Part shown: piece by piece, positions 1 through 64,000 of the stretch
Numbering within the stretch: the first letter of the stretch is position 1
Layout: every line of letters starts with the position of its first letter
Assembly: GCF_009711165.2 (NCBI RefSeq)
Contig: NZ_WMID02000034.1
Coordinates: forward strand, 1 to 64,000
Length of the DNA: 64,000 nt
Reading direction: 5' to 3'
Source of the DNA: Flavobacterium sp. MC2016-06
GTDB taxonomy: Bacteria > Bacteroidota > Bacteroidia > Flavobacteriales > Flavobacteriaceae
Made by a program: the position numbers and the translations under genes
Notes under the pieces: generated by a model
Databases searched by the model: none
What the model was told of the DNA's origin: nothing
What the model saw: only the letters and a program-made list of their open reading frames with translations

Positions 1-2
1 CC

Positions 3-1631
3 GACAGCAGTTTAAAAACCTATACCTATGCTTATGATGCTTTAAACAGATTAACACAGGGAACAGATGCTTCTGCTGTTAATCCAGGAAGATATAACGA
101 AGGATTGAGTTATGATAAAAACGGGAACATCATGAGTCTTTTAAGAACAGGAAATACCAATGCCGCAACCACAGCATTCGGTACTATGGATAATCTGGTT
201 TACAGTTACGATACAGGCAACAAACTTGTGAAAGTTGAAGACAGCTCAGGTAGTACAGAAGGGTTTAATAACGGAAGTAATACGGCAGTTGAATATACTT
301 ATGACAGCAACGGCAACATGAAAACCGATGCCAACAAAGGCATCACAGCTGTAACTTACAATTATATGAACCTGCCTTTAAAAGTTACTTTAAGCACAGG
401 TTCTATAGATTATGTATATGATGCTGCTGGAGTAAAACAAAGAAAAACCATAAGTACAGGGGGAAGCACTGATTATGCGGGAAGTTTTGTTTACGAGAAT
501 AATGCTCTAAAACAATTTGCCCAGCCAGAAGGATATGTAGTTTATAATTCGGGAGTTTTTAATTATATTTACCAGTACAAAGATCATTTAGGGAATATCC
601 GTTTAAGTTATCAGGACAAAGACAATAATGGAGTTGTAAACAATACAGAAATTGTTCAGGAGACCAACTATTATCCTTTTGGACTGACACAGAAAGGATA
701 TAACAGTGTAGTGAATGGTGTAGATAATAAGTATAAATACAACGGAAAGGAGTTGCAAGACGAGAGTATTGGAGGTATTCAGCTTAATTTTTATGACTAT
801 GGTGCTAGAAATTATGACCCTGCATTAGGTAGATGGATGAATATTGACCCATTAGCAGAAACATCAAGAAGGTTTAGTCCATATGTATATGCTTTTGATA
901 ATCCTATTAAATTTATCGATCCCGATGGTATGAGCCCAATTGACCCTGGAAAAATAAAACAAGCTGCCGCAAATGCTGTTGCAACAGTAGTAGCAGCAGA
1001 TACGGGAGGGACAACACCTGCAAGATGTAATGTTGGAGTTAATACGGCATTTACGGAATTAACAGGCAGCCACGAATTAGATGGCATGGTAGCCAATGAT
1101 ATGTATGACTATATGTCCAACTCAAATAATTTTACTACGATTGATGTTAGTGAAGCTCAAGAAGCTGCGAATAATGGTGACATTATTATACCTGCATGGA
1201 AATCTTCATCAGGTCATGGGCATGTAGATATGGTAGTGCCGGGTGAAGCTTCGATGACAGGGACTTGGGAAGGTCAATCGGCTAAATCATTGGGTGGATT
1301 ACCAAATGTTATGGACACAGGTGCTGGTATGCGAACAAATTCACAACCAATTAATCAGTCCTTTGGTAAAGGAAAACAATCAAGTGTGTCTTTTTTTAAA
1401 TACGTTGGCGGAGCTATCCCAACAGTTGATTCAGAAGAAAATACAACAAATACAACAAATACAACAAATACAACAATTTCATCGTCATCTAATACTACTA
1501 CTAAAAAAGGAGTAAACAATTCAGCTACTATTTCACAAAGTCCAGAAGCTTCTTATAGCGAACAATTGAAAAGTAGTAAAATGCCAATTATTCAAACTAT
1601 TGGCTCAATTCTTGGTACTATAGGTTTTTAA
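3..1631 (+). CDS. Rhs repeat-associated core protein with C-terminal amidase-like toxin tip (5' truncated by window edge)
   Basis: The frame is open to the left edge, so only the C-terminal part of a large polymorphic toxin is seen. YD-type repeats (YAYDALNRL, LSYDKNGNI, YTYDSNGNM) lead into the Rhs core (DHLGNIRLSY, YYPFGL, YKYNGKELQ, NFYDYGARNYDPALGRW, then DPDGM), which normally caps the toxin-encapsulating shell. Everything after DPDGM is the variable tip. It contains a Cys (ARCNVGVNTAF), a His (SSGHGHVDMVVPG) and an aromatic-rich end (SVSFFKYVGG), arranged as in NlpC/P60- or amidase-like papain-fold peptidases, so peptidoglycan is the likely target. The frame then continues through an Asn-Thr-Thr repeat to its stop. 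The Rhs assignment is secure; the toxin activity is inferred. The next gene starts 11 bp downstream and encodes an exported protein, which fits a periplasmic toxin and its immunity partner. Confidence 0.92.
   Translation, partial: DSSLKTYTYAYDALNRLTQGTDASAVNPGRYNEGLSYDKNGNIMSLLRTGNTNAATTAFGTMDNLVYSYDTGNKLVKVEDSSGSTEGFNNGSNTAVEYTYDSNGNMKTDANKGITAVTYNYMNLPLKVTLSTGSIDYVYDAAGVKQRKTISTGGSTDYAGSFVYENNALKQFAQPEGYVVYNSGVFNYIYQYKDHLGNIRLSYQDKDNNGVVNNTEIVQETNYYPFGLTQKGYNSVVNGVDNKYKYNGKELQDESIGGIQLNFYDYGARNYDPALGRWMNIDPLAETSRRFSPYVYAFDNPIKFIDPDGMSPIDPGKIKQAAANAVATVVAADTGGTTPARCNVGVNTAFTELTGSHELDGMVANDMYDYMSNSNNFTTIDVSEAQEAANNGDIIIPAWKSSSGHGHVDMVVPGEASMTGTWEGQSAKSLGGLPNVMDTGAGMRTNSQPINQSFGKGKQSSVSFFKYVGGAIPTVDSEENTTNTTNTTNTTISSSSNTTTKKGVNNSATISQSPEASYSEQLKSSKMPIIQTIGSILGTIGF
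1441..1476 (+). repeat. 9-bp tandem repeat (4 copies) inside the Rhs tip
   Basis: Four perfect copies of atacaacaa encode (Asn-Thr-Thr)n near the C-terminus of the Rhs toxin. The unit is a multiple of three, so copy-number slippage would change length without breaking the frame. It lies between the peptidase-like segment and the extreme C-terminus and probably acts as a linker. Confidence 0.85.
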
Positions 1632-1641
1632 ATATTAAATT

Positions 1642-2412
1642 ATGAAAGCAAAATTTTTATTTTTATTTTTGATAATTGCAGTGAAAGCTCTTTCAGCAAC
1701 ACAAAATCAAAAAGTTTTTGTAGGTTATTTTAACAACCTACCAGTTTTTGATTCGTTTAATGAAAAAAAACTATATGTTTTAAAGGATAAACTTGAGTTT
1801 TTAACTTCTTATCCTATAAATAATAATGTTTTAATTGTAAATAATGATTGTATAGTGTACTCTTGCAAAAGTACCACAATTGTTTCTTACAGAGGAAAAG
1901 ATACTATATATCCAATTTCAACTTCATACGCAGCGGCGAGTGAAAATGGACTGGTTTATATTACCGATACAAAAAAAGCTATAAAGGTTTTAAATCAAGG
2001 GAAAATTACAGATTTAGGTGTTAAAGGCTATGTCGTCTCTTTATTTGCTGATTTTTTATTTTATAATGTAGAACATGATGCTAATTTAGATTATGCGAAT
2101 GCAGACTTACATAAAGTTAATGTAAAAGACATAAAACAAAATATTATGATATTGTCAAATATCTCAGGTGAATCTACAGTTATTTTAGATTCTGGTAAAT
2201 ATATATATGACAATATTCTATATAAAGGAAAATTCGTGCCTGCTTTGTTTTCTTTGGAAAAAAAGAAATTTAACATTTTGAATATTAAATCTGAATATTT
2301 GAGCGGAATTCCATTCTATTCGATTAATGATGATTGTTTGGAATTTTACAATTTAGATAATATGTTTAAGCAAAAAGTAAAATTACCAGTCGAATTTAAT
2401 GTTGATCGGTAA
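1642..2412 (+). CDS. exported protein, candidate immunity to the Rhs toxin
   Basis: This is a 256-residue protein of no family I recognise. It begins with a clear signal peptide (MKAKFLFLFLIIAVKALSA) and is otherwise soluble, with repeated short beta-strand-like segments (VFVGYFNNLPVFDS, YVLKDKLEFLTSY), which may mean a propeller- or sandwich-like fold. It starts 11 bp after the stop of the Rhs toxin in the same direction, which is the position of the cognate immunity gene in Rhs loci. A periplasmic immunity protein agrees with the cell-wall-type toxin tip just upstream. The immunity role is inferred from context only. Confidence 0.7.
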   Translation: MKAKFLFLFLIIAVKALSATQNQKVFVGYFNNLPVFDSFNEKKLYVLKDKLEFLTSYPINNNVLIVNNDCIVYSCKSTTIVSYRGKDTIYPISTSYAAASENGLVYITDTKKAIKVLNQGKITDLGVKGYVVSLFADFLFYNVEHDANLDYANADLHKVNVKDIKQNIMILSNISGESTVILDSGKYIYDNILYKGKFVPALFSLEKKKFNILNIKSEYLSGIPFYSINDDCLEFYNLDNMFKQKVKLPVEFNVDR

Positions 2413-2417
2413 TGTAA

Positions 2418-2638
2418 ACCCGATCGCGCAGATATGTCTTCGTAGCGTTAGCGCAGATTTGCAATCATAAGTGTTCGAAACCTTATTTTTAAATTTAAAA
2501 AGTAATTAAAAAACACTGAAACAACTTGAATTTCTTTGAAGAACAGGTTCAGTTTTAGAAAAAACAAATCGAAATTTTTTGCTCATTTCATGTTTCGAAC
2601 ACTTATGATTTGCAATCTGTGCCCGCAAAGTAAGGCAC
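2418..2638. repeat. Rhs-locus inverted-repeat element, copy 1
   Basis: The element starts with a gatcgcgcagat...gttagcgcagatttgc segment. It has perfect 19-bp inverted arms (aatcataagtgttcgaaac at 2463-2481 and its reverse complement at 2592-2610) and ends in ctgtgcccgcaaagtaaggca. The 110 bp between the arms is A/T-rich and aligns with the inside of copy 2 (3735-3960). A collapsed third copy is at 4708-4806. It has the look of a MITE or recombination scar; no ORF is inside. Confidence 0.8.
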
Positions 2639-2655
2639 ACAAACAAGAATTTATA

Positions 2656-2688
2656 AAAAGTACAGTGTTGTAATGCTGTACTTTTTTT
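2656..2688 (+). terminator. rho-independent terminator
   Basis: The arms aaaagtacag and ctgtactttt enclose a 10-nt loop and are followed by a T run. It lies downstream of the first candidate immunity gene and just past repeat copy 1. Confidence 0.7.
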
Positions 2689-2720
2689 GTTTGTGAGAAT
2701 AAGTATGTTTGTAGTAATAA

Positions 2721-2840
2721 AAAGAAGTTATATCTAAAAAATATAAAGCAACAATTACAGAAGTGGTATATTTTAGTTCTGCCAGAAATTATTCTGGATT
2801 AGATAATGATTTAGAGGTAATCTTATTAGATTTGTTTTAA
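2721..2840 (+). pseudogene. orphan 39-codon reading-frame end (gene remnant)
   Basis: An open stretch without a start codon runs from an upstream stop to TAA and reads KEVISKKYKATITEVVYFSS and onward to LDLF. It lies between repeat copy 1 and the next exported gene. It resembles the truncated C-terminal end of a displaced toxin or immunity gene. The call rests on position and protein-like composition, not on homology. Confidence 0.4.
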
Positions 2841-2965
2841 GCTTATCAATCTTTGCGGACACGGTTTGCAAAACCGCGCTAACGAATTTGGTTGTGAGTA
2901 AATCTGAGCGATCGGGGAGAAAGAATTGCTCTTAGAGCTAGTGATCTAAATAATCTTTTTTAATT

Positions 2966-3463
2966 ATGAAAAAACTAATATTATTCATTTATTTTGTTTC
3001 CCTATCTTTAATCTCTCAAGCACAATCAATTCCTGATTGTGCAAAAAACTCAGTTAATAGTCGATTATTTTTAAATGGCCCTCACACATTGCTTTGTGAT
3101 TCAATTTCATCTAATGCTAGCCCAAGTAATATTAATCAATGCTTTGCTATTAGATCGTATCAAATAAGAGACACTCTAAATATTAATTATTTTAAAATTT
3201 ATATTTATAAAAATATTAATGATTTTGCTAATAAAAAGAAAAAGAAGACACCTAAAATGGAAATTTACTTCACTAATATTATAGATAAAGATTCTTTTAA
3301 CTATTACCTTGATATTTCAAAATTCAAAAAAGGATCTTTTTTTATAAATGTTTCAAAAAAAAACAATGTAAAAGCTGTAGAATGCGTGATGTGCAGGGAT
3401 AGCATAAAAGTATTTGATGTTACTCCCAAAAATTGGTCTGAAATAAAAAAATGGGGAGATTAA
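2966..3463 (+). CDS. small exported protein, candidate orphan immunity protein
   Basis: A 165-residue protein with a textbook signal peptide (MKKLILFIYFVSLSLISQAQS) and a basic mature part holding four Cys (DCAKN, LLCD, NQCF, and VECVMC near the end). I do not recognise the family. An orphan toxin-like frame end (IALRASDLNNLF) stops 2 bp before its ATG. This copies the toxin-immunity spacing at the active Rhs tip and suggests a retained immunity gene from an earlier Rhs tip. Repeats flank it on both sides. Confidence 0.65.
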   Translation: MKKLILFIYFVSLSLISQAQSIPDCAKNSVNSRLFLNGPHTLLCDSISSNASPSNINQCFAIRSYQIRDTLNINYFKIYIYKNINDFANKKKKKTPKMEIYFTNIIDKDSFNYYLDISKFKKGSFFINVSKKNNVKAVECVMCRDSIKVFDVTPKNWSEIKKWGD

Positions 3464-3734
3464 TTTTTATTATTACATACAATTCCGATGGCACAGATAT
3501 GTTTGCAAAACCGCGCTAACGATCCTGTTTGTGGGTAAATCTGCGCGATCTGGATATAGAGGATTTTAAAATAACTGAATTTGACATTACAAATAGTATT
3601 GATGAAGCCGATATAAAAATTATATCAGCGACAAAAATTTCAATAGACAATAGAATTTTTTACAAAATAAATTGATAAAAAACTTAATCCGCTCTCCGAA
3701 GAGTTCTCATGAAACGCTGCGCAAATATCTCTAG

Positions 3735-3960
3735 ACTGCAACCCAATCGCGCAGATATATCTACGCAACGTTAGCGCAGATTTGCAATCATAAGTGTTCG
3801 AAACCTTGTATTTAAATATAAAAGACAATTACAGAGACTTAAATAACTTAACCTTCTTTAAATAAAAAGTTTAATTTTAGTAAAAACCAATTGAAATTTT
3901 CTAAAGATTTCCTGTTTCGAACACTTATGATTTGCAATCTGTGCCCGCAAAGTAAGGCAG
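3735..3960. repeat. Rhs-locus inverted-repeat element, copy 2
   Basis: It has the same architecture as copy 1. The 19-bp arms are identical in sequence (3786-3804 and 3914-3932), with a similar A/T-rich interior of about 110 bp and the same outer segments (caatcgcgcagatat, gttagcgcagatttgc, ctgtgcccgcaaagtaaggca). Confidence 0.8.
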
Positions 3961-4075
3961 ATGTCCAGATTCTGGTCAAAAAGGGGTTATAACGAATGAA
4001 GAAATATCTGTAAGGAAAATGGACAATGAAATAAGAAAAGAACAAGGTGTAACACCAAGACCAATACCGAATTAA
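3956..4075 (+). pseudogene. orphan toxin-like C-terminal fragment
   Basis: A 39-codon open frame without a start begins inside the edge of repeat copy 2. It reads PDSGQKGVITNEEISVRKMD and on to EQGVTPRPIPN, and its TAA is immediately followed by the ATG of the next exported gene. Charged, protein-like composition and direct abutment to a lipoprotein gene are what a severed Rhs tip plus its immunity gene would look like. Homology was not tested. Confidence 0.5.
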
Positions 4076-4705
4076 ATGAAAAAAAATATAAGCTTAATAG
4101 TAATTACTTTTTTTTTAGCTTCCTGTGGACATTATAAAGATTTGCAATTAGACAAAGAAATGAATATTAATGATTTGTTTAAGTCATGGAATAAATCAAC
4201 TTATAAGTCAATAGAATTTCAGGCAAAAAGCTTATTTAACTCACGAAAAGAGGAATATGGCAAAGAATTAGAGTTATTTAAAGTTCAAGAGGACATTAAG
4301 AGTTTTGATGAAGTTAATACTGTTTCGGTTAGATATAAGTTTTTACAGAAATTGTCAGATCAATATTTAAAGATTTCAGATTATTTTATTGTTGAAACGA
4401 ATATTTCTGGAGAGTATTATCAACCTCGAATATTCGTTATGTATAGTAGAAACAAAAAATCTACGGACGTAATGAAGTTTGAATATAAAAAAAATGAGTG
4501 GGAATTCGTTGATAGCTTTTTATTGCCTTACAAATTCAACTATAATTATAAAGACTATATTTTAAGAAGAGATGGCGATTGGAATAGGCATAATGTAATA
4601 GTTTCGCATATCCTCAATAATAGTTCAGAGAGATCAGATTTTTTTCTTAAGGGAGCCATGAAAAAATTTGTTTTTGAACTACCCGAATCAGCGAATCACT
4701 TTTAA
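4076..4705 (+). CDS. lipoprotein, candidate orphan immunity protein
   Basis: A 209-residue protein with a lipoprotein signal (MKKNISLIVITFFLASCGHY; lipobox LASC). The mature part is hydrophilic and rich in aromatic residues (YLKISDYFIVETN, YKFNYNYKDYILRR), with no family I recognise. Its ATG directly follows the TAA of an orphan toxin-like fragment. With the exported genes upstream it forms a series of three periplasmic candidate immunity proteins behind the Rhs gene. The immunity role is inferred. Confidence 0.65.
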   Translation: MKKNISLIVITFFLASCGHYKDLQLDKEMNINDLFKSWNKSTYKSIEFQAKSLFNSRKEEYGKELELFKVQEDIKSFDEVNTVSVRYKFLQKLSDQYLKISDYFIVETNISGEYYQPRIFVMYSRNKKSTDVMKFEYKKNEWEFVDSFLLPYKFNYNYKDYILRRDGDWNRHNVIVSHILNNSSERSDFFLKGAMKKFVFELPESANHF

Positions 4706-4707
4706 AA

Positions 4708-4806
4708 GAATCCCGATTGCGTAGATTTATCTACACAAAGTTAGCGCAGATTTGTAATCATAAGGTTTCGAACACTTATGATTTGTAATCTGTGCCCACA
4801 AAGAGA
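4708..4806. repeat. Rhs-locus inverted-repeat element, collapsed copy 3
   Basis: It carries the same outer segments (cgattgcgtagattta, gttagcgcagatttg, ctgtgcccacaaag) but has lost the A/T-rich interior. The left arm remnant aatcataag runs straight into the complete right arm gtttcgaacacttatgatt. This is what deletion between the arms of a full copy would leave. Confidence 0.75.
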
Positions 4807-4812
4807 ATCAAA

Positions 4813-4845
4813 AGCCACTTCTATAATGAAGTGGTTTTTTGTTTA
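4813..4845 (+). terminator. rho-independent terminator
   Basis: The stem ccacttc/gaagtgg has a short loop and is followed by ttttttg. It is placed to end transcription of the lipoprotein gene. Confidence 0.7.
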
Positions 4846-4912
4846 GAATTATTATTAAAAAAAATATACACAACAACAGCGTTGATTTGTAATCTGTCTT
4901 AACGGTAAAATA

Positions 4913-4947
4913 AAAAAACCTCGATTTTTTTTATAATCGAGGTTTTT
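4913..4947 (-). terminator. terminator of the 72-residue gene (usable in both directions)
   Basis: The arms aaaaacctcgat and atcgaggttttt enclose an A/T loop, with T runs on both strands. It lies 37 bp beyond the stop of the minus-strand small gene. Confidence 0.7.
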
Positions 4948-4983
4948 ACGTTTTGTTACTAATTTTAGAAATGAGAATGAAAC

Positions 4984-5202
4984 CTATTCCTTATCCAAAT
5001 AAGGATTTAAGATTTCGGCTAATTCATTCAACCAATAAAAGCTAGATTCTAAATCGGTCATTCCTTGTTCTTTCATAGCTTCTAAAGCGAGTACATAATT
5101 TACTTTTCTAATTAACTTTGCCATATCTTTTATGTCTATGGTTTTGTTAAAGAAATCAATTAACTTCGTTTCAGTTTCTTTTGAAAATGTGTTTGTGCTC
5201 AT
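4984..5202 (-). CDS. small acidic helical protein of unknown function
   Basis: A 72-residue, largely helical protein (MSTNTFSKETETKLIDFFNK, then IKDMAKLIRKVNYVLALEAM) ending LAEILNPYLDKE. I recognise no domain. It has its own terminator and an unusual upstream region in which a 16-bp direct repeat (attctgtaatttagga) occurs twice, 118 bp apart. A 50-codon frame overlaps its 5' end. It is probably expressed as a single gene. Confidence 0.7.
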   Translation of the reverse strand: MSTNTFSKETETKLIDFFNKTIDIKDMAKLIRKVNYVLALEAMKEQGMTDLESSFYWLNELAEILNPYLDKE

Positions 5203-5323
5203 AATTCTGTAATTTAGGAAATATAAAACCCGTATAGCTAAGGTGTCCTACACTTACAGAAGTGTTACGGTTGTTTCCAATACCGCCACCATACCACACG
5301 GGCAAGAGTTTTTCTAATATCAT
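5171..5323 (-). CDS. possible 50-residue leader ORF overlapping the next gene
   Basis: ATG to TGA encodes MILEKLLPVWYGGGIGNNRN and continues TSVSVGHLSYTGFIFP. It overlaps the first 32 bp of the downstream 72-residue gene in another frame. Its coding sequence contains small inverted repeats (acactt/aagtgt, cccgt/acggg), so the stretch may instead be a structured RNA leader. Either reading would make it the 5' regulatory region of the small gene. Low confidence. Confidence 0.3.
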   Translation of the reverse strand: MILEKLLPVWYGGGIGNNRNTSVSVGHLSYTGFIFPKLQNYEHKHIFKRN

Positions 5324-5451
5324 GATTCTGTAATTTAGGAATCACGAATATAATAAAATTTTCATTATTTAAAGATTTTTCTTACTTAAAAGACTTTCTT
5401 AATCACTAAACATTTTAATTTGTGGCTTTAACGACAATCTAAAAGTAAATA

Positions 5452-5560
5452 TAAAACAAAAAAGCCTCAGATTTCTCTGAAGCTTTGTTTTAGTAGCGGG
5501 AAGCATTCAATTATCTAACCAGATTATCTTGGATTATTACAGTATTTTAGCATGCGTATC
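5452..5560 (+). repeat. dispersed spacer repeat, long copy
   Basis: The core gcctcagatttctctgaagc is a hairpin flanked by A and T runs. It is followed by ttagtagcgggaagcattca and attatctaacc...ggattattacagtat. The same order is found near 54.1, 55.95, 57.1, 59.7 and 61.9 kb, always in this orientation. Confidence 0.8.
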
Positions 5561-5633
5561 TTAATGTTTTTTCTACTTTTTTGAATAGGTACTCATATAA
5601 GTGCCAAAAAGTATCAATCAAATTAAAAGTCCC

Positions 5634-5700
5634 TTTGATAATTTGTAGTGAAAAAATTATATATTTGAAAAATAAATAATGTGTGAAATTTATCACACAT
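5634..5700 (+). promoter_or_regulatory. promoter and inverted repeat upstream of the zinc-ribbon/AbiC-like pair
   Basis: TATATTTG at 5660-5667 matches the Bacteroidota -7 element TAnnTTTG, with TTTG at 5634-5637 (22 bp apart, slightly long). Just downstream, atgtgtga and tcacacat form an inverted repeat with a 6-bp loop (5679-5700) that could be an operator or a 5' hairpin. Confidence 0.45.
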
Positions 5701-5764
5701 ATCTACCCAAATTTGCTTGGCTTTGTCACACATGTAAATAAGTTGGCAAAATTAAATACAAAAA

Positions 5765-6055
5765 ATGAGAATAATAACACCTCCAACATTTAAATGCAAT
5801 AAATGTAAAAAAAAATTCAATACTGATATTGAAGATTTTGGTTCACCTGAAGTTTATTACGAAAGTAGAAATATGGGAAATGAAATTCAATTTGTATGGA
5901 ATTATGAAAACGAGTGCGAAAACTGTAAAAATTCAATCGAAATAACTATTGAAGGATATGAATATCCTGAAGGTTTTTTCAATTATGAGGAAACAACATC
6001 TGAAGGATGTTTGATAATTGATAAAGCTACGTTAGAAACAGAACATTCTGAATAA
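5765..6055 (+). CDS. small zinc-ribbon protein
   Basis: A 96-residue acidic protein with two CxxC knuckles (CNKCKKKF near residue 11 and CENCKNS near residue 57), the pattern of a treble-clef or zinc-ribbon fold. The rest is beta-rich and aromatic (YEYPEGFFNYEE), with one further Cys. I do not recognise a named family. Its stop is 2 bp before the ATG of the putAbiC-like gene, so the two are co-transcribed and probably act together. It could be a sensor or adaptor for the membrane partner, which is inference. Confidence 0.75.
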   Translation: MRIITPPTFKCNKCKKKFNTDIEDFGSPEVYYESRNMGNEIQFVWNYENECENCKNSIEITIEGYEYPEGFFNYEETTSEGCLIIDKATLETEHSE

Positions 6056-6057
6056 TT

Positions 6058-6858
6058 ATGAAGATAATTGCTAGAAAACCTGTTCAAATTGCAATAATAT
6101 TCTATTTAGGATTTATAGCTTTTTACTTTTATAATTTTAATTTTAATTTATCTGATGACAATGGTAAATGGGGAACTTTCGGCGATTTTCTTGGAGGAGC
6201 CTTAAATCCTATTCTTGGTATAATTACGATTGTTTTAACTTACGACATTATTAAAGGTCAAGAAATTGAAAATAAACAATCTGAATTTAAATATCTATTT
6301 CAAATATTATTTGATGTTATTGATGAAAATAAAAATTTGATAACATTTAAAAGGTTTGACAAAACGCATCACGGAAGAGATGCCCTCTATATAATAAATA
6401 AGAATATCGAAAATTTATACAAATCATTAAATGAAGTTGAAGGTAGTGATGAAAATGACAATTTTGAAAAAGCATTTTGGTCAGTATATGATGATATAAA
6501 TCAAAGTTCATCAACTTTTATGAAAACGGTACACAATTTACTTAAGATAGTAGATACATACTGTGTGGTTGAAAGGAAATCTACATATTCAGATTTAGTT
6601 AGAGCTCAATTTCATTCTGAAGAATTAAAATTTGTTCTGTATAACGGAATTGCGACCGGAGGATTTAAAAACTTTAAAACACGAATTGAAAAATTTACCA
6701 TTTTAAAAGATTTAGAAAAAGATGACTCTATAAGTGAAAGCCTAAAAATACGTTATAAAAAAAGTGCTTTTGTAGAATTTAATAAAAAAAATAATTTTAA
6801 ATATGATAAAGAGATTTTTGGATATAAAATCAATTTAAAAATAATAAAAATTAAATAA
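6058..6858 (+). CDS. putAbiC-like membrane protein, candidate phage abortive infection factor
   Basis: A 266-residue protein with two N-terminal membrane segments (VQIAIIFYLGFIAFYFYNF and LNPILGIITIVLTYDII). The signature KWGTFGDFLGGALNPILG lies between them, as in proteins annotated putative phage abortive infection protein (putAbiC family). The remainder is a cytoplasmic helical domain with charged residues. Family members are thought to act in phage exclusion, but the mechanism is not established to my knowledge. It is translationally coupled to the zinc-ribbon gene upstream. The family call rests on the GxFGDxxGGxLNP motif. Confidence 0.7.
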   Translation: MKIIARKPVQIAIIFYLGFIAFYFYNFNFNLSDDNGKWGTFGDFLGGALNPILGIITIVLTYDIIKGQEIENKQSEFKYLFQILFDVIDENKNLITFKRFDKTHHGRDALYIINKNIENLYKSLNEVEGSDENDNFEKAFWSVYDDINQSSSTFMKTVHNLLKIVDTYCVVERKSTYSDLVRAQFHSEELKFVLYNGIATGGFKNFKTRIEKFTILKDLEKDDSISESLKIRYKKSAFVEFNKKNNFKYDKEIFGYKINLKIIKIK

Positions 6859-7292
6859 ATAAACTTTGTCTGATACACGCGATAAGTAATTTGGGCGTTT
6901 AACTTAAGGGAAAACTCGGATTGTATTTAGAAGAATTTGGCAAATCCGAAAGATAACGCTGAATTAGACCTCGCTCTCCTAAACGTTCTCATGAAAAGGC
7001 AAATGTCTCTGACTTTGCACATTTTTTTGTTTGTTGGAAATTGTAAACTCGATAAAAGTCTCCTGACTTTTTGCTAATAGTTTTTAAATGAATTATGATC
7101 ACGACAAATTTATTTAAAAACAAAAAAAGCTTTAGATTTCTCTGAAGCTTTTATCTTAGCAGACCTAACGGGAAAATTTCCGAATCATTTTATTTAAGAT
7201 TTGAAGAAATTAATTGTTGAGTAATTTTTCTTGATCATTAATTCTAAAAGGTTTTAAACCATTGACTTAAGTTGAATAAATTATTAGTTTTT
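6859..7292. other. spacer region with dispersed repeats
   Basis: It contains a segment (gtatttagaagaatttggcaaatccgaaa, in part) matching one near 60.7 kb and a copy of the ctctcc...gttctcatgaaa...ctctgactttgcac module (6970-7022). A terminator-like core copy (aaagctttagatttctctga, 7127-7152) follows, which ends the putAbiC-like operon. No gene is seen. Confidence 0.65.
7121..7156 (+). terminator. terminator (dispersed core repeat)
   Basis: The hairpin aaaagcttt...agagatt-type core (gctttagatttctctgaagc) is flanked by A and T runs. It is one of about 14 copies of this terminator-like core in the window. Confidence 0.6.
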
Positions 7293-8066
7293 TTATTTAG
7301 TCCAAAGACAGCATAAAATTGAATTATCACTAACTTTATAACATTGCTCATATAGCTCTAGTTGTAAATAATCTTCTATTTCAAAATCTTCTGGAAACCA
7401 TTCTAAAGCATCAATAAGAGTTGGTTCGTCTTCAATAGGAAGTCCTTTAAAAAAATCTCCACAATTTGATTGCTCTGGTGCTCTAAAGCCTTTTGGAATA
7501 AATTTCAAAGGGAAATCATCAGATTCTTGCTTCCATACAACTTTACAGTTTTCCAAATAGATTATTGAAATAGGATAGTCACCAATATCTTTATATTTAA
7601 GAAACGTAGCGGTTTGGGAAGTTCCGAAATAATTTGCAGTATCTTTTATTAAATCTAGATTTAATTTCTTCCCTTTGATTTTTTCTTTAAATAATTGACT
7701 TGGCATTAGAAGTTCAGAAGCAAATTCGTTAGCTTCCATTTCATGTGTACCATTTGCAAGCCACTGTTGTAATGTTTGTTTTGTGTCCGAGAATAAATAC
7801 GATATGCCACGATGCATTATTAAATGACCGATTTCGTGAGCAATGGTAAAATTTATTTTTGGTTGAAATTTTATTTTAGAGGAAATGGTAATAATTGCAT
7901 TGCTTTTATTCATTAGAATCCTACCTTCGCATTTATTCATGTCAGAATACTTAATATAAGCTCCTGACGACCATACAATTTCTTCTAAAGATAAATCTCC
8001 GGGTTGTTTCCAGCCGAGTGAATTTAATAGTTCATTCGCATATTTTTGCGATTTACTTAGTTTCAT
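7293..8066 (-). CDS. ImmA/IrrE family metallopeptidase
   Basis: A 257-residue zinc protease-type protein. The metal site is FTIAHEIGHLIMH (about residue 74), with a downstream glutamate helix EMEANEFASELLMP, both hallmarks of ImmA/IrrE. ImmA proteases cleave a partner repressor or anti-repressor to switch on mobile or defence genes. It is the last gene of a three-gene operon with a coiled protein (14-bp overlap) and a sigma-like protein. By analogy, its substrate may be one of these. The C-terminal 90 residues (LPIEDEPTLIDALEWFPEDF) are outside the protease core and may be the sensor. The protease call is strong; its partner is inferred. Confidence 0.88.
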   Translation of the reverse strand: MKLSKSQKYANELLNSLGWKQPGDLSLEEIVWSSGAYIKYSDMNKCEGRILMNKSNAIITISSKIKFQPKINFTIAHEIGHLIMHRGISYLFSDTKQTLQQWLANGTHEMEANEFASELLMPSQLFKEKIKGKKLNLDLIKDTANYFGTSQTATFLKYKDIGDYPISIIYLENCKVVWKQESDDFPLKFIPKGFRAPEQSNCGDFFKGLPIEDEPTLIDALEWFPEDFEIEDYLQLELYEQCYKVSDNSILCCLWTK

Positions 8067-8454
8067 TATCTATTTTTTCTTTTAGAACTGCAATAAAATC
8101 TAGAAAATCATTATCGTCAATAATATCAGATTCTTCATTTTTCGATAATTCTTCAAATTTTCTAAACAATGGTACTAAATCTTGTCTTTCTTTTGTGCCA
8201 AGTAATTTTTTTAATTCTTCAACTCCATATTGTTTAAGTCTTTGGAACTCATTTTGAAGATTAATAAATCTTTTTTTGATAAATAATGCTTTAGCTTTAG
8301 CTTGTTTTAATTTAATTAAATCAAAGTGCTTATTTACAAATTCACTTGTATTGTCTAATTCATCTAAATAATCTTCTATTGGTTTATGATAATTTATTTC
8401 AATCATCAAACCATAATAATTATTTAAAATCTCTACTGCATTTTTCGCATCCAT
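8053..8454 (-). CDS. charged helical protein in sigma-like/ImmA operon
   Basis: A 133-residue, almost wholly helical protein (KLKQAKAKALFIKKRFINLQ, then FQRLKQYGVEELKKLL) with an acidic C-terminus. I recognise no family. It sits between the sigma-like gene (11 bp away) and the ImmA/IrrE protease, whose start it overlaps by 14 bp, so the three are surely co-translated. Such a middle protein could be the protease substrate or an anti-sigma-like adaptor, but the sequence does not prove either. Confidence 0.75.
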   Translation of the reverse strand: MDAKNAVEILNNYYGLMIEINYHKPIEDYLDELDNTSEFVNKHFDLIKLKQAKAKALFIKKRFINLQNEFQRLKQYGVEELKKLLGTKERQDLVPLFRKFEELSKNEESDIIDDNDFLDFIAVLKEKIDNETK

Positions 8455-8465
8455 AATTTATAAAA

Positions 8466-9095
8466 TTAAATAATTGATTTTGTAATTGACATAAGTTTTT
8501 CTCTGATTTTATCTAGTTGTTTCGGGTTTACACTCATTAAATCAGATATTTCATTTCTTTTCTTTCCTTCCTTGATGCACTCCCATAGAAATTCAACATT
8601 TGGATCTTTATGAGATTTAATAGTCTTCTCAACCTCAATAATTTTTAGTTCGTATTCTTCTGCTTTAGATATATCAAATTCTTCCTCCGAAGATAAACTA
8701 TAGAAGTCTACTTCAATATCTCTAAATTCAATTTCAATTGTATCGGGAGCAAAACCTTCTTCTATTTTTTTTTCTTTTTTGAGTTTGCGATCTCTATATG
8801 ATTTAACTACTGTTGTAATTCTACTATCAATTATTCTTATTAACTGCTCAGGCAAATCAAAATCATCCTTCCATTGCCAGTGGCCAAAAAATAGTGCGTC
8901 TTCAGCAAAATTCATATAATATTCTTTAGCGTCAATTCCTAAATTTTTAGCTGTGTGCGCTCCATAAAGGGTTTTCATTTTTAATCTAGTATCAAGATGT
9001 TTTTCACATTTAATAAGAGCAAGTTTCCATTCCGGATTAGAAACTTCTTCAAGTTTTCGGGAGTTAAATTCATAAAAATCACCAAGGTCTTCCAT
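8466..9095 (-). CDS. sigma-70-like / HTH protein
   Basis: A 209-residue protein. Its N-terminal part (NPEWKLALIKCEKHLDTRLK, then TLYGAHTAKNLGIDAKEYYM) and middle helix LPEQLIRIIDSRITTVVKSY resemble Bacteroidota sigma-factor-like proteins. The end (FLWECIKEGKKRNEISDLMS then NPKQLDKIREKL) looks like a region-4 helix-turn-helix. It is first in an operon with a coiled protein and an ImmA/IrrE protease. An activator or alternative sigma factor freed by proteolysis is an attractive model. The region-2 core is weak, so a plain DNA-binding adaptor is also possible. Confidence 0.6.
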   Translation of the reverse strand: MEDLGDFYEFNSRKLEEVSNPEWKLALIKCEKHLDTRLKMKTLYGAHTAKNLGIDAKEYYMNFAEDALFFGHWQWKDDFDLPEQLIRIIDSRITTVVKSYRDRKLKKEKKIEEGFAPDTIEIEFRDIEVDFYSLSSEEEFDISKAEEYELKIIEVEKTIKSHKDPNVEFLWECIKEGKKRNEISDLMSVNPKQLDKIREKLMSITKSII

Positions 9096-9223
9096 ATTTA
9101 TCTATTTACTGTAAAAATTTTTTTTACCCTTTTTTGGGGGAGTTTTTAAAAATGCAATTAATATGATATTGTAGGGGCTTAACAAACTTATAATAAAAAT
9201 TATTAATAATTGAAAAAAAATAG

Positions 9224-9232
9224 AAAGGAGGT
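9224..9232 (+). promoter_or_regulatory. strong Shine-Dalgarno site
   Basis: AAAGGAGGT lies 9 nt before the ATG of a 42-codon ORF. Bacteroidota rarely use such SD sequences, so this stands out and decides the start. Confidence 0.7.
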
Positions 9233-9241
9233 ATAGAAATT

Positions 9242-9370
9242 ATGGCTAAAGATTCAGAAGGAAAGAAATTCAATAGAATTCCTGCATACACGAAAGTTGT
9301 TGAAGGAAAAAAAATTGAGGTTAAGGAACATATTAGAAGTAACAGAAGTGATAGTAAAGGAAAAAAATAA
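9242..9370 (+). CDS. short basic protein (42 aa)
   Basis: The ORF encodes MAKDSEGKKFNRIPAYTKVV and ends HIRSNRSDSKGKK. It is very basic and has no hydrophobic core, like small proteins carried by mobile elements in Bacteroidetes. A perfect SD precedes it and a strong terminator follows 20 bp later, so it appears to be a deliberate single-gene unit. The function is unknown; nucleic-acid binding would suit the composition. Confidence 0.6.
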   Translation: MAKDSEGKKFNRIPAYTKVVEGKKIEVKEHIRSNRSDSKGKK

Positions 9371-9390
9371 TGCTGTCAAACACAATTGAA

Positions 9391-9427
9391 ATTCCACTCT
9401 ATTTTAAAAATGAGTGGAATTAAAAAA
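9391..9427 (+). terminator. terminator of the 42-codon gene
   Basis: The perfect stem attccactc/gagtggaat has a 12-nt loop and is followed by a T/A-rich run. Confidence 0.65.
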
Positions 9428-9444
9428 ATAAAAAATATATAATT

Positions 9445-10362
9445 ATGAAAAAGAAGAAAAACTTTAATGGACATTTTGATGTCAAAAAAACAACAGAACA
9501 TGTAAATATTTTATTAGGAAGTGATTTAGAGCTTTTTATTGACCCCTTTAATATTGCTAATAATTTAGAAAATAAGATTGCTAAAAAGGTGTACTTTAGA
9601 AGTAGGTCGTTTTTAGAAAAATTAAATAGAACCTACATCGTTCCAAATGATAGGTTGAACGGTCTTAATTTTTTATCTCACCTGCAGGAGGCAAATGAAT
9701 ATGGATTTGGGTACTCTAAAACAAATAAAGGAAAAGGAATTGGACTAACTAAAGCAGAAGTAATTTTTGATTCTTTGAGTAGTAATCTTTTTGCTAGAGA
9801 AGGTATATCGATAACTAACGAAGCTCACAATGTACTATTATTAGTTAAAGGAATTGGTCCAGATAATATGTCAGATACTTTGGCAAATGTCTGTAGAGAT
9901 ATTTTTGCTGAATTTACCTATGAGCAATGTCTGCTACACGGTATAGCTACTTCAAAAGTTGAAATCGAATATTACGATTCTAATCGAAATTGTTGGATGT
10001 TAAAGGACGCTCATTTACCATCTTTTCTAGGTAAGACTATTATATTAGTTCCTAAATTTTTGATAGGTAGCAAGAGAGCTTACACAAGTGCATTTAATTG
10101 GTTTATATCTAGTAATTATTTGTCCAAAGAAATCTTAAATGGGAATTTGAAATCTGATAATTCGAAAGGATTTATAAACAGATTAAAAAACGGAACTAAA
10201 AGAGTTATTATAAAAAACATCAACAAACACTTTAAAAAGCCGAAAGGAGAATTAGTAGAATTTGTAAAGAAATACAATGGTTCGCTTTTGGAGTTTCAAA
10301 TGCACATAAAGAACAATTTTCCACATATTACAGAGGATCAATTGTTATTAATGCTAAGTTAA
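9445..10362 (+). CDS. FIDP-motif protein, paralog A (unknown, defence-island associated)
   Basis: A 305-residue soluble protein. It shares an ordered set of motifs with the gene at 12.7 kb: LLGSDLELFIDPFNI near the N-terminus (paralog: LYLGIDNLLFLDCNKI), HLQEANEYGFGYSKT (paralog: GLHETNATHLGMSKN), VKGIGPDNMSDTLANV (paralog: IENIGPDRISDIVTSI), FTYEQCLLHGIA (paralog: FTQDQCFKHGIA) and LPSFLGKTIILVPKFLI (paralog: LPSYGGEAVIMIPKDIV). The conserved acidic residues, Gln-Cys and Lys-bearing strand would suit an enzyme, perhaps a nuclease, but I cannot name the family. It converges on the dual-OB gene across a shared terminator. Confidence 0.8.
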   Translation: MKKKKNFNGHFDVKKTTEHVNILLGSDLELFIDPFNIANNLENKIAKKVYFRSRSFLEKLNRTYIVPNDRLNGLNFLSHLQEANEYGFGYSKTNKGKGIGLTKAEVIFDSLSSNLFAREGISITNEAHNVLLLVKGIGPDNMSDTLANVCRDIFAEFTYEQCLLHGIATSKVEIEYYDSNRNCWMLKDAHLPSFLGKTIILVPKFLIGSKRAYTSAFNWFISSNYLSKEILNGNLKSDNSKGFINRLKNGTKRVIIKNINKHFKKPKGELVEFVKKYNGSLLEFQMHIKNNFPHITEDQLLLMLS

Positions 10363-10392
10363 TTTATATTATGCTAATTTTATTACAGATTT

Positions 10393-10427
10393 AAAAAGTC
10401 CAACATTTAGATGGTGGACTTTTTAAT
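10393..10427. terminator. bidirectional terminator between convergent genes
   Basis: The arms aaaaagtccaac and gtggacttttt overlap the last codon of the minus-strand dual-OB gene and serve paralog A as well. Confidence 0.7.
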
Positions 10428-11037
10428 TGTACCATCCAGAGAGTTGCAGATAACATCTTTTTTCTATTTCAGGCTTGTCTACTGGATTCCACCATTTAGC
10501 TAAGGATACTCTAATTAAAGTACCAGCAGGAATTGTCTTAACAGGAGGTATTTCGCCTTTATAAGGCATTTTTTTATCTCTTTTAAATATATTGTTATAG
10601 CTGTAGCTATAGTTAAATTTGTTAAAACTATGATTTAGAATTAGATCTCTGTCATTTTGCCAAAATCCAACACTATTTATCGGTACATTTTGTGGGTTAT
10701 TTAGAAAACCTTTTCCATTATCCCATACTAATTTTGAATCATATATATTGTTAAGATCTCCTTGCCAAATATTACAATTATCTACAATATATTTTTTTGG
10801 TGTTACTGTGTCAATATATTTACTTTTAGTTATTCTAACATCTTCTACGTGAGGTGGTACTCCAGGAGTGGATATATACGTAACATCCCAGATCTGACCA
10901 ACTTTAAAGGGAGTATTAGATGGTTGATAGCCACCATTTAAATCCATTAATCTGATATATTTGTTTGTTTGAATTTCTATTCCTCCAATACAAAAATATG
11001 CACCCCAATTTGTTTTTGCTACAATCAATACATCCAT
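10423..11037 (-). CDS. dual OB domain-containing protein
   Basis: A 204-residue all-beta protein. The start MDVLIVAKTNWGAYFCIGGI, the segment KYIRLMDLNGG, the KVGQIWDVTYIS strand and the C-terminal TLIRVSLAKWWNP and YLQLSGWY are features of the dual-OB (DuOB) domain, found next to DUF488 proteins in predicted nucleic-acid-handling or defence operons. It is the third gene of a minus-strand operon behind two DUF488 genes (9 bp from the second). It probably binds a nucleic acid or modified nucleotide. The family call is from motif memory and context. Confidence 0.72.
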   Translation of the reverse strand: MDVLIVAKTNWGAYFCIGGIEIQTNKYIRLMDLNGGYQPSNTPFKVGQIWDVTYISTPGVPPHVEDVRITKSKYIDTVTPKKYIVDNCNIWQGDLNNIYDSKLVWDNGKGFLNNPQNVPINSVGFWQNDRDLILNHSFNKFNYSYSYNNIFKRDKKMPYKGEIPPVKTIPAGTLIRVSLAKWWNPVDKPEIEKRCYLQLSGWYN

Positions 11038-11046
11038 AGATTTAAG

Positions 11047-11529
11047 TTATAAATTATATATTTTTAAATTAAATTCTGTGGCTATTTTTTTTGCAATGAT
11101 TGATCGATGACATGCATTTGCATTTTCTTCGACACAAAATAGTACTATTTTTGAAGAATTCTCCATTTTAAGACTTTGGAGAAATGATTCTGAGTCAAAT
11201 TTATTTAATATTAGATTTTCAAATGCAACTTTAAAATCATCATCTAATATTTCACGATTCTTTTTCACTTCACTTTTTTTAATATCTGCTTTTTTTTGTA
11301 AATCTCTTACTTCGGTTGGTGGTGCTAAATCTTGCTTATGTATATATCTTATATTTAAATTTGATAATTTTTCTTGTAATTTTATACTATTAACGAATGA
11401 ATATTTAGCCCCTCTAACGCCTCTTCTTTGTCTTACGTCAATAAAAGTATCAATTTTATTATCTGTAAGTTTTTTAAAAAAAGTTTCTTCAGAAGAGTTG
11501 TAAACGCCAACAGTATAAATTTCGATCAT
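11047..11529 (-). CDS. DUF488 family protein (second copy)
   Basis: A 160-residue DUF488 protein. Family marks are the N-terminal IYTVGVYNSSEETFFKKL, the conserved DVRQRRGVRGAKYSF and the C-terminal VLFCVEENANACHRSIIA with the Cys-His-Arg triad. It ends 2 bp before the ATG-proximal side of its partner and shares an operon with another DUF488 gene and a dual-OB gene. DUF488 proteins have a conserved Cys pocket and occur in repair and defence contexts, but their biochemistry is not established. The two copies differ clearly and probably form a heteromer. Confidence 0.88.
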   Translation of the reverse strand: MIEIYTVGVYNSSEETFFKKLTDNKIDTFIDVRQRRGVRGAKYSFVNSIKLQEKLSNLNIRYIHKQDLAPPTEVRDLQKKADIKKSEVKKNREILDDDFKVAFENLILNKFDSESFLQSLKMENSSKIVLFCVEENANACHRSIIAKKIATEFNLKIYNL

Positions 11530-11531
11530 AA

Positions 11532-12077
11532 CTAATATTTTTTCCTTGACGTTAAAGATTCATCTCCAAATAGATTTGTTGTGTTTTTACCTTGCATCAT
11601 TTCATTCATCACTTTTTCTTGACCTTTGATTACACCTGAATTAACAATATGATTAACAGAAATATTATGTTTTAATAGTTCTTGACCTATCAATTTACTC
11701 CTATGGCAAGTTTCAGGTTTTGATTCACTGCACATTAATGCGATTACCATTTTTTCATGATTTGCTTCTACAATTGTATTTATACCTTGTTGAAAAAAGT
11801 CTTTTTCTTTCACTTTTTCATAATCCACTTTTCCTTTTACATAACAACTTATATCACTAGGTAGCCCACCTAAATACTCTCCTGCATATACATAAGTTAA
11901 ATTATTGAGGGCTAATTCTGCTTCCAGTAAATCTTTATTAAAATGAGGATTAAATTTAGAGTATGGCTTCGATCTTACATCAAATACATATTCAATTTTA
12001 TAAGTGTGTAATTCTTCAATAAATTTTTCTAAAGTTTTGTTTCCATGTCCAATAGAATATATTGTACTTTGGCTCAT
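11532..12077 (-). CDS. DUF488 family protein (first copy)
   Basis: A 181-residue DUF488 protein: IYSIGHGNKTLEKFIEEL, FDVRSKPYSKFNPHFNKD, YVYAGEYLGGLP and the C-terminal MCSESKPETCHRSKLIGQEL. This is the closest match of the two to the standard family pattern (GHG, DVR, Y-GG-P, CHR). It leads the operon DUF488, DUF488, dual-OB and lies opposite a 660-bp regulatory gap. It also has a short C-terminal extension (TTNLFGDESLTSRKKY). Confidence 0.9.
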   Translation of the reverse strand: MSQSTIYSIGHGNKTLEKFIEELHTYKIEYVFDVRSKPYSKFNPHFNKDLLEAELALNNLTYVYAGEYLGGLPSDISCYVKGKVDYEKVKEKDFFQQGINTIVEANHEKMVIALMCSESKPETCHRSKLIGQELLKHNISVNHIVNSGVIKGQEKVMNEMMQGKNTTNLFGDESLTSRKKY

Positions 12078-12740
12078 ATTTTTTCTATTAAATTAGATTA
12101 ACACAAATATAAACAAAATAGAAATAATCGTTATTCTACGATATTTTTATTAAAAACCTTGATTTTTTTTTACCACTTACTCTAATCGATTAACTAAAAT
12201 ATTTTTAACAAGTATATGAAATAAAATAAAGTAAGCACTACGTATTTATACGGGTTTATTAGATTTTAATTGCTTTCGTTTAAAAAACCTTCTATTTCAC
12301 AAATACAAAACATAAAATTTTGGAAAATGTATTAGCTTAAAGCATTGTATTACAGGAAGAATGATGTGACAGATGACACGTATTTAGTCTGACTCTTAAA
12401 AAAATAAAGCAGTCATAATGACTGCTTTATTTTTTTATTCCGGCAAAAAACCTATTAAAGTGTTTTTGGTATGATTTTTGTAGTATTTTTTTCTTAAAAT
12501 TAATAAGAAAGACGTTATATGAAAAAAAACAAATTATAGCCTATTTGTTATCCAAAAGGCTAGTCACCTAAAGGTTTTTATGAAATAATATTAATTGTCT
12601 TTGTTCTTTACGAGGGAACAAAAATACAAATAGAATTGAATTAACAATTAAAAAATATGTTAAAATTTAATTTCCTAGATATTATGCGGGCTAAGGCACT
12701 AAAATACCACCAAATAATATAAAAAATTAAATTTTACACC
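12078..12740. other. divergent regulatory region between DUF488 operon and FIDP paralog B
   Basis: This 663-bp gap with no credible gene holds a strong symmetrical hairpin (12402-12434) and a tttgttc/gaacaaa inverted repeat near 12600. The rest is A/T-rich. Transcription must start here in both directions, but I see no clean TTTG/TAnnTTTG pair. Confidence 0.55.
12402..12434. terminator. strong hairpin with T run
   Basis: The perfect arms aaataaagcagtca and tgactgctttattt have a 3-nt loop, then more T. No gene ends next to it on either strand, so it may insulate the divergent promoters or be the end of an unseen small RNA. Confidence 0.65.
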
Positions 12741-13685
12741 ATGATTAAAATTATTGAACATTACGGTCTTGATGCGCAAGGCTACACTCAACAGAATGTT
12801 GATTTTTTAGATCTATACTTAGGCATAGATAATTTATTGTTTTTAGATTGTAATAAAATATTGTTAGGTAATTCCCCACTTTATTTAACAATGAAATCTG
12901 ATATTGATGCTTTCATGAGAGGAATGTTTGTGTATTTGACAAGGAGGCAAGATTTAAATTTGTCTGCCTTGCTAGAAGGACTACATGAAACAAACGCTAC
13001 ACATTTAGGAATGTCAAAGAATAGGCCTCAAGGTAATTCTGTAGGTGACGAGCTAAAAAAAGAGATTTTTAAAAATTTATTATTTTTAAGAAGATCTTTT
13101 CTGAATGGTAATCTTGAGATTAATAGTATATATTTTGGAATTGAAAATATCGGTCCTGATCGAATATCAGATATTGTGACAAGTATAATTAAACTTAGAT
13201 TAATTGAGTTTACTCAAGATCAGTGTTTCAAGCATGGCATTGCAATGCAACGTTTTGCTGTTAATAAAATTTTTGATTCTAATAGTTTAACATGGAATAC
13301 GAGTTTCGTCGATCTTCCGAGTTATGGTGGTGAAGCTGTAATAATGATCCCAAAGGATATTGTGTCTTCCTACGCATCAATATCGGGAACATTTAGTTCT
13401 TTTATTAGATATGGTTTTAATAAATTCTTTAAAACTTCTCCTGTTTATAAACAACTGGTTAGAGGTAAAGATGGAAGAATTGATACCGAGCTTAAAAGAA
13501 AAGAATTTGATGAATACAATAAAACTATTGGTCTAAATCCGAAAGCTATATCACAACAAATACTAACTGAATTTGATAATAAGGATTTGGTCGAAGTTTT
13601 TGAAGAAGTTAGAAAAAGAGTTTATATTCTTAACGATGATGAACTTGTAGATTTAATTGAAAATAACGTCAAAAAGGCAAATTAA
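12741..13685 (+). CDS. FIDP-motif protein, paralog B (unknown, defence-island associated)
   Basis: A 314-residue paralog of the protein at 9.4 kb, with the same motif order: GIDNLLFLDCNKI, LLEGLHETNATHLGMSKN, IENIGPDRISDIVTSIIKL, IEFTQDQCFKHGIAM and VDLPSYGGEAVIMIPKDIV. It has a longer C-terminus of charged helices (DLVEVFEEVRKRVYILNDDE). The two paralogs bracket the DUF488/dual-OB operon. I cannot name the family. The conserved IGPDxxSD and QCxxHGI segments are the best search seeds. A terminator follows directly. Confidence 0.8.
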   Translation: MIKIIEHYGLDAQGYTQQNVDFLDLYLGIDNLLFLDCNKILLGNSPLYLTMKSDIDAFMRGMFVYLTRRQDLNLSALLEGLHETNATHLGMSKNRPQGNSVGDELKKEIFKNLLFLRRSFLNGNLEINSIYFGIENIGPDRISDIVTSIIKLRLIEFTQDQCFKHGIAMQRFAVNKIFDSNSLTWNTSFVDLPSYGGEAVIMIPKDIVSSYASISGTFSSFIRYGFNKFFKTSPVYKQLVRGKDGRIDTELKRKEFDEYNKTIGLNPKAISQQILTEFDNKDLVEVFEEVRKRVYILNDDELVDLIENNVKKAN

Positions 13686-13691
13686 AATTCA

Positions 13692-13726
13692 AAGCCCCCT
13701 ATTAAAAGTGGGGGGCTATGTTTTTT
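13692..13726 (+). terminator. terminator of FIDP paralog B
   Basis: The G/C-rich stem agccccc/gggggct has a 10-11-nt loop and a T6 run, an unusually stable hairpin for this A/T-rich DNA. Confidence 0.75.
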
Positions 13727-13756
13727 GGTGTAACCAGATGCAAACATTCTGTTATT

Positions 13757-14314
13757 TTATTTTTGACTTAATTTCAGCATTGCATTTGCTACACTTAAAG
13801 TTGTTTTATCGTGTTGCTCATGTCCATATTCAAACTTTTCATTTAAATCATAAAGTAATCTATAAAGTTCAAAAGAATTTTGGCTTTCAGCAATCCATTT
13901 TACAATAATATCCAATATTTCATTCATGTTCGTTTGAAAAGTCATTCTTTCGTCACTTCCTCTAATACCATTATTGTCAGATTTTTTCTTTCCATTATTT
14001 AAAAAAACACTTTTTTCGTCACGAATAATACGTCTAACAATTTCAAATTCTTTTCCTTTAGGTAGAAATTGCTTTAGTAATTTTTCTATTCCTTTATAAT
14101 AAGTATTGTATTTTTCTTCAGGATTTTCAAACTGCTTACCAATTAATTCGCGTAATTCATTGATTTCCTCTAGACTGCCAGTCTCGGAATTTATAGTTAG
14201 TTGTCGTCCAATTTTCTCATTAGATTTTTGAAGGATTTCTAATCTTTCTAAATCAGCCTTCGAGATCTCTAAGTCTTCTTCTTTTCTAATTTTTTTATTC
14301 TCGTCTTCAATCAT
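13757..14314 (-). CDS. charged coiled protein coupled to HTH-ImmA/IrrE protease
   Basis: About 185 residues, strongly charged and helical (EEDLEISKADLERLEILQKS, then EEINELRELIGKQFENPEEK), with a less charged C-terminal domain (ILDIIVKWIAESQNSFELYR). No family recognised. An ATG at 14314 is preferred; an in-frame GTG at 14320 would overlap the stop of the upstream protease gene by one base. Translational coupling to an HTH-protease suggests it is the protease's substrate, effector or antitoxin-like partner. Confidence 0.72.
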   Translation of the reverse strand: MIEDENKKIRKEEDLEISKADLERLEILQKSNEKIGRQLTINSETGSLEEINELRELIGKQFENPEEKYNTYYKGIEKLLKQFLPKGKEFEIVRRIIRDEKSVFLNNGKKKSDNNGIRGSDERMTFQTNMNEILDIIVKWIAESQNSFELYRLLYDLNEKFEYGHEQHDKTTLSVANAMLKLSQK

Positions 14315-14319
14315 AATCA

Positions 14320-15516
14320 CTAAAATTTAATTTCTAAAATGGATTTTATTTTTTCACTTGCTTGCTTCAAATTTTTATCATCCCAAGAAATAGGATTTAA
14401 TTTTATTAATGATTCTGAATAATCAGGATAAAATTCTCTGAAAGCGGCATGATAACTTTTCTTGTATAATTTGTCTTGATACCAAGTAAAAAATGAATAA
14501 ACAATTGATTCATGTATTTCATTTTCTTTTGCGAATTTTGAGACTAAATACGGGCTATTAATATACTTCTTGATGTAGTGAAACTTCTCTTCACTTAAAA
14601 AAATATCTCTCGCAAAAGAATCAGCTTTCTCTTCAATTAAGAATAAATCATTATTACCAGTTAAATGAAAACTATTTGTTTCTATTAAATCAAAATCAAA
14701 TAAAACATGATGTAGTTCATGCATTAATGTAAACCAAAGAGTTGCATATTTCTTATTAAAATCAGTTAAGACAATACAAGGTTTTCCATTTATAATAAAT
14801 GTAGCTCCTTTAACTTGTGTTGTGGCAAGGTAATTTTGAAATATAACAGTGATCCCAAGATTGTATAAGGCTCTACAAACAGTGAAAAGTCCATTTTGCA
14901 AATCTTGCGAATATGGCTTAATTTTAACTATCAAATCTTTTAATCTCTCACGATTATATTCATTTGGATTATCAATTATTTTGAAACTTTGATATGCAGA
15001 TTTTATCCAAAAATCTTTCATTTTATCTGAAAAATTTCTTTTAACTCTGCTATATAAAGGTTCATCAAGCTGTTCTTCGTAATCTCTTATTGAACTAAAA
15101 CCAAAAAACGATAAAACTTTGTCGACTAATACTTCAGTTTCATCGTTATTGGAGAAGAAACCAAGTTTTGTTAATGCTTTGACATCAAAATTCTTGACTA
15201 AAAAAGTAGCTTTCCTTGCATTTTCAATCGAAGTAATATTTTCTCTGCTTTGATTTTTTAAAACCACATTTATAAATTCATTAATTTCAATATTTAAAAA
15301 TTCTGAAATTTTAACAATATTTATAAAATTTGGTTGTTTTGCTGTTCCGGAAATTATTTCTTCAAAAACATCTTTATCTATGTTAAGTAGCTTAAGAGCT
15401 TTGGTTTTACTTAAGTTATATTCTACTAACTTATTTTCAAATACTTCTCTAATGTCTATATATTTTTCCTCAGAAAAAATCGATTGTAGTAATTTATTAA
15501 TATCTGTTGATTCCAT
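14320..15516 (-). CDS. HTH-ImmA/IrrE domain protein
   Basis: A 398-residue two-domain protein. The N-terminus (LSKTKALKLLNIDKDVFEEI through IVKISEFLNIEINEF) looks like a degenerate HTH. The second half carries the zinc-protease motif TLMHELHHVLFDF (about residue 265) with a downstream EEKADSFARDIFLS glutamate helix. Such HTH-ImmA/IrrE fusions act as stress- or phage-responsive regulators, often as the antitoxin-like member of a pair. A perfect palindrome (15562-15597) lies just upstream and may be its operator. It is coupled to a coiled protein gene. Confidence 0.88.
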   Translation of the reverse strand: MESTDINKLLQSIFSEEKYIDIREVFENKLVEYNLSKTKALKLLNIDKDVFEEIISGTAKQPNFINIVKISEFLNIEINEFINVVLKNQSRENITSIENARKATFLVKNFDVKALTKLGFFSNNDETEVLVDKVLSFFGFSSIRDYEEQLDEPLYSRVKRNFSDKMKDFWIKSAYQSFKIIDNPNEYNRERLKDLIVKIKPYSQDLQNGLFTVCRALYNLGITVIFQNYLATTQVKGATFIINGKPCIVLTDFNKKYATLWFTLMHELHHVLFDFDLIETNSFHLTGNNDLFLIEEKADSFARDIFLSEEKFHYIKKYINSPYLVSKFAKENEIHESIVYSFFTWYQDKLYKKSYHAAFREFYPDYSESLIKLNPISWDDKNLKQASEKIKSILEIKF

Positions 15517-15561
15517 ATTCAGGGTATTTACCCTGCAAATATATGTAAAAAATGTATGTAA

Positions 15562-15597
15562 TTTAAATTTAAAGGGGAATTACCCTTTAAATTTAAA
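15562..15597. promoter_or_regulatory. perfect inverted repeat, candidate operator
   Basis: The 15-bp arms tttaaatttaaaggg and ccctttaaatttaaa have a 6-bp centre and lie about 50 bp upstream of the HTH-ImmA/IrrE start. There is no T run after it, so it is not a terminator. A dimeric regulator site, perhaps autoregulatory, is the natural reading. Confidence 0.6.
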
Positions 15598-15905
15598 GGT
15601 TTTAAATAAAAAAACATTTATTTCTATATGTAGAATTAGGTTCAAAGTGATAAGATATAAAATCCCGAGACAGAATATAATCTCTGCTTCTTTTTTAAGA
15701 TCTTTAGAAGTTGAAAAATTATTTACATAAAATCTTCATCTTTATCTATAATATGAATGATTTCTCTATAGCTTTATTAATTAATATATCTTTTACTTTT
15801 AATACTTTAAGCTCACTTTTCCTATCAATTTCTTTTCTCTTAACTTTATATAGTTGTATTTATCGTATTTCGTTTTATGTTAAACGCACAAATATTTGAA
15901 AACAA

Positions 15906-15933
15906 AAAAGAGACTCGAAAGTCTCTTTTTGGA
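15906..15933 (-). terminator. terminator of the XRE regulator
   Basis: The perfect arms aaaagagact/agtctctttt with a cgaa tetraloop lie 30 bp past the XRE stop. Confidence 0.75.
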
Positions 15934-15958
15934 ATTAATATATCTTTTATAAAAAGCA

Positions 15959-16366
15959 TCATTTTACTTTTAATAATTTTTCCAAATATTCAACTTTATC
16001 TTGCTCGGCTTTCAATAATCTTTCGTAAAGTTTTTTATTCTCGTCTACGGATTCCATTAATTTATCCAAAGGGTTAAAAGTACATTGACTATTTAATGAT
16101 GAATTATCATTAAAATTATTGAAGCTATTGAAATAATTAAACACCCCTTCTTCTGAAAAATTCTTTATTGCTTCCACACTCACACCCAGTGCCTTTGCTA
16201 CATCAATAAGTTTTTCTTCTTCAATTGTTTCGCTGTTTTCCATAATAGAAATAGCCTGCTGATTTGTTCCCATAGCCTGTGCCAATGCTTCCTGCTTCAT
16301 GTCTTTTAATTCACGAATACGACTGATTTTTCGTCCTATGTGATTTGGTTTTGTTAGTGTACTCAT
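15959..16366 (-). CDS. XRE-family transcriptional regulator
   Basis: A 135-residue protein with a canonical Cro/C1-type HTH (IGRKISRIRELKDMKQEALA, then AMGTNQQAISIMENSE) at residues 10-65. An Asn/Phe-rich linker (FNYFNSFNNFNDNSSLN) and a C-terminal coiled segment (LYERLLKAEQDKVEYLEKLL) follow. It is divergent from the HEPN operon. An exact 9-bp inverted repeat between them is the likely operator for both. The same linker-coil C-terminus occurs in a fossil near 51.8 kb and in the partial gene at the right window edge, so this is a family spread in the genome. Confidence 0.9.
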   Translation of the reverse strand: MSTLTKPNHIGRKISRIRELKDMKQEALAQAMGTNQQAISIMENSETIEEEKLIDVAKALGVSVEAIKNFSEEGVFNYFNSFNNFNDNSSLNSQCTFNPLDKLMESVDENKKLYERLLKAEQDKVEYLEKLLKVK

Positions 16367-16428
16367 AGCTCAAAGATAATAATTAAGAATAAAGAAGTAA
16401 GTCTTCTGTATGATATAGAAATAGTCTT

Positions 16429-16462
16429 GTACTGTACAATACAAATTGATACGGTACAGTAC
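16429..16462. promoter_or_regulatory. divergent operator, GTACTGTAC/GTACAGTAC
   Basis: Two 9-bp half sites in exact inverted orientation (16429-16437 and 16454-16462) are separated by 16 bp, midway between the divergent XRE and HEPN genes. The arms are almost self-complementary (gtac ends). Spacing of about two helical turns suits a tetramer or two dimers of the XRE protein. Confidence 0.7.
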
Positions 16463-16538
16463 GACTAATCACTTACTTGCCTGTGTGTTAAACAAAAATA
16501 CAATTTTTCACACAAGTATTAACTAAAAAATTAAAATT

Positions 16539-17405
16539 ATGAATGCAATTGAATTTTCACAGCAAAAAGAATTACTTGAAGTAATTACAGAACACATTAA
16601 AACATCTGCTATTTATTGTTTTGGCAGGCATGCAAACACTTACAGTTCAAGCAGGATACTTAATCCTGACAAAGCAGTACAGAAAGAGCATATTCATTTA
16701 TATCTCTTAGTCTTTGTTTCTGAAACTATAGAAAACTCTGCCAGTGATATAAGTGATAAGATAAAAACAAAGAGTCAGGGTTCTTTGACCACAACTGTTC
16801 TTATCCACCATGTACAGAGTCTTAAAAACCTTTGCGCAGACCAGCAGTTTTTCTTTTGGCAGATTATGCAGAACGGAGAACTGTTATTTCAGGATATTAA
16901 CAAGCCTGCGTATTTAAATATTTCTGAAACTCCGAAAAGAAATTTAAAATCAGCATCAAGTTATAGAGCGAGCAGGAGTTATATTATTGTTACACTATGG
17001 AACTGGGTATATAATGATGATGATGTTTCGAGTTCGGATGAAGTAAAAATGTCCGCCCTTCATCAAATAGTGGAGCAGAGTTGCCTCGCTTTAATTCGTG
17101 TTTTTACTGGCTATACTCCCAATCATTTTGCGTTAGAGTACCTGTTTATGCTTTGCGAATACTTTACCAGTATAACAGCAGATTTCTTTCCCCGCCAAAC
17201 CAAGGAAGAAAAGTCCATATTCAATTTGCTTAAGCAACAGCCCAACACTCTTCGTTTCAGCAAGTGTAACGACGTTGATTATATACTTTATCAATTGCTT
17301 GAAGAAAGATGCGGGAAATTTAGAAAGCAGGCTGATATCATGCTTCAAAATGAAATCGAAAGACTCAATGAAGCTGAAAGTGAAACTCAGAAAACAAATA
17401 ATTAG
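16539..17405 (+). CDS. HEPN domain protein with degenerate nucleotidyltransferase-like N-terminus
   Basis: A 288-residue protein. The N-terminal half keeps the layout of Bacteroidetes MNT-HEPN proteins (AIYCFGRHANTYSSSRIL, HIHLYLLVFVSE, QNGELLFQDI) but lacks the GSxxxG...DxD catalytic motif. The C-terminal half is the HEPN helical bundle (SALHQIVEQSCLALIRVFTG, then YLFMLCEYFTSITADFFP, then EEKSIFNLLKQ). I see no clear RxxxxH RNase motif. It leads an operon of small unknown proteins, 5 bp before the next gene. HEPN/MNT proteins usually act in toxin-antitoxin or mobile-element biology; the activity here is uncertain. Confidence 0.75.
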   Translation: MNAIEFSQQKELLEVITEHIKTSAIYCFGRHANTYSSSRILNPDKAVQKEHIHLYLLVFVSETIENSASDISDKIKTKSQGSLTTTVLIHHVQSLKNLCADQQFFFWQIMQNGELLFQDINKPAYLNISETPKRNLKSASSYRASRSYIIVTLWNWVYNDDDVSSSDEVKMSALHQIVEQSCLALIRVFTGYTPNHFALEYLFMLCEYFTSITADFFPRQTKEEKSIFNLLKQQPNTLRFSKCNDVDYILYQLLEERCGKFRKQADIMLQNEIERLNEAESETQKTNN

Positions 17406-17410
17406 CAATT

Positions 17411-17779
17411 ATGAAAACCAATGAAAACAAAAGAGCTGATGATTTTATACAGGAACTCAAAGAAAGTTTTTTTTTCAGAACCCTGACTCCTGATAAATCG
17501 AAAGAAGGTATTTATTATGCGAGCCTGAAATTTACAAGTTACATAAATTTGATTTTCACTGTACAGGATCTACTTAAAACAGCACTTCACTCGCTGGAAA
17601 ATTCTGGTCTGGAAAATTCCAGCCAGATTCAGGATCCCACTTTCCATCTTACAAGTATTTTGGAAATTGCAATTCAGCTCCTGCCATGCGCAGAAGCTGA
17701 AGGGCTTGATAAACTGTACAAGCAGTATTTGGAGATACTCAAAGATCATGAAAGTAGAAATGAGAAAAAAGATGATTAA
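17411..17779 (+). CDS. small helical protein, paralog of the 19.1-kb gene
   Basis: A 122-residue helical protein (NLIFTVQDLLKTALHSLENS, then LTSILEIAIQLLPCAEAEGL then DKLYKQYLEI). It aligns over most of its length with the protein at 19085 (DLFCMIMDLLKAGMLALDGM, LLRIIEMLIPLEEADLLDIL). No known family. It is in the HEPN operon, 5 bp after the HEPN gene. Paralogs like these are common in Bacteroidetes conjugative elements, where their job is unknown. Confidence 0.75.
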   Translation: MKTNENKRADDFIQELKESFFFRTLTPDKSKEGIYYASLKFTSYINLIFTVQDLLKTALHSLENSGLENSSQIQDPTFHLTSILEIAIQLLPCAEAEGLDKLYKQYLEILKDHESRNEKKDD

Positions 17780-17795
17780 TCTAAATTATGAAATT

Positions 17796-18347
17796 ATGAA
17801 AAAGAATAAGATATCCTTTGGAATTAATCCTTGGTTGGGGCAGGATATAGGAAATCCATTTTATGCTCTTGAAGCCTTTTTTGACTTTGCACATCTTGAT
17901 TACCATAAAAATATTTTAAGTGAAGCAGTAATTCACAGCCATAGGAGAAAAATCTATAAACAGGATAACCCTTGCGAAGTTTTTGTTTTCTATTCTACAA
18001 TCTGCTCTTTTTTCAAGGTCTGTTACAGTTTAAAAATGAAAAGTAAAAAATGGAGAGTGAAAAAGTCAGCCCGCAGTGATGACGTATTTCATCTCTCTTC
18101 GCTGACAAAGCAGGAATTTGACAATCCTTTTCTTGTGTTTCAAAAAGCGTTTTCTGAGAACACTCTGGAGGAATTTGAATTCTTCATATGGGAAATCACC
18201 CAGCTGTCATTGTCTCCCCACGAAGAAGAATTTGATTATGACCTTATGACTCCATATGTCTATTTAATCAAAATGCTTGATGCAGGAGAGCTTATGCGTG
18301 AGAGAGGCGTTGAAAAGATTAAAAAAGATCAACTTTCACAGGAATAG
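17796..18347 (+). CDS. unknown protein of the HEPN operon
   Basis: About 183 residues from the ATG in the typical context aaattATGaaaaag. An upstream in-frame ATG at 17772 would overlap the preceding gene slightly. There is no recognised domain. The N-terminal half is aromatic-rich (GINPWLGQDIGNPFYALEAF), the middle basic (KMKSKKWRVKKSARSDD) and the C-terminal half acidic (SLSPHEEEFDYDLMTPYVYL). It was probably co-inherited with the flanking HEPN-operon genes. Confidence 0.7.
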   Translation: MKKNKISFGINPWLGQDIGNPFYALEAFFDFAHLDYHKNILSEAVIHSHRRKIYKQDNPCEVFVFYSTICSFFKVCYSLKMKSKKWRVKKSARSDDVFHLSSLTKQEFDNPFLVFQKAFSENTLEEFEFFIWEITQLSLSPHEEEFDYDLMTPYVYLIKMLDAGELMRERGVEKIKKDQLSQE

Positions 18348-18408
18348 GAATGCGGTAGCGCGATCCGATATCAGTACGCTCTCAACTTTAATAACAATAA
18401 TTTTTAAT

Positions 18409-19029
18409 ATGAAAAAAAATAAAAACCTTAAGAAAGAAACAGCAGTTGTAAAATCCGCAGAACAGGCAAAGACAGCACTCAATATGCTCCTGCAGAATCC
18501 AAAAAAGAATCTGGAAAGCGGGATTTCAGAACTTCTCGAAAAGTTGAAAAATCCCAAGCTTGATCTGTTGCTGGACAGATATCCAGACCTTTTACAGGAA
18601 TACGATTTGGAAGAATTGCTTACAGGTGATCTTGAAGTCATTGATGCAGAAGTACAGGACGTAAAGACGGCAGGATTGCTGTCGTGCCTGCAACTTCTGA
18701 TACATTTCTGTTACGAACTGAAAGAAAATACAAATCCAAAGGATAATAATTTTGATAGTCTGAGGTATATTTTAAGATCGATTACCTGTTACGAGTTTGT
18801 TCATGAACTGCTTCTGCTTGTCATAGCAATTACAGGAACAGATTACTATCAAAAGTTTCAGCAGAGAATTCAAAACTTAGATTTTGAACAGGTACAGGCT
18901 CTTCAAAATGATCTTGATTTACAGGAGCATATTGAGATGATGGCATGGTTTGGTTTGGTAAGGCTATTTTTAGAATCGGTTTACACTTATTTTAATAGTC
19001 CTGATCAAAACTTTAAAAATACGACGTGA
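18409..19029 (+). CDS. unknown helical protein of the HEPN operon
   Basis: About 206 residues from an ATG in the usual aatATGaaaaaa context; the frame is open further upstream but overlaps the previous gene. Lys-rich N-terminus, then helical repeats (LLEKLKNPKLDLLLDRYPDL, LSCLQLLIHFCYELKENTNP, FVHELLLLVIAITGTDYYQK). No family recognised. Its size and composition resemble the other members of this run, which may be divergent relatives. Confidence 0.68.
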   Translation: MKKNKNLKKETAVVKSAEQAKTALNMLLQNPKKNLESGISELLEKLKNPKLDLLLDRYPDLLQEYDLEELLTGDLEVIDAEVQDVKTAGLLSCLQLLIHFCYELKENTNPKDNNFDSLRYILRSITCYEFVHELLLLVIAITGTDYYQKFQQRIQNLDFEQVQALQNDLDLQEHIEMMAWFGLVRLFLESVYTYFNSPDQNFKNTT

Positions 19030-19084
19030 TGAAACTTCAAAAAGTCCGCTAGATAAATGATTAATCGACTTAAAAATAAATGTT

Positions 19085-19429
19085 ATGAAAAAAAATAAAA
19101 TCAAGTTAAATGATCTGATTGAAAATCCGGAACATTATTTTATAATGCTTAAACCTGCATCAAAAATGCGAAAAGATATCCACAATCTCGCAATAAATGT
19201 TCAGGGATATTCAGATCTGTTTTGTATGATTATGGATTTACTCAAAGCAGGAATGCTTGCGTTAGACGGAATGGAGGTCAGTACCAATAATAGTCCGAGG
19301 CAAGTCGAAAGATATGTGTACAGCCTGCTGAGAATAATAGAAATGCTGATACCATTAGAAGAAGCAGATTTATTGGACATTCTTCACCGAAAATATTTAA
19401 AAGAAAATAAAAAGAGCACTGCGAACTAA
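19085..19429 (+). CDS. small helical protein, paralog of the 17.4-kb gene
   Basis: A 114-residue protein aligning with the 122-residue gene at 17411 (shared pattern LLKAxxxALxxxE ... LLxIIExxIPLxEADxLDxLxxxYLxE). It is the last gene of the HEPN run. It is followed at once by a large hairpin region, so transcription probably stops near 19.6 kb. Confidence 0.72.
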   Translation: MKKNKIKLNDLIENPEHYFIMLKPASKMRKDIHNLAINVQGYSDLFCMIMDLLKAGMLALDGMEVSTNNSPRQVERYVYSLLRIIEMLIPLEEADLLDILHRKYLKENKKSTAN

Positions 19430-19484
19430 TCTATGACCAATTATAATTTTAATAAAATGCCGACTTCGGAGGCGTTTTCCAGCC

Positions 19485-19557
19485 CCGCAGGGCAAGTTGT
19501 TTTGAGATGCTGAATTCATTTCAAGCATCTCAAAACACAACTTGCAGGTTTCCTGCG
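19485..19557. repeat. large hairpin, candidate transfer-origin structure
   Basis: The inner arms gcaagttgttttgagatgct (19492-19511) and agcatctcaaaacacaacttgc (19524-19545; split by a 2-base bulge) are extended by outer cgcagg/cctgcg. That makes about 26 paired bases. No T run follows at once. It differs from the window's terminators in length and G/C content and could be an oriT-like or recombination structure. Confidence 0.65.
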
Positions 19558-19584
19558 AAACCATTTTTAGAGATAGATTTAATG

Positions 19585-19607
19585 AAAGGGCTTGATGCCC
19601 TTTTTTT
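19585..19607 (+). terminator. terminator of the HEPN operon
   Basis: The stem aaagggc/gccctttt has a 4-5-nt loop and a T run. Confidence 0.7.
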
Positions 19608-19751
19608 ATTGGAATGGTTATAACGTAATTTATTTTAAAGATATATCTGAATAAAGCGGATCCTTATCATATAACAGTGTTATTGGTTACTCCAGCAGAA
19701 TGCGGGGAGATATTTGATGCAATAATTGAGTTGTATTTTAAAATATTTTCT

Positions 19752-19912
19752 TAGAAGAAAAGACTCAAGTATGCTGGAGTGCAAGTAAGCATGAGGAAAT
19801 GCAGGCATTGAAGTATACAGGTGTGCAAGTTTGCAGTAATGCAAGCAGGCAAGTATGTTGGCCTGCAGGCTTGCAGGTATTCAGATATGCAAGTATGCAA
19901 GCCTACAGGGAT
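19752..19912. repeat. iteron-like cluster of short tgcaagtatgc repeats
   Basis: Degenerate units of 8-10 bp (caagtatgctgg, gtgcaagtaagcatg, gtgcaagtttgcag, gcaagcaggcaagtatg, gcaggcttgcaggtatt, gcaagtatgcaagcc) follow each other over 160 bp in one direction. It is more G/C-rich than its surroundings and has no ORF. Such tracts are known near mobilisation or partition genes of Bacteroidetes elements. A protein-binding iteron array is the likely reading. Confidence 0.6.
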
Positions 19913-20535
19913 TTACCTATTTGTAAAAGTGTTTTTAAAAGCATAAAAATGTAAAAATGTAAAAATGCTTTTATGGTTTTATTGCTTTATGGTTTTTCCG
20001 GAAACTTGCGATTTTATTTCCGGCAAACCTTGAAAAGATAATTGAACCTCACAATACCAATAAAAACATCTTTTACAAAGAAAACAGAAAAACGGAAAAA
20101 AGAAAAAGAAAGCAATTTCAAAGGACGGGATGCAGACAGGCCAAAAGGAATCGGAATAAGTCCCGAAGGGTGGTTTGTGAGGAACGAGCAAGACATTATG
20201 CCGAAGTCTTTTTGCCAGACTGAATAAGCCCGTCATATCTTCGTTTTCTTTTTTATTGTTTCTTAAAAAAAGAATAAAAATCAGTGCTTATAAAAATAGA
20301 ACATATTGCTGGAATTTTATAATTAAAATCCCAGCAAATACTATAATATTACAAACTGATCTTAAATTAATATTTTAAGCTTGTAATATCTTATTGTCAT
20401 AATCGTTTAAAAGCATACGCCATAGTGCGGATAGTAAACATAAAATTGGAAGATTATGTTTATGGACATGCCCTCCACACTGTAATGAAGTGATTAGCAT
20501 TATGTGTCGGAGGGCTTAATTTATTAAAGGCAGGA

Positions 20536-20847
20536 TTAAATCCACTGATAGGGTTTGTCCTTGCGGTTGAGGTAGCAGTACATTTCTTCCTTTTTGAGTT
20601 CGGGAAAGAATTTAAGGGCATCTTCAATGGCATAGTTGGGGAGAAAGGAAATCTCTTCACGGACAGCCTTAATTACTTTTTCACGACCATAAAAACGGAC
20701 GATCTCGTCAATTTGATACTGACCTCCACGCTCCACAATACGGGCAATAACCATTTTATATCCTCCATCCCAGTCAATACTGTCGAATTTAAAATCCCAG
20801 AAGAATTTAGGGTGAAGATTGGGTATTTTTCTAGTTAATTTCTCCAT
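20536..20847 (-). CDS. DUF6922-type antitoxin partner of AbiEii
   Basis: About 103 residues from the ATG at 20847; the frame extends to a TTG at 20874, which is less likely. LHPKFFWDFKFDSIDWDGGY followed by KMVIARIVERGGQYQIDEIV and FYGREKVIKAVREE is the pattern of the small DUF6922-type proteins paired with AbiEii nucleotidyltransferases. It presumably plays the AbiEi-like antitoxin role. It lies just behind the toxin gene on the same strand. Confidence 0.75.
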   Translation of the reverse strand: MEKLTRKIPNLHPKFFWDFKFDSIDWDGGYKMVIARIVERGGQYQIDEIVRFYGREKVIKAVREEISFLPNYAIEDALKFFPELKKEEMYCYLNRKDKPYQWI

Positions 20848-20895
20848 TGTTTTTTGAATAATGGTTAGTATCAAATATAAGCATTTTTTGCTGAA

Positions 20896-21585
20896 TTACC
20901 TGCGAAAACCTCTCTTTTTATTGGGGTTAATTGGTAAATCCTGACTTTCTGATTTAAATTTATATAAAGGATTTTTTACTGCCAGTTCCAGACGTTTTTG
21001 GATGTTTTTCCAGTTCTGCTCTTTTTCTTTCAGCATATCTACTCCTTCAAATGTGGTGATCTTGTCATAAGTATTCAGGCCTCTGCAAGCCCAGTAAGGA
21101 TCTTTGTCATATTTTCTCTGGTAGGCTTGCAGATAAAACTTTAGAGGTTCTTGCTCAAGCATAAAGTACATGTCGACAAAATCCTTGTATCTTGTACCGC
21201 TCTGATGGATTGCATGGAGTTTCATTGCCCCAATATCTTCATTAGAAATCATGCGGACTCCTTCCGTTGTTTCCACAGAATTCAGAATAGGGTAATTGTG
21301 TGTCACAATATCGACTTTTATATTGTCAATGAAGGTAAGAACTGTGTTATTGTAGAGTCTGCTTATCTCTTTATTTGCGTTGTAAGTGGCATGCAGATAT
21401 TTGAGCATCGCCTGCGGATTAAAATCTTTTGTTGTAAAAAGATCTATGTCTACCGATAAGCGGTGTCCTAATCGTAAGGCCAGCGCCGTACCGCCAACTA
21501 ATATGTGGTCTTTCAAATTTTCATCTTTCATAAGCCTTTGGAGAAGTTCCCACATCTCCGAAGTAACAGTTTCTTTGCAGAGCAT
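20896..21585 (-). CDS. AbiEii/AbiGii-family nucleotidyltransferase toxin
   Basis: A 229-residue protein with the family motif ILVGGTALALRLGHRLSVDI then DLFT (GGTxL, then DxDLF) near residues 28-49 and the conserved ISNEDIGAMKLHAIHQSGT and YKDFVDMYFMLEQ helices. AbiEii enzymes transfer nucleotides to tRNA and arrest growth during phage infection. Here the antitoxin-like partner follows, whereas classic AbiE has it first. The family call is firm; phage defence as its actual role is inferred. Confidence 0.88.
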   Translation of the reverse strand: MLCKETVTSEMWELLQRLMKDENLKDHILVGGTALALRLGHRLSVDIDLFTTKDFNPQAMLKYLHATYNANKEISRLYNNTVLTFIDNIKVDIVTHNYPILNSVETTEGVRMISNEDIGAMKLHAIHQSGTRYKDFVDMYFMLEQEPLKFYLQAYQRKYDKDPYWACRGLNTYDKITTFEGVDMLKEKEQNWKNIQKRLELAVKNPLYKFKSESQDLPINPNKKRGFRR

Positions 21586-21787
21586 AATTTTATGTTTTCA
21601 GAAAATTAATTCTGAAAAATGCCTGCTCTTTTAAATTGCCTTATGATGGCTTTACTTGGCATCGAATGTCCAATCTTAAAGGTTTAAGACCGTTTTACAA
21701 ACAAATAAGCCAATCGCTTCCAAACACTGCCTAGTACTTCCACATTACGGAGCAAGTGCTGATTATAAGATATATTGGTTTTAAGTA

Positions 21788-22243
21788 ATGCTATTAATTG
21801 AAATGATGAAAAATGAAGAAAAAAAGAATCGAAATTTGGGAGGTAGACCTCCCAAAATAGATCCAGCAGTCCACCGCTATTCTATCAGTCTTACTGCAGA
21901 AGAAAATGCCCGTTTTCTGACTCTTTTTGAAACATCAGGAATGCATGTAATGGCTCACTTTATTACAGCGTGTGTTTTTCAAAAGGGAATAAAAACAGTT
22001 AAGATCGATAAAGCGACAATGGATTATTATATGCGCCTGACCTCCTTTTACAGCCAGTTTAGGGCTGTTGGGGTAAATTACAATCAGGTTGTCAAGATTT
22101 TATATCAAAAATTTTCCGAAAGGAAAGCTTCTGCATTTCTGTACAAATTGGAAAAGCAGACTGCAGAATTTGCCGTTTTATCCCAAAAGATTATATCACT
22201 CACTGAGGAATTTGAAGAAAAGCACCTGAAAAAAGAATCTTGA
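21788..22243 (+). CDS. MobA/MobC-like mobilisation accessory protein
   Basis: A 151-residue basic protein with RNLGGRPPKIDPAVHRYSIS followed by LTAEENARFLTLFETSGMHV. This is the ribbon-helix-helix-like start of MobC/CTnDOT MobA-type relaxosome proteins. The middle (FRAVGVNYNQVVKILYQKF) is also family-like. These bind near oriT and load a relaxase, but no relaxase gene follows, so the element is defective or relies on another relaxase. Starts at 21803 or 21806 are equally possible. Confidence 0.72.
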   Translation: MLLIEMMKNEEKKNRNLGGRPPKIDPAVHRYSISLTAEENARFLTLFETSGMHVMAHFITACVFQKGIKTVKIDKATMDYYMRLTSFYSQFRAVGVNYNQVVKILYQKFSERKASAFLYKLEKQTAEFAVLSQKIISLTEEFEEKHLKKES

Positions 22244-22524
22244 TCTGACAGCGAAAATTCCAAAAGAAGTAAGTCTATAAAAATGTTAATTCATTTCTAA
22301 TGTATGAAACATGATTTTTCTTGTACCATATATAAAGAATTGATAAGATACATCTGTAAGATTTTATTAATTGCTGTTTATCGAAAAAACACCTTTCTGT
22401 TATGTTCTAGCCAAGCTTTAATTTATTGAAATTGCCGTAAGCCTGCAATTTTCGTTTTGGATATTGTGCCTTTAAAAGACAAATAGTACCAGTGGCACTA
22501 TAAACGTCATAGCTTCAAACATGA

Positions 22525-22556
22525 ATAATTATATTTAATAAAATAAATATAATTAT
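22525..22556. promoter_or_regulatory. inverted repeat upstream of the recombinase operon
   Basis: The perfect arms ataattatattta/taaatataattat have a 6-bp centre and lie 59 bp before the small gene that precedes the recombinase. It may be an operator. A recombinase attachment half-site is less likely because the probable site is in the tRNA. Confidence 0.5.
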
Positions 22557-22602
22557 GTGTAATCAGTAAAGATTGTGAAAGCGGTCTTTTAAAGTTTAGA
22601 GC

Positions 22603-22610
22603 AGGAGGTG
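22603..22610 (+). promoter_or_regulatory. strong Shine-Dalgarno site
   Basis: AGGAGGTG lies 4 nt before the ATG of the 86-residue gene. It is unusual for Bacteroidota and supports this start. Confidence 0.6.
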
Positions 22611-22614
22611 CGAG

Positions 22615-22875
22615 ATGGCAAATGAAGAAAAAGACAAAAGAAAAATCATTGTAGACAGAGACTTAATAAATCCAAATACTGAAGGCATAAATATAACGCT
22701 CGAACAAAGAGAAAATGTCTTTAACGATCAGAAAGAAAGAGCCAAAAACAATCAGGTAAAATTAACTATTGAAGAATTACGAAGCTGTAAAGGTTTTGAA
22801 ACAGTATCAGAATCGGAGGGACAGGAGATAATTGAGAGCCTGTTTCAATTAGCAGTAATAGTCTATAATTTTTAA
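22615..22875 (+). CDS. small acidic protein preceding the recombinase
   Basis: An 86-residue, highly charged protein (MANEEKDKRKIIVDRDLINP, then EELRSCKGFETVSESEGQEI) ending in a hydrophobic helix (IESLFQLAVIVYNF). No recognised domain. It is 10 bp before the serine recombinase and has a perfect SD, so it is probably expressed with it, possibly as a directionality or accessory factor. Similar short ORFs precede some Bacteroidetes recombinases, but the role is inferred. Confidence 0.7.
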   Translation: MANEEKDKRKIIVDRDLINPNTEGINITLEQRENVFNDQKERAKNNQVKLTIEELRSCKGFETVSESEGQEIIESLFQLAVIVYNF

Positions 22876-22885
22876 AACTAAAAAG

Positions 22886-24538
22886 ATGAGTATAGAAAAT
22901 TTCAAAAAATTCCAAAAAGAAAAACTAGCTCAAAAGGACGAGGTAAAAGAAATTTGGGGCTACACTAGGGTAAGCTCTAAACTGCAGTTAGTAAATAACA
23001 GTCTGGAAGAGCAAAGGAGTGAAATAGTTCAGTTTGCATCTAAGAATGGCTATACACTTAAAAACATACTGGGGGGTACTTATGAAAGTGCGTCGGGAGA
23101 TTTCACAAGAAAAGAGTTTACAAAACTATTGGAGGAAGTTAAAAGCGCAAAGCAGAAACCTTTTGCAATTGCCATCAAATTTATCAGCAGGTTCTCCAGA
23201 ACAGGAGGGAATGCAATTACAATTGTACATGAACTAGTGGATAAACTGGGTGTTCATTTGATTGAGACATCATCAGGACTATGCACCAATGATGAATACA
23301 GTAAATTGGATATTTACAGCAAGCTCTTGGATGCCAGAAGGGAAAACATGGACAGATTAGAGAAAACAATTCCTGGCATGAAAGCACTGTTAAGGTCAGG
23401 CAACTGGCTTGGCAAAGCTCCAAGAGGATATACAATGCGGGGGAGAAAAGTAGGAGACTATGCCTTGATGCAGGACACGCAGTCTATTACTATCAATCAG
23501 GAAGGAGAGGTTTTAAAGAAAGCATGGAAATGGAAACTTGCAGGAGAAAGAGATTACGTGATCAGACAGAAACTGGAAAAACTTAATTTGATTATTTCAA
23601 AGCAAGGCATTAGCTCCATGTGGCGAAACCCATTTTATTGCGGGATCTTAGTTAATGCATTAATTGAAGAACCAGTGAAAGGAAACTGGGCTGGTCTGGT
23701 TAGTGAGGAAGATTTCCTGAAAGTTGATAACATGCTTTCGGAAAACAACGTAATTGCAGTTAAAGAATATTGTAAAACTAAAGTTAATGAGTTTCGACCC
23801 CTTACAGGATTTTTAAGATGTGAGTGCGGTTGCCTGCTGACAAGCTATGAGGTTCGAAAAAAGAAAGCGCACTATTACAAATGTCAAAAGTGTAAAAATG
23901 CAAGTTTTAATGCTCTGACCACTCAAAAATCAAAGACGGAAGGACTTAATGATTCTTTCGAAAGATTATTGTCAAAGTATACATTAAACTCAAAATTTGT
24001 AGAGCCTTTTAAAATACAGTTAAATAAATTTTTTGAAGATGTGAACGCAGAAGCTAAAGAGGAAATGAAAAGCTTGCATGCAAAGAAAAAAGACATTGAA
24101 ACTAAAATTGAGAATTTAGATAAACGCTATTTTGAAAATCCAAATTTTGGAGATGAAAAATATAATAGATATGCGCTTGAATTTGAGACCGAATTAAAGA
24201 TGATTGAAAGCCAGATATACTCCAATTCAAAAAAAATATCTAACCACAGCAGGCATATCGATAAGGTAGTAGAAAAAGTCTCGAACATCAGTAAATACTG
24301 GAGAGAGGGAAATATTGAAAGCAAAATCAAGATTCAAAACTTGGTGTTTCCAGACGGATTGTCAATTAGGGCTAAAAACAGACAGTATCTAACTGATAAA
24401 GTAAACCTTGTTTTTAAGTTGGTGTCAACATTTACAAGGCTTGATGTAAGTAGTAAAAAACAAAAAACCCATCAAAATTTTGATGGGTTATTCTCTGTAG
24501 CGGGAACAGGACTCGAACCTGTGACCTTCGGGTTATGA
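22886..24538 (+). CDS. large serine recombinase
   Basis: A 550-residue site-specific recombinase. The resolvase domain begins at WGYTRVSSKLQ (nucleophile Ser about residue 30), with the SLEEQRSEI and FISRFSRTGGNAITIV signatures. The recombinase domain follows (GNWLGKAPRGYTM ... WRNPFYCGILVNALI), then a zinc ribbon (CECGCLLTS ... KCQKCKNA) and a long coiled coil. The native end is probably near SSKKQK. The last 20 or so codons (through SVAGTGLEPVTFGL) read across a tRNA terminator and into the initiator tRNA-Met gene on the other strand. This places an integrated element border at the tRNA 3' end. It should mediate integration and excision of the island to its left. Confidence 0.93.
   Translation: MSIENFKKFQKEKLAQKDEVKEIWGYTRVSSKLQLVNNSLEEQRSEIVQFASKNGYTLKNILGGTYESASGDFTRKEFTKLLEEVKSAKQKPFAIAIKFISRFSRTGGNAITIVHELVDKLGVHLIETSSGLCTNDEYSKLDIYSKLLDARRENMDRLEKTIPGMKALLRSGNWLGKAPRGYTMRGRKVGDYALMQDTQSITINQEGEVLKKAWKWKLAGERDYVIRQKLEKLNLIISKQGISSMWRNPFYCGILVNALIEEPVKGNWAGLVSEEDFLKVDNMLSENNVIAVKEYCKTKVNEFRPLTGFLRCECGCLLTSYEVRKKKAHYYKCQKCKNASFNALTTQKSKTEGLNDSFERLLSKYTLNSKFVEPFKIQLNKFFEDVNAEAKEEMKSLHAKKKDIETKIENLDKRYFENPNFGDEKYNRYALEFETELKMIESQIYSNSKKISNHSRHIDKVVEKVSNISKYWREGNIESKIKIQNLVFPDGLSIRAKNRQYLTDKVNLVFKLVSTFTRLDVSSKKQKTHQNFDGLFSVAGTGLEPVTFGL
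24467..24492 (-). terminator. tRNA-Met terminator inside the recombinase 3' end
   Basis: The palindrome aacccatcaaaattttgatgggtt, with a run of T on the minus strand, lies just past the tRNA 3' end. The recombinase frame crosses it. Confidence 0.75.
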
Positions 24539-24570
24539 GCCCGACGAGCTGCCTACTGCTCTATCCCGCG
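24498..24570 (-). tRNA. tRNA-Met (CAT), initiator type
   Basis: A 73-nt cloverleaf with anticodon CAT in loop CTCATAA. Three consecutive G-C pairs in the anticodon stem (GGG/CCC) and an unpaired first acceptor position (C1 against U72) are initiator hallmarks. The T arm is ACAGG TTCGAGT CCTGT; CCA is not encoded. Its 3' end is the likely integration site of the serine-recombinase element. Confidence 0.93.
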
Positions 24571-24582
24571 ATGTTTCGGGTG

Positions 24583-24613
24583 CAAATATACGGAGTAAAT
24601 ACGGTTATGCAAA
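24583..24613 (-). promoter_or_regulatory. Bacteroidota promoter of tRNA-Met
   Basis: On the minus strand TTTG (24610-24613), 19 bp, then TATATTTG (24583-24590) is a perfect match to the -33/-7 consensus, 13 bp before the tRNA start. Confidence 0.8.
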
Positions 24614-24697
24614 GAAAAATTTGAATTATTTTAATTATATGTATTTTTTGATGTAACTTTTTGAGGAATAGTTATTTAAGATTCTTGTTGTGAGCAA

Positions 24698-25222
24698 TTA
24701 AAACTGATATTCAAGTAATTCTGAATATGGGTTTCCTTTTAAATCTAATAAAAAAGCAAAAGCAGGCTCAGTTTTGCAACCATTTCGTTTGAGGTTAATA
24801 ATGGCTAAACGAAATTCATCACCTTTTTGTTGTAATATTTTGTATTCAATAACCATGTGCTTGTAACCATTCTGATTTTTGCTTGGAATATTCTGCCCGA
24901 AGATTTCTATTTCAAATTCTTCTATCCTAAAGTTTGCTACAATAGATTCTTGGTTGTCAATTGTAATTTCTATGATTTTAAATTCGCTTTCGTTTCCAAA
25001 AACAGATTTAAGTTTTGCAGTAAAATCAGTTTTGTTTGTCCAAAAACAGACAATATCAAGATCGCTGTTTTCAATATCAATATTTATCGGAATTGTGCCT
25101 GCTAAAATTGGGTCAAATTCAGCAAGATTCAATAAAATCTTATTTTGAGTTAAAATTTCAAAGGCTCGAATTTGTTTTAAGTTTCCGGTTTGTAGATAAT
25201 CAATATTGGTAAAGTCTATCAT
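24698..25222 (-). CDS. DUF4269 domain protein (nucleotidyltransferase-like)
   Basis: A 174-residue DUF4269 protein. The segment LAGTIPINIDIENSDLDIVC resembles the active-site strand-turn of polymerase-beta-type nucleotidyltransferases (G-x-P ... SDxDI). The core continues with EFEIEIFGQNIPSKNQNGYK and ends HMVIEYKILQ. Its start overlaps the stop of the GT39 gene by one base, so the two are co-translated. The biological role is unknown. Confidence 0.85.
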   Translation of the reverse strand: MIDFTNIDYLQTGNLKQIRAFEILTQNKILLNLAEFDPILAGTIPINIDIENSDLDIVCFWTNKTDFTAKLKSVFGNESEFKIIEITIDNQESIVANFRIEEFEIEIFGQNIPSKNQNGYKHMVIEYKILQQKGDEFRLAIINLKRNGCKTEPAFAFLLDLKGNPYSELLEYQF

Positions 25223-26745
25223 TATTGATAGTTTTTGGTTTCTTTAATTTCGTTTTCTATTCTTTTTCTAATGTCAATTTTTGCATTAGTAAAAACAAAA
25301 ATGGTGGTTTTGTATTCCCTTGCATTTTTGTTTGTTATTTGGCCAGTAATCGCTGCAGTTTCAAAGTAAGGACTTGTTTCTTTAAATTCTCCGCTGTGTT
25401 CTTCAAATTCTTTAACTCGTATAAGGTTTTTATATTTGATGTTAAGATCGAACCAATTTACATAATCAGCATTAAAAGAAACGGCTTTAATTCCTTTTTG
25501 CGAATAATAATTAATAGCACCAGCTTGTCCGTAATTGTCACAAAGCACCAGTGTTTTATCAGGATTAGGAAGCGTGGCGTAAACAGAATCTGTTTTGCGG
25601 GCAAGTTCTTTCCAGCCCAGCATATCGGCATAATCTTGAGGTAAATTGTGGTCTCTTCCGTCTTCCCAGCGCAGCATGCCCAGTTTCTTGTATTTTTCTT
25701 GATGTTGTACAATATATTCAGGGCTTTTATTTGGAAAAGCCAAGTTGTACATCGGAACAAAAAATAATAGCGGCATTAAAATAAATACGGGTTGTAAATA
25801 ACGTTTCCATCCTGTTTTTAAAGTTTCAGATAAAAAAACAGATCCAAAAGCAATATAAATCGGATAAAGACCAATTGCATAATACGCTTTGGCTTTAAAA
25901 TATATAAAAACAATAAGCGTAAAAAGAATAGACCAGAATAAGAATTTGTATTTGCCAAAAGGTTTGTAAAATAACAAAGCATACAAAGCACAAAGAATAA
26001 CGAGAAACGAACCAATAAAAAATAATAACTGCTCTTTTAAGAATCCTACGCGATCAACATTTACAAGTTGTGTTTGGGCTAATTCTTTCATATGATGTAC
26101 AATTGGAAAATGATTATTATACTGCCATAAAAGATTAGGAAAAACCAATAAAAATCCAAAAATCAAGGCCAAATAAAGCTTTTTTTCTGCTAAAATTTTT
26201 CTCTGATTTGATAGCAGAAGAGCAGGCAAGAGTCCGATAAGAAGAAATAGAATATTGTATTTATTTAAGAAACCAAAAGCAAAAACAGCAGCGCTAATAA
26301 AAAGCCATTTTTTGTTTTCTGTTGTAATGTATAAGATTAAAATATAGTAAAAACCAGTCCAGCACAATACGTCTAATGAGTTGGGTTGATAAAGCATATT
26401 GATTCGAAGTAAAGAAGAAAATAAAACACAAACTGCGCCTAAAATTAGCGCATAAAGATTTCCTTTTAAGGTTTTGATAGTTTTCCAGACAATAACTAGA
26501 GTTAAAGCACCAAAAAGAGCAGGGAAAAACTTAATCCAGAAAATAGAATTTCCGAGTACTAAAATAATATACGAAAACCAGGAAGTAACGGGCGGAACAG
26601 ACAAATAACCCCAAGCCAAATGATGTGCTTGATCAAGATGCAGATATTCATCTCTCTGCAAATCGTATTCTGGGCTTATTAGTACATATTGCAGAACAAA
26701 TTTTAAAATTATAAATCCAATTAAAATTAGTGTTTTCTTGGTCAT
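25222..26745 (-). CDS. GT39 (ArnT/PMT-like) membrane glycosyltransferase
   Basis: A 507-residue polytopic protein with about 11-12 membrane helices. An early periplasmic loop carries the acidic motif YDLQRDEYLHLDQAHHLAWG (about residues 27-46), where GT39-type enzymes hold catalytic Asp and Glu. The soluble C-terminal domain is ALYN... type (VLCDNYGQAGAINYYSQKG). Members transfer a sugar from a polyprenyl-phosphate donor to lipid or protein outside the inner membrane. The acceptor cannot be told. It leads a two-gene operon with DUF4269. Confidence 0.88.
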   Translation of the reverse strand: MTKKTLILIGFIILKFVLQYVLISPEYDLQRDEYLHLDQAHHLAWGYLSVPPVTSWFSYIILVLGNSIFWIKFFPALFGALTLVIVWKTIKTLKGNLYALILGAVCVLFSSLLRINMLYQPNSLDVLCWTGFYYILILYITTENKKWLFISAAVFAFGFLNKYNILFLLIGLLPALLLSNQRKILAEKKLYLALIFGFLLVFPNLLWQYNNHFPIVHHMKELAQTQLVNVDRVGFLKEQLLFFIGSFLVILCALYALLFYKPFGKYKFLFWSILFTLIVFIYFKAKAYYAIGLYPIYIAFGSVFLSETLKTGWKRYLQPVFILMPLLFFVPMYNLAFPNKSPEYIVQHQEKYKKLGMLRWEDGRDHNLPQDYADMLGWKELARKTDSVYATLPNPDKTLVLCDNYGQAGAINYYSQKGIKAVSFNADYVNWFDLNIKYKNLIRVKEFEEHSGEFKETSPYFETAAITGQITNKNAREYKTTIFVFTNAKIDIRKRIENEIKETKNYQ

Positions 26746-26866
26746 TTTTAAGGTTGGGTTCTTAGGTTGTGATATTTTAGTTTTGGAGCTAAAAGATATT
26801 GTAATCAGTATTTTAAAGCTAATATAAGATTTAAAATTTAATCATTTTTTTTTGGAAAGCAACAAA

Positions 26867-26896
26867 AAAAAGCCACTCATTTCTGAATGGCTTTTT
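26867..26896 (-). terminator. terminator of the DUF4494 gene
   Basis: The arms aaaagccactca and tgaatggctttt (one mismatch) enclose a short loop and lie 20 bp past the stop. Confidence 0.7.
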
Positions 26897-26916
26897 GAAT
26901 TTATTCTTTCTTAAAA

Positions 26917-27474
26917 TTATGCATTTACATCTTCAAGAGCATCTGCCGTTGCTGCTTCTTGATTTTCTTCCCATTTATTGACTTCAGGTTTAGAAGCCTT
27001 AAGCGCATTAAATCTTTCTAATTGTTCTGTTTCACCTTCTTCACCGCTAAAATATGGGAAAACGTCCATAATTGGAGATTCAGAAATAGCAGGAATAGAA
27101 TATTCGCCCATTGTATTTTGCATTATTGCAAGCGTATTGTCAAAAGCTTCTCTTACATCGTTTGCTTGTACTAGTATGTACATATTTGTTTTTCTTTCTT
27201 TACCGCTTTCTTCATCATAAGCTAGTAAAGAAACTTTTGATTTAAACCATCTATCTGCATTTTCAAAAGGATGAATCTCTGCGTAGTTTGCTACTTTTAT
27301 ATTTGTGATTTTAAATTCCTCACTAATATAAGCAGCCATTTCTTCGTTGATTCTTTTTTCGGCTTCAGTATAAGACAAAGCATCTACCAAATAAGGTTCT
27401 GTTAATACTTTTTGCCCGCCCGTTTCATCCGTTTTTCTATATTTTACTTTGCATTCGTACCAAGTTGCGCTCAT
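26917..27474 (-). CDS. DUF4494 domain protein
   Basis: A 185-residue protein. The conserved start WYECKVKYRKTDETGGQKVL then TEPYLVDALSYTEAEKRI, the WFKSKVSLLAYDEESGKERK segment and the SPIMDVFPYF motif are those of the Bacteroidota family DUF4494. It is cytoplasmic and usually near housekeeping genes; the function is unknown. It has its own promoter and terminator. An acidic tail ends the protein. Confidence 0.92.
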   Translation of the reverse strand: MSATWYECKVKYRKTDETGGQKVLTEPYLVDALSYTEAEKRINEEMAAYISEEFKITNIKVANYAEIHPFENADRWFKSKVSLLAYDEESGKERKTNMYILVQANDVREAFDNTLAIMQNTMGEYSIPAISESPIMDVFPYFSGEEGETEQLERFNALKASKPEVNKWEENQEAATADALEDVNA

Positions 27475-27496
27475 CTCTTTATATTTTTAAGGATGC

Positions 27497-27504
27497 CAAA
27501 GATA
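27497..27504 (-). promoter_or_regulatory. promoter -7 element of DUF4494
   Basis: TATCTTTG on the minus strand matches TAnnTTTG and ends 22 bp before the ATG. The -33 box is weak (TTTT-like). Confidence 0.5.
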
Positions 27505-27592
27505 GATTTTAGCAGAAAATAAAAGAGGTTATTCTAGAAATAGATATTCACAATTTTAAATGATTTTAGGTAGTTTATTAGAATTGAGTTGT

Positions 27593-28606
27593 TTATGTTT
27601 TTTGATTGTATTCCATACTGTCTTTGATTGTTTTTATAAACACACTTACATCATCAATATAAAACAATATGTTTTTTGGTTTTTTTATAATGCCAAAAGG
27701 CAGGTTTATCTGTATATTGTTTTTAAGTTCAAGAGAAATATTGTGAGCTTCTAATTTTCCTAACAATGCAAACTTTACAAGATCTTTATTTCTCTCATAA
27801 TCACCTTCATATTTAGTTATTTCATCAATAGTGCTTATTGGTATTTCTACAGTTTCAAAAAGACCGTAGCGAATTATGATTTTTTCATTTGATATAAAGT
27901 GCCTTCTGAAAAATATTGCTTTTAAATGTCCCGTTAAATTGATTAATAAATAGACGTGAAGGATAAGAAAAATAATGGCAAAAATCTTATTCCATGAAAT
28001 TAGTAAAAAGTGCAAACCCACAGCTTCAACTACAGAAACAAGCATTAATCCGATATATATTGCGCCAACACCGCTGTTTTTATAACCCGTAAAATAGATT
28101 TCGTTGTTTTTATTTCCGTTCCATTTTATAAAGCAATAATAAAAGGAGCAAACCTCAAAGGCAATCATTTTTCCTAGATTTTTAAATTTTACAGACTCTT
28201 GCAGTGAGTTTGAGATAAAAGTATATTCATCTATATCTTCATTCTTTTTTTGCAGAACATCTTTTCTAAAACTTTTAATGAATACTATAATTTTAAACAT
28301 GAGATAGAAAAGAAATAAAATATTTAAATAGATTTTAAAACGAAATAGGAGCTGAAAAAAGTTATTCTCCATCGTAAACACATATGGAGTTATTTTAAAC
28401 GCTAAGTAGAAAACAAACCAAGACGTAAATTCTGTTTGTCTTTTTCGAGTTATTACATAATAAAGAATAGGAGTGCCAATAAAAAACAAAGCCGTTAATA
28501 TTGAAAGTAAAAGGGAGTTGGATAATGGAGAAAGTGAATAACCTATAAAAGCTAAAATAATTTCAATTAAAACAAAAATAATTAGAGAACTGTATTTTTT
28601 CAGCAT
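27593..28606 (-). CDS. integral membrane protein of unknown function
   Basis: About 337 residues from ATG 28606; a longer form from TTG 28651 is less likely. Hydrophobic segments include SLIIFVLIEIILAFIGY, LLLSILTALFFIGTPILYYV, FLFYLMFKIIVFI and IFAIIFLILHVYLLI. The C-terminal soluble part (IIRYGLFETVEIPISTIDEI, then ISLELKNNIQINLPFGIIKK) is beta-rich and could be PH-like. No family is named with confidence. It stands alone on its strand. Confidence 0.7.
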   Translation of the reverse strand: MLKKYSSLIIFVLIEIILAFIGYSLSPLSNSLLLSILTALFFIGTPILYYVITRKRQTEFTSWFVFYLAFKITPYVFTMENNFFQLLFRFKIYLNILFLFYLMFKIIVFIKSFRKDVLQKKNEDIDEYTFISNSLQESVKFKNLGKMIAFEVCSFYYCFIKWNGNKNNEIYFTGYKNSGVGAIYIGLMLVSVVEAVGLHFLLISWNKIFAIIFLILHVYLLINLTGHLKAIFFRRHFISNEKIIIRYGLFETVEIPISTIDEITKYEGDYERNKDLVKFALLGKLEAHNISLELKNNIQINLPFGIIKKPKNILFYIDDVSVFIKTIKDSMEYNQKT

Positions 28607-28710
28607 AAAGAGTTTGTTGTTTTTTCTCCTTTTAAAGATACTATTAAACAAAATAATTCCAATTAGTTAACAGAACAAAAAAATAAAATTTTATAAACAT
28701 TTTTAAAATT

Positions 28711-28776
28711 ATGGAGACTTTTTTCAAACCAAAATATCAATTTATTCGTAAGTACAGAAACGATGGTTGGGAATGA
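28711..28776 (+). CDS. possible 21-codon ORF or frameshifted gene start
   Basis: METFFKPKYQFIRKYRNDGW plus one residue starts in a good context (aaattATGgag) and overlaps the next ORF by 14 bp in another frame. Either it is a leader peptide, or a one-base indel near 28765 has split a longer gene whose true start is here. Confidence 0.3.
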   Translation: METFFKPKYQFIRKYRNDGWE

Positions 28777-29119
28777 GATAAATTCAAATGGTAGTGCGTT
28801 TTTGGAACATATTGAATCTTATCGCATTCCTGATTATCGTTTGTTTTTTGTATTAAATTTTAAGAAGATTAAAAGATTGGAAAAATTAAACATTAAAAGG
28901 TTAAAAGAGACTTTAAATTACCTCGAAAGTAAACATCGCGAATTAAAAAGACAAAAAGAAAATGATACGCGAAGTATAGAATCAATGATTAAATATTTGA
29001 AGAAAGATATGTTAGAGCAATTTAAATTATCTGAACATGATATATTAATCAAACACGAAGTAAAAGATACAGCAACTTTTATAGAAAGTGTACATAACAT
29101 TATAGAGGCTAATTCTTAA
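28763..29119 (+). CDS. small helical protein of unknown function
   Basis: A 118-residue protein with a long basic coiled helix (KKIKRLEKLNIKRLKETLNY, then LESKHRELKRQKENDTRSIE) and an acidic C-terminus. No family recognised. The start has poor context and the 21-codon ORF upstream hints that the real N-terminus may lie at 28711 with a frameshift. Two adjacent hairpins end the gene. Confidence 0.6.
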   Translation: MVGNEINSNGSAFLEHIESYRIPDYRLFFVLNFKKIKRLEKLNIKRLKETLNYLESKHRELKRQKENDTRSIESMIKYLKKDMLEQFKLSEHDILIKHEVKDTATFIESVHNIIEANS

Positions 29120-29130
29120 AGCCTCTTTTT
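29105..29130 (+). terminator. terminator
   Basis: The stem gaggct/agcctc is followed by T5, overlapping the stop codon region of the 118-residue gene. Confidence 0.6.
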
Positions 29131-29141
29131 CATAAATATAC

Positions 29142-29174
29142 AAAAGCCTCTTGATTTATAAAAAGAGGCTTTTT
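29142..29174. terminator. bidirectional terminator between convergent genes
   Basis: The arms aaaagcctctt and aagaggctttt have T runs on both strands. It overlaps the last codons of the minus-strand gene. Confidence 0.7.
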
Positions 29175-29581
29175 GCTTCTATTTTGCTTTTCTGCAGGCA
29201 AATTTCAATATTAGTTAATGTACCGCTTTTTCTTTTTTCATTAGAATTTGTATCGAAAGCAAGAAAGTGAGTACACATATTTATAGCAGTAGTATCTCTA
29301 TCCAGATCAGATTCAAACCCACCAATAAAATTCCATTGACTTACTTTTGTTTTATACTTATCGGGACTATATCTTGGTTTTTCGCCAATATGTAAAATAG
29401 TCACATTATTAGTGGTGCATTTTAGCATTTCCATTGTTAAGGTGTCTACACCTTTGAAATCGCAGACTATAAAGTGGACATTTTCTATTTTTAATAGTTT
29501 GTTTATGGTATTTTGATAATACTCCATATAATCATTAAAAGAAAGATTACCATTACCAAAGATGTATACTTTTAAAGACAT
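29156..29581 (-). CDS. Rossmann-like small protein, possibly SLOG-type
   Basis: A 141-residue alpha/beta protein: LKVYIFGNGNLSFNDYMEYY, VHFIVCDFKGVDTLTMEML, VTILHIGEKPR and a C-terminal KSGTLTNIEICLQKSK. The phosphate-loop-like GNG and the late SGT-T segment recall the SLOG/nucleotide-deoxyribosyltransferase fold, which binds nucleotides and is frequent in conflict systems. The assignment is tentative. It stands alone here, with no visible effector partner. Confidence 0.6.
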   Translation of the reverse strand: MSLKVYIFGNGNLSFNDYMEYYQNTINKLLKIENVHFIVCDFKGVDTLTMEMLKCTTNNVTILHIGEKPRYSPDKYKTKVSQWNFIGGFESDLDRDTTAINMCTHFLAFDTNSNEKRKSGTLTNIEICLQKSKIEAKSLFL

Positions 29582-29820
29582 TTTATTCGTGTTATAATTT
29601 TTTTAAATCTTCGATATGTTTTTCTGTAAAGATACAATAGCTTCCAGATCTATGCATGCAAAGTATGTAAATCAAGAATGAAATAAAAGTCTCATCAAAA
29701 AGTTTTAATAAAAAATTAGGCCTTTTTTTTAGCAAAATCCTTAACTTGTTGTAAAATAGAGTTGATATTGTTGTTTCAAGCAATTGTACTTCTACTTTAT
29801 TGTAATTAAAAAACAAATTT

Positions 29821-31287
29821 ATGCGAGTATCTGTAACACGAAAAAATATAAAATTTACCCCAGATTCAAGAAGAGTAGTTGCCCGATATTTTATGAACGG
29901 TTACGAGCGGACGCAGCAAATGCTTATTCGTATAATGATGTTAGATGAAAAACAAGTCTCTCAAACCTTAGAGCAGACACTTCGTGAATTTGCAAGGCGA
30001 CATCGAAATATATCTGCAGTATTTTTTAGACATTGTGAAAGAATAAGACCCATAATCGAAGATATGAAACTAGATTATGAGGGAATGTCTTTAGATCGCA
30101 AAATGCTCATAGGTTCTTATTGTACAATGGAATACGCGATAGAATCTGCCGCTATTTTTAATCCTTCAATTGTAGAAGATTTTGATCAGACGGGTTTGGA
30201 AGCGGGCGAAAAACGTGTTGTTATTTCTTTTCGTGCAACAGGCGAAGGCCACATTTCATCTATTGTTTTTAGAAGAGGAATTCTAGACAAAGACAACAAT
30301 TTGCAGGTAATGAAAATTGGAAATCAGATTGATAAGGCCGAGATCGAACACAAAACTTTATTTAATAAAGAACGGTTTTTAACCAAATTGGCAGAAATGC
30401 ATACAACGGACAGATATATAGCCCAAATTACACAGGATCTTCCAGATGAATTTGAGTTTGCTGTTCTCAAAAATATGCTAAATGAAGGTTTAAGTGATCC
30501 GTCGATTCGAGAAGAAAGAAAAACTGCGTTTGAGGAAATACTTTGGTTAGCCAATTCATTTTATGATTTACAATTTAAGCACGATTCAGACATTACCGAA
30601 CGTGTTATATTCCCGATATCTGAATCTGAAAGTCGAGGTATAGAAGATGCTCGTTTTGTACGTTTTGTTGACGATGATGATTCTGTTCGTATTATGGCAA
30701 CATACACTGCTTATAATGGACACACGATACTGCCAAAACTTATTTCTACCGAAGATTTTTACAGCTTTAGAGTGATGCCTTTGCACGGCGTTGGCGCCCA
30801 AAATAAAAACTTAGCTTTATTCCCCAGAAAAATAAAAGGTAAATACGCTATGCTTGCTCGTATAGATGGTGTAAATAATTACATAATGTATTCGGACAGA
30901 GCTACACAATGGAATACTCCAATTCTTCTACAAGAACCACGTTTTGCATGGGAGCTTACACAGATAGGGAATTGTGGTTCGCCGCTTTGGACACCAGAAG
31001 GATGGCTTGTAATTACCCATGGCGTAGGTACAATGCGACGTTATTGTATAGGTGCTTCTTTATTTGACCTTGATGATCCGTCTAAAGAAATCGGGAGACT
31101 TACAGAGCCTTTACTTTCGCCCTTAGAAGATGAGCGAGAAGGTTATGTACCTAATGTTGTATATTCCTGCGGTGCCATTATTCACAACGACAGCCTTATA
31201 CTGCCTTATGCAGTATCTGATTATTCTTCTACATACGCTACAGTTGATATGGTAGAATTATTAGATGCATTGAAAAAAAGCAAATAG
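29821..31287 (+). CDS. GH130 family beta-mannoside phosphorylase/hydrolase
   Basis: A 488-residue protein of the long GH130 subgroup. A helical N-terminal region (KNIKFTPDSRRVVARYFMNG) precedes the five-bladed propeller. Family signatures are SESRGIEDARFVRF (E-D-x-R), TYTAYNGHTILPKLISTEDF, NKNLALFPRKIKGKYAMLAR, GNCGSPLWTPEGWLVITHGV and YVPNVVYSCGAIIHNDSLIL. Members phosphorolyse or hydrolyse beta-mannosidic or related linkages in the cytoplasm. The specificity is not deducible. It stands alone with a strong terminator and is free of signal peptide. Confidence 0.9.
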   Translation: MRVSVTRKNIKFTPDSRRVVARYFMNGYERTQQMLIRIMMLDEKQVSQTLEQTLREFARRHRNISAVFFRHCERIRPIIEDMKLDYEGMSLDRKMLIGSYCTMEYAIESAAIFNPSIVEDFDQTGLEAGEKRVVISFRATGEGHISSIVFRRGILDKDNNLQVMKIGNQIDKAEIEHKTLFNKERFLTKLAEMHTTDRYIAQITQDLPDEFEFAVLKNMLNEGLSDPSIREERKTAFEEILWLANSFYDLQFKHDSDITERVIFPISESESRGIEDARFVRFVDDDDSVRIMATYTAYNGHTILPKLISTEDFYSFRVMPLHGVGAQNKNLALFPRKIKGKYAMLARIDGVNNYIMYSDRATQWNTPILLQEPRFAWELTQIGNCGSPLWTPEGWLVITHGVGTMRRYCIGASLFDLDDPSKEIGRLTEPLLSPLEDEREGYVPNVVYSCGAIIHNDSLILPYAVSDYSSTYATVDMVELLDALKKSK

Positions 31288-31326
31288 AAATTTAATAAGA
31301 AGTTCTTTTATTGAATATAAAATAGA

Positions 31327-31366
31327 AAAGGGTAGGACTTTATATAAAAGTTCTACCCTTTTTTAT
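31327..31366 (+). terminator. terminator of the GH130 gene
   Basis: The long stem aaaagggtaggacttt/aaagttctaccctttt (one G-T pair) is followed by T. Confidence 0.8.
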
Positions 31367-31396
31367 TGATTTTTAATTTGTTGTACTGTTTTGTAA

Positions 31397-31750
31397 TTAT
31401 TTTGGATCATAGAAAAACTTTTCCTTTTTTATAAATTCACCTTCCCAATTTTGATAGGCAATTTCTTCAATCTCAGAAACAGTGCCGTCTTTCCATTCAA
31501 ATTTAAAATACCACTGAATTACCACTAAATCTTCATTAATAAAAACAGGGCGAATACATTTAGAAAATAGTGATTTGACTTTTGCTAGTACATTCTGCTC
31601 ATTAGCAACAAGAAGATTTCGACCAACACGCTGCGGCGATTGATTTTCTTGCATGGATGCATCTTCGGTATAAAATTTTTCAATTGCTTTGTCATGCTCA
31701 TTAGATTCTACCATTGAGATAAACTTTTCTATAGTTTCTAGTTTAGGCAT
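31397..31750 (-). CDS. SnoaL/NTF2-like protein
   Basis: A 117-residue NTF2-fold protein. The N-terminal helix pattern ETIEKFISMVESNEHDKAIE then KFYTEDASMQEN and the strand-rich C-terminus (VVIQWYFKFEWKDGTVSEIE then EIAYQNWEGEFIKKEKFFYD) are typical. Such proteins bind or isomerise small hydrophobic molecules. It overlaps the thioesterase gene by 8 bp and shares its TetR-type operator. Confidence 0.82.
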   Translation of the reverse strand: MPKLETIEKFISMVESNEHDKAIEKFYTEDASMQENQSPQRVGRNLLVANEQNVLAKVKSLFSKCIRPVFINEDLVVIQWYFKFEWKDGTVSEIEEIAYQNWEGEFIKKEKFFYDPK

Positions 31751-32228
31751 AATTTTTTATTTTTTGAATGATTTCTAAATAGCGATTTTCAAAAACAGGG
31801 TGCTCTACAGGAACAACAACCGATTGAAATAATTGCATTAAATCATCTGAGTGATTGGCTGTTTTTTTTGTTTGAAGGCTGTAATGAACAAATTTTATCC
31901 AAAGCAATGCTTTTAGTTCTGTTTCATTTTCGTTCCACATTTTCATTTCCACCAGTAGAACATTATCGGTATATTGAATCAATTGTGACTCAATTACAAC
32001 TGTTTCCATTGTAAAAGCCGGTTTCATATAACTTATCTGATTAGAAGCAACAACCCAGCTTAATGTAGCTGTTTTCATAAGTTCAAAAATATCAAGATTG
32101 TAGTGTTCTGCAATTTGATCTTCACGGGCATTAATGAAATATTCGAGATATTTCGAGTTGTTTAAATGATTAAAAGGATCGCAATCCTGAAATCTAATTT
32201 TTCTTTTTGTTTTTAATACTTTTTCCAT
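31743..32228 (-). CDS. acyl-CoA thioesterase (hotdog fold, 4HBT-like)
   Basis: A 161-residue hotdog-fold protein. IRFQDCDPFNHLNNSKYLEY holds the catalytic-type Asp (D-C-D-P-F-N-H), followed by FINAREDQIAEHYNL and the central strand VASNQISYMKPAFTMETVVI. It probably hydrolyses acyl-CoA or related thioesters. It begins a two-gene operon with an NTF2-like protein; a TetR-type operator lies 20 bp upstream. Confidence 0.85.
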   Translation of the reverse strand: MEKVLKTKRKIRFQDCDPFNHLNNSKYLEYFINAREDQIAEHYNLDIFELMKTATLSWVVASNQISYMKPAFTMETVVIESQLIQYTDNVLLVEMKMWNENETELKALLWIKFVHYSLQTKKTANHSDDLMQLFQSVVVPVEHPVFENRYLEIIQKIKNYA

Positions 32229-32246
32229 TTTGAATTAAATTATCAC

Positions 32247-32261
32247 ATACCGATTGGTATC
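32247..32261. promoter_or_regulatory. TetR operator, thioesterase side
   Basis: ATACCGATTGGTAT is a near-perfect palindrome, one base from the second site at 32908. It sits between the regulator's stop and the thioesterase ATG. Confidence 0.75.
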
Positions 32262-32279
32262 TGAGTGGTTAAATTTTTT

Positions 32280-32861
32280 TTACTCTGTTATACTTTTAAT
32301 GATCATATCGTCAATAAAATCCATTGCATTGGTAATGTAAGTTTCATCATTATGTGTAAATGACAAAAGCGAACTGCCTTCTATCATAGATAAAATCAGT
32401 TGAGCATATTTGGTTACATCTGTATCAGGTTGAATTTCATTATTGCTAATTCCTTCGCTGAGAATATCAGTTAATCCGGTAATGAATTTTTGAGATAATT
32501 TCTCAGCAGCTTTAAATAATAACGGATTTACAAACTTCGTGTCAATAGAAACTCGTAACATAGGACAACCTCCTCTGTCTTTGACCAAATCATAATAAGT
32601 GCGATGATAATTGGTTATAGTATGCAGTTTATTTATAGCGCCTTCTTTGGTCGCAACGAGCTTAAACAGCGGTATTATGGCAATATTTACATTGTATTGA
32701 AATGCTTTTAGAGCTAAATCTTCTTTATTAGAAAAATTACAATAAATAGCACCTTTGGTAAGACCAGTTGCATTTGTAATATCAGACAAACTAGTTCCAA
32801 TATATCCTTGTTTATTAAAAATAGGAGCAATTTTATCTAATATAAATTCAGAAGTATTCAT
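32280..32861 (-). CDS. TetR/AcrR family transcriptional regulator
   Basis: About 193 residues from ATG 32861. The frame is open further upstream, but that part is unlike TetR and runs across the operator. The N-terminal HTH is STSxF-type (FILDKIAPIFNKQGYIGTSL then SDITNATGLTKGAIYCNFSN then KEDLALKAF). The helical ligand domain keeps GGCPMLRVSIDTKF. Two near-identical palindromes flank the gene, one before its own start and one before the thioesterase gene. It therefore very probably represses itself and the thioesterase/NTF2 operon, relieved by an acyl or lipophilic ligand. Confidence 0.9.
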   Translation of the reverse strand: MNTSEFILDKIAPIFNKQGYIGTSLSDITNATGLTKGAIYCNFSNKEDLALKAFQYNVNIAIIPLFKLVATKEGAINKLHTITNYHRTYYDLVKDRGGCPMLRVSIDTKFVNPLLFKAAEKLSQKFITGLTDILSEGISNNEIQPDTDVTKYAQLILSMIEGSSLLSFTHNDETYITNAMDFIDDMIIKSITE

Positions 32862-32907
32862 AGCTTTGTTCAATTTGAAAGTAAATATAAACAAAAATAA
32901 AAAGTAA

Positions 32908-32921
32908 ATACCGATCGGTAT
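32908..32921. promoter_or_regulatory. TetR operator, autoregulatory site
   Basis: ATACCGATCGGTAT is a perfect 14-bp palindrome, 46 bp upstream of the TetR start codon. The ACCGATCGGT-type core is familiar for TetR proteins. Confidence 0.8.
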
Positions 32922-33117
32922 GTAAAAATATGATTTAATTTTTTTATGATGATTTTTAATATCTGACAATTAGATTGTTGATAAACATAGTTTTACTATG
33001 ACAAATTTAGTATTTTTGAAACTATTAAAATTTCTCTAAAGTTAGAAGGTTTTGTGCAGCTGACTTTATAGAATAAATAACAATATCTAATAGAAAATAA
33101 CTCCAAATAAGATTTTT

Positions 33118-33510
33118 ATGAAACAAATTGCTCATCTAGCGACAATATTTTTGGTTTTATTTTCAATTTCAAATCTATATTCGCAGTCAAAAGATTCGTT
33201 GCCTGAAATAAAAAAAATAAAATATAGATTCAGTTCTACTAATTTAGACAGCATAAAAAGACTAAATAATACTTTAATCTGGACTAAAAATAATAGCGTA
33301 AAGAATCCGTATTTTTCAATATATAACCAAACTTCAAAAAATAACGATCAATATGCTTTCTCTACAGATAAAGTGCAATATGTAAAATCAAATGTGTTAA
33401 CTGAAAATTATTTTAGAAATAATAAAATTGATTCTTTCAATCCAATTGGTGCTTCAAATCTACAATCTGGAGTGTTGCTTGGTGTTTTTAATCTATTTCT
33501 GAAGAAATAA
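33118..33510 (+). CDS. small exported protein of unknown function
   Basis: A 130-residue protein with a signal peptide (MKQIAHLATIFLVLFSISNL then YSQ) and a polar mature region with many Asn and Lys (NNTLIWTKNNSVKNPYFSIY). No family recognised. A possible promoter element TATTTTTG lies at 33011-33018. It is a single gene, followed 51 bp later by a DUF1801 gene with which it may be co-transcribed. Confidence 0.7.
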   Translation: MKQIAHLATIFLVLFSISNLYSQSKDSLPEIKKIKYRFSSTNLDSIKRLNNTLIWTKNNSVKNPYFSIYNQTSKNNDQYAFSTDKVQYVKSNVLTENYFRNNKIDSFNPIGASNLQSGVLLGVFNLFLKK

Positions 33511-33561
33511 AAGCTGCTGTAATTATTAACTCGTTTTACCATTTCCAATTAAGATTATGAT

Positions 33562-33987
33562 ATGAACGTAGAAGAACAAATCGGAAATTATATTGCCAGT
33601 CAGAGTGAAACAAAGCGTAATGACATGCAAGAGTTGCATCGCATTGTTTTGCAAGTTATGCCAGGAAGCAAATTATGGTTCTTAGATGGTAAAAATGATG
33701 AGGGTAAAATTGTTTCTAATCCTAATATAGGATATGGATTTCAAACCATAAAATATGCTGATGGAAAAACCAAAGAGTTTTATCAAATAGGCATTAGTGC
33801 AAACACAACTGGAATCTCGGTCTATATCATTGGTATTGAAGATAAGAAATACTTAGCACAGACATTTGGAGAAAGGCTGGGAAAGGCGAACGTGAGCGGC
33901 TATTGTATTAAATTTAAAACACTCAAAGATATAAGCATCGATATACTCAAAGAAGCAATACAATATGGTATTGGGCAAAATCTGTAA
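33562..33987 (+). CDS. DUF1801 domain protein
   Basis: A 141-residue protein with the DUF1801 layout (IGNYIASQSETKRNDMQELH, then GFQTIKYADGKTKEFYQIGI, then SGYCIKFKTLKDISIDILKE). The family has a YdhG/CyaY-like alpha-beta fold; the function is unknown. It is followed by a dispersed-core terminator. Confidence 0.82.
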   Translation: MNVEEQIGNYIASQSETKRNDMQELHRIVLQVMPGSKLWFLDGKNDEGKIVSNPNIGYGFQTIKYADGKTKEFYQIGISANTTGISVYIIGIEDKKYLAQTFGERLGKANVSGYCIKFKTLKDISIDILKEAIQYGIGQNL

Positions 33988-33993
33988 TTTTGC

Positions 33994-34030
33994 ATAAAAA
34001 AAAGCTCCAGATTTCTCTGAAGCCTTTTAA
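33994..34030 (+). terminator. terminator (dispersed core repeat)
   Basis: The core gctccagatttctctgaagc is flanked by A8 and T runs and ends the DUF1801 gene. On the other strand it could also serve the Ppx/GppA-like gene. Confidence 0.65.
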
Positions 34031-34047
34031 GATTGTTAGATACGTTT

Positions 34048-35139
34048 TTAAAAATTAGTATTTACTTTTTTAGAACGATCTGCTATGTAAGACATCAACC
34101 AAGTTACTTGTCCGTCTTTTACAAAATATATTTTCTTAGTCTCTAAATTTGGAATACTTTCCAAGATACCTTGCAGGATGTTATTTGCCGAAATAAGGTA
34201 TTTCTGGTCGTAAGTGCTTAAAACTCTAGCAACTTCTTTATCCGTTTTAGCAAGCGTACTATATTTACTGAAATTATTTTTTAGAATTGCATCATAATTA
34301 ATAATGTCTTCCATGAATAAAGGAATATAATGATCTTTTACATTTTCATTATAATACAGGGTTGCAAAAGCCCATACAGCTCCTCCAGATAAATAGATTT
34401 TTTCTTTTTTTAATAAAGTAGGATTTGCATCAAGCAGATCTTTTATCTTCTTGCGTAAAACCGGATTATAATCAAAAGATTTTTCTTGATAAGTAGAAAG
34501 GTCTTCGGCTTGGTTTGGATTTACAACCGTTTTTTTAACAGCATCGGTAAGTGTCATTGTACCAAAATCAAGTTCCAAAGGAATAAACGCTAATTTGTTG
34601 TCTTTAAGCTCATCAATATATCCGCCTTTAGTAGTTTGAGCACCAATATCAAGCAATAAAGCATCAGCATAATCTACAGGTGGAATAGCACCTTTAACTA
34701 ATATTTTAGCTTCTTCATCAACATTAATAATGTCAAAACTTTTTTTGGTTAAAGAAGTAATTTTATTTTTTAAAGCGTCGATGTTACGAGCAGATGAAAA
34801 AACAGGAGCAGCTACTATAAAGGTATTTTCTTCGAGAACTTTAAATTCCGTTTTTATTTTCTTTAATTGATCTGCAATTATACTTCCAGTTCTATCAATA
34901 TCCTCTTGAGTAAGCTCACCTGTAGCAGCAATATGATCGGCAAAACTAAGTCTCTCTGTTGAGAAGTTGATAATCTTATAATCGGCTTTTCGGATATTAT
35001 TTACCTCAATAACTGAAATTTTGATTGCTCTACGTCCGATTTCAATTCCAGCATAAAGATTTTTTTGAGAAAAAGAGTTGATGGAGAAAAATAAAGTTAA
35101 AAGAAGAATTAGAATTTGGGATTTGTTTTTTTTAAGCAT
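34048..35139 (-). CDS. exported Ppx/GppA-like phosphatase-fold protein
   Basis: A 363-residue protein with a signal peptide (MLKKNKSQILILLLTLFFSI then NSFSQ) followed by an actin-like ATPase fold of the Ppx/GppA type. LYAGIEIGRRAIKISVIEV is phosphate-1-like, ALLLDIGAQTTKGGYID is phosphate-2-like and KIYLSGGAVWAFATLYY is adenosine-like. Export is unusual because Ppx/GppA enzymes normally act on cytoplasmic polyphosphate or pppGpp. The usual D-x-G-S-x-S in motif 1 is altered (E-I-G-R-R-A), so catalysis is uncertain. It stands alone. Confidence 0.75.
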   Translation of the reverse strand: MLKKNKSQILILLLTLFFSINSFSQKNLYAGIEIGRRAIKISVIEVNNIRKADYKIINFSTERLSFADHIAATGELTQEDIDRTGSIIADQLKKIKTEFKVLEENTFIVAAPVFSSARNIDALKNKITSLTKKSFDIINVDEEAKILVKGAIPPVDYADALLLDIGAQTTKGGYIDELKDNKLAFIPLELDFGTMTLTDAVKKTVVNPNQAEDLSTYQEKSFDYNPVLRKKIKDLLDANPTLLKKEKIYLSGGAVWAFATLYYNENVKDHYIPLFMEDIINYDAILKNNFSKYSTLAKTDKEVARVLSTYDQKYLISANNILQGILESIPNLETKKIYFVKDGQVTWLMSYIADRSKKVNTNF

Positions 35140-35446
35140 GGTATTTAATTATTGTTATAATAAAATGTGAAACAAAACATGTAAGATAATTACCTGTTTT
35201 GTTCGTTTTATTTATTTGTTATTCAGTATTTTAAAGCATAAATAATGATTTTTAATACAAGACCGCAAATTTATAAAAACATTTATTAATATAAACTCGG
35301 TTATACTAAGAATAGTATATTATTTAATTGTTAATAAGATCCTTCAAAGTAGTATTATGTAATTTGTATTTATAATGTATTGAAAATGAGACTGTAATTT
35401 AAGAATCAGATAATGCAGATATATTGTATACGTTGCTATAAAACAA
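35140..35446. other. intergenic region upstream of the Ppx/GppA-like gene
   Basis: No gene is seen. An imperfect inverted repeat (aaacaaaacatgtaa/acctgttttgtt, 35173-35203) lies about 35 bp upstream of the gene start and may be regulatory. Confidence 0.5.
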
Positions 35447-36826
35447 TTATTCTTTAGTATTAATTTCTATTTTGAAATTATATTTATCCATTAACGTTCT
35501 AAAAACTTTAGTTGGTATCTCTAATGTTGTATTTATACCTCCAGTTTCTTTATTAAAATTCGATTCTAATGTTGTTTTATCACTCATTGTTCCTTCCAAA
35601 AATGTAAAGTTTAAATTATTCTCTAATGATTTTACTTCACCAGATTTACAATAAGCTATAAAACCATCATAATCTTCTTTAATTAAATAATAGCCAAGCT
35701 TTAATGAATTAAGATTAAGTAAATTAGAAGAATCAATATCTTTCGTTTTACTTGCTAAATCTATATATTTTAAAATATCATCATATTGCTTCTCTTTAAA
35801 TGAGATAAGCAATTTTAAATAATAAGGATTAAAAATATCTGGATTTGAAGCTAAACGCTTTTCAAGATAAAATTTTCCTTTTTCAAAATCACCACAAAAA
35901 AATAAGCTTGTATATAAACCATCTATTACGACGCTTTCATAAGTAGATTTATTACATTCTATTAATTCTAAACTGTGGTTCACAAGATCTTCAAAAAGAT
36001 GATTATCAAATTCATATTGAAGCACTTTCATATAATAATGTTCACCATCACATTTTAATAGCTTAATAACTGTTTTATTATCTTCATAAGCGTTGCCATA
36101 TTTTGCTGCCTTTTCGTAAAGTATTGCTCTTGTTGCTATATGGGTAACATTATAGTTCAGCCTAATTATTTGATCTTCTATTTCAATAGCTTTTTGATAA
36201 TCCATACTTTTAAGATAAAAATTAGATAAGCATGTTAGTAGTTCAATATTATCTTTATTATTATTTAATGCACTTTTTATATTTTTAATTCCCTCTTCAC
36301 TTCCTTTGTACGAGTATATTATTTTTGCTAAATCAATTATGACATTACTATCTTTTGGATTTAATTTTATATATTCATTATAATAATAAATAGACTTATT
36401 ATATTTTTTTTCTAAATATAAACGCTGCGCCAATTTTACAATCATTTCATCAGATTTGAATTTCTTTTTTTTAACATAATCCATCAAAACTTTTGTTGCA
36501 GCTTCAGATTGATTAAGACAATCTGCCAAATCACAGAAAAAAGAAAAGGTTTCATCATCACCTTTTTTTTCTTTCAGAAGTACTTTATTTAAAGTAATCA
36601 AAGCATTCTCGCAATCAGATTTAGAATAAAGTATTCTTACTTTTTGCAGTAAGTAATCTCTATTTAAAGTATCTGATTTTAAAGCATTATCTATTGAAGT
36701 TAAAGCATTATTATAATCCTTATTATTTGTAAATTTTTTGGAGTCTTCAAAATATTGGTGCGAATTAATTTGACTAAATAAATTAAAAAAACTAAAAACT
36801 AATAGTAATGTAAATCTTTTTTTCAT
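35447..36826 (-). CDS. exported tetratricopeptide-repeat protein
   Basis: A 459-residue protein with a signal peptide (MKKRFTLLLVFSFFNLFSQ) and repeated TPR helices (DYNNALTSIDNALKSDTLNR, CENALITLNKVLLKEKKGDD, YNKSIYYYNEYIKLNPKDSN, MDYQKAIEIEDQIIRLNYNV). The C-terminal 60 residues (TTLESNFNKETGGINTTLEI) are beta-like. It is periplasmic and probably scaffolds a protein complex. It stands alone. Confidence 0.85.
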   Translation of the reverse strand: MKKRFTLLLVFSFFNLFSQINSHQYFEDSKKFTNNKDYNNALTSIDNALKSDTLNRDYLLQKVRILYSKSDCENALITLNKVLLKEKKGDDETFSFFCDLADCLNQSEAATKVLMDYVKKKKFKSDEMIVKLAQRLYLEKKYNKSIYYYNEYIKLNPKDSNVIIDLAKIIYSYKGSEEGIKNIKSALNNNKDNIELLTCLSNFYLKSMDYQKAIEIEDQIIRLNYNVTHIATRAILYEKAAKYGNAYEDNKTVIKLLKCDGEHYYMKVLQYEFDNHLFEDLVNHSLELIECNKSTYESVVIDGLYTSLFFCGDFEKGKFYLEKRLASNPDIFNPYYLKLLISFKEKQYDDILKYIDLASKTKDIDSSNLLNLNSLKLGYYLIKEDYDGFIAYCKSGEVKSLENNLNFTFLEGTMSDKTTLESNFNKETGGINTTLEIPTKVFRTLMDKYNFKIEINTKE

Positions 36827-36918
36827 AGATAAACTTTTTGAATAATGGTATCTGAGATCTTTTTTTGAGGGTTGAGGTTTTGATTAAAAAATAACTTTTG
36901 CTTATTATTTTTGTATAG

Positions 36919-37035
36919 TTAGAATAAAATTCTTTTAAAAGAGTTGATTTTTTTTTCATCTTTAGAAGTCTCTTGAGCATCACATTTAGCCGAAAAATAA
37001 AGACTTATTAAAATTAAAAAGAAGTATTTTTTCAT
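36919..37035 (-). CDS. 38-residue signal-peptide ORF, probable gene remnant
   Basis: MKKYFFLILISLYFSAKCDA followed by QETSKDEKKINSFKRILF. It is an almost complete signal peptide with hardly any mature protein, so it is either a truncated secreted protein or a small exported peptide. Its ATG overlaps the ATG of the plus-strand gene at 37034 by two bases, so the two start codons share cATGa. At least one of these starts is probably not original. Confidence 0.4.
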   Translation of the reverse strand: MKKYFFLILISLYFSAKCDAQETSKDEKKINSFKRILF

Positions 37036-37507
37036 GATATTTATGTTTATTTTTTTAAACAAAATATATTCTCAAAATAAGCATTTGGATTTGATAGAAA
37101 ATTCAAATTCGTTCAAACTTACAGGTGACAAAAATAGTATAATAAAAACACGGAAATGGCATTTTTCAAAATCAAAAACAGTAAAACTTTCCGTTAGCTT
37201 TAGGAACAATCCTTTCAATATAGATAATAGTTTTAAAGTTATGATAATTGCTAAAAATAGTATAGTTTGCGATACCAATTTTGATCGGAATGGAATTATT
37301 GCTAATGTTCCAGAAAAATTATTAGGTGTTAAGCTTTTGCCTTTGGTAGTGATTTATAAAAAAAACAAATATTTTGTTTTTAGCAGCGATCAGACCCTTA
37401 AAACGATTCAAAAAGGCGATAATCTTATTCACATAATTTTTATGCCAACAAATGATTCGGAGTCAATTTATTTTATATCAACGAACTGGAGGTTTAATGA
37501 AAATTAA
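37034..37507 (+). CDS. small exported protein of unknown function, short signal
   Basis: A 157-residue protein whose signal is unusually short (MIFMFIFLNKIYSQ). The mature part is beta-rich (SKTVKLSVSFRNNPFNIDNS, NIVCDTNFDRNGIIANVPEK-like region). The frame has no earlier start, and the ATG overlaps a divergent ATG, so the N-terminus may be truncated. No known family. Confidence 0.6.
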   Translation: MIFMFIFLNKIYSQNKHLDLIENSNSFKLTGDKNSIIKTRKWHFSKSKTVKLSVSFRNNPFNIDNSFKVMIIAKNSIVCDTNFDRNGIIANVPEKLLGVKLLPLVVIYKKNKYFVFSSDQTLKTIQKGDNLIHIIFMPTNDSESIYFISTNWRFNEN

Positions 37508-37567
37508 GATTGTTATTCAATACGGCTTATAAATAATCGTCAAAATCTAAAATTAAAATCACTAATT

Positions 37568-37969
37568 ATGGAATCTAATGAAAATGCCAAAAAAGGTTAT
37601 ATTCCCATTGAACCTGATATTCACGGTAAATTAAATTGGGACTACGATTTAATTGTTTCGTGTTTAGAGTATATTCGAACTGAAATTCCAAATATTTTAG
37701 AAATTAACGGCAATGATGTTTATGTGTTTTTAGTTTCATTTTACAATTTTTTAGGACAAAATTATCCTGCAATTGGTATTCGATGTAAATCAAATTTAAA
37801 GGAGCCTATAGCTTTAGATTTTTTTGAAATGGATGAAAAAGTTGAAAACTGGTTAGCAAATCTTGGCGGAATTGAAAATCTAATAGAGAAGTCAAAAAAC
37901 ATTAAAACTATTGACTGGAAAACCCTTGAGAAATTCAAAGAATATCCTGATTTCTCAGATTCTATTTAG
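37568..37969 (+). CDS. small cytoplasmic protein of unknown function
   Basis: A 133-residue acidic protein (KKGYIPIEPDIHGKLNWDYD, then FLGQNYPAIGIRCKSNLKEP, then DFFEMDEKVENWLANLGGIE). It has no signal peptide and no recognised family; the overall character resembles SMI1-like or other small immunity proteins. It follows an exported gene by 60 bp. Confidence 0.65.
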   Translation: MESNENAKKGYIPIEPDIHGKLNWDYDLIVSCLEYIRTEIPNILEINGNDVYVFLVSFYNFLGQNYPAIGIRCKSNLKEPIALDFFEMDEKVENWLANLGGIENLIEKSKNIKTIDWKTLEKFKEYPDFSDSI

Positions 37970-38066
37970 TTTTGCAAAGTCTGTGTTTGCAGATAATTTA
38001 GGTTCAAATTCGATCGAAGATACTTTAATTTAAATATTTTAATTTTTTCTTTAAATAGACAATTAC

Positions 38067-38672
38067 GTGAAAACAATTTTCAATTTTATTACTATATTTT
38101 TATTTAGCTTTTTATTAAATTTTAGCACAAATAATAATGCCCCAAGAAATCTAACTAAAGAAAAAATATTGGAAAGCAGTTATGAAAATATGATTAAATA
38201 TGACTGGTTTAAAACTAAGAAATATATCGGAAATGATGAATATGATAATTGGCTGGTGTGTGAGTTTTTTTATTCCAAGTCAGAAAAAATTAAAGTTATA
38301 TATTCTGATTTAAAAGGTTATTTTCCAGTTTATATTGAAACTAAAATGAATATATTTCAAAATGGTATGAAATTGAAAAATGATTTTTTTCTTAAAGATG
38401 TATTATTAAATAAGCATACCTTTTTTGAATCAAATGATGATGGAGATATTATTATTGTAGAATTTGATATTAAAAATAAGTACAAATACATTCATGAATA
38501 TAAAATATCTTGTTCAAGCAAAATTGAAAGGGATATTAAGAATATCACCTTGAAACTTAGTGGTAAAAAAAACAGAGAATTAGCAAAAGACATACAGAAT
38601 TGTAAGTTATTATCGAGTATAATTATTAAAAATTTTGATTCAGAAGGAAAGCTATTTCGGAAACCTCTTTAG
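38067..38672 (+). CDS. exported protein of unknown function (GTG start)
   Basis: A 201-residue protein starting with GTG and a signal peptide (MKTIFNFITIFLFSFLLNFS). The mature part is Lys/Tyr-rich with alternating strands (WLVCEFFYSKSEKIKVIYSD, IIIVEFDIKNKYKYIHEYKI). No family recognised. It is a single gene followed by a dispersed-core terminator. Confidence 0.62.
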   Translation: MKTIFNFITIFLFSFLLNFSTNNNAPRNLTKEKILESSYENMIKYDWFKTKKYIGNDEYDNWLVCEFFYSKSEKIKVIYSDLKGYFPVYIETKMNIFQNGMKLKNDFFLKDVLLNKHTFFESNDDGDIIIVEFDIKNKYKYIHEYKISCSSKIERDIKNITLKLSGKKNRELAKDIQNCKLLSSIIIKNFDSEGKLFRKPL

Positions 38673-38714
38673 CAATTTACAATCCGATTGCTATGATAAT
38701 CAAATAATTTTATA

Positions 38715-38782
38715 AAGTAACAAAGCCTCAGATTCCTCTGAAGCTTTGTTTTATTAGCAGGAAACATTCAAATATCGAATTT
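38715..38782 (+). repeat. dispersed spacer repeat, diverged copy
   Basis: The core gcctcagattcctctgaagc, then ttttattagcaggaaacatt and caaatatcgaat, is a diverged match to the long copies at 5.5 and 59.7 kb. It probably works as the terminator of the gene just upstream. Confidence 0.65.
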
Positions 38783-38845
38783 AAAATATTTCCTTTAAAT
38801 TGTTCTTTATACCTTTTTATAGCTTTATTAAAATATCTCAATAAG

Positions 38846-41332
38846 TTATTTTATTCCAAGATTTCCATCAAAAGTATTAAAGTCATCTTTTCTTTTGGGT
38901 TTAACAATTAATAAATGATAGAGTTGGTGACAGATTGATTTTAATTCAATTAAGTTAGAATTGTCAATTGCTTTTTCTCCTAATTCTATCAATTTGCTGT
39001 GTTTAGACCTGTCTTTGAAGGCACTTGAATCTTCAAATCGCAAATGATAAAAATAATTAATGTAGCTTTCGTCTTGATTGTAATAGATGTCATCTAACAG
39101 ATTTTCTAATTCTTTATTCTTTTTGCGAATCAAATATTTATTGTTGGATTGAATAACTTCCTTTTCGTTTTTTATAATCTTTTCATATTCTTCTTTCTGG
39201 CGTGGCGTACCTTTTTCGATATAAAAAGAAAGGCTGTCTTTTATCTTATTGTACTCTTCAAGCTCAGACAATATATGTTTATGTCGGATAAGATCGTCAA
39301 ATTCCTGAATGTAGATTTTTTTCAATTCATCAATTTGATATTTTTTATCTGTAATAGCATCATTTTTATTTTCCAATGCCTCATTATACAGAATCGTTAA
39401 CGATTCCTGAGATCTTTTTAATTTGGCTAAATATTCATAATTTTCATCCTGTTCTTCATTTTTAATTTCTTCTAAAATCGTATCTAAAGCATTCTTAATT
39501 TCCAATGCTAATTTTTCAATCGAAATTGTTCTTTGATGCGGATTAAAGACTTCACTTATTTCTAAATCTAGAGCACCTATATAAACATCAATACTTAAAT
39601 CTCGGGACTCAGAAACTTTAAAATTCAGTTCAATATCCATTCCTTTTAAAAGATCCTGTTCAAAATTACTACCGCATATTTCGATATATCCAATAGAGAG
39701 ATTACTGCCCACCATACTTCCTGCATTGCCTTCAACTACATTTATAATAAGTTTTTGGTCAGAGTTTTTTAGTATGTTTTTAGAACAGGTTTTGTAAATG
39801 GTTTTCTTTAGAGGCAGAATATCGTTTTTCTTAAAAATAATTTCCATGTGGCTTTTGCCCGTTTCTTCATCTAGTTCCAAACAAATGTCATTCGGAATTG
39901 GCTGTCCCAGAATACTGTACAACCCGTTAGTAATTTGAATATTCGCCTTACTAAACACTTGTTTTTGTTGATTGTCGAATAAAAACAGTGTGAATTGATT
40001 GGTTGTTTTTTCCAGTAAAGGAACAAACTCGGCTATTTTTTTATTTGCTTTCAGAAGACCAGTGTCAAAACCACCATCTGCTCGGGTAATTCTGTAATAG
40101 CCTTCAAATGATTCTTCCAAAAGAATAACAATTAGTTCTTCAGAATCTTTAGAGTGTGGTTCGTAGATCGTTTCAACCTGGATATTATTTTCTTCAAATG
40201 CAGGCTCTTTTACAACCTCTTCATCCATTAATTCTGAAGGTTTTGAACCAGCATAATAGGCTGCTCCAATCATTACTGCAGTTGTAGGATCTATACTTGT
40301 TTCTACCTGAATTTGAGTTCTCTCTTGTAATTGCTGGCGGATGTAAGGAATATAAGTAGTACCGCCCACAAGTATAATGCGCTCTATGTCTGAAAAATTC
40401 AGGTGATTTTCTTTAATTAATTTTTCAACCAAATTAAAGGATTCTTCAAATTTAGACTGAACGATTAATTCAAATTCTTTTCGACTGATATCGATATCTA
40501 ATGAGATTGAAAGTTCATCAAAATCAATTTCAATACTTGAGATTTCTTTTATCGAAAGTTCTTTTTTTGCTTCCTCTGCTTTGTAAAGAAGTTCAAAAAA
40601 GAGTTTATTATATACGGGGTTTTCTTTAGCAATTAGTTTTGCCCAAAGATTATTTTCCTGAGTTGCTTTTTCAATTTTTGGGCATATTATTTTTTCCACA
40701 AATAGCGTATCTAAATCGACACCTCCCAGAAAATTATTGCCTTTATGATCAAATACCTTAAGATCTCGCTCGTTGATGTTTACTAACGCGATGTCAAATG
40801 TTCCACCTCCAAAATCGTATACCAGCCATTTTTTATCGGATGTAATTTCGATATTTAAGGAATTTGAATAAGCCAAACAAGCAGCAATAGGTTCCTGAAG
40901 CAAAACGATTTCTTCAAAACCTGCCTGATAACCTGCTTTTTTGGTGGCATTAGACTGAATTGTATCAAAAGAAGCTGGAATTGTAATGACAGCAGATTTT
41001 AAACTTTCGCCTTGAGCGAAATTAATTAATTCATTTAAAACCATTGAAGACAGTTCGATCGGACTGCAGTTTTTATCCAGATCTTTAATGAAATAGACTT
41101 CATCAGATCCCATTTTTCGTTTAAAAGATGAGAATACATTTTCGGCATTTGTTGCGCTGTGTTCTCTTGCTTTTTCGCCTATTTGAATGCGTCCTTTTCT
41201 AAATGAAACTACAGACGGAATAGTATCCTTAAATCCAACTGGATTTTTATAAATACTGATTTTTCCATTTTCGTATTTTGCAATTCCTGAATTCGTTGTT
41301 CCTAAATCAATTCCGATATTGATATTCTTCAT
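38846..41332 (-). CDS. divergent Hsp70-family protein
   Basis: An 828-residue protein. The Hsp70 ATPase domain is complete (NIGIDLGTTNSGIAKYENG, AVITIPASFDTIQSNAT, DFGGGTFDIALVNI, IILVGGTTYIPYIRQQLQER; residues 1-370). It lacks the DnaK substrate-domain hallmark and instead has an acidic linker, a beta-rich region (ICLELDEETGKSHMEIIF, GSNLSIGYIEICGS) and about 250 residues of charged helix. It is 190 residues longer than DnaK. It forms an operon with a tiny GrpE-like protein 12 bp upstream, so it should be a dedicated chaperone machine. The clients may be the two tail-anchored paralogs encoded divergently. Confidence 0.9.
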   Translation of the reverse strand: MKNINIGIDLGTTNSGIAKYENGKISIYKNPVGFKDTIPSVVSFRKGRIQIGEKAREHSATNAENVFSSFKRKMGSDEVYFIKDLDKNCSPIELSSMVLNELINFAQGESLKSAVITIPASFDTIQSNATKKAGYQAGFEEIVLLQEPIAACLAYSNSLNIEITSDKKWLVYDFGGGTFDIALVNINERDLKVFDHKGNNFLGGVDLDTLFVEKIICPKIEKATQENNLWAKLIAKENPVYNKLFFELLYKAEEAKKELSIKEISSIEIDFDELSISLDIDISRKEFELIVQSKFEESFNLVEKLIKENHLNFSDIERIILVGGTTYIPYIRQQLQERTQIQVETSIDPTTAVMIGAAYYAGSKPSELMDEEVVKEPAFEENNIQVETIYEPHSKDSEELIVILLEESFEGYYRITRADGGFDTGLLKANKKIAEFVPLLEKTTNQFTLFLFDNQQKQVFSKANIQITNGLYSILGQPIPNDICLELDEETGKSHMEIIFKKNDILPLKKTIYKTCSKNILKNSDQKLIINVVEGNAGSMVGSNLSIGYIEICGSNFEQDLLKGMDIELNFKVSESRDLSIDVYIGALDLEISEVFNPHQRTISIEKLALEIKNALDTILEEIKNEEQDENYEYLAKLKRSQESLTILYNEALENKNDAITDKKYQIDELKKIYIQEFDDLIRHKHILSELEEYNKIKDSLSFYIEKGTPRQKEEYEKIIKNEKEVIQSNNKYLIRKKNKELENLLDDIYYNQDESYINYFYHLRFEDSSAFKDRSKHSKLIELGEKAIDNSNLIELKSICHQLYHLLIVKPKRKDDFNTFDGNLGIK

Positions 41333-41344
41333 ATAATGATACTA

Positions 41345-41632
41345 TTATTCTACTATAACAACTGCTTTTTGAACCAGTTGCAGCGTGTCGTTTTCTGTTT
41401 TGTAAATTGTGGGTCTAATAACTTTGGTTATTTTCTTCGAACTTGAATTAAGAATATTTGCATCAATAGAGCTGTCTCTTTCATCATAATTTGTCCCCAA
41501 AGGATTTATAATTTTATATCCTTTTTCTTCCAATTCATTATAAATTCTTTTTAGATTGCGCTCAAAACCATTGAAGTTTTGTTCCAATGCTTTTTTTTCA
41601 ATTTCAAACAGTTGGTTTATTATTACATTCAT
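41345..41632 (-). CDS. mini GrpE-like nucleotide exchange factor
   Basis: A 95-residue protein. After a short helix (IEKKALEQNFNGFERNLKRI) comes GYKIINPLGTNYDERDSSID then ITKVIRPTIY and LQLVQKAVVIVE. This follows the GrpE beta-domain pattern (G-x-x-x-I-x-P-x-G-x-x-Y/F-D ... V-x-x-V-x-x-P-G-Y ... L-R-P-A-x-V-x-V). The long dimerising helix of GrpE is mostly missing. With its position directly before the Hsp70 gene, nucleotide exchange for that Hsp70 is the obvious role. The GrpE relation is by pattern, not by search. Confidence 0.72.
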   Translation of the reverse strand: MNVIINQLFEIEKKALEQNFNGFERNLKRIYNELEEKGYKIINPLGTNYDERDSSIDANILNSSSKKITKVIRPTIYKTENDTLQLVQKAVVIVE

Positions 41633-41736
41633 TTTTTAAAATCGGATTTTTATGAATGAGCAATTTACAATTTATTTAATACGATATTAAGTATCAATAT
41701 TATTTTTTATTAGTGCTTTAATTAACTTATAACGCG
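41633..41736. promoter_or_regulatory. divergent promoter region of the Hsp70 module
   Basis: A 104-bp A/T-rich gap between the GrpE-like and first tail-anchored gene. A small inverted repeat (atacgatattaagtat) lies near 41682. It must contain both promoters and so probably co-regulates all four genes, but no clean TAnnTTTG box is visible. Confidence 0.45.
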
Positions 41737-42570
41737 ATGAATGTTATTCAATTATTCTCTTTATTAGATTTAAAAAAGGATCAAATTTTAGAATTTGAAT
41801 CTGAGGATTATATTAGAATTGAGAAAAAAATAAATTTCGAGAAAAAGATAAACTCAGAAATAGATTCTAAAGTGAGTGAAAATTTAATTACTGCATTAAA
41901 AGAATACAAAGAAGAGTTATTGTTTATAATGTCTAATCGTATTTTTTTTAATTTTTTTACAAATAATAATTTCTCCAAAGACTATTTCTCAAATCATGAT
42001 TTAGCTGTTTCTGATGAAAAAATGAAACACTTTATTGCTCTTTTTTTAGCAGATGATCTGATTTCTATTTTCAGTTTAAAACTATCAAAAAGTTGGTATC
42101 ATTATTTAGAAGAACTTGACTTTCTATTAGATTTAAAAAGATATTTTCCCGAAGAGATTATCTATAAAATGGGGTTGCTTATCTTTTCTAAACTTGATTT
42201 TGCTATTTATCAATTAGCTGTTTTAAAGACTAATGAGTTTTCGAATATCCTTTATATTAAATACAAAACCTTTTACGATTTACTATCTCATTTTACAACG
42301 GTAGAATTAGATCAAAAAATTAGTAATCTATTGTCGTTAGTGATTGAATTTTATAAAAAAAAGGCTAATGTCAATTTTTTTACCTGTGTTATACAATCGA
42401 TGGCATTTTATAATGCTTTTAATGAGAATATAAATGATACTCTTGCAAAAAATAGGAACGTTGTGTCTGTTTTTATAGAAGAGGATAGAGAAAAAAGGCG
42501 TGATGCTATATTTGTAATCATTGTTATTGTCTTTTGTTTTATAGCTTTTGTAGTGGGTAAATACTTCTAA
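41737..42570 (+). CDS. tail-anchored helical protein, paralog 1 of the Hsp70 module
   Basis: A 277-residue helical protein with one C-terminal membrane segment (AIFVIIVIVFCFIAFVVGKY) and almost nothing after it, so it is tail-anchored with the bulk in the cytoplasm. It aligns end to end with the next gene (NVIQLFSLLDLKKDQILEFE/NIIELFEELKIDKSNILLFS; IRIEKKINFEKKIN/IRIEKQINVEKRIN; LITALKEYKEELLFIMSNRI/LILALKEYRHELYFIVSNRI). No known family. It is divergent from the Hsp70/GrpE-like pair. Confidence 0.78.
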   Translation: MNVIQLFSLLDLKKDQILEFESEDYIRIEKKINFEKKINSEIDSKVSENLITALKEYKEELLFIMSNRIFFNFFTNNNFSKDYFSNHDLAVSDEKMKHFIALFLADDLISIFSLKLSKSWYHYLEELDFLLDLKRYFPEEIIYKMGLLIFSKLDFAIYQLAVLKTNEFSNILYIKYKTFYDLLSHFTTVELDQKISNLLSLVIEFYKKKANVNFFTCVIQSMAFYNAFNENINDTLAKNRNVVSVFIEEDREKRRDAIFVIIVIVFCFIAFVVGKYF

Positions 42571-42642
42571 ATTTATTTATTGTTTAATCTTTTACAAAAG
42601 AGTTAAAAAGATTATGTTTGTGCTCTAAAATCAGCATTAAGG

Positions 42643-43497
42643 ATGAACATAATAGAGTTATTTGAAGAGTTAAAAATAGATAAAAGCAATATTCTATTAT
42701 TTTCCCCAGAAGAAATAATCCGAATAGAAAAACAGATTAATGTTGAGAAAAGAATAAATACAGCTATAGACGTTAATGTCGCCAATAATCTAATTTTGGC
42801 CTTAAAAGAATATCGCCATGAACTCTATTTTATAGTTTCAAACCGAATTTTGTACAATCTTTTTTCGAAAAAAAATTATTCAAGGAATAGTTTTCCTTCT
42901 CCTCAAAGAGAATATGATGCTGAAAAGATTCAGTCTTTTATAAATCAGTTTCTTAATGACGATTTAGTATTGTTTTTTGATCAGCATTTGTCTCAAAATA
43001 AATTTGATTTCATTAATGATATTTTTGATTTTAAAGACTGTTTTCCTGAAGACGCACTTTTTCAATTAAATAAAAAACTAAGCGGAAAGCTAGATTCAAT
43101 ACTTGCAAATTTTAGTCGATACAATGCGTCGTCAGACATGTCGGCAATTCCATATGTAGAATATAGAAGTTTTTATGTTTTGCTATCCTATTTCAGTTCT
43201 ATCGAGATGGATGATAAAATAAGAAGCCTTGTAAACATTGTTTCCGAGCGTTATAATGCCAATAAACTATCTGATTTTTATATGGCTTGCATATCTTCTA
43301 TGCAGGGATATGTTGCTTATGATCCTAATTTGACTGATATTTTGGTCAAAAATAGAGAAGCTGTTCTTTCTAATAGTGTTGAAAGAAGTTCGTCATCAAG
43401 TAGTAGTTCATCGGGTTTATCAGGGAAATCTATTTTTTTTATAATACTTGCTGTTATAAAAATATTGTCTCTTTTTGCCCATTGCTCCAGATATTAA
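42643..43497 (+). CDS. tail-anchored helical protein, paralog 2 of the Hsp70 module
   Basis: A 284-residue paralog of the previous gene, with the same helical body, a Ser-rich linker (ERSSSSSSSSSGLSG) and a C-terminal membrane segment (IFFIILAVIKILSLFAHC). The linker replaces the charged stretch of paralog 1. The pair could form a membrane heteromer controlled by the Hsp70. A dispersed-core terminator lies 60 bp downstream. Function inferred only from context. Confidence 0.78.
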   Translation: MNIIELFEELKIDKSNILLFSPEEIIRIEKQINVEKRINTAIDVNVANNLILALKEYRHELYFIVSNRILYNLFSKKNYSRNSFPSPQREYDAEKIQSFINQFLNDDLVLFFDQHLSQNKFDFINDIFDFKDCFPEDALFQLNKKLSGKLDSILANFSRYNASSDMSAIPYVEYRSFYVLLSYFSSIEMDDKIRSLVNIVSERYNANKLSDFYMACISSMQGYVAYDPNLTDILVKNREAVLSNSVERSSSSSSSSSGLSGKSIFFIILAVIKILSLFAHCSRY

Positions 43498-43555
43498 TTT
43501 TTAAGTACCAAGTTAATGGTCAAAAAACAAAGTTTCTAAATAGACATTTTAGATA

Positions 43556-43594
43556 TAAAAAAAGCTTTAGATTTCTCTGAAGCTTTTTGTTTTT
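43556..43594 (+). terminator. terminator (dispersed core repeat)
   Basis: The core gctttagatttctctgaagc is flanked by A and T runs. It lies between the convergent tail-anchored gene and the RpiR-type regulator and can serve both. Confidence 0.65.
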
Positions 43595-43634
43595 ATCCGA
43601 CTCTTTTAATAATTATGGAAGGAATAATAAGTGT

Positions 43635-44357
43635 TTATCTTTTTTTAGGATGCTTTTCAACAGATGATTTTTCTAACTGCTTAATTACAGCTTCTATAAA
43701 AGTAAAAAAAGTTGTTCTTGTCTTTTCATGAGGCAGCAGTTCTGTATTTTGAAGATAATTACTTAGTGTAATAGTATAATCGTATGCTTCTAAAAAATCA
43801 GTACGTCCTTCTTCTAATATAAAAGCTGCTTTACTGTTTTTAGACACGATATTTTCGTACAGTTCCTTAAAAGGTTTAAATTGTCCAGTAACAGAAAAAA
43901 TAATTACTAGACTATTTTTGCTCAATAAGTCGTTTATAGATGTTTCATGAGCAACTGCCCAAATAGGAATTTCTAAAAGATTTCGTAATTTATATTCAAA
44001 ATATTGTCCGGCAATAAACGAAGGACCATACCCAAATAAAATGATTTTTTCGAATTTACAGATATGTGCGGCGAACTGGTTAATAATTTCGGGATTGAAG
44101 TCCTCTAAGAATTTATTTAAGCGCTCGTTTTCATTAGGAATAACACTAAAAGCTTTTCCGCTTATAAATCCCAAATACTCTTTATAATTTTTAAATCCCA
44201 GCTTTTGTATAAATTTTGAAATTTTAGAAGGCGAACAACCGCATATTGCGCCAGCATCTGTGATAGATAACGTATGGTTTTGTTTAATTTCTTGAAGCAG
44301 GGCCGAATAAATATTTTTCTCTAGTGAGTTAAGCAGATCTTTATTTACAATATACAT
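43635..44357 (-). CDS. MurR/RpiR family transcriptional regulator
   Basis: A 240-residue protein with an N-terminal RpiR-type HTH (LSITDAGAICGCSPSKISKF then IQKLGFKNYKEYLGFISGKA) and a C-terminal SIS sugar-phosphate-binding domain (FEKIILFGYGPSFIAGQYFE, then LVIIFSVTGQFKPFKELYEN). It is divergent from the FAD oxidase / MFS / SDR / kinase cluster and most likely regulates it in response to a phosphorylated sugar or polyol made by the FGGY kinase. Confidence 0.88.
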   Translation of the reverse strand: MYIVNKDLLNSLEKNIYSALLQEIKQNHTLSITDAGAICGCSPSKISKFIQKLGFKNYKEYLGFISGKAFSVIPNENERLNKFLEDFNPEIINQFAAHICKFEKIILFGYGPSFIAGQYFEYKLRNLLEIPIWAVAHETSINDLLSKNSLVIIFSVTGQFKPFKELYENIVSKNSKAAFILEEGRTDFLEAYDYTITLSNYLQNTELLPHEKTRTTFFTFIEAVIKQLEKSSVEKHPKKR

Positions 44358-44790
44358 TTTGCTGTAATATTTTTTAGTAAAAGTATTACATTTCGTTTAA
44401 AACAGGTCTTTTTTCTGTTTTTTTCAATGTACTTAAAGGTATTTGCACAAATAAACCCAAATATTAGATGCAATTAGCTTTTTATTTTCTGTTTTAAATT
44501 TGATTATTTTTTTAAGTTAATGGCTATTTTATTCTTTTAATTAGTCGTATTTCAATCTATATGAGCTGTTTTCTGTTCTTTTTGTCGTTTATAGAATTTT
44601 TTAGATGCTTTTAATTTTAATTATTTTCCACTTTAATTAATTAAAATAACTTATTTGGAAAATTATTGAGTAATTGATGAAATATTTTTCTTATGTTTGT
44701 TATTATTATGTAAGTTAATATTTACAAAATAGATAATTGAAAAATAATAAAAATAGAAAAGGAAAGTAAATTTTAAGGCAAAAAACTTAA
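44358..44790. promoter_or_regulatory. divergent control region of the sugar/polyol cluster
   Basis: This 433-bp, very A/T-rich gap has TATGTTTG (44692-44699), a full match to TAnnTTTG on the plus strand, about 90 bp before the oxidase ATG. No TTTG lies at the ideal -33 distance, which would fit activator or repressor control. No gene is visible. Confidence 0.5.
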
Positions 44791-46272
44791 ATGACTATGA
44801 AAGAAAATAAGACGATTTTAAATGATTTAGAGAAGATTCTAAAACAAGAGCAGATAAACATTAATTCAGATGATTTATATGAAGCATCGGCAGATCGATA
44901 TAAAAAATATGCCAAAGCAAAAAAAGTTTTGAATGTTCCAGCTCCAATAGCAATTGTTTATCCTGAATCTGCAGAACAAGTATCTGAAATTTTGAGGTAT
45001 TGTAATGCTTATGGAATTAATGTGATTCCTAGAAGCGGTAGAACTGCTACCGAAGGAGGTTTAGAAAACTGGAAAGAACAAACTTTAGTTGTTGACGGAA
45101 AGAATCTAAACAATATTATAAAAATAGATCCTTTAAATATGCAGGTTACTGCTCAGTCAGGCGTTGTTTTACAGCAGTTAGAAGACGAAGTTAGAAAGTA
45201 TAATTTAACAACAGGACATTCTCCTCAATCTAAACCTGTAGCGCAAATGGGAGGTTTGGTGTCGACCAGAAGTATTGGCCAATTCTCCACTTTATACGGA
45301 GGTATTGAAGATATGGTTGTAGGATTAGAATGTGTTTTTCCTGACGGACATATTTCCCGTATAAAAAATGTACCAAGAAGAGCAGGAGGTCCAGACATTA
45401 GGCATATTGCCATAGGTAACGAAGGTGCTTTATGTTACATTACAGAAGTAACCGTTAAACTCTACAGGTATTTTCCTGAAAACAACCGTTTTTTTGGTTA
45501 TTTAATAAAAGACATCGATACAGGAGTTAATGTTTTAAGAGAAGTAATGGCAAATGGGTACAGACCATCTGTAGCCAGAGTATATTCTGAAGAAGATGCG
45601 GCGCAGCATTTCAGCCATTTTCATAAAGGGCAGTGTATCTTAATTTTTACTGCTGAAGGTACCGAAAATATGGTTAAAGCTACTTCTGCCGGAATAGAAG
45701 AGGCGGTAGAAAAGTATAAAACAGGAATCACAGAAAAAGTTAATTCTGAATTGATAGCAGATTGGTTTAATCATCTTAACTGGACACAGGAGCGAATAGA
45801 AGATGAGATTCATGATATGGTTACCAAAAACGCTCATGATGGCTTTACAACAGAAATAGCTGCCGATTGGGAAAATGTTACAAAAATTTATTACAATGTA
45901 ATAGAAAGAATTAGAAATGAATTTCCTCTAAATAAAGATATTACCATGCTTGGCGGGCATTCTTCACACAGTTACATCAACGGAACCAATATGTATTTTG
46001 TATACAATTACAATATCAATTGCGAACCAGAAGATGAAATGCGCCTTTACCACCACCCAATACAAACCATTATTGTAGAAGAAACGCTAAAACTTGGAGG
46101 TTCTATGTGTCACCATCATGGTATTGGTAAATATCGAAACGAATGGACCAAGGAAGAGCACGGAAGTGCCTACTATATGCTTGAAAAATTAAAAGAAGTT
46201 TTTGATCCTAATGGAATCATGAATTTCGGGACAATTTTCCCTCAGGTAGAGGGCGAAAAATATCAAAAATAA
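44791..46272 (+). CDS. FAD-binding oxidoreductase (FAD-linked oxidase family)
   Basis: A 493-residue PCMH-type flavoenzyme. Its FAD-binding half has PIAIVYPESAEQVSEILRYC, VIPRSGRTATEGG, QVTAQSGVVLQQLED and LVSTRSIGQFSTLYGGIEDM (residues 45-180). The C-terminal FAD-oxidase domain ends in the typical HHHGIGKYRNEW and FDPNGIMNFG. It resembles glycolate/D-lactate dehydrogenases and alkyl-DHAP synthases. In this operon it probably oxidises a hydroxy acid or polyol. It has no signal peptide. First gene of the RpiR-controlled cluster. Confidence 0.88.
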   Translation: MTMKENKTILNDLEKILKQEQININSDDLYEASADRYKKYAKAKKVLNVPAPIAIVYPESAEQVSEILRYCNAYGINVIPRSGRTATEGGLENWKEQTLVVDGKNLNNIIKIDPLNMQVTAQSGVVLQQLEDEVRKYNLTTGHSPQSKPVAQMGGLVSTRSIGQFSTLYGGIEDMVVGLECVFPDGHISRIKNVPRRAGGPDIRHIAIGNEGALCYITEVTVKLYRYFPENNRFFGYLIKDIDTGVNVLREVMANGYRPSVARVYSEEDAAQHFSHFHKGQCILIFTAEGTENMVKATSAGIEEAVEKYKTGITEKVNSELIADWFNHLNWTQERIEDEIHDMVTKNAHDGFTTEIAADWENVTKIYYNVIERIRNEFPLNKDITMLGGHSSHSYINGTNMYFVYNYNINCEPEDEMRLYHHPIQTIIVEETLKLGGSMCHHHGIGKYRNEWTKEEHGSAYYMLEKLKEVFDPNGIMNFGTIFPQVEGEKYQK

Positions 46273-46295
46273 TAGTCATTAAAAAAATTAAGCGT

Positions 46296-47561
46296 ATGAA
46301 ACGATATATTCAATTTATCCTCATAGTGCTGGCCGCCGGAGCAATTTATCCACTAATTTATTTAAGGACAAATTATCAAGAAACTATTTTAACTGTTTTT
46401 AAAATTGGTTTAGATGATCTTAATATTATCTATACCGTATTGGGCTTTATATTCATATTAGGATATTTTCCAAGCGGTATATTAAGTGATAAATTTTCGG
46501 CTAAATACCTGCTTGTTTTTTCTTTGCTAGGTACAGCATTTGGAGGATTTTGGTTTGCTCAGATTCCAGACTATGCTTCAATCATAGGTATATTTTGTCT
46601 GTGGGGAGTGTTTTCAGTATTTACTTTTTGGGGAGCCCACATGAAGCTGGTAAAGTTGTTGTCTACTCCAGAAGAAGAAGGACGTTTCTTTGGGTTTCTT
46701 GATGGAGGCAGAGGAATAATAGAGGCTGTATTAGCAAGTGTAGCGCTGCTTATCTTTTCTCATATTTTAGAAAAAGGAGAAACTCTAGAAAATAAGACTC
46801 AGGCACTTCAATATGTTATTTATATGTATTCTGCTGTGTTGCTTGCTGCAGGAATCCTCATTGCACTTTTTGTAGAAAAAGAAGGAGTTAAATCAAATAA
46901 AAATGAATTAACTATTGTAGAAAGCACTCAAGAAGAAGAACAAGGTTTTGATTTTAAAGATGTCAATTCTGTTGTTAAAAATAAGTTTGTATACCTCATG
47001 GGGGCCATTATTTTTTGTTCTTACGCAGTAACCTGGGTAGTGTATTATTACGGAGGTTTTATGGAAAAAAACCTTAAAATCACGCCCGTTATGGTAAACA
47101 TGATTATGGTAATTGTATTATGGATGCGTCCTATAGGCGGAATTTTAGGAGGTTTTTTAGCAGATAAATTTGGAAAAAGCCTAGTATTAGTTTTGGCATT
47201 ATTAGGCGCTGCTTTTACTTTATTCGGTATTGCTTTCCTTCCTGCAGCAACAACAAATTTCAATATATATTACATTTTAATAGTGTTGGGAGGAACATTT
47301 GTTTATGCCGTGCGCGGTACGTATTGGTCACTGTTGGGAGATAGTAGAATAGATAATAAAATAATGGGCACAGCGGTAGGTTTTATTTCTCTCTTAGGAT
47401 ACTTGCCAGACATTCTTATACCCTATTTCAGTACGATAGTCTTTAACAAATTTGGTCCTGAAGGAGGATACAATGCCTATTTTATAATAAGTGCCATTTT
47501 TGGAATAGCAGCAATTTGCTTTGTCACGATTTTTAAACAACAGACTCAGAAAAATAATTAA
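46296..47561 (+). CDS. MFS transporter
   Basis: A 421-residue protein with 12 membrane helices and MFS marks (GILSDKFSAKYLLVFSLLGT between helices 2 and 3; GGFLADKFGKSLVLVLALLG in the second half). The signature is that of sugar-phosphate or organic-anion type carriers (YWSLLGDSRIDNKIMGTAVG late). It imports the substrate of the surrounding oxidase/SDR/kinase genes, to judge from operon position. 23 bp after the oxidase gene. Confidence 0.88.
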   Translation: MKRYIQFILIVLAAGAIYPLIYLRTNYQETILTVFKIGLDDLNIIYTVLGFIFILGYFPSGILSDKFSAKYLLVFSLLGTAFGGFWFAQIPDYASIIGIFCLWGVFSVFTFWGAHMKLVKLLSTPEEEGRFFGFLDGGRGIIEAVLASVALLIFSHILEKGETLENKTQALQYVIYMYSAVLLAAGILIALFVEKEGVKSNKNELTIVESTQEEEQGFDFKDVNSVVKNKFVYLMGAIIFCSYAVTWVVYYYGGFMEKNLKITPVMVNMIMVIVLWMRPIGGILGGFLADKFGKSLVLVLALLGAAFTLFGIAFLPAATTNFNIYYILIVLGGTFVYAVRGTYWSLLGDSRIDNKIMGTAVGFISLLGYLPDILIPYFSTIVFNKFGPEGGYNAYFIISAIFGIAAICFVTIFKQQTQKNN

Positions 47562-47580
47562 ATATAAAAAGATATATAAA

Positions 47581-48357
47581 ATGAATATTACAGATTTTAA
47601 AATGGACTATTTTTCTCTTAAAGGGAAAAACGCAATTGTAACAGGAGGAAATACAGGATTAGGACAGGCTTTTTCTTTAGCATTGGCAAAAGCAGGCGCT
47701 AATGTTTTTATGCCGAGTATTATGCCAGATGACGCAGAATTCAATCGATTGATAGAGAATGAAGGCGGAAAGGCTGTGTATATGGAAGCAGATATTACCA
47801 AAGACGGAATACCTAAAAAAATTGTAGAAAACTGTGTAGAAAAACTAGGATCAGTAGATATTCTGGTTAATTGTGCAGGAATTTGCGTAATTGCCGATGT
47901 CTTGAATTTTGGCAGAAAAGAATGGGATCCAATGGTTAGTATCAATTTGACTGCCGCTTTTGAAATGTCAGCTGAAGTTACAAAGTTTATGATTCCTCAA
48001 AAAAGCGGAAAAATCATTAATATTTGTTCTTTATTTTCTTTTTTAGGAGGACAATGGTCTCCAGCATATGCTGCTACTAAACACGGATTGGCAGGTTTAA
48101 CAAAAGCATATTGTGATGAACTGGCACAATACAACGTGCAGGTTAATGGAATTGCTCCTGGTTATTTTAAAACAAAAGTAGCACAGGCATCAATGGAAAA
48201 CCCTGAACGTAATAAATGGATTGTAGATCATACTCCTGAAGGGCGTTGGGGAGATGTAGCCGATTTAATGGGAACAACAGTGTTTTTGGCAAGTAAGGCT
48301 TCTCACTTCGTGAACGGACATATTTTAGCTGTTGACGGCGGATTTTTAACGAGATAA
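47581..48357 (+). CDS. SDR-family dehydrogenase, KduD/gluconate-dehydrogenase-like
   Basis: About 258 residues from the ATG at 47581; the frame is open further upstream but that overlaps the MFS gene. Classic SDR: NAD-binding AIVTGGNTGLGQAFSLALAK, DILVNCAGICVIAD, catalytic Ser (NICSLFSF) and YxxxK (AYAATKHGLAGLTKAYCDEL), and the C-terminal MGTTVFLASKASHFVNGHIL then AVDGGF. It is closest in character to 2-deoxy-D-gluconate or 5-keto-gluconate dehydrogenases. It probably interconverts a polyol and a ketose before phosphorylation. Confidence 0.88.
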   Translation: MNITDFKMDYFSLKGKNAIVTGGNTGLGQAFSLALAKAGANVFMPSIMPDDAEFNRLIENEGGKAVYMEADITKDGIPKKIVENCVEKLGSVDILVNCAGICVIADVLNFGRKEWDPMVSINLTAAFEMSAEVTKFMIPQKSGKIINICSLFSFLGGQWSPAYAATKHGLAGLTKAYCDELAQYNVQVNGIAPGYFKTKVAQASMENPERNKWIVDHTPEGRWGDVADLMGTTVFLASKASHFVNGHILAVDGGFLTR

Positions 48358-48369
48358 AAATAAGTTGTT

Positions 48370-49806
48370 ATGAAAGAACAATATTTTATTTCGATCGATA
48401 ATGGGTCTCAAAGCACAAAAGTATATATTATAAGCTCTAAAGGCGAAATAATACATTCTGAAATTGAACCGCTTAAACCTATGATGTTTAGGAAAACCGG
48501 ATATGTAGAACATCCTGATGATGATTTGTGGGATAGTATAAAAACAGCATTGATTCGGTTAATGAAAAACTTCAAAGGAGATGTAAACCTTATAAAAGGA
48601 GTAGGGCTTTGTACCATTCGATGCTGCAGGGTATTTATGAAAAAAGATGGAAATTTGGCTGCTCCCGTTATGAGCTGGATGGACATCAGGGCGTATGAAT
48701 CTTTTGAAGACTCAGAAGAAATAGCATACACATGCCCAACCACTGGTTACATTACACATCGTCTTACAGGAGAATTAAAAGATACAGCTGCAAATGCTTT
48801 TCAGTGGCAGTTTCCTGTAGATATGGAAACATGGAATTGGTCTGAAGATCAAAATGTTCTTAGCAATTTTAAAATTCCAAAAGAGAAGCTATTACAATTG
48901 CAAATGCCTGGAACCATTTTAGGAACTGTAACTAAAGCCGCAGCTCAAGAAACAGGCTTACCAGAAGGACTACCTGTTGTAGCCACAGCAAATGATAAAG
49001 CGGTAGAAGCCTTGGGAGCCGGATTAATAGATTCGTCCAGAGGATTATTTTCTTTAGGCACCTATATCACGTCTATGGTTGTAGGTAAAGAGAATAGACA
49101 AGCTCATGATAATTATTTTACAAACTTATCCTGTATGCCTAACCGTTATTTATTTGAAAGTGGCGGCGTTAGAAGAGGAATGTGGTTAATTTCATGGTTT
49201 AGAGATCTTATAGGCGAAGAATTAAAAATCAAAGCTAAAGAAAAAGGAGTTTCACCTGAAGATATTTTAGAAGAAGAAGCTTTGAAAGTTGCTGTAGGAT
49301 CAGACGGTTTGATGATCGTTCCAGATTGGCTCGCACCAGCAAATCAGTCTTATAGAAAAGGAGTGATGATTGGTTTTAATGGACAACAAGGACGCGGTCA
49401 TATTTATCGCGCTGTCTTAGAGGGAATTGCTTTTACATTAAATAATCATTACAGGTTAATGAATGAAACGCTGGGACACAATCCTGAAAAAATTATTATA
49501 TCAGGAGGAGGTGCTAACAGTGATTTATTTATGCAGATTTTTGCCGACATAAGCGGATCGCCTGTTGTTAGAAATGAAATGAGTGGTTCAGCAGCTTTAG
49601 GCGCAGCTATTTGCACAGCTGTAGCCATAGGCTGTTACCCCGATTTTGAAACCGCAGTTAAAAAAATGGTAAAAGAAAAAGAGGAGTTTCTGCCAGATTT
49701 AGAAAATCATAAAAAATATAAACAAATCAACGATACCGTTTATAAAAAGTTACCGCTGCTATTAGAAAACACGTTAAAAGAAATGCAGACTTTAGAAGCA
49801 GAATAA
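48370..49806 (+). CDS. FGGY-family carbohydrate kinase
   Basis: A 478-residue kinase. The ATP-binding first motif is FISIDNGSQSTKVYIISSKG, followed by the MSWMDIRAYES substrate segment, the ATANDKAVEALGAGLIDSSR then GLFSLGTY region and C-terminal IIISGGGANSDLFMQIFADI. The canonical D-x-G-T becomes D-N-G-S in motif 1. It phosphorylates a ketose or polyol; it is xylulokinase-like in length and motifs. 12 bp after the SDR gene, it completes the catabolic core. Confidence 0.9.
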   Translation: MKEQYFISIDNGSQSTKVYIISSKGEIIHSEIEPLKPMMFRKTGYVEHPDDDLWDSIKTALIRLMKNFKGDVNLIKGVGLCTIRCCRVFMKKDGNLAAPVMSWMDIRAYESFEDSEEIAYTCPTTGYITHRLTGELKDTAANAFQWQFPVDMETWNWSEDQNVLSNFKIPKEKLLQLQMPGTILGTVTKAAAQETGLPEGLPVVATANDKAVEALGAGLIDSSRGLFSLGTYITSMVVGKENRQAHDNYFTNLSCMPNRYLFESGGVRRGMWLISWFRDLIGEELKIKAKEKGVSPEDILEEEALKVAVGSDGLMIVPDWLAPANQSYRKGVMIGFNGQQGRGHIYRAVLEGIAFTLNNHYRLMNETLGHNPEKIIISGGGANSDLFMQIFADISGSPVVRNEMSGSAALGAAICTAVAIGCYPDFETAVKKMVKEKEEFLPDLENHKKYKQINDTVYKKLPLLLENTLKEMQTLEAE

Positions 49807-49828
49807 ATCTTCAGTTTTCTTTTCTACT

Positions 49829-49871
49829 ATTAAAATAGCTTTCTATTCTAAGATTAGAAAGCTGTTTTTTA
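49829..49871 (+). terminator. terminator of the catabolic operon
   Basis: The stem agctttcta/tagaaagct has a 9-nt loop, then gT6. It separates the kinase from the porin gene. Confidence 0.7.
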
Positions 49872-50005
49872 CTCAAGTATACAATCAATTTTACAATAAA
49901 ATGACGGCATAATGTACAACTGTATATTTCATGCTCTCAAACTTGTATGCTCTAAACTCAACTTTCAACTAGTTCAGATTTTATAATTTAATTAATATAA
50001 ATATT

Positions 50006-51166
50006 ATGCATCATACACATTGTAGATTGCTTATCATTTTAGTTACACTATTGATAAGTGAATTTGTTCATTCTCAAGAAAATACGGAGTTAAAAGTCGA
50101 CACTCTCGTTGCAAAATCTGAAAAACCAAAGCTTGCTATAAATGGATCATTCAGAGTACATTATAAAGATGAGTTTTATAATGAAACAAGAAAAAATGAA
50201 GGAGGCGAGTTTGGTTTCGACTTGTTTAATCTTGTAGTAAGCGGTTCGTATAAAAATTTCAAAGTATTTGCAGATATGAGATTTATGCCGCCTTCGTCTG
50301 GAGGAACAATGCCAAAAGAGGGATGGATAGGGTATGATTTTCAAAATGGAGATGATATTCAGGTAGGATTGGTACAGGATCCGTTTGGTAATTTAGATTA
50401 CAATTCATACAGCTGGTTTTTAGGAATAGGATATGCACTTGGATTTGAAGGAAAATATAGCATGGGTGCTAAATACCATCACAAAGGAAATACTTGGGAT
50501 TGGCAGGCTGCTTTTATGAAAAATGCGATGGAATCATTTACAAATGACCCCGATTTAAGAGACAACCAATGGTCTGCAAGTGTGCTGGGAGACAATAAAG
50601 AAATTAATCAGCTCTCTGGACAACTTTTATACAAGGTGAAAACAAATAATTTTTCGCATAAAATAGGAGTTTCTGGGCAATTCGGACAACTATATAACTT
50701 TGTAGAAGACAAAATGGGAAGCCGAAATGCATTTGCAGTACATTACAATATGGATTATAAAAGCTTGGGGATAAAAGCAGAAGTTTATAAATATGAATTT
50801 AATCCCAAAGGTATGAATTCAGAATATGTAGACATAGGATCTTTTAATTATACATATCAAGTAGTTTCAAAAGGAGATGTTTACGCTTTATCTGCGAAAT
50901 ATGGGATACCTTTTAAAGGCAAATCATTAAATGAAATCACTTTTTATAGTGAATATGGATATTTAGGGAAAAAATATAATTTGAAAGGATCACAAATGCT
51001 TACAAACGGGGTATTGATACAAGTATTAGATCAAATATATACTTACGTAGAATATGTTGCGGGATATAATCATCCATTTTTAGGTGATAATCAAGCGAGT
51101 TTGTATAATGATTATAGCAATAAATGGCACGCTCGTTTGCAATGTAACATAGGATATTATTTCTAA
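50006..51166 (+). CDS. outer-membrane porin-like beta-barrel protein
   Basis: A 386-residue protein with a signal peptide (MHHTHCRLLIILVTLLISEF then VHSQ) and alternating amphipathic strands ending in an aromatic C-terminus (WHARLQCNIGYYF), the mark of outer-membrane barrels. The sequence FKVFADMRFMPPSSGG and later GIGYALGFEGKYSMGAKYHH resemble OprP-like or phosphate-selective porins. It follows the sugar/polyol operon across a terminator and likely admits its substrate through the outer membrane. Confidence 0.8.
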   Translation: MHHTHCRLLIILVTLLISEFVHSQENTELKVDTLVAKSEKPKLAINGSFRVHYKDEFYNETRKNEGGEFGFDLFNLVVSGSYKNFKVFADMRFMPPSSGGTMPKEGWIGYDFQNGDDIQVGLVQDPFGNLDYNSYSWFLGIGYALGFEGKYSMGAKYHHKGNTWDWQAAFMKNAMESFTNDPDLRDNQWSASVLGDNKEINQLSGQLLYKVKTNNFSHKIGVSGQFGQLYNFVEDKMGSRNAFAVHYNMDYKSLGIKAEVYKYEFNPKGMNSEYVDIGSFNYTYQVVSKGDVYALSAKYGIPFKGKSLNEITFYSEYGYLGKKYNLKGSQMLTNGVLIQVLDQIYTYVEYVAGYNHPFLGDNQASLYNDYSNKWHARLQCNIGYYF

Positions 51167-51190
51167 ACACTAGTAGACTGCTCGATAGAA

Positions 51191-51226
51191 ACAAAAAAGC
51201 TTCAGATTTCTCTGAAGCTTTTTTTA
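51191..51226. terminator. terminator (dispersed core repeat) between porin and tRNA-Glu
   Basis: The core gcttcagatttctctgaagc is a perfect 7-8-bp stem with A and T runs. It is convergent and serves the porin and the minus-strand tRNA. Confidence 0.75.
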
Positions 51227-51228
51227 TG

Positions 51229-51300
51229 TAGCCCGTAGCGGAATCGAACCGCTCTTACATGGATGAAAACCATGCGTCCTAACCGATAGACGAACGGGCC
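51229..51300 (-). tRNA. tRNA-Glu (TTC)
   Basis: A 72-nt cloverleaf: acceptor GGCCCGT/ACGGGCT with a terminal G-U pair, anticodon loop TTTTCAT between CATGG and CCATG (anticodon TTC), T arm GCGG TTCGATT CCGC. CCA is not encoded. Confidence 0.92.
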
Positions 51301-51319
51301 TGTTTTTCTAATGCGGGTG

Positions 51320-51350
51320 CAAAAATGCAATTAATTTTGAAATGTGCAAA
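51320..51350 (-). promoter_or_regulatory. Bacteroidota promoter of tRNA-Glu
   Basis: On the minus strand TTTG (51347-51350), 19 bp, then CATTTTTG (51320-51327; 7/8 to TAnnTTTG). Spacing is identical to that of the tRNA-Met promoter. Confidence 0.75.
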
Positions 51351-51783
51351 GAGATTTCAAAAAAAAGAGTTTTTTAGTTATTCTAAAAAAAGCACATTTG
51401 GTAATTGTAGCAGTAAATAAATTAAATTAAGTAAGTTGTATTTATTTGATTTGTAATTGCTTATTTTTTATAAAAAAAAGGATAAGGCATATTTTTTCTT
51501 TTTTGTATTAAAATGATTAACCAAAAATTTTATTGTGCATTTCTTGTTTTGAAAGAATATTCTTTTTTATTTTTTAGAACATTTTTGAAAAATTTTCTAA
51601 AAATACCTTGTCTTTGATGTATTCTAATTTTATTTATAATGCTTTGTAATGTCTCCTCACTTTATGTTTGCAATCTAAATTGAAATAAAAACATAAAACA
51701 AAAAAGCCTCAGATTTCTCCGAAGCTTTACATTTCTATTCGACTCTTTAAGAATCAATAGGTTTTAAAAAGACTATTTTTCTT

Positions 51784-51870
51784 TTAATAATTTTCTAAAT
51801 AGTCAACTTTATCTTTTTCTGCTTGAACTGCTAAAAATAAATGAATACGATTTACAGCTTCTAAATCACA
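51784..51870 (-). pseudogene. fossil C-terminus of an XRE regulator
   Basis: The minus-strand frame reads DLEAVNRIHLFLAVQAEKDK then VDYLENY and stop. It matches the tail of the complete regulator at 16 kb (LYERLLKAEQDKVEYLEKLL). Upstream is a stop, so only the last 28 codons remain. It lies beside a dispersed-core hairpin, as does the partial regulator at the window's right edge. Confidence 0.6.
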
Positions 51871-51874
51871 TTAT

Positions 51875-51919
51875 AAAAAAAGAGCTAAATGTTTATCGAT
51901 AACATTTAGCTCTTTTTTT
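51875..51919 (-). terminator. terminator of the GH35 gene
   Basis: The perfect 19-bp arms aaaaaaagagctaaatgtt/aacatttagctcttttttt have a small loop centred on tatcga. They lie 44 bp past the stop. Confidence 0.85.
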
Positions 51920-51962
51920 GTTTCTGAAACCTTTCATATATTGAATTTCAGCTGGATAAAAT

Positions 51963-53765
51963 TTATTCTAGTGTTTTTACTCCACTAATAGAACTTGCAT
52001 TTTTTTGATGCAGGTCTAATACAATAACTTCGTTTTCTCCTTCTTTAAGCCAGTTTGCAGGACAGTAAAGATGGAATTGTGGCCCTAGATTCCAATACCT
52101 TCCAAGATTGTGTCCGTTTACCCAAATCACACCTTTTTTAAATTTACTGAGATCTAAATAAGTATCTGCAGCTGCTTTCAAATTAAAGGAACCTTTAAAA
52201 AAGACACCATCATGTAAATCTGTATTTTCATGTGATTTAAGCGATTGAATATATTGGTCATCCATTGGTAAATTAAATATTTCCCAATTAAAAAGTGTCA
52301 TTCCTTCTAGTGTAACACGATCCGTAATCCCTTTGCGGTCAATTACAAATTGTCCAAAATTAATATGTCCCATATTTTCTACCAAAATCTCCAATACAGG
52401 ATCTTTGACATCCGACTCGGGTAATTTGACTGTCCATTTGCCGCCATCACGATAAATAGAATCTACTAATTTTCCATTTAATAAAACTTTTGCATAATCA
52501 TGAGGCTCATTAATCACAAGTTCGCCACTTTTATGCCCGATTAGTTTGGTACGATACAGAATAAAACCATTATACTGTCCCATACTCTCCATTGATTGTA
52601 CTTGAGTAGCTTTGATACCAATAGGGAGCTCATTCCAGATGCTTGTAAAAGGTTTCATTTCAAATGTCGGCACTACTGTTACTGCTGTTGATTCTGGAAT
52701 TTTTGGCAGCTTTTTAGAGGTATATTTCCCGATCAGATTTCGCAGTGCGATATATTTTGCAGTCGGTTCACCTCTTTCGTTAATAGGAGCATCATAATCA
52801 TAACTGGTAATATCAGGTTGAAATTGTGTTCTGTTGAATGAATTAGCACCCGCATTAAAACCAAAATTGGTTCCGCCATGTATTACATAAAGGTTGAATG
52901 ATTTTTTATGATCCATTAGATAAGTAACCTGTTTAACGACATCCTCAACTGCTGGTTTTTGATACTTTTCGCCCCAATGAGTAAGCCATCCCGGATATGT
53001 TTCTGAACTAAAAGAGGGAACATTCGGATTTTGTTTTAAAGCTCTTTCAAAATCAGCATCACTGCTGCCACTATCCAATCCAATTGCAGCACCATCTACT
53101 GTTCCGGCTTCCAGCAAAGCATTAGCAGGACCATCAGCAGTATAAAACGGTACATTGATTCCGTTGTCTACCCAAAGCTTTTTTACGGCATTCATATACA
53201 CTCTGTCATTTCCATAACTACCGTATTCATTTTCTACCTGAACCATAATAATAGGACCTCCATTACTAATCAACAAAGGCTTGATCTGGTTAGAAACTTC
53301 TGCTGCATATTTACTTACCGCAGCCATATATCTAGGGTCCATACACCTGATTTTAATATCGGGTATTTTTAGAAGATAAGGAGGCAGTCCGCCAAAATCC
53401 CACTCAGCACAAACATAAGGTCCTGGTCTAAAGAGAACCCACATTCCTTCTTCCTGACATATTTTTACAAACTCGGCTATATTTCTGTTCTCCGACTTAA
53501 AATCGTAAACACCTTCCTTTTCTTCAATATAATTCCAAAATAAATACGCAGCAATAGTATTACATCCCATAGCTTTTGCCATTTGAATGCGGTGGCGCCA
53601 ATATATTTTAGGAATTCTTGCTGGATGCATTTCACCGCTAATTACCTGAAAAGGTTTTCCATCTAGCATAAAATCTGTTTTAGCCAATGAAAATGTATGC
53701 TTTTGCTGCCCGCTGGCTATACCTGTAAAAAGGTAAAAAATAAATAAAGGATAAAAGTATTTCAT
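51963..53765 (-). CDS. exported GH35 beta-galactosidase
   Basis: A 600-residue enzyme with a signal peptide (MKYFYPLFIFYLFTGIASG). The GH35 barrel carries FQVISGEMHPARIPKIYWRH, FRPGPYVCAEWDFGGLP, the acid/base motif IIMVQVENEYGSYG (Glu about residue 181) and the nucleophile region FSSETYPGW (Glu about residue 255). Beta-sandwich domains with GVIWVNGHNLGRYWNLGPQF end the protein. It releases terminal galactose in the periplasm. The gene is single, with a possible promoter (TTTG at 53853, TATCTTTA at 53822, 23 bp apart). Confidence 0.92.
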   Translation of the reverse strand: MKYFYPLFIFYLFTGIASGQQKHTFSLAKTDFMLDGKPFQVISGEMHPARIPKIYWRHRIQMAKAMGCNTIAAYLFWNYIEEKEGVYDFKSENRNIAEFVKICQEEGMWVLFRPGPYVCAEWDFGGLPPYLLKIPDIKIRCMDPRYMAAVSKYAAEVSNQIKPLLISNGGPIIMVQVENEYGSYGNDRVYMNAVKKLWVDNGINVPFYTADGPANALLEAGTVDGAAIGLDSGSSDADFERALKQNPNVPSFSSETYPGWLTHWGEKYQKPAVEDVVKQVTYLMDHKKSFNLYVIHGGTNFGFNAGANSFNRTQFQPDITSYDYDAPINERGEPTAKYIALRNLIGKYTSKKLPKIPESTAVTVVPTFEMKPFTSIWNELPIGIKATQVQSMESMGQYNGFILYRTKLIGHKSGELVINEPHDYAKVLLNGKLVDSIYRDGGKWTVKLPESDVKDPVLEILVENMGHINFGQFVIDRKGITDRVTLEGMTLFNWEIFNLPMDDQYIQSLKSHENTDLHDGVFFKGSFNLKAAADTYLDLSKFKKGVIWVNGHNLGRYWNLGPQFHLYCPANWLKEGENEVIVLDLHQKNASSISGVKTLE

Positions 53766-54181
53766 CGTTTTTGTTAATTGTAATTTGGCTTATATAAAAA
53801 TTCTTGAATAAAATATGAAATTAAAGATATACATCATTTAAATTGATTTTTGCAAATAATGAGATCAATTTAGACTGTTTAATCTTTTTTGTAAAAATAC
53901 GATCTCTCTGCAATTACAGCCTAAGAAGCCTGTAAATCATATAACAGAATTAGCGTAAAAAGTTATTTTTTAGACTGCAGATGATCTTTTTTAGTATTTC
54001 ATTAAAAGTATAGTATTAGTTTGATTTTTCCCAACATTGTCATTTCTGACGAAGGAGTAATCTTAGCAAGAAACTCGATAATCTGTTTTAAAGCCAATCT
54101 TTGCCCGCAAACACAATTAGAAAATATAAACAAAAAAGCCTGAGATTTCTCTAAACTTTTGTCTTAGTAGCGGGAAGTATT
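53766..54181. other. intergenic region with dispersed repeats
   Basis: It holds the GH35 promoter region; a segment cattgtcatttctgacgaag then gagtaatctt (54036-54065) of a kind I associate with dispersed intergenic repeats in Flavobacteria; and a long spacer-repeat copy (54129-54180). No gene. Confidence 0.6.
54129..54181 (+). repeat. dispersed spacer repeat, copy next to the pseudouridine synthase
   Basis: gcctgagatttctctaaact (degenerate hairpin), then gtcttagtagcgggaagtat, ending exactly at the stop of the minus-strand gene. The hairpin is weakened, so it is a poor terminator. This argues that the repeat is conserved for another reason or is decaying. Confidence 0.7.
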
Positions 54182-54877
54182 TTATTTATAATTACTCAAA
54201 TCTAGATTAAGAATAGTACCAACTCTGCTAAACTCTTCATTAATTTTTGCATTCAAGATTAGTTGTTCATTTTTTATTGGATGATTAAAAATTAGCTGAT
54301 GTGCATGAAGCATCATTCCTTTCAGGTCATAATTCTCTAGCCATAATTTATTTTGTTTGTTGCAACCATGCGGACGACTTCCTAAAATGGGATGGAAAAT
54401 ATGTTTGAAATGTTTTCGTAATTGATGCATACGTCCAGTTTCAGGAATCGCTTCTACCAAACAATATCGTGAAGTTGGGCGATTGTTAAATTCTAACTCA
54501 ACTTCGGCATTTTGCAAACGACGAAAGTATGTTATTGCATTTTGTGTAATGTCATCATCATTGGTTAAATCATAATCAATGGTTAGTTCTTCTGGAGACC
54601 AGCCACGTAAAATGGCTAAATATTTTTTTTCGACTTCGCGTGTGGCAAAACGATCATTCATAATTTTCAAAATTTCTTTATCCAAGGCAAATAACAAGAC
54701 ACCAGATGTTTTTCGGTCTAGCCGATGAATAGGATAAACATGTTGCCCTATTTGATTTCTCAATTCTTGAATAGCATAAACTTTTGCATCGCGCGCATAA
54801 AATGATTTATGTACCAACAATCCGCTTGGTTTATTAATTGCTATAATATATTCGTCTTGGTAAAGAATTTCTAACAT
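54182..54877 (-). CDS. truC: RluA-family pseudouridine synthase (TruC-like)
   Basis: A 231-residue stand-alone catalytic domain without an S4 domain. The catalytic motif is PIHRLDRKTSGVLLFALDKE (Asp about residue 54), with IIAINKPSGLLVHKS at the start and ETGRMHQLRKHFKHIFHPIL late. The short form and the HRLDRKTSG motif fit TruC, which modifies U65 in tRNA; RluA-type rRNA activity is not excluded. Confidence 0.85.
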   Translation of the reverse strand: MLEILYQDEYIIAINKPSGLLVHKSFYARDAKVYAIQELRNQIGQHVYPIHRLDRKTSGVLLFALDKEILKIMNDRFATREVEKKYLAILRGWSPEELTIDYDLTNDDDITQNAITYFRRLQNAEVELEFNNRPTSRYCLVEAIPETGRMHQLRKHFKHIFHPILGSRPHGCNKQNKLWLENYDLKGMMLHAHQLIFNHPIKNEQLILNAKINEEFSRVGTILNLDLSNYK

Positions 54878-55011
54878 TTGGCAAAAGTAAAAGGGATTTT
54901 GATTAAAATCAGTTTTATGACTTATTTATTTCTGTACCAGCTTCCCAATGGCGCGCGCAATGTTATTAAGTTAAGATGCTTTTTCACGCAGTCCTGATAG
55001 CTATCGGGAGT

Positions 55012-55060
55012 AGATTTTGCAGATTTTTCCACTCTTTTCCCGCTAAAATCTGCAAAATCT
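55012..55060. repeat. palindromic intergenic repeat (REP-like)
   Basis: The arms agattttgcagatttt (55012-55027) and aaaatctgcaaaatct (55045-55060) are exact reverse complements around a 17-bp loop. The neighbouring cctgatagctatcggg palindrome makes a compound element. There is no coding potential. Confidence 0.75.
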
Positions 55061-55110
55061 GTGTGAGATTTTTTAAGTATAAAATAAACAACCTCAGATT
55101 TTTCGGAAGC

Positions 55111-55140
55111 TTTCTCTTAAAAGAATTATCTATATATTTG
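55111..55140 (+). promoter_or_regulatory. promoter of the 171-residue gene
   Basis: TATATTTG (55133-55140) is a perfect -7 element, with TTTC 18 bp upstream as a near match to the -33 box. Confidence 0.5.
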
Positions 55141-55201
55141 GTTTAAATTAAGTATAACGTTTGTCATACAGATATGTAAATTAAAAGTGATTAATAAGTA
55201 T

Positions 55202-55717
55202 ATGGTAATTAATGAAGATGAATTGACTCGGGTAAAGTTATTGGAAAATTCAATTGGTTTGTTTTCCGATTTCATGGGTGTATTGTCAGACGGATATAAC
55301 CCGACAATTCTCGACATAAGAATTAGCATTGACAAAAGATTGAATGATCGAGATCGATTTATATTTCCCTCTCCAAACAGTAAGGGTACAGAATTTTTTT
55401 TTACACACAATATTGAACCAACAAGAAAAGATATTGATAAGATCAAAGACAGAATAAATGAGAACTTTTTATGGTGCCTTGATCATTTAACCGCATTCAA
55501 CAATGCACCTGATATATTCAAAAGCAATTATCATATTGACAACCTAAATCAATTAGTAGAAAAAGTAAAAAGGAGCATTTTTGATCTGATCGACTTATGG
55601 ATTCTAACCAGTTATGAATATTTGATTGATACTAAAGATGGAAGTTTAGTCAGAGTTCTTTTTATTCATTCTGATAATAAATCATTGATTTTAGACTTTG
55701 GAAATTATATTCACTGA
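55202..55717 (+). CDS. unknown acidic protein, single-gene cassette
   Basis: About 171 residues from ATG 55202; an in-frame GTG at 55187 is less likely. Sequence VINEDELTRVKLLENSIGLF, then DRDRFIFPSPNSKGTEFFFT and SIFDLIDLWILTSYEYLIDT. No recognised family. It is the first of a series of lone genes separated by the dispersed spacer repeat. Its size and acidity are like those of polymorphic-toxin immunity proteins, but nothing proves it. Confidence 0.65.
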   Translation: MVINEDELTRVKLLENSIGLFSDFMGVLSDGYNPTILDIRISIDKRLNDRDRFIFPSPNSKGTEFFFTHNIEPTRKDIDKIKDRINENFLWCLDHLTAFNNAPDIFKSNYHIDNLNQLVEKVKRSIFDLIDLWILTSYEYLIDTKDGSLVRVLFIHSDNKSLILDFGNYIH

Positions 55718-56164
55718 AAATTAGCGCTAATAATGCATGAAAATCATGTCTGCAGAGTTGAATTAATCATTAATTTGGTATGCTGGCACGCTTTATATGT
55801 TACCAGCAATAGATAAACAAAAATTCCTGCTAAAAATGAAAATCCTCTGTTCTCCGAAGTTTTCTAATTCGTGCAATGCTGGCGAATGTCTTTTGACTTG
55901 TACCCGCAGCGATAAGGAATGAAGCTTTTAAGTAATATAAAACAAAAAAACAGATTTCTCTGAAGCTTTTGTCTGGTAGTAGGAAGTATTCAAATATCTA
56001 ACCAGTTTATTGGAGATTTTCACTAAATTGGTTTTAGTTTGTGGGTACGAAGTCGGGAGACTTCGCACAGCGAAGAGTGTTAAAGAGAACAATACTGATC
56101 GATTAAGTTCCTATTGCTGGACTAAGGATTATAAAGGTATACATGAAATTAAACCATTGAACGA
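55718..56164. other. spacer with dispersed repeats
   Basis: The module ctccgaagttttctaattcg...gcgaatgtcttttgacttgt (55850-55915) and a long terminator-like copy (55938-56025) are followed by an inverted copy of the cgaagtcgggagacttcg hairpin (56047-56066). No gene. Confidence 0.65.
55838..56025 (+). repeat. dispersed composite spacer repeat
   Basis: The two modules seen at 59.6 and 61.8 kb occur in the same order: ctctgttctccgaagttttc ... gcgaatgtcttttgact, then acagatttctctgaagcttt ... tagtaggaagtattcaaata then tctaaccagttt. Confidence 0.75.
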
Positions 56165-56902
56165 ATGAAACTATCTGTAACATTTAATAATGTTGAAATT
56201 ATAGAAATAAAAATAAAGCGTGATCCAAATACAATTTTAGATTATTTATACGTAGTTTTTAAAGAGAAAAATATAGATATTGATGAAATATTAAAAAAAA
56301 CAAATATAATAAAGTTTAAATTTAAAAATAAACATAATAAAACAATACGTTATAATGAATTGATTTTTACTACTGAATATACTTTTTTTGAAATTAATAA
56401 TAATAGGATAGAATTAATCGGATTGTTAAGAAGCGCGAAAAATGTTCAAAGTTTTCATCAATATGATATTGATATATTTTATGATTGGAGTAAAGGTTTA
56501 GAATATGATTTAATTAAAATTGATGATAATGAATTTAAACGACAATATTTTTTCTGTTGTTTTTTATGGAATTTTGGAAGTTATCGTTTGAATTGTAATA
56601 AAAATTTATCTATTGATTGTTCAAATATTAAATCAGACTATGATTTTTATTATTTATTGGGAAAAACACTTTTTGGTGATAGAGGCTATTTGGGTTCGAA
56701 TTTGGATTCTTTAGAAGATTCAGTTATTGATTTTGTTATAGACAATGAAAATTTAGATTTAAAATCTTATACAATAAGTTTTTTTAATTTCGGACTTTTA
56801 GAGGATTACTTGGATATTAATGCACTGAAATTAATTTTAGGTAAAACAAAAATGAATTTAATTTTTTCTCTCAATGCTAGCCCGCTTTCCGAAGTGTTCT
56901 AA
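56165..56902 (+). CDS. unknown protein, single-gene cassette
   Basis: A 245-residue, very A/T-rich gene (Asn, Ile and Lys dominate). The body is beta-rich at first (VTFNNVEIIEIKIKRDPNTI, YVVFKEKNIDIDEILKKTNI), then aromatic (FFCCFLWNFGSYRLNCNKNL). No family recognised. The last codons overlap a ctttccgaagtgttctaatt motif of the spacer repeat, so the gene's 3' end may have been created by the repeat junction. Confidence 0.62.
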   Translation: MKLSVTFNNVEIIEIKIKRDPNTILDYLYVVFKEKNIDIDEILKKTNIIKFKFKNKHNKTIRYNELIFTTEYTFFEINNNRIELIGLLRSAKNVQSFHQYDIDIFYDWSKGLEYDLIKIDDNEFKRQYFFCCFLWNFGSYRLNCNKNLSIDCSNIKSDYDFYYLLGKTLFGDRGYLGSNLDSLEDSVIDFVIDNENLDLKSYTISFFNFGLLEDYLDINALKLILGKTKMNLIFSLNASPLSEVF

Positions 56903-57255
56903 TTATCTAAGATGCTGGTTGACGAAGATCTTTATTAGAAAAACAACGAATCTTCTGTTCTTGAAAGAGGTTTCACGAAAAATTGCGTAATCCCGAAAAC
57001 TTTCGGGATTAACTTTGTGTATTTTTTTATTGTTGTAAGAAACGTAAACCTCTAAAAACGCTCTGACTTTACACAAAACAAAAAAACCTCAGATTTCTCT
57101 GAAGCCTTTGTCTTAGTAGCGAGAAATCTTGAAAAATCTAACCATTTTACTAATGATTTGAAAAACTTAAGTGTCAATTCACTTTGATAATTGATCTTAT
57201 AATTTTTTAGGAGTGACTGAGGTGCGTGGAGGCTATAATTATATAATTTTGTCGA
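56903..57255. other. spacer with palindrome and dispersed repeat
   Basis: It has the perfect palindrome aatcccgaaaactttcggga (56989-57010), the aaacgtaaacct...ctctgacttt module and a long dispersed-core copy (57075-57150). No gene. Confidence 0.65.
57075..57150 (+). repeat. dispersed spacer repeat, long copy
   Basis: acctcagatttctctgaagc, then tttgtcttagtagcgagaaa then tcttgaaaaatctaaccatt. It lies between two convergent genes in the same orientation as the other long copies. Confidence 0.78.
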
Positions 57256-57834
57256 TTACCCCCAAGGATTATTTTCTCTAAACAATGGATTAAGCGGAAG
57301 GATGTGGTTTAATTCTTTTCCAACAGGAGCCATCCATGTTAAAGTATGCTCGTTTAAAATTGAAATATCTGACGATCCTAATACAATTTTGACAAGGGCG
57401 TCAAAAGTGTTATTAGAAATCCAGATAAGTTGTGGTATAAAATCAATAATGTAAAAATTACCATTTTCATCCATCAACACTGTATTGTGTTCAATTAATC
57501 CTGCAACTGGATACAATTGCAAGCCAATCAATGTTGAATAATAATATGTAAGATCATCTTTTCCTAAATCAATTTCATCATTTATTCTGTAAGTATTTGA
57601 ATCATAATATTCGAGTGCTTTTGGATTGCTAAAATGATTTATATAAATAGCCATTATTTCAAATTTATTTTCAACATGGAGTGTCAGACCTCCAAATTCG
57701 CAAAAAAAATTTTGAACATTCTTTGGGAATAATTTATAAAGAGGATTATCTTCTATTTTACTCTTTATGTTTCTTCCTTGATGCCATCCTGCATCTTTAA
57801 GTACGTGTATAAAATTTTCTTTAGTATCATCCAT
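57256..57834 (-). CDS. SUKH-3 family immunity-type protein
   Basis: About 192 residues from ATG 57834; a TTG five codons earlier is less likely. The layout is SUKH-3: FIHVLKDAGWHQGRNIKSKI at the N-terminus, VQNFFCEFGGLTLHVENKFE in the middle, then LYPVAGLIEHNTVLMDENGN then FYIIDFIPQLIWI. SUKH proteins are the commonest immunity proteins against polymorphic nuclease toxins. No toxin is adjacent, so it would be an orphan immunity gene, consistent with the Rhs debris at the left end of the window. Confidence 0.8.
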   Translation of the reverse strand: MDDTKENFIHVLKDAGWHQGRNIKSKIEDNPLYKLFPKNVQNFFCEFGGLTLHVENKFEIMAIYINHFSNPKALEYYDSNTYRINDEIDLGKDDLTYYYSTLIGLQLYPVAGLIEHNTVLMDENGNFYIIDFIPQLIWISNNTFDALVKIVLGSSDISILNEHTLTWMAPVGKELNHILPLNPLFRENNPWG

Positions 57835-57884
57835 AAAGATCTTGTTCAAATATTAATATTCTATATTGTAATAAAACATTCTAT

Positions 57885-57980
57885 CATTAAAATAATCCCT
57901 GCTCTCCGAAGTTTTCTAATTGCTGTAATGCTGTGCGAATGTCTCCTGACTTCGCAGTCGCAGCGATAAAGAATAGCGCT
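57885..57980 (+). repeat. dispersed spacer module (hairpin part only)
   Basis: cctgctctccgaagttttct ... tgtgcgaatgtctcctgact then tcgcagtcgcagcgataaag, between two minus-strand genes. The terminator-like core is absent here, showing that the two modules can occur apart. Confidence 0.72.
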
Positions 57981-57997
57981 ATTTAGATTAACGGATG

Positions 57998-58684
57998 TTA
58001 TATTCGTTTTTCCGTTTTTAATTCGTCAATAATATTTTCTTCAACAAACAATAATATTTCTTCAGATTCGCTGTATAGATCCCGCAAAAAGGTATATAAT
58101 TCTTCATCAGTTGAAATTGATTTATATTCCTGCTCAATAAATACTGACTGTCCATGCATCAAGGCATATTTCACTCTCTTTATTTGGTTATATGCTTCAA
58201 TTAAATTTCCCGCTATATCCATTCCTAGCGCGTAGTCAAGATTTGAGTTAAAATCATCCGAATCTTTTTTTGTCCAACAGATTGGAGTTGGTTTATGATT
58301 GATGAAATGATCAATTATAGTTTGTTCAATTTCAATTTTACGTTTTGTTGAGGAAACAATAAATTTTTGGATTTTATGAAAAGCCGCAATTCTTGATCTC
58401 CAAAAATCAAAAGGTATAGTTACAATTTCTTTTATTGCATCATCATACCATTGACACAAAGTTGTCGGATAAAAAATATCTATTTTTTCCCAATCATTCT
58501 CTATTTTTTGTATTGTAATATCTATAATTTGATCTAGAAAGAGTCTTTTTCTTAAGCACCAATTAATATCTTCAAGAGATAAATCTACAATTGGTTTATT
58601 AATATCTTTATTGTCAAAATTAATCTGATAATAATCAACTGAAAAATTATAAAGTGTAAGTGATTGGAGATTTTTATTCGTCAT
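57998..58684 (-). CDS. unknown protein, single-gene cassette
   Basis: A 228-residue helical protein with several Trp (INWCLRKRLFLDQIIDITIQ, TLCQWYDDAIKEIVTIPFDF then WRSRIAAFHKIQKF). No family recognised. It is in the same direction as the SUKH-3 gene but separated from it by a spacer repeat, so probably independent. Confidence 0.62.
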   Translation of the reverse strand: MTNKNLQSLTLYNFSVDYYQINFDNKDINKPIVDLSLEDINWCLRKRLFLDQIIDITIQKIENDWEKIDIFYPTTLCQWYDDAIKEIVTIPFDFWRSRIAAFHKIQKFIVSSTKRKIEIEQTIIDHFINHKPTPICWTKKDSDDFNSNLDYALGMDIAGNLIEAYNQIKRVKYALMHGQSVFIEQEYKSISTDEELYTFLRDLYSESEEILLFVEENIIDELKTEKRI

Positions 58685-58802
58685 GCTTAATTGCTGTTAA
58701 TATCAGTCTAAGAAAAAAAACTCTGGTTGTTATTTTTTCAAATATAAGAAAAGAATGGTATGAATATCCCATGCTAAAAGATATACCCCAAAATACAATA
58801 AA

Positions 58803-59558
58803 ATGAATAGAATAATTTACGTTTTTGCATTAGGACTTCTGACAAGTTGCTCAACACTAACAAAATCAATTGAAAATGAATCTGTATTCAGCGTCGCTTT
58901 GGATACGTTGACTTTATTAGACCAATCAAGAAATAGGGAAATTCCAATTGCGATTTATAAGCCACAAACTAAGCATCCGCAAATTGTACTCATTAGTCAT
59001 GGTTATAGTCAAAACGAAGGTAAACCTTATTTAAGCTATTCAGACCTCGCCAACTTTATGGCATCAAAAGGGTACTTTGTCGTAAGTATTCAGCACGAAC
59101 GTCCTACAGATAGTTTAATTCCTGAAAAAGGAATTCCACAAATTGTAAGGCGACCATTTTGGGAACGAGGAGCAGACAATATTTTGTTCGTAATAAACGA
59201 ATTAAAAAAATCAAATCCTGAAATAGACTTTAAACATATCACACTCATAGGACACTCAATTGGTGGAGATATGACCGCATTATTCCCTCAAAAATATTCA
59301 GGTATTGTTCGCAAAATTATTACGTTTGATAATAGGCGTATGGCTTTGCCGAGAACAACTAACCCAAAAGTATATTCATTGCGTTCAAGCGACCAACCTG
59401 CCGACCCAGGTGTTTTACCTACAGAAGCAGAACAGAAAAAATATGGAATAACGATTATAAAGCTGCCTAACACTATTCACAGCGACATGTGCGATAATGC
59501 AACTGATAAGCAACGTAAAGAAATAAGAGATTATGTATTAACGTTTCTGAATGACTGA
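58803..59558 (+). CDS. lipoprotein alpha/beta hydrolase
   Basis: A 251-residue protein with a lipoprotein signal (MNRIIYVFALGLLTSCSTLT; lipobox LTSC). The hydrolase fold shows IVLISHGYSQNEGKPYLSY (oxyanion His-Gly), the nucleophile elbow LIGHSIGGDM (Ser about residue 159) and a late His (PNTIHSDMCD). This resembles chlorophyllase- or acetylhydrolase-like esterases. It is anchored in the periplasm or outer membrane; the substrate is unknown. A lone gene among spacer repeats. Confidence 0.83.
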   Translation: MNRIIYVFALGLLTSCSTLTKSIENESVFSVALDTLTLLDQSRNREIPIAIYKPQTKHPQIVLISHGYSQNEGKPYLSYSDLANFMASKGYFVVSIQHERPTDSLIPEKGIPQIVRRPFWERGADNILFVINELKKSNPEIDFKHITLIGHSIGGDMTALFPQKYSGIVRKIITFDNRRMALPRTTNPKVYSLRSSDQPADPGVLPTEAEQKKYGITIIKLPNTIHSDMCDNATDKQRKEIRDYVLTFLND

Positions 59559-59930
59559 AAAATAAGAGTAAAAAACTGAGAATTTAAGCAATGCTTGAAC
59601 CTCGATCCCCGAAGAGTTTCAAGCTGTGCGAATGTCTCCTGACTTCGCACTCACAACAATGAGGAATAGATTTTTTATAAAAGTAAATACAAACAAAAAA
59701 GCCTCAGATTTCTCTGAAGCTTTTGTTTTAGTGGCGGGAAGCATTGAAATATCTAACTATTTTATTGAAGATTATTATAGTGTATTTACATATGCATCTT
59801 AGCTTTTTTTGATGATTATAATGAAAAACTATAATACTTTATCATATATATATACTCCAATTTGGATAGCTTTGCGTGGTTTGCCACATGTAAATAAGTT
59901 ATGCGCTATTTTGACTCAAAAACTACTAAA
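59559..59930. other. spacer with the fullest copy of the dispersed repeat
   Basis: Modules run in order: ctcgatccccgaagagtttc and the hairpin gtgcgaa-tgtctcctgac-ttcgcac (59600-59652), the terminator-like core with tagtggcgggaagcattgaa (59692-59780), and a downstream part (ccaatttggatagctttgcg then tggtttgccacatgtaaata, 59860-59900) also seen near 5710-5750. No gene. Confidence 0.68.
59590..59905 (+). repeat. dispersed composite spacer repeat, fullest copy
   Basis: This copy carries all parts: the perfect 7-bp hairpin gtgcgaa/ttcgcac, the aaaaaagcctcagatttctc then tgaagcttttgttttag core, the atctaactattttattgaag then attattatag tail, and the distal catgtaaataagttatgcgc segment. The distal part runs up to the start of the next gene. 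Confidence 0.78.
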
Positions 59931-60623
59931 ATGAAAAAACTCATTTTGTTTATATTTTTATGCTCGTTTCAAGTTTATGGGCAGAATATTGATTTAGAAA
60001 AAACTATAAATTTAATAATCACAGAAATTATACCGAGTAATTTTAAATATATAAATCTTGCAGAGAAAAACTTAATTGAAAAAGAATTTGATTATAGTAT
60101 TCAGAATTATCAAAAAAGAGAAATATTCATTAAAGATTCACTTTTTCCAATTGAATTGATAACGATATCAAAAGAAGAAAAAAGAAGAATAAATTGGAAA
60201 ACTTTTAAATTGAATAATTGTAAAATATATTCTGAAAACGATTGTATTAGTATTGTTAGAAATTCAAGATATTTAATTAAAGTAAAAAACAAAACAGAAT
60301 ATGATAGCATTATAAATTTAAACATTCCGAATGCAATTGTCGTAATAATAAACCCTAAATGGGGTAAACATAAAAAAATATTGGAAATAAGAAAAGCTAC
60401 TGAAAAAATAGAAAATGTAGAAAAAAACATTGAAGATCAATTTTATTTCAGTTTTTCAATTCCTGTTTTCTCCGAAAATAAAAAATATTTCAGAATTGCA
60501 ATTTACAAAGGCAAGCAAAATAAAGGAGAAGGTAGCTCAAAGATATTTAAAATCGAAAATGAAACTTTGACGGAAGTATTTGAATACAATAGATGGAAAA
60601 CGGAAGTTTATACTGTGAATTAA
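59931..60623 (+). CDS. exported protein of unknown function, single-gene cassette
   Basis: About 230 residues from ATG 59931, which starts a clean signal peptide (MKKLILFIFLCSFQVYGQ); the ATG 30 bp earlier lies in repeat DNA. The mature part is Lys/Ile/Asn-rich and contains FYFSFSIPVFSENKKYFRIA then IYKGKQNKGEGSSKIF, a pattern of small exported Flavobacteria proteins of unknown function. A lone gene. Confidence 0.65.
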   Translation: MKKLILFIFLCSFQVYGQNIDLEKTINLIITEIIPSNFKYINLAEKNLIEKEFDYSIQNYQKREIFIKDSLFPIELITISKEEKRRINWKTFKLNNCKIYSENDCISIVRNSRYLIKVKNKTEYDSIINLNIPNAIVVIINPKWGKHKKILEIRKATEKIENVEKNIEDQFYFSFSIPVFSENKKYFRIAIYKGKQNKGEGSSKIFKIENETLTEVFEYNRWKTEVYTVN

Positions 60624-60787
60624 AAACAACGCACAGGAGTTATTACAAAGGATTTGATTATTACGCTTAATGCAAAGTTGGTTTTGTATTTGGAAGATTT
60701 TGCAAATCCGAAAATAGAGCTTAATTTAGTTTTAAACTGCCTGTATCGCCAGTACGTTGTGCGCTATTATAAAAACAAGATATAATT

Positions 60788-61717
60788 ATGAATCAGATTG
60801 ATAATACATATAGAATTGAAAATGCTAAGAAATCACTATTAGGTGTGTCAGTTGGAGATGCGTTTGGAGATAGTTTTTTTGGTGATTTAGACATAATTTC
60901 AGAAAGTATTTATTTAAGACAAATACCCGAAACTAAATGGGAATTTACTGATGACACAGTAATGTCTATTGCTGTTTTTGAGGAATTAGAAAGAAATGGC
61001 GATATAAACCAAGAAAACTTACTAAAACAGTTTTGTATAAATCACGATTTAGATACAAATAGAGGTTATGGTGCAACTTTGAGAAGGCTGTTAAGAGAAG
61101 TTCAAAATGGTGAGAATTGGCATGAAGTATCAAAAAGAGCATTTGAAGGACAAGGTTCAATGGGGAATGGGGCTGCAATGAGAGTTTGTCCAATTGGTGC
61201 TTTCCATTTCGACAATTTTCAAAAAGTGAAAGAATTATCAATAAAATCAGCTGAAATTACTCATTCAAATATTGAAGCAATTACAGGTGCTATTGCGATT
61301 GCAATTGGTACTGCATTGACAACTCAAATGAAATTTGATAGATGCATATTGACACCAACTGATTTTATAGATAAAATTTTAAAAGAATTACCAGATAGTG
61401 ATACAAAGTCAAAGATATCAAAATCTAAAAGTGTATCCTACAATTATCATATTGAAACTGTAAAAAGTATTTTAGGTAACGGTATAAATATGACTGCACA
61501 AGATACAGTACCTTTTGCGATTTGGTGTACGGCATATAATTTACAAAATTTTGAAGAAGGACTTTGGAAAGCAGTATCTATTTTAGGTGACAGAGATACT
61601 ATTTGTGCAATTGTAGGTGGAATGTCTATAATGTCATCAGATGATTTAAATATTCCTTATTCTTGGACAAATTCGGTAGAAAGTATTGACAAAAGTGTAT
61701 TTAGAAGAAATGAATAA
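60788..61717 (+). CDS. ADP-ribosylglycohydrolase family protein
   Basis: A 309-residue ARH/DraG-family protein. GVSVGDAFGDSFFG near the N-terminus, the metal-binding WEFTDDTVMSIAVFEEL, RGYGATLRRLL, QGSMGNGAAMRVCPIGAFHF and the C-terminal SILGDRDTICAIVGGMSIMS (the usual G-D-x-D-T) follow the family order. It removes ADP-ribose from proteins or other targets in the cytoplasm. It stands alone between spacer repeats; in this accessory setting it could reverse ADP-ribosylating toxins, which is inference. Confidence 0.9.
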   Translation: MNQIDNTYRIENAKKSLLGVSVGDAFGDSFFGDLDIISESIYLRQIPETKWEFTDDTVMSIAVFEELERNGDINQENLLKQFCINHDLDTNRGYGATLRRLLREVQNGENWHEVSKRAFEGQGSMGNGAAMRVCPIGAFHFDNFQKVKELSIKSAEITHSNIEAITGAIAIAIGTALTTQMKFDRCILTPTDFIDKILKELPDSDTKSKISKSKSVSYNYHIETVKSILGNGINMTAQDTVPFAIWCTAYNLQNFEEGLWKAVSILGDRDTICAIVGGMSIMSSDDLNIPYSWTNSVESIDKSVFRRNE

Positions 61718-62000
61718 TTTGACTAATAATCATTAAAATCACTGGATGGTAAAGCAATTTGAAATAAAGTAAAACAGTCCGCTTCGCGAAGAGCCCTCTC
61801 CTGAAAAAATGTGTAAACGCCACTGAATTTGCGCATTTTTCTATCTGTTATGAAACGTAAACTCCGGCTTTATACAGAAATAGATACAAACAAAAAAATC
61901 AGATTTCTCTGAAGCTTTTGTCTTAGTAGCGGGAAGCATTCAATTATCTAATCAATTTTTTGAAGATTATTACAAAATTGTTAGCTAAGATTATTATCTA
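61718..62000. other. spacer with dispersed repeats
   Basis: The hairpin-type module (tccgcttcgcgaagagccct, 61771-61860, with aaacgtaaactccggc) is followed by a long core copy (61885-61980). No gene. Confidence 0.65.
61771..61982 (+). repeat. dispersed composite spacer repeat
   Basis: Same order and orientation as the 59.6-kb copy: a first module with gcgcatttttctatctgtta then tgaaacgtaaact, then atcagatttctctgaagctt, ttgtcttagtagcgggaagc, attcaattatctaatcaatt and a ttgaagattattacaa tail. Confidence 0.78.
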
Positions 62001-62210
62001 TTATTTTATATTTTTAGAGCAAATACTTGTATTCTTACTACTATTTATTGATTCATTGGAAATAACTGAAAGGTGTTTTTGTTTTTCAATAATGGTATGT
62101 GCGACTTCAGCAAATTTATGGAGAACATTCTGTATTATAAGGACTTCCTCATCAGTATATGAAATTCCTTTTTTGTTTAAAATCTTTTTGCATTTTGTAA
62201 TTGATAACAT
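62001..62210 (-). CDS. small helical protein downstream of the SEFIR gene
   Basis: A 69-residue protein: LSITKCKKILNKKGISYTDE then EVLIIQNVLHKFAEVAHTII, then a polar tail. The pattern (KKILNKxxxxYTDEEVxxIxxxLxxLA) is that of small conserved Bacteroidota proteins carried beside accessory genes. It starts 30 bp after the SEFIR stop and should be co-transcribed. The function is unknown; the pairing with an immune-type TIR-like protein is of interest. Confidence 0.65.
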   Translation of the reverse strand: MLSITKCKKILNKKGISYTDEEVLIIQNVLHKFAEVAHTIIEKQKHLSVISNESINSSKNTSICSKNIK

Positions 62211-62240
62211 ATTTTTTGTCGTGTTAATATGTCATTTTTT

Positions 62241-63671
62241 TTAATTAACTGTTCCTATTTCCTCAATAGTTATACGTTCAAAAATTGGAATTACTTTATC
62301 AATTGTATTATTATGTCGAAGTGGCCTAAATTCTGGCGATTCTTTCAATTCTGTAAGTTTTAGTTTCAATTCTTCCTCATTTTCTACACCGAACAACATC
62401 TTAACTTTGTTAAAGTGCTTTCTTGATAAAAATTTATCAAAGAATGGAAAGCTTTTCCAACGCTCTTTATAATGATAAGTAATTGGAAACCATCTTCCCA
62501 TACACATAACAGCGATGTAGTGACAAAGTAAATCTGCGTCAATTAAATTTTCTTTGGTAAAGGTTTCAGGAATTCGCTTAATCATAAAGTCTGCCATTGG
62601 ACTGATGAAATTAGTAGAATAGGTTTCATTATAATATTGTTCAATTGAAATTATATAATTATAGAATACCTCAATACCTAATGGTTCAAGTTTACTTTCG
62701 GAGCGGTTTTCTACAAAATAAGTAGACTTCATTATAGCATCAATAAAGTCATATCTTTCATTTTTCAATCCAATTGCAATTAAGTATAGGAATAGCTCAT
62801 GTATAATAAACTTAAAATTCTCAGAAGCATATCTGTGATTTGAATCTTTGTGATTTAGATAAAGAGGTAATTTCTCTAAGAAACTTATAATAATATCATA
62901 ATCAAAATCAAGACCAGTTTTTAATAACTTATTGATGAATTCAATAAAGTTATTACGTAGCGGTGTGTATGAGTTAATATTATCGAAAATTTCTTTACCA
63001 AAAACTAAAAATTCATTGCTCGTTGGTTCTAATCTGTAATTTTCTAGATCACTATAAAATTCATCCAAAAAGTCTTTTAGCATTCCATTTAATCGCTTTG
63101 GATCTTTGTCTATTTGCGTTGAAAAAGATCGTACAAACGATGAAGTTCTAATTGTAGTTTCAATATTTTCAAACAAGTAGCTTGGCGCTTTTCCTAACTT
63201 AGGTCTTGTATAAGAAGGCCTTTTAAAAATGTTTCTCAATAATTGTTCGTAATTACTTTCGTAATTTTCAATTGAGGAAAGATCAATATAAACAGTTCCT
63301 TTTAAAAAAGTAGGTACGAATGCATTACCTTCATTATCTCTTTCTGCAATAATTGGAATAAATTTTTCCTGTTCAACATTATTATAAATTTGTGGGCTGA
63401 TAATTTGAGTTTCGGTACCAACTCCTCCAGATCTTGTATTTGCCCTTTCAGAATACTTTTTATCAAGTATGAGAAGTACCTTTATAATATCTGGTGATTC
63501 AACCGATGATTCCATAAATTTATACTTGTCGTTTCCTGGTTTTAAATCCCATTTATCAAAAACAACTTCTATTCCGTCCGAAACTAAGCGTTCTGCTAAA
63601 TTTAAAACCCACTCTTCATGATCAGGTGTAGTCCAGCTATATGAAATGAAAATTTTTGGTGTTGTACTCAT
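62241..63671 (-). CDS. SEFIR (TIR-like) domain protein
   Basis: A 476-residue protein. The N-terminal SEFIR/TIR-type domain spans about residues 1-155: PKIFISYSWTTPDHEEWVLN then LAERLVSDGIEVVFDKWDLK (box 1 and the DKWDLKPG motif), IIKVLLILDKKYSERANTRS and FIPIIAERDNEGNAFVPTFL. The C-terminal 300 residues are helical and unlike anything I can name; in such proteins this part senses or oligomerises. Bacterial TIR/SEFIR proteins often work as NADases in anti-phage defence. The domain call is firm; the defence role is inferred. Confidence 0.88.
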   Translation of the reverse strand: MSTTPKIFISYSWTTPDHEEWVLNLAERLVSDGIEVVFDKWDLKPGNDKYKFMESSVESPDIIKVLLILDKKYSERANTRSGGVGTETQIISPQIYNNVEQEKFIPIIAERDNEGNAFVPTFLKGTVYIDLSSIENYESNYEQLLRNIFKRPSYTRPKLGKAPSYLFENIETTIRTSSFVRSFSTQIDKDPKRLNGMLKDFLDEFYSDLENYRLEPTSNEFLVFGKEIFDNINSYTPLRNNFIEFINKLLKTGLDFDYDIIISFLEKLPLYLNHKDSNHRYASENFKFIIHELFLYLIAIGLKNERYDFIDAIMKSTYFVENRSESKLEPLGIEVFYNYIISIEQYYNETYSTNFISPMADFMIKRIPETFTKENLIDADLLCHYIAVMCMGRWFPITYHYKERWKSFPFFDKFLSRKHFNKVKMLFGVENEEELKLKLTELKESPEFRPLRHNNTIDKVIPIFERITIEEIGTVN

Positions 63672-63770
63672 TTACTATGTTTAATTAGGTTGAAGAAATT
63701 TATTTTTAGAATATAGATATAACTCTTTCTTCCGGAGAAATCCTTTCATACGGCAATTATTAAAGGTAAA

Positions 63771-63812
63771 TATAAAACAAAAAAGCCTCAGATTTCTCTG
63801 AAGCTTTACTTA
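63771..63812 (+). terminator. terminator (dispersed core repeat)
   Basis: The core gcctcagatttctctgaagc is flanked by A and T runs. It lies past the 3' end of the partial XRE gene on the minus strand. Confidence 0.65.
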
Positions 63813-63879
63813 TTAGTTTGTTAAATCTATGTCTCATACTCAACTCAAATTTTACTTGAATCAATATCTTTTATGAAGT

Positions 63880-64000
63880 TTATTTATCCTTTAATAATTT
63901 TTCTAAAACCTTAATATGTTCATCTTTGGTTTTCAAAAGTTCTAAATTTAAACGTTTAATTTCCTCTAAAGCTTCTATCCATTTTTCTATTGGATTTATA
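63880..64000 (-). CDS. partial XRE-type regulator (C-terminus only, runs off the window)
   Basis: The minus-strand frame reads INPIEKWIEALEEIKRLNLE then LLKTKDEHIKVLEKLLKDK and stop. It aligns with the tail of the complete XRE regulator at 16 kb (FNPLDKLMESVDENKKLYER then LLKAEQDKVEYLEKLLKVK), including the (F/I)NP start and the LEKLLK end. The HTH must lie beyond the right edge. Confidence 0.7.
   Translation of the reverse strand, partial: INPIEKWIEALEEIKRLNLELLKTKDEHIKVLEKLLKDK

Follow-up and report, generated by a model that had tools for sequence, protein, structure and literature searches.

Hsp70 chaperones are taught to need a J-protein, and a four-gene locus of Flavobacterium sp. MC2016-06 raises the question of how an Hsp70 works when the genes beside it encode a candidate exchange factor and two membrane-anchored proteins. 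The locus lies in the window, the whole 64,000-nucleotide stretch of DNA that was analyzed, which belongs to a genome (G000) of 6.17 Mb in 121 contigs. The Hsp70 engine of this locus is familiar and the partner proteins are not.

Organization of the locus

The genes for the Hsp70 (38846–41332, minus strand, an 828-aa ORF) and for a small protein that we call mini-GrpE (41345–41632, minus strand, 95 aa) are separated by 12 bp and diverge from two further genes 72 bp apart, TA1 (41737–42570, plus strand, 277 aa) and TA2 (42643–43497, plus strand, 284 aa). These ORF coordinates agree with the layout given in the initial annotation, in which 104 bp lie between the divergent pairs (41633–41736, no strand assigned). 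This intergenic control region is similar in the window and in six of seven sister regions, the version at locus L015 being longer and similar only in part. It contains a minus-strand match to TTG-N20-TAAATTGT (41667–41697), which we take to resemble the Bacteroidetes promoter, and which 26 of 100 window shuffles match too.

The module was also said to be bounded by terminators and to lie in accessory DNA, and each statement holds in part. A terminator-like hairpin repeat lies on the left (38719–38750, plus strand) and on the right (43559–43588, plus strand) of the module. Twelve copies of this repeat (38731 and 43570 among them) occur in the window versus 0.07 expected, and the left copy has a folding z of -4.7, whereas a generic terminator scan returned 2 sites against 2.0 by chance. 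As for the surroundings, L014 and L015 have neighbors that differ from those of the window and the family's probable ancestral site is elsewhere, between trpS and dprA, whereas five sister loci (L016, L018, L019, L021, and L023) have in common with the window a downstream neighbor gene of 363–364 aa. Mini-GrpE, TA1, and TA2 had nothing above the curated cut-off in Pfam or NCBIfam, and PADLOC and PHROGs gave marginal matches only.

A divergent Hsp70 and its GrpE-fold neighbor

The ATPase domain of the Hsp70 is intact, as first described: residues 6–362 match PF00012 with E = 2.4e-64, and segments such as GIDLGTTNS and GGGTFD are invariant in 21 aligned rows. The initial annotation also held that the substrate domain had been replaced, which was not confirmed. 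The C-terminal 465 residues of the window protein have no Pfam match, and the 21-row family alignment does not show the linker found in the DnaK of the same genome (VLLLDV). Instead, an insert of ~110 residues (roughly 375–480) is followed by a divergent SBD-beta-like region (~482–607) that is co-linear with DnaK SBD-beta and matches it weakly (hhalign P 0.005–0.01), by a helical part, and by a C-terminal tail in which G826 is invariant in the 21 rows. PF00012 matches the SBD-beta-like region in 1 of 20 relatives (E = 1.2e-4) and not in the window protein. Because of the co-linearity and this one relative's match, we tentatively read the C-terminal part from sequence as a divergent substrate-binding domain plus an inserted region. 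Two NCBIfam equivalog assignments were rejected, with 226.9 bits against a cut-off of 822.55 for DnaK and 217.5 bits against 708.55 for HscA; the ATPase domain is 29% identical to that of HscC and 33% to that of the genome's own DnaK, and is thus no closer to HscC.

The proposal that the 95-residue protein is GrpE-like stands by structure and fails by sequence statistics. Its predicted structure consists of two helices (2–17 and 21–36) and the GrpE beta domain, and this helix pair and beta domain match GrpE structurally over the full length of the protein, the long N-terminal paired helices of GrpE being missing from the 95-residue model. The comparison with the GrpE profile was not significant (hhalign E = 0.071 over 32 columns), PF01025 did not match, and the best sub-threshold Pfam row was UPF0180 (E = 0.0023). 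E. coli GrpE has 197 aa; mini-GrpE shows how small a GrpE may be, having kept nothing beyond its two helices and the beta domain. From the modeled fold we infer that mini-GrpE would act as the private nucleotide exchange factor of the Hsp70 whose gene it adjoins. A second Hsp70 of Myxococcus xanthus, MxDnaK2, is likewise encoded in a two-gene operon (MXAN_6672–6671), together with its own exchange factor, which binds to it (PMC11019930, available portion); that pair consists of DnaK and GrpE homologues, and the same portion of the report does not mention tail-anchored partners.

Two tail-anchored paralogues under uneven constraint

TA1 and TA2 are 40% identical over 244 positions and each has one C-terminal hydrophobic helix, which bears out their description as a tail-anchored paralogous pair. 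Both consist of an N-domain (residues 1–75), an alpha solenoid, and a C-terminal transmembrane (TM) helix; the AF2 model of TA2 (pLDDT 90.6) is all helical and resolves into these three parts, the terminal helix spanning residues 261–281. With this topology, the C-terminal helix would anchor both proteins in the inner membrane and leave the remainder in the cytosol. Averaged over pairs drawn from the window and its seven sister loci, identity in TA1 falls from 83% (N-domain) through 61% (solenoid) to 32% (linker plus TM), and the same parts of TA2 give 87%, 81%, and 70%. Median dN/dS (21 pairs each) was 0.059 for both the Hsp70 and mini-GrpE, 0.159 for TA2, and 0.316 for TA1, the highest of the four module genes.

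The contrast between 0.316 for fast-evolving TA1 and 0.059 for the Hsp70 is consistent with TA1 and TA2 being clients, such that the Hsp70 and mini-GrpE target or hold a few tail-anchored proteins that work elsewhere. TA genes also remain in genomes that yielded no such Hsp70, and DnaK is reported to be needed for biogenesis of the tail-anchored E. coli protein DjlC (Peschke 2018, as cited in the available portion of PMC8215388). Clients of this kind would be expected to show constraint in the TM segment, yet conservation is lowest in the linker plus TM and highest in the N-domain. Moreover, a relative on a Pseudomonas plasmid has a TPR region and no predicted TM, yet retains the N-domain and the triad of genes. 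We regard it as unlikely that TA1 and TA2 are clients rather than adaptors.

The N-domain and the J-domain question

By sequence, the N-domain is not a J domain. The HPD motif occurs in 0 of 156 TA family members (first 110 residues), and the N-domain fails against the J-domain profile (hhalign E = 0.21), whereas the same kind of test gives E = 4.9e-7 for DjlB/DjlC. The helices of the TA2 N-domain model (3–9, 22–38, 44–56, and 58–65) follow an order that we take to resemble that of a J domain; the fold search was filled by solenoid matches. A small L105-like subgroup scored above shuffles with the J model. As initially noted, the module contains no J-domain protein, and the three PF00226 proteins of the window genome are all encoded outside it. 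At L147 a true CbpA gene and a MerR_2 (CbpM-like) gene adjoin the module, so that some family members may yet rely on a standard J-protein.

The main evidence for an N-domain that faces the Hsp70 is the distribution of constraint, which is suggestive because that constraint drops or shifts in orphan TA proteins and two orphans begin past the N-domain. Where the Hsp70 is missing from the genome, the N-domain exceeds the solenoid by 0.054, down from 0.179, in comparisons whose pairs are not independent. In the tree, the N-domain/solenoid length ratio is 0.83 on orphan branches and 0.56 on module branches, a modest rate shift (ratio 1.49, bootstrap 1.02–2.00, with columns resampled and branches held fixed); single branches range from 0.15 to 1.94, with 0.66 for the main orphan clade and 1.32 for the module branch L035. 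The two truncated orphans, L158 and L161, are sisters in the tree and begin at profile positions 109 and 112.

Taken together, we favor with modest confidence a reading of the module as a dedicated Hsp70 machine tethered to the inner membrane, with the Hsp70 as engine, mini-GrpE as exchange factor, and TA1 and TA2 as targeting adaptors. In such a machine, the Hsp70 would bind and then release client segments through its ATP cycle, with mini-GrpE reserved for its nucleotide exchange. Constraint patterns point to the N-domain as the part that would dock the Hsp70 and to the variable solenoid as the part that would select clients at the membrane. By architecture, this working mode would parallel that of HscC with DjlB and DjlC of E. 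coli, where an accessory Hsp70 is likewise encoded near two paralogues with an N-terminal partner domain, a long middle, and a C-terminal TM. In DjlB and DjlC, which are tail-anchored, the partner domain is a J domain (PMC8215388, available portion). The adaptors here have no detectable kinship to them: TA2 against DjlC gave BLASTP E = 3.9 and profile E = 0.35, and TA profiles against DjlB and DjlC together gave E = 0.2–0.32. HscC has also been suggested not to interact with GrpE (same portion of PMC8215388), whereas the module here encodes its own GrpE-fold protein. The idea that the TA pair fills the J-protein's role is favored, indirectly, by this analogy and by N-domain constraint tied to the presence of the Hsp70, and disfavored by an N-domain without J-domain sequence signal.

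Co-occurrence of the four genes

Among 345 Bacteroidota genomes, the strongest matches to the Hsp70 C-terminal profile and to the mini-GrpE profile fell in the same 7 genomes, with 4 weaker additional matches for the former (best in G553, E = 2.1e-30) and 2 for the latter. TA relatives were found in 6 of the 7 genomes with the pair versus 3 of the 338 others, one of those weak (Fisher p = 9e-11 with one weak match left out), as expected from the claim that the paralogues co-occur with this type of Hsp70. In a set of 169 Flavobacterium genomes, 13 had the Hsp70 and TA was detected in 11 of these, as against 13 of the 156 genomes that lacked the Hsp70 (p = 3e-9). Since the GrpE beta domain is present and the paralogues co-occur with the Hsp70, the view of the locus as a self-contained module is supported.

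Among 62 loci arranged by script, including L014 and L104 from the same genome, mini-GrpE and the Hsp70 occurred together in 44; a TA relative accompanied them in 38, with 1 to 4 TA genes per locus. The pair stands without a TA relative at L017 (a short contig), L036, L046, L106, L146, and L167. At L046, L146 (E = 6.3e-4), and L167 the neighboring gene encodes a protein whose N-terminal motif looks similar by eye; at L036 and L106 no TA relative was found despite long flanks.

Relatives on plasmids and beside defense genes

A conjugative plasmid of Pseudomonas hygromyciniae carries the triad of a TA-like protein, mini-GrpE, and Hsp70. Its TA relative has 706 residues comprising a TPR region, N-domain, and solenoid (profile A7, E = 4.8e-28), its mini-GrpE has 117 residues (E = 2.1e-29), and its Hsp70 is 38% identical over 99%. 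Plasmids of Vibrio and Aminobacter encode a distant Hsp70 preceded by a small protein, detectably related to mini-GrpE in Vibrio (E = 3e-6) and not in Aminobacter; inspection by eye suggested a candidate third partner as well. Besides its settled members, the family thus has mobile ones.

Several relatives have neighbors that invite an anti-phage interpretation, with the Hsp70 detecting or disarming phage proteins and the membrane proteins carrying out the response. On the Bacteroidota plasmid pHALHY02 a type B operon adjoins BREX brxL and pglZ, on pSDM007 a cousin operon lies beside DndC-like genes, and at L153 another lies beside the gene for a NACHT protein; the methylase-like genes around L105 and L106 were assigned by eye alone. 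Variants of HSP70, GrpE, and DnaJ-fused proteins share one neighborhood in predicted conflict systems of the GAP1-N2 type (PMC7159879), and phage sensing by bNACHT25 is mediated by DnaJ (PMC12169576), as far as the available portions of these reports go; the former systems are, in the same portion, mostly from actinobacteria and firmicutes and GTPase-centered, and no GTPase gene was seen in the module here. The neighborhoods of the cousins are, however, individual loci rather than a measured enrichment, and in 11 Flavobacterium loci the module occupies one site, unlike a typical roaming defense cassette. PADLOC gave no credible match for any of the four proteins (two marginal, unrelated ones: Csm3, E = 0.012, and Cas10d, E = 0.0017), and a search of 50,697 phage records with a threshold of E 1e-5 found no mini-GrpE relative. 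We consider an immune module improbable overall; the immune role once suggested is not supported for the window copy and is possible for the cousins.

The trpS-dprA site and the history of the family

In 11 Flavobacterium loci, close relatives among them, trpS and dprA flank the complete module, and at 12 more loci the same site holds a TA gene alone. One of the 12 (L143) is a third TA copy of the window genome; for the other 11, the module-type Hsp70 was not found in their genomes. In a quick tree, 7 of the 12 lone TA proteins group (SH-aLRT 100) with the TA of L028, whose gene lies between Hsp70 and dprA, and the remaining 5 fall among long forms. On the simplest reading, trpS-dprA is the probable ancestral site, the window copy moved, and several lineages dropped the Hsp70 while retaining TA; the window's new site is partly shared, because the five sister loci named above have the same downstream neighbor. 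An Hsp70-independent role of TA is possible, because orphans persist at trpS-dprA and the orphan-type set, which includes the window genome's own copy, has a median dN/dS of 0.139 (with dS near saturation, median 1.68).

In the 11 whole-module loci, TA is ~480–530 aa long with a mid-protein TM and ~215 residues past it, as might suit an envelope sensor that relays a periplasmic or membrane signal to the cytosolic Hsp70. Envelope genes also occur nearby in some relatives, gldKLMN adjoining L149 (L150 by layout) and exbB/exbD lying near L107 (L108 by layout), although these neighbors stem from two pairs of related genomes. The window TA proteins stop within a few residues of the TM and so have no periplasmic domain, and we hold a sensor role to be very improbable.

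Returning to the membrane-tethered machine, we propose, tentatively and a little short of an even chance, that the family represents one more class among the prokaryotic Hsp70 machines, in addition to DnaK, HscA, and HscC. It would combine an extended Hsp70, a minimal GrpE, and, in the J-protein's job, a non-J adaptor of N-domain plus solenoid that is membrane-anchored in Bacteroidota and TPR-fused without a predicted TM on the Pseudomonas plasmid. The family would have spread on mobile elements and, in Flavobacterium, come to rest at trpS-dprA. The J-protein rule becomes directly testable in a conserved Hsp70 that has a private exchange factor and whose partners lack a recognizable J domain, and few parts are required: one Hsp70, an exchange factor of 95 residues, and a candidate docking domain of 75. 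The Flavobacterium genomes with TA at trpS-dprA in which no such Hsp70 was found offer natural knock-outs, and should the cousins on plasmids and beside BREX genes operate in the same way, mobile DNA may contain private Hsp70 machines that have been overlooked. Elsewhere in the genome set, G774 carries a TA-like fragment away from trpS-dprA, and G755 has a match at a contig end.

Hairpin repeats around the module

The window holds 12 copies of a near-identical hairpin repeat of the GATTTCTCTGAAGCTTT type, spread between positions 5470 and 63808, where 0.07 would be expected (repeat scan with up to 2 mismatches allowed); every copy lies on the + strand. Examples lie at 38731 and 43570, to the left and right of the module, and at 51205. 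For the exact 18-mer of the repeat, six of the eight copies in the genome fall inside the window. At the sister loci, the repeat is present on both strands.

Module relatives and their neighbors

The window's own genome (G000) carries a third gene of the tail-anchored (TA) family, which stands alone between trpS and dprA (contig C53, 14563-15432; locus L143, 8576-9433). A module in genome G797 (L166) adjoins dprA; there, stops split the Hsp70 gene, whereas the two TA genes and that for the mini-GrpE appear intact.

At L149 (G682) and L150 (G320), the gliding/T9SS motor genes gldKLMN are followed immediately downstream by the module. The gld genes were called by Pfam at L149 only, with gldK assigned by position and L150 by layout. 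The genes exbB and exbD are close to the module at L107 and, judging by layout, at L108. At L147, genes for a canonical CbpA and a MerR_2 (CbpM-like) protein (11321-12514) adjoin the module in divergent orientation.

A 128-residue relative of mini-GrpE was found in Kaistella (L047, 9950-10336), with no Hsp70 labelled in the surrounding 20 kb.

A cousin operon

A cousin operon, termed type B, is present at L103, L152, L153, L154, L169, and L202. It encodes a protein carrying 'NP(Y/F)R' at its start, a GrpE-like protein of approximately 300 residues with a transmembrane segment, an Hsp70, a kinase-AAA protein (family search covering L103 and L152), a TerB-like protein and, in the loci where this was checked, DUF6804. 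The operon is adjoined by a gene for a NACHT-FGE protein at L153 and by BREX genes at L202.
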